From a virus, in IMG/VR virus record IMGVR_UViG_3300009001_000090, positions 1 to 24,537 of that record: a stretch of 24,537 nucleotides of DNA. The stretch is one strand, 5' to 3'. Below the pieces are notes generated by a model that saw only the letters and a list, made by a program, of their open reading frames with translations, ran no database searches and had not been told where the DNA came from. Shown in pieces: positions 1 through 24,537 of this stretch (positions are counted from its first letter, which is position 1; the number at the start of each line of letters is the position of its first letter). The position numbers and the translations under genes are program-made.

Positions 1-30
1 ACCAGCCCAACCAGCCCAACCAGCCCAACC
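1..30 (+). repeat. 9-base tandem repeat encoding Pro-Ala-Gln
   Basis: The unit ACCAGCCCA occurs three times in perfect tandem, followed by a partial fourth copy. It is in frame with the truncated first gene and encodes a PAQ repeat. It may continue beyond the left edge. Confidence 0.85.
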
Positions 31-463
31 TCCAATTGCACAAAACCGCCCTTCACCCCCCATGCAATCCCTAAACGCTTATCCCTCAACCCCACCTGCC
101 GTTCAAAATACGGGACGTGGGTTTTTGAACAATTTAATGACGAGGCTTGGATATGCCTACGAAACGTTGTTCCCGTCTTTTGGAAAATCCGAGGATTTGT
201 CGGATGAGAGCGTTTTGAAAGAGATGCTTGAAAATGTGCAGTTGGAAATCGCCAAAAAAGAGGTTGTTCAAACCATATTCACAAAGTCCTCTCAGTCTAT
301 TCATTCGGTTGTTGATGTTTCAACAATTGCGAATAAATTAAATCGCCCCAATTCCGACATTGTTTCAATCTATCATAGTCGAGGCGATTGGGAAAATGTG
401 GCAAAGGCATTTGGAATGACGCACAAAGAAGTTCAAATGGTGAAGGTGATTTTCAATGAATGA
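2..463 (+). CDS. Unrecognised protein, 5'-truncated by window edge
   Basis: No function is recognised. The reading frame is open from base 2 with no stop, so the gene probably begins upstream. An internal ATG at 62 is possible but is preceded by in-frame Pro/Ala/Gln repeats rather than a ribosome-binding site. The visible N-terminal part is a PAQ-rich low-complexity tail. The C-terminal 60 or so residues look folded and helical, ending with GDWENVAKAFGMTHKEV, a pattern reminiscent of a short helix-turn-helix (DWxxVAKxxGMTxxEV). It overlaps the next gene by 8 bases and lies two genes before the large terminase. A DNA-binding role, for example a diverged small terminase, is conceivable but not shown. 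Confidence 0.7.
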   Translation, partial: PAQPAQPAQPPIAQNRPSPPMQSLNAYPSTPPAVQNTGRGFLNNLMTRLGYAYETLFPSFGKSEDLSDESVLKEMLENVQLEIAKKEVVQTIFTKSSQSIHSVVDVSTIANKLNRPNSDIVSIYHSRGDWENVAKAFGMTHKEVQMVKVIFNE

Positions 464-1523
464 TGATTTAATTTTGCGAGCGAGGTTGCATCAAGCGGGT
501 TATTCGGAAGAAGAGATTCTAAAGCGAACTGGTGGATTCTTTGGAGATGATCGTTTTACTTTGGGTGGCGCAGGTGCGGCTTCACAAAAGTTCACCGATA
601 GGATCTTTGGTGGAAAAAGGAGATTGGCAAACCGTTTAGGTCAAAATCCTCAAACCTTTGCAGATAATCAAAATGCCGCAATTCGAGGACAAAAGCAAAT
701 GGATGCAACCGCAGCCTATCAAGAACGGATGGGGCAGAAAGGATTTGAAACGGTTGTTGAAACTCCAAAGGGAATGACCGAACCAAGCATCAAAACAACC
801 GCAGCAGTTCCAGGTGAAAAGAAAAGGGTTTCATTGCAGAATGCGATGGGCAAATACAACTTGACAAGCGACGGGGGCGTAAGTGAAGCGGCAGCAGCAC
901 AACAAGCACAACCTGATGGCTCAAACACAGGAACGCCAGCAGTTCCCGACAAAACAACAACAACCGTTGAGAATGGACCAGATGGGCAACCAAACCAAAT
1001 CAATACTGAAACGACCATGAATGCAAATGCCGAAGCAGCACCCGCAGGTGGAGGTGCGCCCGATCCAGCAGCAGGGGGGGCAGCACCAGCACCCGCAGCA
1101 GGGGCAGCACCAGCACCCGCAGCAAGCGGTGGCGGGGGGTTAAATCCCAACGTGCAAAACATGGCTCAACAGTTCCAAGCAGGACAGGATATGCAAGCCA
1201 TTCAGCAAGGAAAAGGTGCGGATAAGCAATCATGGTTGAAGAACCGTTCAGGCATGGGCAAATTGATGGACATTGCGACTTTTGGTGCAACTTCTCGATT
1301 TGGTAGCACAGGCGGTTCTGCACGTTCCAAAGCAAATCAACAATCCGAACAACAGACGAAAAATTACCAAGCAGCCAACCAACGCATGAATCAACGTTCA
1401 ATGGGAATGACCCCAACAATGGTTGCTACATCGCTTGATTCTCAACTGTCGGCATATTCGGACATCATCTCTATTCGCAAGGGCATTCAAGAACGCAACA
1501 CAACTTACAACCTTCGACGGTGA
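456..1523 (+). CDS. Ala/Gln/Pro-rich unrecognised virion-module protein
   Basis: The 355-residue product has no recognised family. The start at 456 is supported by AAGGTGAT five bases upstream, and it overlaps the preceding gene's stop. The first 60 residues look folded (a YSEEEILKRTG helix, then FGDDRFTLGG). The middle is low complexity, rich in Ala, Gln and Gly, with an AAPAPAAG octapeptide repeat near residues 208-225. The last 40 residues (SLDSQLSAYSDIISIRKGIQ) are predicted helical. No transmembrane segment or signal peptide is evident. The position just before the packaging genes suggests a structural or ejected protein, but this is inference. Confidence 0.72.
   Translation: MNDDLILRARLHQAGYSEEEILKRTGGFFGDDRFTLGGAGAASQKFTDRIFGGKRRLANRLGQNPQTFADNQNAAIRGQKQMDATAAYQERMGQKGFETVVETPKGMTEPSIKTTAAVPGEKKRVSLQNAMGKYNLTSDGGVSEAAAAQQAQPDGSNTGTPAVPDKTTTTVENGPDGQPNQINTETTMNANAEAAPAGGGAPDPAAGGAAPAPAAGAAPAPAASGGGGLNPNVQNMAQQFQAGQDMQAIQQGKGADKQSWLKNRSGMGKLMDIATFGATSRFGSTGGSARSKANQQSEQQTKNYQAANQRMNQRSMGMTPTMVATSLDSQLSAYSDIISIRKGIQERNTTYNLRR
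1080..1125 (+). repeat. 24-base tandem repeat in the Ala/Pro-rich linker
   Basis: A segment reading GCAGCACCAGCACCCGCAGC is repeated with a 24-base period (copies starting near 1080 and 1104). It encodes AAPAPAAG-type octapeptides. A run of seven G lies just upstream at 1074-1080, a plausible site for length variation or sequencing error. Confidence 0.75.
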
Positions 1524-1527
1524 TTCA

Positions 1528-3951
1528 ATGGAAGAACGGGACGATGCGTTGGATTTCATTTACAAGGGTTGGCGGGAAGGTCGTCAGCAACGTAGGGATT
1601 TCGCCAATCAACGTGGGGCGGATCGTATTGCCGCACGTAGGGAACGGATGAGCCGCATTGGTTCGCCTTCAATGCCGATTCCTCGTAAGCCATCAACAGG
1701 CCGACGAGGGCCACCATCGAGAACAAATGTCGCTTCTTCCCCGCCTTCAAGTTCAAGTTCTTGGGTCAATCCAGTTGAACAAGTCATTGCCCGAAACAAC
1801 GCTGCACGTTCTTTTTCGGACGACATTTCAACACCAGACGATGAATCAACTCCACAAAACGAGGCAGCACCCGTCCAAGAAACGGTTTCGTCCCCCCCGT
1901 CAAGTGATGAACCCATGAACCGTGAAAGGGCAATGGCGACTCTTGACATGTCCGTAGGCGGGTCTGGCGCAACTGAAAGCAGATATGACCCCAGTTCACC
2001 CAAACCATCTCAAGCAATGGTGAGTCCCGAACCAGACGCAAGGAGGGCTGGATTTTACGAAGCACCAGAATATCCTTACGGCCCCGAAAAAGACCCCCAA
2101 AAACCATCACTTGATGAGTCATTTGACGTGTTGGATCGGAAAGTCCCTTACAATCAAGACGGAGAGCGCATCCCTAAAAGCCCAAAACCAAGAGGCATGG
2201 GCGAAGGAGAATATGAACGCACCACGCCATCTGTTCAACCAGCAAAACCCGATCCGCCTGAACGCTACCAAGCACCTGAGATGCCTTTCATGAAGCCATC
2301 TGTTGAAGGCTACAAAAAGACACCAATTACTCGACTCAAGCCCGATGGTGGTTCAGGAGAAGCCGTTCCAGAAAAAACGGCTACATTGAAACCTGTTAAG
2401 CAATTGAAACCTGTTGAGCAGCAACACAAAGAATCGTTTGAAACTGCTTATGAAGAGATGAAGGATGAAGCAACTCAGCCTGAAATCCCAGACGAAATAG
2501 ATTTCAGCCGCCCCCCTGAAGCGGTTCAAGATGAAGAACCTGTTCAGCCAATTGAACGTGAACCATCTGTTGATTCCGTGGTTGAACAAACCAAGAACAC
2601 ACCCAAACCCAAACCCGCTAAGGCCGTTGTTGAAGCAACGAAGAAGCCCAAGAAGGCCGCACCCAAGAAGGCCAAGGCTGAAACCAAGAAGCCAAGCACA
2701 GGCGGGGCTAAAGCAACTAAAACGGGGGCAGAACGACTTCGTGCAGCAAGCGATAAATTGGCTGAGGCTGGAATGGGAGGGAAAGCCCCAAAATCGGAAG
2801 AAGCCGATGACAAAAAAAAAGTCCAAGGTGAATCAACCGCACAATCCTTGAAGAACATTGAGAAGCCCAAGGATGATGAGTTGCGACGTTCCGCCGATCA
2901 GCAAATGCTTGCCGACGTTCTTCTCAAGAAATTGCCTGTTGCCGACTTGCGAATGTTTGGGCGAGCAACAGGTATTGAGGACATCGCCCCCCTTTTGGAT
3001 GATAAAGGATTCATGACTCAAGTTGTGGGGGTGGACCCTTCACATAGTATGATGATGGGTATAAGCGATAAGCCAGATTTTGAACAATCTATTCAACCTG
3101 CAATTGGTTTTGATTTGGGTAAATTGAAGTTCAACAATTCATACCCTGGCTTTCCTCAAAATAGGAAGCCTACAATTGACGATTTGATTACACCGCCTAT
3201 GAAAACCGTAAATGCGTTGGACGACGAAGGCCATACAATTGTTGCAGATACAGTCAAAAGGCAGGAATGGGACGATTTTCAACAAAAACACGTTTGGCGT
3301 GATGTCCCTATTTATGAAACAAAACAGGTTGAAGATGAAGGCATTGGCTGGTTCATTCGTGATGGCAACTCACATAGAAGAATGACAAGGGCGGAAGCAA
3401 AAGAAATCTTGAGCCAAAGGGCAGCAGGTTCACCCTTCAAGGGGGCAGGAAAACTTGATTTCGCCACGCCTTATTTTGATACAGAAAAACGTGTTTGGCG
3501 TCTGCCTATTATTGAAGGAAAAGGATCGCCAAGAGAATTGCCCAAATCACCTTGGAGGAACTTTTCATTTGCTGAAACAAAGCCCATTGACGCAAGCGTG
3601 GTTCCTGTTCCTAAGTTCCCCAAACTTGACCTCAAAGAAATTGCTGCTTTTTCGCCAAAAGAACTCAAAGAACGTTTCAAAGGTTTGAAGCCCAAAGAAA
3701 ACCCATTGACACGGATTGGCAATAGCACATATCAAACACAATACCTCAAGGACTTGGTTTCAGGTATGACTCCAAGCAACATGACTGATGAGGACATTCG
3801 TTTTAGCAACAAAACCAATCACCCACTTTTGAGCGAAGGTAGGGGCGTTGTTCGGTATGATGAAAATCCCTCGTATTGGAAGCATTTTTTGGCCCCAAGA
3901 ATTGAAGGGGATGAAAATGCGTGGGAAAGCATGAATGATTTGTTCGAATGA
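1528..3951 (+). CDS. Large unrecognised protein with histone-H1-like basic stretch
   Basis: The product is 807 residues from the chosen start at 1528. A longer in-frame start at 1423 would overlap the previous gene by 101 bases, whereas 1528 sits 3 bases after GGTGAT (1519-1524). The N-terminal half is disordered and Pro/Ser/Glu-rich, beginning with a basic segment (WREGRQQRRDFANQRGADR). Residues of about 360-395 are a Lys/Ala/Pro stretch (KKPKKAAPKKAKAETKKP) like histone H1 tails, suggesting nucleic-acid binding. From about residue 450 the sequence looks folded, with WFIRDGNSHRRMTRAEAKEI and a Pro-rich region, but I recognise no domain. It lies 10 bases before the terminase. An internal, ejected or DNA-associated virion protein is possible. 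Confidence 0.75.
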   Translation: MEERDDALDFIYKGWREGRQQRRDFANQRGADRIAARRERMSRIGSPSMPIPRKPSTGRRGPPSRTNVASSPPSSSSSWVNPVEQVIARNNAARSFSDDISTPDDESTPQNEAAPVQETVSSPPSSDEPMNRERAMATLDMSVGGSGATESRYDPSSPKPSQAMVSPEPDARRAGFYEAPEYPYGPEKDPQKPSLDESFDVLDRKVPYNQDGERIPKSPKPRGMGEGEYERTTPSVQPAKPDPPERYQAPEMPFMKPSVEGYKKTPITRLKPDGGSGEAVPEKTATLKPVKQLKPVEQQHKESFETAYEEMKDEATQPEIPDEIDFSRPPEAVQDEEPVQPIEREPSVDSVVEQTKNTPKPKPAKAVVEATKKPKKAAPKKAKAETKKPSTGGAKATKTGAERLRAASDKLAEAGMGGKAPKSEEADDKKKVQGESTAQSLKNIEKPKDDELRRSADQQMLADVLLKKLPVADLRMFGRATGIEDIAPLLDDKGFMTQVVGVDPSHSMMMGISDKPDFEQSIQPAIGFDLGKLKFNNSYPGFPQNRKPTIDDLITPPMKTVNALDDEGHTIVADTVKRQEWDDFQQKHVWRDVPIYETKQVEDEGIGWFIRDGNSHRRMTRAEAKEILSQRAAGSPFKGAGKLDFATPYFDTEKRVWRLPIIEGKGSPRELPKSPWRNFSFAETKPIDASVVPVPKFPKLDLKEIAAFSPKELKERFKGLKPKENPLTRIGNSTYQTQYLKDLVSGMTPSNMTDEDIRFSNKTNHPLLSEGRGVVRYDENPSYWKHFLAPRIEGDENAWESMNDLFE

Positions 3952-3961
3952 GGTGATATGA

Positions 3962-5398
3962 ATGTCGGCAGGACTTGACAAATTGGCCGCACAGGTTGAT
4001 TTTGAGATGGGCCGCAAGGACTTCAAATACTTCTTCGAGGAAATCTGCGGCAAGTTCGACCAAAAGAACCCGTGGATTCTCACCAAGTTTCACCAAGAAT
4101 GGTATGACCTCTCCGAGAATAACAACAAAACCTGCATCATCGCCAGCCGTGATCACGGGAAATCCGTGTTTTATCGTGTGTATCTCCTATGGAAAATGGC
4201 TTACAACCCTGGGACTGAGGTTCTATTTTTCTCGCACAGTCAGCACCAGTCCATTGAACACATGGCGAAAATGAACGAATTGATTGAATCAATCCCTGCC
4301 TTACAACACCTCAAGCCAGCACGTGGATGGGCGAAGCAGAAGTTCAAGTTCACCAACAAATCATCCATCTCGGCTATGTCCGTTGGAAAGGCAGTTCGTG
4401 GGGCGCACCCTCAAATCGTGGTTCTTGACGATATTTTGTCAAGTGAAGCCCAAACGCAACTCAAGCACATTTCATCGTGGTTTTACACCGCCCTTCTCCC
4501 TGTTCTCCACCACACCGCCCAACTGTGCATTGTGGGAACGCCATTTTCCTATACCGATCTCTATTCCGAATTGAAGAAACTGAAATCGTATGCGGTTCGA
4601 GAATATCCCGCCATCAATGAGCAAACAAACGAACCGTTGTTTCCTGAACGCTGGTCGTTAGACGCATTGAATCAACGGCGAAACGACATGACTTCAATTG
4701 CTTTCACACGTGAATACCTGTGCAAACCGATTGCCAGCGATGCGAGTTTGTTTCCTGAAGAGGTGCTGGAACGGGTCAAGGATGAAGAATTGTCCCTTTC
4801 GTATTATCCACGTGATGGGGAATCCTACAACTATTACATCGGTTGGGATCCTGCAATCTCGGCGGATCGGCGAGCCGACTACACGTGCATGATGGTGATT
4901 GCCGTTGATGAAAACAAAAACAAGCACGTTATCCACACACACCATGAGAAGGGGATGGACTTCTCATCACAAATTGACAAAATCATTGAACTCAATGCTC
5001 GTTTCAATCCTGTTATCATTGAACTTGAAACCAACAACTTTGCGATGGCGTTTAATCAAGTGCTAAACGAAATCAGCGATTTGCCGATAAAACCATTCAA
5101 TATGAGCCGAATGAAGAAAGAGGCTTTAATTCATACCCTCCAACTGCAATTTGAACAGGGCAAGTTGGCGATACCCTACAAAGACGAAGGAGGGACACGG
5201 CGATTGATGAACAACCTCTTGACCGAACTCTCCATGTTCACCATGCTTGATAACGGAAGGATGGAAAGTCTGGGGGGTCACGACGACATGGTTATGGCCC
5301 TTGCTCTATCTGTTCAGGCTACGAAGGAATACCGTGATAGCATCGTGATTTTGGATGCTGAGGTTTGGCAAAACAGGTTGGGGTGGGCAAATGTTTGA
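3962..5398 (+). CDS. terL: Terminase large subunit (ATPase and nuclease)
   Basis: This is the DNA-packaging motor, which uses ATP to pump DNA through the portal and cuts concatemers. The 478-residue length is typical. A variant Walker A, SRDHGKS, lies at residues 62-68, Walker B IVVLDD at 152-157, and a coupling motif CIVGTPF at about 189-195. The RNase-H-like nuclease half shows its acidic triad: D296 in GWDPA, E354 in VIIELE and D441/D442 in GGHDDMVMALAL. The start is supported by GGTGAT at 3952-3957, four bases upstream. The stop overlaps the next gene by 8 bases. No classical small terminase is recognised beside it. Identification is secure from motif order. Confidence 0.96.
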   Translation: MSAGLDKLAAQVDFEMGRKDFKYFFEEICGKFDQKNPWILTKFHQEWYDLSENNNKTCIIASRDHGKSVFYRVYLLWKMAYNPGTEVLFFSHSQHQSIEHMAKMNELIESIPALQHLKPARGWAKQKFKFTNKSSISAMSVGKAVRGAHPQIVVLDDILSSEAQTQLKHISSWFYTALLPVLHHTAQLCIVGTPFSYTDLYSELKKLKSYAVREYPAINEQTNEPLFPERWSLDALNQRRNDMTSIAFTREYLCKPIASDASLFPEEVLERVKDEELSLSYYPRDGESYNYYIGWDPAISADRRADYTCMMVIAVDENKNKHVIHTHHEKGMDFSSQIDKIIELNARFNPVIIELETNNFAMAFNQVLNEISDLPIKPFNMSRMKKEALIHTLQLQFEQGKLAIPYKDEGGTRRLMNNLLTELSMFTMLDNGRMESLGGHDDMVMALALSVQATKEYRDSIVILDAEVWQNRLGWANV

Positions 5399-6635
5399 GA
5401 AGCGACTTGAAGGCACGTATGGCGTGGAGTCGCCAGAAGATGCGATTCTTAAGGTTCTTGACTCAAAACTCATTGACATGGAAATCAAAAACAACATGCA
5501 AGAGAAGAAGTTGTTAGACCAAAAAAAGAAAGAAGCCACAAAGAAACCAGATGAGGCGGCAGCAGGAAGCCCACGGGACGATGCGGGAATTGAAGGATTT
5601 GATGCACCAAATATGGGCGGTGGCGACACCCAACCTGGAACTGCCGTTGAAACAGGGACTTCTCCTGTTCCCGTGAGCAAAACGTGGTTTGTTGATAACT
5701 TCGGAATGCAGGGCAACGAAATTGTTGAGTTGTTCATCAAGTCGGGTCGAGAAGAAATGGCCTCAATTATTCAGCCGTTAATTGTTCAAGAGCGCATGGC
5801 CTTGCTCAAGTCATTCCCTTCGGTATCTCCCGATCTCGCCAACACTTTGCCCTTCACCGATTTTGATTGGGAAATGTTGCAGAAGAACACCGAATCATTG
5901 GAAATACCGTTTAGGCGTTTTGTCAAGAATTGGAATGATGGAAACGAGGATGCTTACGATATTTGGTCAAATCGAATAACCAAAGAAGAACGTTTGAGCC
6001 TACCTGAAAGAAAGACATTGCACAAAGCACAAGAGGTGCTTGAAAAGCATGGTAGCATGAACGTTCAATCGCTACAATCGCATGGGGTGTCGGGAAGCAC
6101 GACTAAAATTGCGATGCTGATAAAATCGCATGGCTTCCTTTATGACATTGAACCAATGGGTTATGGTTCAACGACCAATGATCGGGGACTGTTTTATGGA
6201 CTCAAGAAAAATGACATTTTCGTAAAAGACGCAGGGGCATTGATTGGCGACCTCTATGAGATGGGGGGCGGGATTGAAATTAGCCCACGTGGAACTCCAC
6301 GCATGATTTTGCCCTTCAACTCAAGGGTATGCAAAGAATACGCCAATGCTCTCAACTCCGAATTAGGTGTGCGAGGCATTATATCCGAAGGCAACGGCCT
6401 TGTGATTGAAGGGGAGGCGTCTGTCGCTAAGGCGATTGATGCTTCATTGCCTCATTTGAACGAAAAGAAATCGGAGGTTGTCGTCTTGAAGAAAGCACTT
6501 GAGGACGATGAACACGCCATAATGTGTTTGACGTATGACAAATCAAAACCACAAAAACAGGTCAGCCTGTTAAAATCATGGAACCTCTCGATTGAAGCAT
6601 TTGAGAAAATGAAGGAGGCGGTTATCAATGGCTGA
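5391..6635 (+). CDS. Winged-helix plus degenerate LAGLIDADG-like protein
   Basis: The product is 414 residues; the start at 5391 (overlapping the terminase stop) is preferred over 5355, which would overlap it more. A charged coiled-coil-like N-terminus (residues 25-60) and a Gly/Pro linker precede a helical region. Residues of about 205-250 (MNVQSLQSHGVSGSTTKIAM) resemble a winged helix-turn-helix. Residues of about 280-357 resemble a single LAGLIDADG homing-endonuclease repeat: GDLYEMGGGIEI aligns with AGLFDADGGVSI, followed by the usual strand, helix, strand and a terminal SLPHL. The metal-binding acidic position is Gly, so cleavage activity is unlikely. A DNA-recognition role next to the terminase is inferred. 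The fold assignment is by eye and moderate. Confidence 0.75.
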   Translation: MFEKRLEGTYGVESPEDAILKVLDSKLIDMEIKNNMQEKKLLDQKKKEATKKPDEAAAGSPRDDAGIEGFDAPNMGGGDTQPGTAVETGTSPVPVSKTWFVDNFGMQGNEIVELFIKSGREEMASIIQPLIVQERMALLKSFPSVSPDLANTLPFTDFDWEMLQKNTESLEIPFRRFVKNWNDGNEDAYDIWSNRITKEERLSLPERKTLHKAQEVLEKHGSMNVQSLQSHGVSGSTTKIAMLIKSHGFLYDIEPMGYGSTTNDRGLFYGLKKNDIFVKDAGALIGDLYEMGGGIEISPRGTPRMILPFNSRVCKEYANALNSELGVRGIISEGNGLVIEGEASVAKAIDASLPHLNEKKSEVVVLKKALEDDEHAIMCLTYDKSKPQKQVSLLKSWNLSIEAFEKMKEAVING

Positions 6636-8442
6636 TAGGGAGAGGATGGAACGTCTGTTCTCCGCCATTGGCGTTGATATGGAACGGCACACTACCCCCA
6701 TGCCCACGATGCCTCTATTTCAATCGGGGATTCAAGAACCTCCGTTGTTGCAGGGGATTACAATTCCTGCTCTTTACGCTGCGACGTTTGAATGCGTAGT
6801 GTTGCGGTCTATCCTCAACCACCTCTCAGTTGAAACGTTCCGAAAAGGCTACGGTTGGAAGCCGAAGTTCGTTGTTAAATGTAGGGAATGCGAATCAAAA
6901 TATCATCAAGAAGTGGAGTCATGTCAGTCCTGTGGGGGCGAGGTTCGAAAGGCAGACCGAAGCGAATTGGAATACGCTGAGGTTTTGCTTGAGAGCAAAA
7001 ACGGCATGATGCAAAACTTCGTGGAAATCATGAAGGAAGTTGAAATGGACTTGAACATCGTTGATGATGCCTACATCATTCTTACGAAGGAATACTTCGT
7101 GGACCCAGATACGAAGAAGGTCATGTTTTACCGTGTGAAAGAAATCACACGTGCCGACCCAATTTTCATGCGTATGCTTGCCGATAAGCGAGGTGTGCGT
7201 GGCGGGAGTCAATACACCAGCCTTGTTGATCGGACATTCCGCACCAGCGACCCAAAGGACAAATGCCCAACAACGGGGATGCCTGTCGTTCCTATCCATT
7301 ACATGAACCTCGCAGGTGTTGGTAAAGGACAGGTCTATACCGAAGGCGAGGTTATTCACCTCAGCAAATGGTCGCCATCCAAATTGTATGGGCGCAGCCC
7401 TGTTGCGACCATGTGGCGGCAGGTGAACACCCTCATTGCGATGGATAACTACGTTTATTCAGCGTATCAAAAGAAACGTATGCCCCGTGGCGTGATGGTG
7501 ATTAAATCATCCAATATGGAAACCGTTGAGCGAACTGCACGAAACATTCAGGAACACCTTGAGCGTGATCCGTCCTACATTCCAACCATTGGCGTTGAAA
7601 CTGAATCAGGTCGTGGTGGCCTTGAATACGTGCGAATGATGGACACCCTCGAAGAACTGCAATACATTCCAATCAAGGACGACATTCGCCAGCGTATCGC
7701 TGCATTCTTTGGCGTGTCCAACGTTTTCATGAATGACGTGTCAGGTGGTGGACTCAACAACGAAGGAATGCAAATCGTGGTGAGCAATCGTGCGGTTGCT
7801 TTTGCTCAATCCATTTACAACCGCATTTTGTTCCCTCAACTTGTGGAGGCATTTGAAATCACGGAATGGGAATTGGTTCTCAACCCACATGAGGAAGAGG
7901 ACGAAATCATGCAACTCCGACGTGATGAGATGGCTATTCGCAACATGATGCAAATGAAACAGGCAGGATATGAGGCGACTTTGCGTGATGGTATAGACGA
8001 CAAAATCCTCCACTTTGACTTCAAGCAACCCGATCCACAGGAGGTTGCTGCGGCTCAAGCCGCCCAACAACAGGCTCAACAGGGCGGTGGCGGAGGCCAA
8101 GCCCCACCCGTCCAAAAAACCGATGAATTGCTTGACGATCCAAACATGATGTTCAAGCGAACCAACTTCGATGCGAGCAGGGGGTCAGTCCCCTTTGCTG
8201 ATTCCATCGCTACAACTGCTGGAACGGGGTTGCCTCCTTTGAGAACCATTAGTCAAAACACCAGGAATAGCGGTGGGTCAAGCCCCGACATGATTCGGAG
8301 GGTTGAGGGTGCGCCCACGGGTGCGTCCGTGAAAACCGATAAGCGAGAACACAAATCCCCCCAAGAAGAAGCGATTGACCGAAGAATCAAAGAAACCGAA
8401 AAACGCAACGGTTTGGGTGATTCAAAGGGCAATAGTCAATAA
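6628..8442 (+). CDS. Portal protein, HK97-like, with zinc-ribbon insertion
   Basis: This is the dodecameric portal at the capsid vertex, the channel for DNA and the docking site for terminase and connector. At 604 residues it is within the family range. Family features include GEVIHLSKWSPSKLYGRSPV, the long stem-like helix around IRQRIAAFFGVSNVFMNDVS (GGGLNNEG follows), and a C-terminal helical region ending in a Gln/Ala/Gly-rich disordered tail. An unusual insertion near the N-terminus carries a zinc ribbon: C85, C88, C99 and C102 (CREC...CQSC). The start overlaps the upstream stop by 8 bases, with GGAGG upstream. The last 90 residues are low complexity. Identification is strong from sequence pattern and from position after the terminase. 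Confidence 0.92.
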   Translation: MADRERMERLFSAIGVDMERHTTPMPTMPLFQSGIQEPPLLQGITIPALYAATFECVVLRSILNHLSVETFRKGYGWKPKFVVKCRECESKYHQEVESCQSCGGEVRKADRSELEYAEVLLESKNGMMQNFVEIMKEVEMDLNIVDDAYIILTKEYFVDPDTKKVMFYRVKEITRADPIFMRMLADKRGVRGGSQYTSLVDRTFRTSDPKDKCPTTGMPVVPIHYMNLAGVGKGQVYTEGEVIHLSKWSPSKLYGRSPVATMWRQVNTLIAMDNYVYSAYQKKRMPRGVMVIKSSNMETVERTARNIQEHLERDPSYIPTIGVETESGRGGLEYVRMMDTLEELQYIPIKDDIRQRIAAFFGVSNVFMNDVSGGGLNNEGMQIVVSNRAVAFAQSIYNRILFPQLVEAFEITEWELVLNPHEEEDEIMQLRRDEMAIRNMMQMKQAGYEATLRDGIDDKILHFDFKQPDPQEVAAAQAAQQQAQQGGGGGQAPPVQKTDELLDDPNMMFKRTNFDASRGSVPFADSIATTAGTGLPPLRTISQNTRNSGGSSPDMIRRVEGAPTGASVKTDKREHKSPQEEAIDRRIKETEKRNGLGDSKGNSQ

Positions 8443-8471
8443 ATAGAAGGTTATGCGAAAGGTGAGCGAGC

Positions 8472-8810
8472 ATGTTTGACATTATCGAAAAGATGGACCC
8501 AATGGCCCGACGAGCATTGGCCGCAATTGAAGGCGTCCAGAAGGCAATCCAAGCGAATGACGCCGATAGCATCAGCGCAGGTATCATGGCTGCTGAAAAC
8601 GCTTTGGCTATGTTGAAATCTGATTTGGCCCTGCATGACCAACTCGCAAAATCAATGTCCAAAGCACCAACCGCAGAACGTTTCATGGGCGTTATTCCTC
8701 AATATGACAACACCGCTTCCGACTACAACGGGACTGAAAACGCAGTTGCTATGGGCGTAAGTCGGCATGGTCGTGCGACTGGCTTCTTTATGCCTCATAG
8801 GATTGTGTGA
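8472..8810 (+). CDS. Small helical head-module protein, unrecognised
   Basis: The product is 112 residues. The start at 8472 has AGGTGA about 7 bases upstream. The first 65 residues form an Ala-rich helical segment (ARRALAAIEGVQKAIQAND, then AAENALAMLKSDLALHDQL), and the last 40 are Gly/Asn-rich without helix. No family is recognised. It follows the portal by 29 bases and its stop overlaps the start region of the next gene. A head-accessory role is inferred from position only. Confidence 0.75.
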   Translation: MFDIIEKMDPMARRALAAIEGVQKAIQANDADSISAGIMAAENALAMLKSDLALHDQLAKSMSKAPTAERFMGVIPQYDNTASDYNGTENAVAMGVSRHGRATGFFMPHRIV

Positions 8811-8815
8811 TAACG

Positions 8816-9238
8816 ATGTGGAAAATGGATGGTTGGAAAAACCCAACGCAGCGAGCGCACATCTATGACATGCTCGCAAAGCAGAACCCCGTGACCTCCG
8901 TTTCAACCGCACCTGCGGCACAACTCATCAATGAGGTTGATAACATGATTCAAGAACTCGCCCAAAAATGCGGCGAGATGAACTCCCACATGTCCCAAGC
9001 AAGAGCCACGAATGTTGCATCCGAACCAACTATCGCTCTCCAAAAGAACATGGCCGCACTTGGAGAAAAAATCCTATCCTTGAGTCAAGACATCGCAATG
9101 ATTCGAGAAGCACACGCTTCAATCGCACAAATGCAACCTCTTGCACCAGTTCAGCCCAACGATCCAATGATGGCCTCGCAAGAGCAACAACCACCAATGA
9201 ACCCAATGGGCGGCGGCATGGGGGGCATGGGCGTATGA
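8816..9238 (+). CDS. Small coiled-coil head-module protein with Met/Gly tail
   Basis: The product is 140 residues from ATG at 8816; a GTG at 8807 overlapping the previous stop would add three residues. I prefer 8816 because TGTGAT lies four bases before it, the spacing used by other genes here. The N-terminus (MWKMDGWKNPTQRAHIYDML) is followed by long helices with heptad-like character (INEVDNMIQELAQKCGEM, then MAALGEKILSLSQDIAMI). The tail is a flexible Pro/Met/Gly sequence ending MGGGMGGMGV. No family is recognised. Its stop overlaps the next start as ATGA. Confidence 0.75.
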   Translation: MWKMDGWKNPTQRAHIYDMLAKQNPVTSVSTAPAAQLINEVDNMIQELAQKCGEMNSHMSQARATNVASEPTIALQKNMAALGEKILSLSQDIAMIREAHASIAQMQPLAPVQPNDPMMASQEQQPPMNPMGGGMGGMGV

Positions 9239-9549
9239 GCGAAGAACAGGAACAAATTGACATTCTCAAAGAATTGATTTCCGAAGTCCGTGTCCTCAAC
9301 CAGCGTGTTCAAGCACTTGAGGCTGAGAACAATACGTTGGCGAAGGCCATGAATGACCCTGAAATGCTCATGCGTAAGCAGGGCTGGAAGAAGTTCACCA
9401 CCCCTCATGCCGAAGAAACCTTTGACCCCTTGAACCGTCAAGTTCCTGTTGATAACACGCCCTTCTCAGGAAGTGGCGACCTATTCCTCAAGTCAAGAGA
9501 TCAACAACTCGAAGAATGGAAACAGGCTGAAATGGCGGTGAAGCAATGA
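9235..9549 (+). CDS. Small coiled-coil protein of the head module
   Basis: The product is 104 residues, starting at the ATG of an ATGA overlap with the previous stop. A longer in-frame reading from 8968 was rejected because it would run inside the preceding gene. Residues 3-45 are a clear coiled coil (EEQEQIDILKELISEVRVLN, then QRVQALEAENNTLAKAM). The rest is polar with a basic patch, GWKKF. No family is recognised. Translational coupling with its neighbours suggests stoichiometric production within the same virion substructure. Confidence 0.75.
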   Translation: MSEEQEQIDILKELISEVRVLNQRVQALEAENNTLAKAMNDPEMLMRKQGWKKFTTPHAEETFDPLNRQVPVDNTPFSGSGDLFLKSRDQQLEEWKQAEMAVKQ

Positions 9550-10682
9550 ACGGGCGTTGGTTTAATCCACTTGAAGAAACCCCTGAAGGTCGTTTGTTGA
9601 AAGACGTTCAAGACCTGTTGAAGTCGGTCAAGAATAAGGACAAAGCCGACCTTGACAAAGACGGCCAATTGTCGGGCTACGAAAAGAAACGTGCAAAGGC
9701 GATTGAGTCCTCGATGGCAAAGGATGGCTACAAATCAGATCGTGGTCAAAAGCCAGCACCAAAAATGCCTAATACAAAAGGCAACAAGAACGTTATCAAG
9801 TTTGATATGTCGGATAACTGCCCCCGTTGTGGTGCAAACCCCCATGAAGAATGCGGATTGCCTTCTGGACCTCATGACCGTATGAGAGCAATTGATTGTG
9901 TATCACACAACCCTGTTGCCTTTGATTCAAGGTTTGACGATATGCGAGAGGGCTACACCCTTCCAGAAGCAATGGACGACCTTCTCCGATCCGACGACAA
10001 AACCCAATACACCTGCAAAGAATGTGGAAGTGTTGAGATTTCAGGCGTGGATCAAAACCGCAAGTGCTTCAACTGCCGCATGGGTAAAAAACCTCCAAAG
10101 AACAAGGTCATTGGGACGCCTCCACACATGACAAAAGACATCAAAAAATACAGTCAAGAATCAAGTGTTGAGAACTTGTTCCCTCAATTCCAAAACGTGG
10201 ACGGTGGACAACCTGTGAACGCTCATGGATTTACCACCAATGGAACATACCCTGCAACAAATGACGGTCCGAAGAAGTCCATTGTGAGCGAGAACGCCAA
10301 AATACCTGCATACGCACAAAAAGGCTACACGGCCAAATCCAGCAGTTTGCACATGCACATGAATGATGCTGGCGGCACACGTGCTAATCCGCCAAACATT
10401 GACACCATCGAACAACGCCTTGCATCCTTAACCAAACATTCTGGCCGCAGCAATTTGGGCATGATTGGCGAGATTGAATCGCTGATAAAGCAAGTGAAGG
10501 ACAAAATGCCCAAAGAAAGACCAGTCCAAGTCAAAGATGAGGACGATGATTCAAACATGAAGATCTTTGCTCAAATCATGGGCGGAGGGGATCGGGATAA
10601 AGCATTCAAGAATTATGATGAATACCGTCGCCTTGAACGTGAAGGAAAATTGTCAGATGAGAAGCCTAAGAAAGATGATTGA
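9546..10682 (+). CDS. EF-hand loop and double zinc-site protein
   Basis: The product is 378 residues, starting at an ATGA overlap. Residues 35-46 (DLDKDGQLSGYE) are a textbook EF-hand calcium loop, with D at positions 1, 3 and 5, G at 6 and E at 12. Residues 92-114 (CPRCGANPHEECGLPSGPHD then RMR) match the phage-type zinc finger with C92, C95, C103 and H110. A second zinc ribbon uses C157, C160, C174 and C177. Residues 79-86 (GNKNVIKF) resemble a motif repeated in the protease gene. The C-terminal half is disordered and charged. The zinc finger is usually found in phage DNA-associated proteins; the role here is unknown. Position suggests a minor head component. Confidence 0.82.
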   Translation: MNGRWFNPLEETPEGRLLKDVQDLLKSVKNKDKADLDKDGQLSGYEKKRAKAIESSMAKDGYKSDRGQKPAPKMPNTKGNKNVIKFDMSDNCPRCGANPHEECGLPSGPHDRMRAIDCVSHNPVAFDSRFDDMREGYTLPEAMDDLLRSDDKTQYTCKECGSVEISGVDQNRKCFNCRMGKKPPKNKVIGTPPHMTKDIKKYSQESSVENLFPQFQNVDGGQPVNAHGFTTNGTYPATNDGPKKSIVSENAKIPAYAQKGYTAKSSSLHMHMNDAGGTRANPPNIDTIEQRLASLTKHSGRSNLGMIGEIESLIKQVKDKMPKERPVQVKDEDDDSNMKIFAQIMGGGDRDKAFKNYDEYRRLEREGKLSDEKPKKDD

Positions 10683-10696
10683 AGGTGGTCCTTTGC

Positions 10697-13600
10697 ATGA
10701 CAACAGAATTGGATAGGATTCGAACAGACGCAATCATTTCAATTCACAAAGCCTCCGAGTTTGATTTTGAAGAATACGTCAAGCACCTTCCTGCTGAGAA
10801 CATCAGCAAAGAGGACATGGCGACCATGCTTGGGGGTATGCAACCTGAGCCACCCCAATATCGGATGGTGAACCTTGATGCACCAATGGCCGTATCACAA
10901 ATGAAGTTGCCTTCGCACAAGGATTTCTTAGCGGGGCATACGAAGGTTTCAAACAACCCATTGACCGACTGGCCGATTGCCTCACCTGAGAATCAGTTCG
11001 GCAAACATCATCCATTTGGGATGGAGTCAAACAGTTGTCCTTTGCTTCATGGTGCAGCGTGGGGCGACCCTGCATACGCAGACCATTTGGCCCATGCTAT
11101 GCCTCATCTCAAGGACATTGCCGCACATGAACGGCGGATTTCATTTGACCCTGAACGTTATGGCGACCCCAAAGAAACGCTTCACGATTTGATGGTTCGG
11201 GATCGCAACCGATTCCGCAGTTATTCGGATGAAGAATACGCTCAAGGGAAGGTTGGTGAATGGAAAAAGCGGTTGGGGTTGCTGCCGTTTTTGTTTGGTC
11301 TTGAATATCAAACGGAGGATCAACGCCAGCATTTTTTGGATATTATCAAGGCAATGGCTACAAAGAAACACATGACCTCGCCAGATTCCAAGTTCTTACA
11401 AAACAAAATGCAAGAGAAGGCGGGTATCTCTTGGGGTCGAGCATTGCGTTCATTCCGAGCCAGGTTCATTCCCCTCCTTCAATGGTGGCAACGTGCAAGT
11501 GACCGACATGGGCCAGTTGCACCTGCTGAATCTCAGGGCGACTTGATGAAAGAAGCAAGTGCGGATATGCACTTTGTCAGCCCCTTTGTAGTGATGCCGC
11601 CTTCACAGATTGAAAAGTCGCACACCCACCATTGGTGGGACATTTTTCAGCCGTGGGGTGGCGTTGGCCGTGATTGGAAGTCGTTGCACGATATATTGCA
11701 GCAATCATACCCAGAAGTGTTTGACGGCGGGTGGATGGATGAGGCGTTGATGCACACATCATCATCTATGCTTGATTCTCACAACACCGATGGCGGAAGC
11801 CACTTCCCGCACCTCATCAACAATGATGAGGCAAAGGCATATCCCTCTCATGCCGCATTAAAGTCCAATTTCAAAGACGCCAATTTCTTTGAGAACCGAA
11901 GGGCAAATTGGAGTCATGCTTCAAACCTGCACTTCCTACACCCAAGCGAAGTTCAAGGTCAAGGGGGGCGCATGATTGTCCCATCCGACCAAATGATGTT
12001 GAGCCGCCTTGGGCGGTCTTTGTCAAATCAAGCCGACATGGGTTCGCCTCGAATCGGTATGTTTCGTGAAGAACACCCTTCGTCAAGTTCAAGTTATTGG
12101 GATAGCCACAATGCTTTGTTCGCTGCAAACGATATGCACTTGGGCAAAGTGATGAACAACATGGCCCAACAGGTCATGAAGCAATTTGGTTCTGGCGTCA
12201 TTAACCCTGCCGATCCAACCAATATGGAACAGGCTACGTTGGCCCGTGGAAACCTACAACAATTGGCCGCAGCCGCCGACTTCGCCATGAAGAAGGTGAA
12301 CATGGGAGAAGAATACCGAGCCTTAGCACCTCTCATGGAAAACGGCAACGTCGCAATGAAAATCAAATCAATTGGCCCTGTAAATCCAACTTCTTTTGCT
12401 ACAACCCCTCCCACTTACAACACAGGCAACACCCACCTTTGGGGCCATGAGATGCCAGCAAACCTCACGTGGAAGCATGACCCTCAAAGTGGGGGCATCT
12501 CCTTTGGAATGACCGAAGAACCGTTCAACGTTATGCAACGAACAGTTCATGAAAACAAAATCAAGGCGGTTCTTCCTTCTTTGCTTGATTCCAATGTGAT
12601 GCCTAAACAAAAGGATATTCACGCTTTATCGGCGTTAGACCATCGAGGGCTTTCCCCAATCGCCACGGGAAGTCTGTTGAAATCCGAGGATTATGAGCCA
12701 ACAGGCGTATTCAAAACCAAAATCATTCCAGCCTACACGATTCACAAATTAGACGACATGGATAAGTTGCGTGGTTTTTCGGGCGAATGGATTGTTCAAA
12801 AAATGCCGAAAGGAGAACGTATTTTTGTTGAAAAGAAAGGCAATCACCTCAAAGGAGGCAAATTGCCTGGTGAAGTCAAGAAAGAATTGCGTGAAATCAA
12901 AGGCGATTTCACCTTTGATGGGTATTTGGATGATGGAACGTTGCATGTTGTTGATTTGTTGGTTCACAAAGGAACAGATTTGCACCTTGAACCTCTTGAA
13001 GATCGCATCAATGCCTTGAGGACTCTCTATGATTCAACGAGTCATGTTCACTTCCCCATGCCCACGAATTGTGTGTCCACAGATCAGGACGGCCTCAACA
13101 AAGCAATTAGCAACTTTGATGAAAACGAATTGCTAATTCGTGATTCCAAGTCCACGTTCATGAAAGAGAAAGAGGTTCACCCCAAGTGGATTCGATATGC
13201 GAAAGAATCTATCTCAAAGGCATTTTACCCCCCAATGCCAGAAGTGGTTGTTTATCCAAACAAAATCAAGTTGTGCTATCCCTCCATTCTTGAACCTGTT
13301 ATTATCAAGGGTGCTTTTGACGGATTCGGATTTGACGTTGAAGGGGTTGAGGGCAACGAGGCCATGATGTTGAAGGCCATGAGGGACACCCCCCTGTGGA
13401 GTCCAGTCGCAATCAGTTTGTTGAAAGAAGGGGCTGCTGCGGCAGCATCGGGGGGCGGTTCGTCCTCAAGTGGTGGGACTTTCAGTTCAAGTGATGCAGG
13501 GGCATTCAACCCACTTCATTCAACCCCAAAACGAAAGCGACCACGTGAATTGAAGATCGCAAAAGAAACCATCCTACGTGCGCCATCCATCATTGGCGAG

Positions 13601-14134
13601 GATGAAGAGGGCGACAATGTGGCCGATACAATGAAACATGCTCGGCAAGCAATTACCGAGGATGATAAAGCCAAAACAACAGAATATCTGTTGGAAAACG
13701 TCAAGGGATTGAATAAGAAAATGCTTGAGATGTTCGCAGGTGAATATGGCCTTGAACGGACTGAGGAAGGCAAATGGACTGTCAATGAGGCCATTGACGA
13801 CGACATTATAGAGAACATGTTCCCACGCATGAACCGCATTTCACCTGATGGTGGGGCATGGGCTGGAATGCAAGCCGACATTACCGCACCAAGAGGACCA
13901 ACCGAATTGATTGAGGATAGCGGCACGACTTTTTACGATCCCAAAGAAGGTGAAGAAGTTGAAGAAATCCCAATGAAACATCTGCGAGTTCGTGATGAGC
14001 CATCTGGTGAAGAAGCCGTTGTTGATATTGAAAATGGTCGGGCGACTCTTCGAATGCCCCTAAAAACGCAACAGGAGATGGCTGATGAACAAGAAGTCCA
14101 AGCCGATGATAGGTCGGAAGCAGAAGAGATTTGA
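10697..14134 (+). CDS. Large head-module protein with DNA-ligase-like pseudoenzyme domain
   Basis: The product is 1145 residues from ATG 10697, which has AGGTGGTC six bases upstream; a TTG at 10679 is an alternative. Residues 1-670 are unrecognised, rich in His, Met and Trp. Residues of about 690-840 match the adenylation domain of ATP-dependent DNA ligases in motif order: EWIVQKMPKGERIFV (motif I region), FDGYLDDGTLHVVDLL at 740-755 (III/IIIa), ELLIRDSKSTF at 811-821 (IV) and HPKWIRYAK at 828-836 (V). By alignment the catalytic Lys becomes Met703 (Lys702 is adjacent), the KxDG Asp becomes Lys705, the motif III Glu becomes Tyr743 and motif IV EG becomes NE. Ligation activity is therefore doubtful. 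A Ser/Gly/Ala linker follows, then an acidic tail. It lies between a zinc protein and the prohead protease. Confidence 0.85.
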   Translation: MTTELDRIRTDAIISIHKASEFDFEEYVKHLPAENISKEDMATMLGGMQPEPPQYRMVNLDAPMAVSQMKLPSHKDFLAGHTKVSNNPLTDWPIASPENQFGKHHPFGMESNSCPLLHGAAWGDPAYADHLAHAMPHLKDIAAHERRISFDPERYGDPKETLHDLMVRDRNRFRSYSDEEYAQGKVGEWKKRLGLLPFLFGLEYQTEDQRQHFLDIIKAMATKKHMTSPDSKFLQNKMQEKAGISWGRALRSFRARFIPLLQWWQRASDRHGPVAPAESQGDLMKEASADMHFVSPFVVMPPSQIEKSHTHHWWDIFQPWGGVGRDWKSLHDILQQSYPEVFDGGWMDEALMHTSSSMLDSHNTDGGSHFPHLINNDEAKAYPSHAALKSNFKDANFFENRRANWSHASNLHFLHPSEVQGQGGRMIVPSDQMMLSRLGRSLSNQADMGSPRIGMFREEHPSSSSSYWDSHNALFAANDMHLGKVMNNMAQQVMKQFGSGVINPADPTNMEQATLARGNLQQLAAAADFAMKKVNMGEEYRALAPLMENGNVAMKIKSIGPVNPTSFATTPPTYNTGNTHLWGHEMPANLTWKHDPQSGGISFGMTEEPFNVMQRTVHENKIKAVLPSLLDSNVMPKQKDIHALSALDHRGLSPIATGSLLKSEDYEPTGVFKTKIIPAYTIHKLDDMDKLRGFSGEWIVQKMPKGERIFVEKKGNHLKGGKLPGEVKKELREIKGDFTFDGYLDDGTLHVVDLLVHKGTDLHLEPLEDRINALRTLYDSTSHVHFPMPTNCVSTDQDGLNKAISNFDENELLIRDSKSTFMKEKEVHPKWIRYAKESISKAFYPPMPEVVVYPNKIKLCYPSILEPVIIKGAFDGFGFDVEGVEGNEAMMLKAMRDTPLWSPVAISLLKEGAAAAASGGGSSSSGGTFSSSDAGAFNPLHSTPKRKRPRELKIAKETILRAPSIIGEDEEGDNVADTMKHARQAITEDDKAKTTEYLLENVKGLNKKMLEMFAGEYGLERTEEGKWTVNEAIDDDIIENMFPRMNRISPDGGAWAGMQADITAPRGPTELIEDSGTTFYDPKEGEEVEEIPMKHLRVRDEPSGEEAVVDIENGRATLRMPLKTQQEMADEQEVQADDRSEAEEI

Positions 14135-14145
14135 CCCTATTCCTT

Positions 14146-14153
14146 CATATAGG
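14146..14153 (+). promoter_or_regulatory. Possible archaeal TATA box before prohead protease
   Basis: CATATAGG lies in a 41-base intergenic gap and is centred about 27 bases before ATG 14176, the usual archaeal TATA-to-start distance. Transcription from it would be nearly leaderless, and the gene has only a weak Shine-Dalgarno (AGGA). There is no experimental or comparative support. Confidence 0.22.
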
Positions 14154-14175
14154 ATTACAGAAAGTCGTTAGGACA

Positions 14176-15519
14176 ATGGCGACCACCCTTGACCTTCACA
14201 CGGCATCGTGGAATGCCGAAGGTTCGGACTTTTTGTTGAAGTCCGTGGGTAGCGAGGGAGAACTCTATGTCGCTGGCTACGCTTCCGTTGATATGGTGGA
14301 CAAGCAGGGCGACAGAATCCCAACGAATGCTTTGAAGAAGGCATTCTCTCAATTCATGGGCAACAAAGCATTCCGAAATGTGCAGTTGGCTCATTCTGGT
14401 ATTCAGGTCGGTGAAGTTGTGGACAACCACACCGATTCTCAAGGCCGTTTGTGGAAATCCGAAGTGGACGACCACGGCCTCTTTGTCGTGTGCAAAATCC
14501 GCAACGACATTCAAAAAGCACGTGAAGTGCAAAAGCAAATCCGCAATGGCGATTTGCGAGCGTTCTCGATTGGCGGTCAAGCCTTGTTTCGTGTTAGCAA
14601 AACGACACCAGAACTTGGAAGCCATCGAGAGATCACCGATCTTGAATTGCATGAAATCACGCTATGCAAGAAAGGAATCAACCCCGAATCAACCTACACA
14701 ATACTGAAAATGGAAGATGATAGCATGACGAACACAGAAGTTTTGAACGAAATTAAGGCTGGCCTGAGCGAAGTTCTCAAAGAACTGAGCGAAAAAGAAG
14801 AAAAGAACACCACTTGTAGTGTGTGCAAAGAGGACGATTGTTCGGGTTGCACCAACAAGTCCTACGAGGAAGAGGCTGCTCTTGACTACATCACGACTCT
14901 TGAGAAGTTTGCTCATGAATCGGGTGTGGATTTGAACGGCCTTCGTGGTCACTTCGGTTTGGAGAAGGCTTACCTTCTCGAACAGGGTCGTGGCGGCTAC
15001 TCCCACCGTGGACAAGGTGATGAAGTCGGGTCTGGCGAGGACGCAACCGAGCCTTCCTACCCATCCCTCCCCTCCCCAAGTGGCAACCAAAACGTCATCA
15101 AGTCCCCAAGCGTTCCCAACATGCGAATGAACGCCCCCAAGGGCAACCAGAACGTTGTGAAGTCCTTGACTCCTGAGATGTTGGAGAAGGGCTACCGCAC
15201 CTACGCTGCCCTTCGTGATGAAGAAGCCGTGAAGGGCTTGGTCGAGAAGGAATGGCAAGACCGATACGAGGCTGAAACCGTCCATGCTCTTGAAGTCCGA
15301 AAGGCCAACGACGTTGGGGTTCAACTCAACGCTCTCCGTGAAGAGATCGCCATGCTCAAGTCCGAGAACGCATCCCTCCAAAAGAGCGAAGTCGCACCTT
15401 CCGCCCCCTCCACCTCCATTCGTGTGCCAACGCATGACGAGTTCGCCCAGATGGGTAGTGACCTCGACGGTTGGCGAGCAGCAGAAGCACTTGCTCAACG
15501 TGCATTGCGAGGCGAATGA
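14176..15519 (+). CDS. Prohead serine protease fused to scaffold-like C-terminus
   Basis: The product is 447 residues from ATG 14176; a TTG at 14131 overlapping the previous stop is less likely. Residues 1-180 match the HK97 prohead protease (U35) fold: YVAGYASVDMVDKQGDRI, a catalytic His in LAHSG (H73), the nucleophile in DLRAFSIGG (S131) and LELHEITL (E157/E160 region). The protease matures the procapsid. Residues 214-225 hold a four-Cys cluster, CSVCKEDDCSGC, that could bind zinc. Residues 303-310 and 323-330 are near-identical GNQNV(I/V)KS repeats. The C-terminal 110 residues are a long coiled coil (VQLNALREEIAMLKSENASL) typical of scaffolds. The capsid protein has no delta domain of its own, so this fusion probably supplies scaffolding. 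Confidence 0.9.
   Translation: MATTLDLHTASWNAEGSDFLLKSVGSEGELYVAGYASVDMVDKQGDRIPTNALKKAFSQFMGNKAFRNVQLAHSGIQVGEVVDNHTDSQGRLWKSEVDDHGLFVVCKIRNDIQKAREVQKQIRNGDLRAFSIGGQALFRVSKTTPELGSHREITDLELHEITLCKKGINPESTYTILKMEDDSMTNTEVLNEIKAGLSEVLKELSEKEEKNTTCSVCKEDDCSGCTNKSYEEEAALDYITTLEKFAHESGVDLNGLRGHFGLEKAYLLEQGRGGYSHRGQGDEVGSGEDATEPSYPSLPSPSGNQNVIKSPSVPNMRMNAPKGNQNVVKSLTPEMLEKGYRTYAALRDEEAVKGLVEKEWQDRYEAETVHALEVRKANDVGVQLNALREEIAMLKSENASLQKSEVAPSAPSTSIRVPTHDEFAQMGSDLDGWRAAEALAQRALRGE
15082..15165 (+). repeat. Two GNQNV(I/V)KS peptide repeats spaced 60 bases
   Basis: Codons at 15082-15105 and 15142-15165 encode GNQNVIKS and GNQNVVKS inside the protease/scaffold gene, exactly 20 residues apart. Synonymous third-base differences suggest protein-level conservation. 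Confidence 0.7.
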
Positions 15520-15530
15520 AATACTCAAAA

Positions 15531-15547
15531 GGAGATGATGAAAAATG
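15531..15547 (+). promoter_or_regulatory. Strong ribosome-binding site of capsid gene
   Basis: GGAGATGATGAAAAATG includes the Shine-Dalgarno and the start codon of the major capsid gene. The same 17 bases recur exactly at 16711-16727 before the next gene. Confidence 0.75.
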
Positions 15548-16696
15548 ACGCAAGGTTATATCCGCACAATTGAAGATATGGAACGCCTGTATTACGGTGC
15601 AGGTGCAGGAACGAATGCTTGGGCTTACTCAGGAACCGATCTGCTCAAGGCAGACAGTCCCCTGATGTCCTCCACGGCTGGAACTTATCAGGCGATTTTT
15701 GGCCGCAAGGTCTGGTCGCAACTGAACCAAGAGTTCAACGCCTTCTCCATCCTCCCCAAGAAGCCTTGGGAGAAGTCGGGATGGCGTGTCGTGACTGGCA
15801 AGCCCGACGATGCCGTGGGTCTGCCTGAGAACGGGACGCTTCCTGATTCCACCAAGCCAACCTTCGAAGAGGTTTCCACGAAACCCAAGACGGTTGCCTC
15901 CAAGTTCGACCTGTCCGAAACGGCCATGTTCCTTTCCGACAAGGATGATGGTTTGGGCGATGCAAGGGCCGTTATCAAAATGGAAATGTCCAAGTCCCAC
16001 GCTGAGAGCATCAACAAAATGCTTCTTCGTGATGTGAACACGACGGCAGGAAACTCCTTTGAATCCATTGATCGTGCTTTGTCCTCGTCCAAGATTGAAC
16101 TTGCTACCTTTACGGACATTGATTCGCTGGCAAACCACAACATGTATTCCCTCACCCGCAACACGGGGGCTGGAACACGTGCATGGTTTGACGCCAACGT
16201 GGATGCTGGAACTGGTGGCGCAGAACGCCCCCTCACCCTCAACGTCCTTGACGGCATGTTCCGTGAAGTCTGGGAACGTGGTGGTCAGCCCAAGGTCATT
16301 CTCACGGGCTACGACACCATCGAGAAAATCCAACAACTCTTGCAGCCTCAGCAGCGTTTCACCGAGATGAAGCGTGTCACCCCCTCCGTGAACGGCGTTC
16401 AGGGAATCCCAGGTATGGAAGGCGGCTTCGTTGTCGCCACTTACAACGGCGTTCCCATCATCCCTGCAAAGGACGTTCACGCACCATCTGGTGGCCTCAG
16501 CCGCATTTACATGCTCGACACCGACTACATGTATTTCTGCACCGCCAAGCCTACTCTTTACCATGAGTCAGGCATTGAAACGGGCGACCCCTTCGGCATC
16601 AACCGTCTGGGACAGGTCGGCCTCTTCCACACGATGGGCGAACTTTGGCAACTCTTCTATGGCGCACACGGCAAGGTCCGTGACCTAAGCGCATGA
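15545..16696 (+). CDS. Major capsid protein, HK97 fold
   Basis: This is the shell-forming subunit. The 383-residue length and features fit HK97-fold capsid proteins without a large delta domain: an N-terminal arm, an E-loop/P-domain-like VASKFDLSETAMFLSDKD segment, the spine-helix region ARAVIKMEMSKSHAESINKM, and an A-domain with PKVILTGYDTIEKIQQLL, FVVATYNGVPIIPAKDV and IYMLDTDYMYFCTAKPTLY. It directly follows the protease/scaffold gene. Codons are strongly biased to C-ending forms (TTC, CTC, AAC, GAC) compared with upstream genes, in keeping with high expression. The start is fixed by the GGAGATGATGAAAAATG site. Identification rests on pattern and context and is firm. Confidence 0.9.
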   Translation: MTQGYIRTIEDMERLYYGAGAGTNAWAYSGTDLLKADSPLMSSTAGTYQAIFGRKVWSQLNQEFNAFSILPKKPWEKSGWRVVTGKPDDAVGLPENGTLPDSTKPTFEEVSTKPKTVASKFDLSETAMFLSDKDDGLGDARAVIKMEMSKSHAESINKMLLRDVNTTAGNSFESIDRALSSSKIELATFTDIDSLANHNMYSLTRNTGAGTRAWFDANVDAGTGGAERPLTLNVLDGMFREVWERGGQPKVILTGYDTIEKIQQLLQPQQRFTEMKRVTPSVNGVQGIPGMEGGFVVATYNGVPIIPAKDVHAPSGGLSRIYMLDTDYMYFCTAKPTLYHESGIETGDPFGINRLGQVGLFHTMGELWQLFYGAHGKVRDLSA

Positions 16697-16710
16697 GGAC
16701 AAAAAAAAAT

Positions 16711-16727
16711 GGAGATGATGAAAAATG
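16711..16727 (+). promoter_or_regulatory. Duplicate strong ribosome-binding site
   Basis: An exact second copy of the 17-base GGAGATGATGAAAAATG initiation region of the capsid gene, here preceded by a run of nine A (16701-16709). It implies that this small gene is also made in large amounts. Confidence 0.75.
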
Positions 16728-17108
16728 GCAAACGTAAATCTAACTGAAGCAAGTTGCACCGTTGTTGCAGACCACGCTATCTGGGCTGGTGTGCAAGACC
16801 AATCAAGCACCGCATGGCTGCAAAGTCCAATCGGCTCAAACGCTGGAATCGGCGCAACCGCAATGATGATTATTGACTTGACCCTCGACCAAGGAGAACT
16901 CGCAACCACCTTTGACCTCACGGACACGGGCATTACGGGCGTTTCTGGTTCGGCGGTTCTTTCAATTCTCGGCCTCACCAACACCACGGATGGCGCACGA
17001 CCCCCTGCCTCCGCTACCCTCTCAGGCGCAACCATCACCTTCACGGGCGGCGGTTCGGCTGGCGTTGGCGATGGCGACGTTGTTCGAGCAACCTTGCTAT
17101 ACCGTTGA
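16725..17108 (+). CDS. Candidate capsid decoration protein
   Basis: The product is 127 residues, Thr/Gly/Ala-rich with alternating hydrophobic strands (AMMIIDLTLDQGELATTFDL, then ATLSGATITFTGGGSAG) and ending in DVVRATLLYR. This composition and size suggest a beta-sandwich decoration or cement protein. It follows the capsid gene by 28 bases, shares that gene's exact ribosome-binding site and has similar C-ending codons, all in line with a high-copy virion protein. No family is identified, so the role is inferred. Confidence 0.78.
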   Translation: MANVNLTEASCTVVADHAIWAGVQDQSSTAWLQSPIGSNAGIGATAMMIIDLTLDQGELATTFDLTDTGITGVSGSAVLSILGLTNTTDGARPPASATLSGATITFTGGGSAGVGDGDVVRATLLYR

Positions 17109-17119
17109 GGTGTTCCCTG

Positions 17120-17491
17120 ATGGGAATTAAGGTGCAATACGTGGGTTCACGTTCCTACACCGAACTTTTGACGAAAGGGCAAAACATCGGCTTTGGCCGT
17201 GGCGAAATCCAAACCGTGAATGAATCGGTTGGTGCAATCGTCAAGGCTTTGGTTGATAATGGTTCGACCATGTGGCGGATCGTTGGCGAGGAAAAGTCCG
17301 TCCCTGAAAAGACTCAAGAGATGAAAGCCGTCGTTGAGCCTATGGTTGAAGAAGCGGCTGCTGAGGAATCTGTTGAGATGGATTACGAATCCATGACGAG
17401 AGCGCAACTCATGTCTTTGGCTAAGGAACGTGGAATCGCCACAAAAAACACCATGAAGAAATCCACTTTGGTTGATTTGTTGTCGGCATAG
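17120..17491 (+). CDS. Virion protein with C-terminal SAP/HeH-like helix-extension-helix
   Basis: The product is 123 residues from ATG 17120, with AGGTG (17108-17112) seven bases upstream; a TTG at 17105 is less likely. Residues 1-52 form a small beta-like domain (VQYVGSRSYTELLTKGQNIG, then FGRGEIQTVNESVGAIVKAL) of a kind seen in many phage head-module proteins with an attached SAP/Rho-N tail. An acidic Glu-rich linker follows. The last 35 residues (YESMTRAQLMSLAKERGIAT, then MKKSTLVDLL) fit the HeH/SAP/LEM-like fold. The general role, perhaps DNA or protein contact at the capsid, is not established. A second SAP-tailed protein is encoded at 23636. Confidence 0.8.
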   Translation: MGIKVQYVGSRSYTELLTKGQNIGFGRGEIQTVNESVGAIVKALVDNGSTMWRIVGEEKSVPEKTQEMKAVVEPMVEEAAAEESVEMDYESMTRAQLMSLAKERGIATKNTMKKSTLVDLLSA

Positions 17492-17504
17492 GTAGGTGTT
17501 CGAC

Positions 17505-18023
17505 ATGACCAACCAAGAGCAAGCAATTACCGATGGCGACTTCTATTTGAGTCGTTGCCGTGTTAATCGCCACGTTGTTTCAATTACGGCTGGCAATACC
17601 GCTACGGTTCGTCTAAACGGGAAAATCTCAAAGGTGATCATTGATGCCACCGATGCAGGTTATTTGATTGGTTCAGGCAACATTGGGCAATTTCAACTCT
17701 TCATGGACGTGGAAGATGGCGACGGCAGCGAATTGCCTTATTGCGACCAAATCACGGGACTGAATTATTCAGGATCGGGGTCAAATCAAGTTATCAGCCT
17801 TGAAGTTTCCCAAGGTGCAAACCAAGGAACTTCAAACACAAATAGCGGGATGCACTTCTCAGTCACCGCACCATCAACCGCCTCAAGCGGCGGCGGGACT
17901 CTTGACGAACCCGCATCGTGGAACGGCCTTGTTTGCGGCGAAGTTCGATTAACGCTTGATGTAGCCGCCCCCAATCTCCTTGACCCTACGAAATCATTCC
18001 GTGTGATTATCCTATTGGAATAG
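17505..18023 (+). CDS. Beta-rich virion protein, unrecognised
   Basis: The product is 172 residues from ATG 17505, with AGGTG (17494-17498) six bases upstream; a GTG at 17496 is an alternative. The sequence is dominated by short strands (HVVSITAGNTATVRLNGKIS, then KVIIDATDAGYLIGSG) and a Gly/Ser/Asn-rich loop, with a final LTLDVAAP...FRVIILLE strand pair. No motif identifies a family. Position among small beta-rich genes after the capsid suggests decoration, fibre or connector-associated function, unproven. Confidence 0.76.
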   Translation: MTNQEQAITDGDFYLSRCRVNRHVVSITAGNTATVRLNGKISKVIIDATDAGYLIGSGNIGQFQLFMDVEDGDGSELPYCDQITGLNYSGSGSNQVISLEVSQGANQGTSNTNSGMHFSVTAPSTASSGGGTLDEPASWNGLVCGEVRLTLDVAAPNLLDPTKSFRVIILLE

Positions 18024-18040
18024 GCAAATAGTTGGGGAAG

Positions 18041-18050
18041 GGATATAAAC
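18041..18050 (+). promoter_or_regulatory. Possible archaeal TATA box
   Basis: GGATATAAAC lies in a 49-base intergenic gap, centred about 27 bases before ATG 18073. It resembles archaeal TATA elements, but a Shine-Dalgarno (GAGGA) also precedes the gene, so a leaderless transcript is not required. Low confidence. Confidence 0.25.
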
Positions 18051-18072
18051 AACAACATAATGAGGAATTAAC

Positions 18073-18327
18073 ATGGCGATTACCTATGACCGACCAAACG
18101 TTTTTGGAACTCTTTACGTCCAGTCTGGCGAATACTCAGGAGAGAGCGCAGATTTTGACATTGACCTCTCGATGCTTGGTGAGATTTATTCAATCACCAT
18201 CACCCCAACCTCCGCTTCATTCCCAACCGCAGCCGCAGCCGCAGTTGCCAACGGAACAACCGCAAAAGTGGACTTTGCCACCGCAGGTGCGGCAGGTCGC
18301 TTCTTGGTGATCGGCACACGTGCATGA
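18073..18327 (+). CDS. Small Ala/Thr-rich beta protein, decoration candidate
   Basis: The product is 84 residues with a GAGGA ribosome-binding site nine bases upstream. The sequence has an N-terminal strand-rich part (DFDIDLSMLGEIYSITITPT) and an Ala-rich C-terminal half ending FLVIGTRA. No domain is recognised. It is one of three small beta-rich products between the capsid and connector genes. High-copy decoration is plausible from composition only. Confidence 0.74.
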   Translation: MAITYDRPNVFGTLYVQSGEYSGESADFDIDLSMLGEIYSITITPTSASFPTAAAAAVANGTTAKVDFATAGAAGRFLVIGTRA

Positions 18328-18340
18328 GGGGGGAATCCCC

Positions 18341-18655
18341 ATGCCACGATTTGAAGTCCAAGACATTGACCTTGAAACGTCATTGGAAATCAAAAAACGT
18401 CGCAACACACGTATGTTTGAACTCATGACCTCGCAGGGGTCAATCGCTGAGGATCAATCCCCATTTAGCCAGAATAACATGGCTAAGGCCCAATCCCGTT
18501 TTGTGAAGATCAATAAGAGTCAAGCGCAAGACATTCAAAACATCGGCTCAGGAACACGTTGCATGGCGTGTGGGCTACTCCACTTTTGTTGGACGCCTGA
18601 ATGTGCCGTATGTGGAGAAGCAATGCACTTCAATTTAGGAGGACACCACCAATGA
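18341..18655 (+). CDS. Small zinc-ribbon protein
   Basis: The product is 104 residues from ATG 18341, with a six-G Shine-Dalgarno at 18328-18333; the longer GTG at 18320 overlaps the previous gene. The N-terminus is charged and helical. The C-terminus carries a zinc ribbon with C74, C77, C88 and C91 (CMACG...CAVCG); C83 is an extra Cys. It ends with HFNLGGHHQ. Zinc ribbons of this type bind nucleic acid or stabilise small proteins; the role is unknown. It overlaps the next start. Confidence 0.78.
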   Translation: MPRFEVQDIDLETSLEIKKRRNTRMFELMTSQGSIAEDQSPFSQNNMAKAQSRFVKINKSQAQDIQNIGSGTRCMACGLLHFCWTPECAVCGEAMHFNLGGHHQ

Positions 18656-18873
18656 CGGTTATCAAACATAAGCCAAAAGAAGAAAAAACGTTCAACAAAG
18701 CATGGGACGATCTCATCAAGTTTGGGGATTGCCCCATCTGTCATGGCGACCCAATGCGTTGCCCTGAATCGGACAAGCCAGCATCGGCGTGTAGCCGTCG
18801 CAGGAACGCAATGAAGCACAGTCGAGGAAGTGTCGCACGTCGCAAAGGAAGCGGAATGTTCCCACGTGAATGA
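18652..18873 (+). CDS. Small basic Cys-rich protein
   Basis: The product is 73 residues starting at ATG 18652, inside an ATGA overlap and preceded by AGGAGG. A longer frame beginning at 18601 would lie within the previous gene and is rejected. Residues 27-47 hold C27, C30, C37 and C47 (CPICHGDPMRC, then C), a probable zinc site. The C-terminal 25 residues are strongly basic (SRRRNAMKHSRGSVARRKGS). Nucleic-acid contact is plausible. No family is recognised. Confidence 0.75.
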   Translation: MTVIKHKPKEEKTFNKAWDDLIKFGDCPICHGDPMRCPESDKPASACSRRRNAMKHSRGSVARRKGSGMFPRE

Positions 18874-18886
18874 GGGGGAATAACCA

Positions 18887-20713
18887 TTGCCGCAAATCTT
18901 CAACCCAGGACATAGGCCAAGTGCGCCATTATACCCAGATGAACTGGTGTATTGTTCTGTTGATGATGTGGCGAACTTTCTTCAATTGCCCCTACCAGAC
19001 CCCATCTTGCTTGCCGATGATTCATCAATTGATGGAAGCGATTTGAAATTGCCGATTTCAGGTGCAAATTACCGTCGTTGGAAAATTGAAGCCGACACGT
19101 CAATTACAGTCTATGATAACTCAGACGCCTTGGGGAAAACCTACACGGTTTCAAGCGTTGAAAGTGCGGGAAGCGGCAACGTGAACATCGTGGTTCCTGT
19201 TATTGGGGCGGAGTCCTTCACCACCGCCGATAGCGCACAAATCCAAATCAATTCAGCGTTCACCAACTCCAAAGAGCGTGGCTTGACCAAATCACAGGTT
19301 GAAACGCTCATCCTTGAGAAGCAGGACTACATAGACACGGTTTGCCGTATGGCGTGGCGACCATATCTCGTTTCGGAGGAATACCAGAACTTTACCACGT
19401 TTAAGCCGTATCGTCGTCGGTATTACACGGATTACGTGGGGGCGGTCTATTTGAGGAACAGATCGGTGCAACGTATTCTTCGATTGAGCGTATGGCAGGG
19501 GGACAAATACCGTGAACTTGGCTCATCAAATGTGCAGATGGAGATTGCGAAGCCACATGACCTTGATTCGGAGTCAATTTTCATTTGCCCTGGTGTTGCA
19601 TATCAAGCAACGTTGGCTCAAGGGACGGCTTCAAATCAATGGGATGGGCGTTTTGGGGCGAAAACCATTGCTGAACAGATTGCGAACTTAATCAACAAAG
19701 ACACGGCGACGGGGAAGGCTGCGGTGTCTTTTGGGAACTTGCAGGAGAACGGTAAAACGTTGAACGTGAGCGACGAGATTTTGGCGACTTCAAATAGCGA
19801 CGAGGGGGACGGAATCGTTTTTCTTTCGTCTATGCGTTCCACGGAGGAAGGGGTTGATACCACCGTTGCCGTGACAAATCCAGACGCAATGGTGCTATCC
19901 GAAGGAACTTTGATTACGGGAACAATCGCCACCGTTGCGGGAGAAGTCGCCACATTGTCAATCACCGATGGAGGAACGGGGTATTCCGATGGAAGCAACA
20001 TCAATACAACCACCACAGGTGAAGGAACAGGGCTTCGAGTCAATATCTCCACCACGGCGGGTGTCATAACTGGCTTGACAATACAACATGCTGGCGAGGA
20101 CTACCACACAGGCGATACCGTCACGGTGACTGGTGGCGGTGGCGACGCCACTTTGACGATTGAAACGATTGGTGATGCAACCCATTTTCACACAAAAACA
20201 ACTGATACGGGTTGGAGTGATGCGCCAGCATTGTTCTATTATACCAAAGGAGGGACAACTTATGTTGCCCGTTGTTCCCACGCTGGATCGGATTATCAGT
20301 TCAACATTGATGAAGAGTTGGTCGCTGGATTTGCGAGCAACTTAGCCGTTGATGATGAAATCAAACAGACTCGTTTCAAAACCGATGTGATCGACGAGGC
20401 TCGCCAAAAGGATTGGTGGTCAATGGAGGATAACGGGGCAATCATGTTCAACAACCAATACCCCTTCTATGAGAATCATTCATTGAAGGTGTCCTACATC
20501 TATGGCGAGCGTTATTTGGACAAGGTGATTAAAGAGGCTTGCATCAAATTGGTTTGCATGGACATTTATCTCACCGATGATTACACGGTGCTTTTCCCAG
20601 AAGGAACAAGCAACATTGACCTCAATTCAAAGGTGCAAAAGTTGGATGAAGAAGTGAAGCGTATGCTTATCCCATATCAAGAATCCATCATCGTTGCAGG
20701 GATGGGTGGTTGA
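18887..20713 (+). CDS. Head-tail connector/adaptor with inserted Gly-rich repeat domain
   Basis: The product is 608 residues starting at TTG 18887, with GAGGGGG eight bases upstream; no nearby in-frame ATG exists, and the leader resembles that of the 18341 gene. The N-terminal segment (YCSVDDVANFLQLPLPDP), a helix (DYIDTVCRMAWRPY) with VGAVYLRNRSVQRILRLSVW, and the C-terminal helices (DKVIKEACIKLVCMDIYLTD) resemble gp6-like head-tail adaptors, which seal the portal after packaging. Such proteins are usually 100-250 residues. The excess is explained by beta-rich insertions, including residues of about 355-430 with GGTGYSDGS and a second GEDYHTGDTVTVTGGGGDA. This repeat type is common in marine phage virion proteins. 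Adaptor identity is moderately certain. Confidence 0.78.
   Translation: MPQIFNPGHRPSAPLYPDELVYCSVDDVANFLQLPLPDPILLADDSSIDGSDLKLPISGANYRRWKIEADTSITVYDNSDALGKTYTVSSVESAGSGNVNIVVPVIGAESFTTADSAQIQINSAFTNSKERGLTKSQVETLILEKQDYIDTVCRMAWRPYLVSEEYQNFTTFKPYRRRYYTDYVGAVYLRNRSVQRILRLSVWQGDKYRELGSSNVQMEIAKPHDLDSESIFICPGVAYQATLAQGTASNQWDGRFGAKTIAEQIANLINKDTATGKAAVSFGNLQENGKTLNVSDEILATSNSDEGDGIVFLSSMRSTEEGVDTTVAVTNPDAMVLSEGTLITGTIATVAGEVATLSITDGGTGYSDGSNINTTTTGEGTGLRVNISTTAGVITGLTIQHAGEDYHTGDTVTVTGGGGDATLTIETIGDATHFHTKTTDTGWSDAPALFYYTKGGTTYVARCSHAGSDYQFNIDEELVAGFASNLAVDDEIKQTRFKTDVIDEARQKDWWSMEDNGAIMFNNQYPFYENHSLKVSYIYGERYLDKVIKEACIKLVCMDIYLTDDYTVLFPEGTSNIDLNSKVQKLDEEVKRMLIPYQESIIVAGMGG
19949..20170 (+). 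repeat. GGxGYxxGD-type Gly-rich protein repeat (two units)
   Basis: In the connector gene, two related units appear about 30 residues apart: DGGTGYSDGSNINTTTTGEG and HAGEDYHTGDTVTVTGGGG. They follow the pattern G-x-G/D-Y-x-x-G-D seen in many marine phage structural proteins as beta-rich decorations. Confidence 0.7.
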
Positions 20714-20983
20714 ATGCTTTTCATCTTCATGGAGATGTATTGTAAGGAACTGGCTAAGGCATACAAAGACCTTGCGAAATCCACCGAAGCAGCCATCAAA
20801 GGCGAGTCGAATTATCAAAAACAACTCAAGGATCGGGAAGAGGCTTTGTCGGAAATTGACGGAATCCCTATGACTGATGAAGAAATAGAGGCGAATGTGG
20901 CGATACAGGCGCAATCAAGCCCATACCGCCGAAAGGTTAGCAATGATGCTCAACGTGTTTTGAAGGTGATGAAGGATGGCTAA
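20714..20983 (+). CDS. Small helical protein of the neck region
   Basis: The product is 89 residues starting one codon boundary after the connector stop. A later in-frame ATG at 20729 is an alternative start. The sequence is highly charged and helical (KELAKAYKDLAKSTEAAIKG, then QKQLKDREEALSEIDGI). No family is recognised. It overlaps the next gene by 8 bases. A neck or tail-completion role is inferred from position. Confidence 0.72.
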   Translation: MLFIFMEMYCKELAKAYKDLAKSTEAAIKGESNYQKQLKDREEALSEIDGIPMTDEEIEANVAIQAQSSPYRRKVSNDAQRVLKVMKDG

Positions 20984-21413
20984 GGATGCCCTTCTCGCCA
21001 TTCGGGATCTTCTTGATTCAAATTGGAATGTTTCGCCCAAGCCATCAATCGAGGACATTACGGTTCTGGACAAAGGAGAGGGGAAGCGAGGTCGCCTTCA
21101 AGACCATGATGTGATTCGTATTTTTGAAACGGCACATAACGAGGCTCAACCAGAACTGTTGTTTGATTTTGTGAATATCAACGTCAATCTAACCATTGAC
21201 ATTCGGACCGTAAAGAGCCGTGAGCGACTATCCGCATTGCGTGATGAGGTTCGGCGCATCATTCATAAGCATAGAAAGGGCAACAATAACGACTTTGACA
21301 GGGTTATATTCAAGACGAGAACGGATTTGTCGGACCGTAGCAAGAGGTTCTTCCGTTATACCATGCAATGCGAAGTTGCGATTTTTGCCGATGCGTTAGA
21401 AACGATTACATGA
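20976..21413 (+). CDS. Probable tail terminator / tail-completion protein
   Basis: The product is 145 residues, a size typical of tail terminators. It begins with a helix (KDALLAIRDLLDSNW), then strands and a helix (SRERLSALRDEVRRIIHKHR), then FFRYTMQCEVAIF, in the order alpha-beta-alpha-beta seen in tail terminator/neck proteins of siphoviruses. It lies between the connector and the tail tube gene, the expected place. The assignment is from pattern and synteny, not from a specific motif. Confidence 0.75.
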   Translation: MAKDALLAIRDLLDSNWNVSPKPSIEDITVLDKGEGKRGRLQDHDVIRIFETAHNEAQPELLFDFVNINVNLTIDIRTVKSRERLSALRDEVRRIIHKHRKGNNNDFDRVIFKTRTDLSDRSKRFFRYTMQCEVAIFADALETIT

Positions 21414-21423
21414 GGAATGAAAC

Positions 21424-23595
21424 ATGGTTGGAACGATTTACAAGGGCGACGTAGCCGAGGTGTCATGGGGCAAAGAAACAGGCTTGATGGCTCAAGGAAC
21501 AGGTTCAGCAACGGGTTGGGCGCACACCTCCACGTCAGGAAACACCAGCGTTCTCACCATTGGAACTGGCGTTTATTGGCACACAGGATCGGGAACTGAT
21601 GTTGAAATGCCCGACAACGCATTGGTTGGTTGCATCCTTCGCATCACAGGCGGGGGCAGTTTTACCGCCGACGACTACGCATCAACTCGACGCACATATT
21701 ATGTCATTGCGAATGACACTACGGCAGGAACAATCACCGTTCAACCAGCATTGGCTACGGGTGCATCAACAAATGGTGCAACAACCGACATTTTGGTGCT
21801 TGACACCAACCGTTGCCCAACCTTTGAATCAGCCATGACTGATGCAGCACAACAGGTCAAGACCGATCAGTTCTTTGGACTTCTTGACAACTTCTCCCTC
21901 CCTGAGCCTGAAATCACGGTTCAAAAGCAACACATCGTCGGCATGGGTCGTGATGTGAACGTCCTCACAAGTGGCAAAGAAACCCTTGCTGGCGGTTCTT
22001 TCACCCTCAATGCTCACACCCTGCGCTGGATGAAATATGCGCTTGGAGGCCACGTGGCAAAGAGCAAAGGGGAGTTCTTGACTGTCGCAACTGGTCCAGC
22101 ACCAACCGATAGTGAACTGCCTTTGAACATTGCTGCCGCAACTGCAACGTATCAAATCCAGCAATACCAAACAACCGATGCCGATTCATTGACGGCGGTT
22201 TCAACCAGCAGTTTGACAGGACTTAGCAACGTTGTTGTTGGAGATCATGCTTTGTTGGGCGACAAAGCCATTGTTGATACAGGAACGGACATCACCGTGA
22301 CAAACCTCGCAACTTCACATGCCGTGACGGATTCAACCAACGGGGGTTTGTTCAAAACCCTACACCTCACGACTGGCGAAGTTTTGCTTGGTTCTTTCAC
22401 CAGCATTTCTTCCAATACCCTTAGCGGTTGCGCCGACATTGACACGGACGCTTTGGAAGAAGCACAAAAGGCTGGTGCGGTGGTTTATTTGCTTGCCCCG
22501 ATTGCGGCAGCAATCGCTCGACGTGATGTTCGGGTGAACCTTGGCTCAACAATTGCAGCAAAGTTCACGGCTGGCGATTATATCCAACTCTTGGACAAAG
22601 ACACCCATTCAATCCCAGGTCAAGACGACACCCTCCCAACGGTGTTCAAGAATGAAATCCGCAGGGTCATTGCCGTTGATGGTGCTTACGTCTATGTTGA
22701 AGAACCATTTTTCTTTGCACATTCGGTTGGATCGGTGGGAGTTGAACGCCTCCAATATGCCTCCGACGATTCAAGGGGTAGCCCTAACATTGTTTCATCG
22801 TCAAGGGAACTTCAATTTGGCGTTGAACACACCCTGTTTGGCGACACTTCGCTTCCAACGTTCATGATTGAGCAATCATTCCGCAGGGACAATGCAACCC
22901 CTGGGACTGAACAGTTGCTACGTCTTTACAATGGATGCAAGGTCGGCAGCATGTCCTTCTCAGCAAACACCGAAGGCGAAGTCAAGTTGCAGGTTGATTA
23001 TGAGGGTGGCCGACACTACACCGATACGGCAGGTGCGTTCACCCCCCATCGTATGTTTGAGAACACGGCAAACACCGCAATTAACCGTAAGGTATCAGGA
23101 ATCGCCGTCAATGGCGAGAAACCGTATTTGTTCCAAGACCTATCCTTTGAGGTATTTGGGCGGCCTGTGTTGCGAGCAACCCAAATTGAGTTCTCAATCA
23201 ACAACTCCAACCAAGCACGACACTTCATCCGTGGTTATGAGGGCAACGTGACTGATTCGGATCAAGTTCAGTTGGCTGGTGTTCAAATGCCCCTCGACAT
23301 TACCGAGGCGCAGCGAGAATACACCTTCTCCTTTAGTGCAATGATTGAGGACGACCAACTGTGGGAACAGATTCGAACCCGCAAGCATCATCAAAACACA
23401 AATGACATCACCTTGACCATGAAGAAGCGTGGAAGCAATAGCACACGTGAAAACGCCACAATCACCATTGAGGACTACACGATCACCAAGGCCGACCATC
23501 AAATCCCCGACGACAAAGGGGCGGTCATTGTTCAGGTTGAATTGGTTGTTCGCCATCTCAAGGTTGTTGAGAACTCCGTTTATTTCACGCTTTGA
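21424..23595 (+). CDS. Major tail tube protein, enlarged by insertions
   Basis: The product is 723 residues with a GAGGA ribbon site 9 bases upstream. Tube proteins form the stacked rings of the tail; the usual length is 150-350 residues. Tube-like features are an N-terminal strand segment, VQKQHIVGMGRDVNVLTSGK then GGSFTLNAHTLRWMKYALGG (the typical GxxxxxGSFTLxxxxxxxL pattern), and a C-terminal beta-rich part with FSANTEGEVKLQVDYEGGRH, LSFEVFGRPVLRATQIEFSI and NATITIEDYTITKADHQI. The middle (about residues 220-440) holds Thr/Ser/Asp-rich beta repeats likely to be surface insertions. Codons lean to C-ending forms. Position after the terminator and before the chaperone supports this. Confidence 0.85.
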   Translation: MVGTIYKGDVAEVSWGKETGLMAQGTGSATGWAHTSTSGNTSVLTIGTGVYWHTGSGTDVEMPDNALVGCILRITGGGSFTADDYASTRRTYYVIANDTTAGTITVQPALATGASTNGATTDILVLDTNRCPTFESAMTDAAQQVKTDQFFGLLDNFSLPEPEITVQKQHIVGMGRDVNVLTSGKETLAGGSFTLNAHTLRWMKYALGGHVAKSKGEFLTVATGPAPTDSELPLNIAAATATYQIQQYQTTDADSLTAVSTSSLTGLSNVVVGDHALLGDKAIVDTGTDITVTNLATSHAVTDSTNGGLFKTLHLTTGEVLLGSFTSISSNTLSGCADIDTDALEEAQKAGAVVYLLAPIAAAIARRDVRVNLGSTIAAKFTAGDYIQLLDKDTHSIPGQDDTLPTVFKNEIRRVIAVDGAYVYVEEPFFFAHSVGSVGVERLQYASDDSRGSPNIVSSSRELQFGVEHTLFGDTSLPTFMIEQSFRRDNATPGTEQLLRLYNGCKVGSMSFSANTEGEVKLQVDYEGGRHYTDTAGAFTPHRMFENTANTAINRKVSGIAVNGEKPYLFQDLSFEVFGRPVLRATQIEFSINNSNQARHFIRGYEGNVTDSDQVQLAGVQMPLDITEAQREYTFSFSAMIEDDQLWEQIRTRKHHQNTNDITLTMKKRGSNSTRENATITIEDYTITKADHQIPDDKGAVIVQVELVVRHLKVVENSVYFTL

Positions 23596-23635
23596 TGATG
23601 AGGCTTTAAGACAAAAGAACGCAACGGTGATTTTA

Positions 23636-23989
23636 ATGCGATTGACGGGAACTGTGAATGTTGATGGAAAGCGTGTGCCTTTGGATTGGAGAATTGATGG
23701 GGTTTCGGTGAAGGCTGGCCCTGGTCTTTCAGCAGATGATGTGCGAGTTCATACCTCGCTACCCAATTTGGCTAAAGCCATGCCTGGTGAACCAGCACCA
23801 GTTGAAGAAGTCGTTTCACACCGCTATGACGCCATGACTGTCACCGATCTCCGTGTTGAACTTGAACGTCGAGGATTGCCTGTTTCTGGGCGTAAAGACG
23901 AATTGATTCAACTTTTGCTTGAATCGGACTCCATCGAGGAAGATGTTGAAGAAGAATCCGAAGAAGGAGATGAAGAGGTTGTCGAATAA
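23636..23989 (+). CDS. SAP-domain protein beside the tail genes
   Basis: The product is 117 residues from ATG 23636, with GGTGAT at 23626-23631 four bases upstream. A longer frame from 23429 would overlap the tail tube gene and is rejected. The N-terminal 40 residues are strand-rich (MRLTGTVNVDGKRVPLDWRI). Residues of about 62-93 form a SAP domain (YDAMTVTDLRVELERRGLPV, then SGRKDELIQLLLES), a helix-extension-helix DNA-contact motif. The tail is very acidic (EEDVEEESEEGDEEVVE). It is the second SAP-like protein in the window. Its role in the tail region is unknown. Confidence 0.8.
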   Translation: MRLTGTVNVDGKRVPLDWRIDGVSVKAGPGLSADDVRVHTSLPNLAKAMPGEPAPVEEVVSHRYDAMTVTDLRVELERRGLPVSGRKDELIQLLLESDSIEEDVEEESEEGDEEVVE

Positions 23990-24332
23990 TCCATTCGTCC
24001 TCAGCAACACCCCCCAACGACACGAACTGGAAACACCAGTTGGGAAATTGGTTGTGTTTGTGAAGCCCCTTTCGTGGGTTGAGCAGCAAGAAGCCATGTC
24101 GCAATTCGTTTCATTCAAGACTGGTGCTGATGGTGAAGTCGCACCCAACATTGACCTTGGCGGCTATTGGCGATACGTCCTCACCAATTGCATTGTCAAG
24201 ACGGAACCCCAACTCAGCAAGAACGATCTGCTCAATTTGACCCCAGAAGTGGGTGATGCAGTTCGAACTGTTCTCCCAGACTTGAATGAAATCATCGGTC
24301 AATTTGCTGGTGGTGCAACCCCTTTGGGCTAA
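23979..24332 (+). CDS. Tail assembly chaperone, short form (gpG-like)
   Basis: The product is 117 residues from TTG 23979, which has GGAG nine bases upstream; ATGs at 23970 and 23943 are alternatives with the ribosome-binding site too close. The size and pattern (LETPVGKLVVFVKPLSWVEQ, QFVSFKTGADGEVAPNIDLG, GDAVRTVLPDLNEIIGQF) fit tail assembly chaperones located just after the tube gene and before the tape measure gene. It ends with a slippery site and a stop, so a longer form is expected by -1 frameshifting. Chaperones coat the tape measure during tail building and are absent from the virion. Confidence comes from position plus the frameshift signal. Confidence 0.82.
   Translation: MSNNPFVLSNTPQRHELETPVGKLVVFVKPLSWVEQQEAMSQFVSFKTGADGEVAPNIDLGGYWRYVLTNCIVKTEPQLSKNDLLNLTPEVGDAVRTVLPDLNEIIGQFAGGATPLG
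24320..24326 (+). promoter_or_regulatory. Programmed -1 frameshift slippery heptamer CCCTTTG
   Basis: The zero-frame codons CCT TTG lie at 24321-24326 and the stop at 24330-24332. The heptamer C CCT TTG matches the X XXY YYZ rule exactly, and re-pairing one base back opens a frame that stays open to the window end. A stem of GGTCTT with AAGATC lies about 25-45 bases downstream and could act as stimulator, though it is weak. Confidence 0.8.
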
Positions 24333-24537
24333 CCTACGAGGATCTGGTCTTGTTCCTTGATGAAGATCTTCCTGATGAAGAAAGACCAAACCTCAATGTC
24401 CAACAGGCAACTATCCTGTCATATCAAGCCATCACCTTTGGTTTGGGGACTCACTTCAATTGCCCCCCGCACTTTTGGGACGACATGCCCCCTGATCGGG
24501 TCATGCTTGACTACATGATAATGCGAGCCGCCAACGA
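24326..24537 (+). CDS. Tail assembly chaperone, frameshifted extension (gpT-like), 3'-truncated
   Basis: This is the -1 frame, 70 codons open to the window edge, beginning GLTYEDLVLFLDEDLPDEER and continuing with FNCPPHFWDDMPPDRVMLDY. It has no ATG near its beginning and no separate ribosome-binding site, so it is best read as an extension of the gpG-like protein. In lambda-like siphoviruses the equivalent gpGT fusion recruits tail tube protein to the tape measure. The composition, with aromatic and acidic residues and regular spacing, is that of a real domain. The remainder lies outside the window. Confidence 0.78.

Follow-up and report, generated by a model that had tools for sequence, protein, structure and literature searches.

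The head module of IMG/VR virus record IMGVR_UViG_3300009001_000090 raises the question of why a protein encoded between the portal and prohead-protease genes should resemble a DNA ligase, and whether such a protein could still act as one. The stretch we analyzed (positions 1 to 24,537 of that record, hereafter the window) is a 24.5-kb fragment with a typical tailed-virus head module, in which the genes of the terminase, the portal protein, the large protein in question, the protease, and the major capsid protein lie on the plus strand. The module comprises a terminase large subunit (3962-5398; Terminase_6C, E-value 8e-12; phrog_38), a portal protein (6628-8442; Phage_portal, E-value 4e-13; phrog_18178), small genes, a protein with weak zinc-ribbon matches (9546-10682), the large protein in question (10679-14134), a prohead serine protease (14131-15519; Peptidase_S78, E-value 1e-10) whose gene overlaps the end of the preceding one, and a major capsid protein of the HVTV-1/SU10 type (15545-16696; SU10_MCP, phrog_24667) with 30% identity to that of HVTV-1. 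Among the small genes, the long ORF 8968-9549 seems to have a wrong start, since distant relatives align mainly from about residue 80 onward (near MSEEQEQ) and its first part overlaps ORF 8807-9238 in another frame. The large ORF is open for 1151 residues from a TTG at 10679, but starts most plausibly at the in-frame ATG at 10697 (residue 7 in the numbering used here), where homologues also start, giving a protein of 1145 residues.

A first-pass annotation, made from the sequence alone, had proposed that this protein contains a ligase-type nucleotidyltransferase domain that has lost its catalytic residues, and we found that the observation holds. Residues 694-843 reproduce the motif order of the ATP-dependent ligase adenylation domain, with the nucleotidyltransferase fold itself predicted at residues 699-842 (12773-13204), and all of the motif strings picked out in that annotation are present. 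The motif I region EWIVQKMPKGER (residues 703-714; 12785-12820) has Met709 at the catalytic Lys and Lys711 at the Asp, while its Gly and Arg are kept; motifs III and IIIa fall in FDGYLDDGTLHVVDLL (residues 746-761; 12914-12961), where Tyr749 replaces the motif III Glu; PLEDRINAL (residues 772-780; 12992-13018) corresponds to the helix after motif IIIa and matches the P..ER...L of real ligases; the motif IV region ELLIRDSKSTF (residues 817-827; 13127-13159) has lost EG and carries Arg821 in place of the motif IV Lys; and the motif V region HPKWIRYAK (residues 834-842; 13178-13204) keeps its Trp but not KxK. This register, taken from a profile-profile alignment, is the one given in the first-pass annotation. 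The closest known proteins are the ATP-dependent DNA ligases (PF01068 and its OB domain), including archaeal Lig, LigD, and human LIG1/3/4.

Single-sequence searches of the whole protein against Pfam, PHROGs, PDB and INPHARED found nothing, so we asked whether the resemblance could be recovered from relatives. The domain cut out of relatives matched PF01068 (DNA_ligase_A_M) in 8 of 12 cases (best E-value 4e-4), and PF01068 passed its gathering score in five more distant relatives; searched record by record, PF01068 finds this domain with the motifs in the right order. T7 ligase and its relatives were considered as a yardstick but were too divergent, and we used 20 Thermoplasmatota ATP ligases instead. 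A profile of the family core scored 33.95 against these by hhalign, whereas 100 column-shuffled versions reached at most 21.3 (mean 14.0) and the reversed profile 13.7. An AlphaFold2 model built from 29 homologues has the strand and helix order of a ligase nucleotidyltransferase followed by OB-like strands; it is of moderate confidence (pLDDT 67.8 overall, about 80 in the core; TM-scores about 0.45), yet the best 35 Foldseek matches in the PDB are DNA ligases or repair complexes that contain one (best E-value 7.5e-7), and the exceptions lower in the top 50 are vaccinia capping-enzyme entries, which belong to the same superfamily. The named viral matches are also mostly ligases and capping enzymes, while the best BFVD match, A0A516LT18, is an unnamed 827-residue viral protein (E-value 1e-10) that scores better than any real ligase and is possibly another member of this family. 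A predicted fold unrelated to the ligase superfamily had been named in advance as an outcome that would overturn the proposal, and the fold obtained is ligase-like.

As a control, the N-terminal 661 residues of the same protein gave a very confident model (pLDDT 86.9, pTM 0.87) with no PDB match (best E-value 1.4). This N-terminal region (residues 7-640; 10697-12598), which also has no Pfam match, is predicted to be compact and mostly helical with a beta domain at residues 547-620, and is apparently a new fold in a head-module protein. On the C-terminal side, the ligase-like region extends further than the first-pass annotation had placed it, into an OB-like beta segment reaching about residue 906 (residues 843-906; 13205-13396). 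The evidence for this segment is four strands and a helix at about residues 855-903 (model residues 216-264), Foldseek alignments of 270-300 columns that reach beyond the nucleotidyltransferase domain, and an OB-like sequence in magrovirus homologues judged by eye; this falls short of deciding whether a true ligase OB domain is present. The rest of the protein (residues 907-1151; 13397-14131) is a Gly/Ser-rich linker and an acidic C-terminal region, with a pI of 4.3 for residues 976-1151.

We next asked whether the loss of catalytic residues is peculiar to this virus. Scans of viral contigs gave 205 loci with the full domain (some contigs being retrieved more than once), representing 79 distinct sequences. 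In none of these is there an Asp at the KxDG position or a Glu at motif III (Tyr in 57, Val in 15, Phe in 6, and Thr in 1); the Lys column of motif IV is Arg in 79 of 79 with no conserved EG, and motif V is lost, its columns 839 and 841 being variable and hardly ever Lys. The catalytic-Lys column, Met within QKMPKGER in the window, is Lys in 53, Met in 21, and Val, Arg or Gln in five, with at least six changes between Lys and another residue on the family tree, and lies next to invariant Q707, P710, and G712. The Met noted in the first-pass annotation is thus a local state, but the residue is plainly not maintained. The domain is nonetheless under strong purifying selection (dN/dS about 0.05) and is the most conserved part of the protein, with 61-62% identity against 37-45% for the rest in far relatives. 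About 45 columns are at least 97% conserved, and a fixed set of residues (D747, D759, L760, L761, H763, D775, R776, R821, D822, S825, F827, H834, W837, and others) points to a maintained pocket or interface.

A scan anchored on the HVTV-1 capsid protein brought in 80 further loci, and in 55 of them a protein of 1.8-2.1 kaa (shorter where the contig ends) carries the same domain, located in the full-length proteins at about residues 1320-1710, with profile E-values down to 2e-42. Profile-profile comparison with the window's family gave a probability of 100 and an E-value of 4e-45 over residues 563-922, and an E-value of 2.4e-13 in the N-terminal part, so the proteins are orthologous in large part. 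In 54 of the 55 loci the gene lies immediately upstream of a 455-506-residue ORF, and the four of these ORFs that were tested are all Peptidase_S78 proteases. Motif I in this group is mainly SKWYDGKR, in which Asp-Gly is kept but the catalytic column is Trp, Tyr, Gln, His or Met and never Lys; among 45 distinct sequences the motif III Glu is absent in 45 (Ile, Val, Met or Thr), the motif IV Lys column is Arg in 42, there is no conserved EG, and the motif V columns are again variable. Homologues with an intact KxDG had likewise been specified beforehand as evidence against the proposal, and none of the 124 distinct sequences has one. The non-catalytic state is therefore common to both lineages, and the interpretation offered in the first-pass annotation, of a ligase fold retained without its chemistry between portal and protease, is supported, the location being confirmed and conserved in relatives; self-adenylation and nick sealing were not assayed. 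One refinement is that the domain is not confined to this virus but is a core component, within a 1.1-2.1-kaa protein encoded directly upstream of the prohead protease, of at least two lineages of Poseidoniales-type viruses, which are linked to abundant marine archaea.

Family B DNA polymerase, a mark of magroviruses, is encoded by 5 of 14 records of this second group but was absent from 14 records of the window's own family of up to 108 kb; as the window is itself a 24.5-kb fragment, these observations do not settle whether its virus belongs to the Magrovirales. The window's family fits the description of Poseidoniales viruses without their own replisome (Satyavativiridae, PMC13108676), an assignment that was not tested, the reference genomes ON649702, OR863078, and PP497040 not being part of our comparison. 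One homologue lies in a 106-kb contig (contig 2) of the Candidatus Poseidoniales single-cell genome AG-422-I20, linking the lineage and its head module to a Poseidoniales cell, although 72 kb of this contig read as N in the copy analyzed. That genome has an NAD-dependent ligase and no PF01068 match. Among 148 genomes of the same family we found no cellular homologue apart from this viral contig, a weak hit with an E-value of 0.007 not being pursued.

These results bear on the "ATP-dependent DNA ligase" reported for magroviruses (PMC10768690, PMC12999244, PMC10160649, PMC7318539), which ICTV profiles and a survey state that these viruses encode (PMC10768690, PMC12999244, PMC10160649) and which publications count as a replication enzyme. 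In the 14 magrovirus-type records the only PF01068 matches are in the head-module protein, five of them over the Pfam cut-off, and no NAD ligase was found; overall, the domain is the only PF01068 match in 36 records and none of 28 has an NAD ligase. A 2020 virome paper reports a single 678-base read on the group A magrovirus contig of Philosof et al., and the published group A ligase gene lies beside the prohead protease, which is exactly the position of the 1.8-2.1-kaa homologue. The reported replication ligase is therefore probably this pseudoligase, although we did not examine the original annotation. The ligase resemblance itself had thus been noticed before, whereas the inactivity and the structural-gene context had not, as far as the papers we consulted show.

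Because of the similar gene position, we tested whether HVTV-1 gp113 and gp115 might be homologues. The Druskaviridae HVTV-1 and HCTV-1 have homologous portal, protease, and major capsid proteins and large multidomain proteins between portal and protease (gp113-gp115), but these carry zeta-toxin kinase and ADP-ribosyltransferase domains and no ligase-like domain, and no significant match to gp113 or gp115 (10623-14564 of the HVTV-1 record) was detected. An 18-19-residue stretch of HVTV-1 gp113 (6230-9376; residues 502-520), YGMTEESMNLLHGATWPE, resembles FGMESNSCPLLHGAAWGD of the window protein at 47-50% identity; this is not significant (probability 3%), but may hint at a remote relationship. 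Three haloviruses with homologous capsid proteins (HVTV-1, HCTV-5, and HCTV-1) were among the loci of the capsid-anchored scan but were not among the matches listed for the domain. In HCTV-5, gene 109 in the comparable stretch encodes an ADP-ribosyltransferase that shares only its first 77 residues with HVTV-1 gp113, which suggests an exchangeable effector slot. The window's neighboring protein (9546-10682) was examined as a possible MuF protein and gave only the weak zinc-ribbon matches and no MuF match.

What sequence comparison and fold prediction establish is that the region is a degenerate ATP-dependent DNA-ligase core (nucleotidyltransferase plus OB-like segment), that the residues responsible for nucleotidyl transfer are gone or unconstrained in both lineages, and that the unit is a constant part, under purifying selection, of a protein with a fixed place in the head module. 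The remainder of our preferred explanation is inference, and we consider it about as likely as not: the protein would be a component of the procapsid or virion, at the portal vertex or inside the head, for which no isolate, proteomic or biochemical data are known, and the former nucleotide and DNA cleft would be kept as a non-catalytic binding surface, most likely for the packaged DNA (an end, nick or gap) or a phosphate-containing ligand. In this view Arg821-Asp822, Asp747, Asp759, Arg776, and the S-T-F/Y...HPKW segment would be its fixed residues, and the protein would help to hold or order the genome during packaging or delivery without sealing DNA. Binding was not measured, and several features weaken the reading of a nick-binding domain, which the first-pass annotation had raised along with DNA ends or a nucleotide: the domain is not basic (net charge -2 in the window and -7 to +5 in the family; charge does not discriminate), and by our reading of the alignment the DNA-contacting motif Ia and about 35 residues between motifs III and IIIa of real ligases are missing. 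The ligand could equally be a protein. A precedent is the inactive PBECR domain kept in the phage Mu head protein MuF (gp30) and suggested to bind RNA (PMC5512222), which is likewise a nucleic-acid enzyme fold retained without catalytic residues; that case differs in being a nuclease fold of a bacterial phage, and no DNA-ligase domain is mentioned for such proteins in the passages we consulted.

Of the alternatives, a docking-only role and delivery into the host are serious rivals. The one that survives best, though we think it unlikely, is that the fold is kept purely as an architectural or protein-docking module (for portal, protease or scaffold) with no nucleic-acid or nucleotide ligand. 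The near-neutral charge, the loss of all catalytic motifs, and the position of the gene next to the prohead protease are consistent with this, and most conserved residues could stabilize the fold or an interface; however, the most conserved strings (R-D..S-T-F/Y and HPKW, D747, D759) lie at motif III, IIIa, IV, and V positions, which line the nucleotide pocket in real ligases, suggesting a retained pocket. Less likely still is that the protein is packaged and delivered into the host with the genome as a polyvalent or MuF-type effector, the pseudoligase then acting in the cell, for example by covering viral DNA ends or nicks or by blocking host repair. Polyvalent proteins are described as head-packaged effectors (PMC5512222), and the kinase and ADP-ribosyltransferase proteins in the comparable stretch of HVTV-1 and HCTV-5 encourage this reading, but there is no detectable homology to HVTV-1 gp115, no MuF or known effector domain was found in the polypeptide (no Pfam domain besides weak PF01068), and effectors are usually variable and patchy, whereas this protein is present in essentially every relative with the locus intact. 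We regard an active nucleotidyltransferase with unorthodox chemistry, for example with Lys708 as a register-shifted nucleophile, as very improbable: Lys708 is Lys in 67 of 79 and 29 of 45 sequences, magroviruses keep Asp-Gly in SKWYDGKR, and one sister clade has KxEG, but 11 of 124 sequences have no Lys at all at residues 707-711, the motif III Glu is absent in 124 of 124, and motif V is lost. That the resemblance is chance or a fold-prediction artefact, for which only the lack of a single-sequence Pfam match and the moderate model confidence speak, can be all but dismissed given the shuffle control, the Pfam matches over cut-off in relatives, the uniform ligase hits by fold, and the clean negative for the N-terminal part of the same protein.

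Magroviruses are reported as ubiquitous in the surface ocean and are described as carrying a nearly complete replication machinery including an ATP-dependent DNA ligase. In the boldest form of our explanation, which is not excluded but which we consider unlikely, viruses of marine Poseidoniales have turned a DNA ligase into a permanent, non-catalytic component of their capsid assembly or genome-delivery apparatus that binds the ends or nicks of the packaged genome, and the ligase credited to the magrovirus replisome is this structural pseudoenzyme, so that these viruses depend on a host ligase to finish replication. If the only ligase-like protein is a dead ligase in the head module, the description of the replication machinery is wrong in this respect, and the viruses must use the host enzyme, such as the NAD-dependent ligase of the Poseidoniales single-cell genome examined, or an unknown one. 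It would also be a clear case of a DNA-repair fold kept for a very long time as a non-catalytic part of the capsid module.
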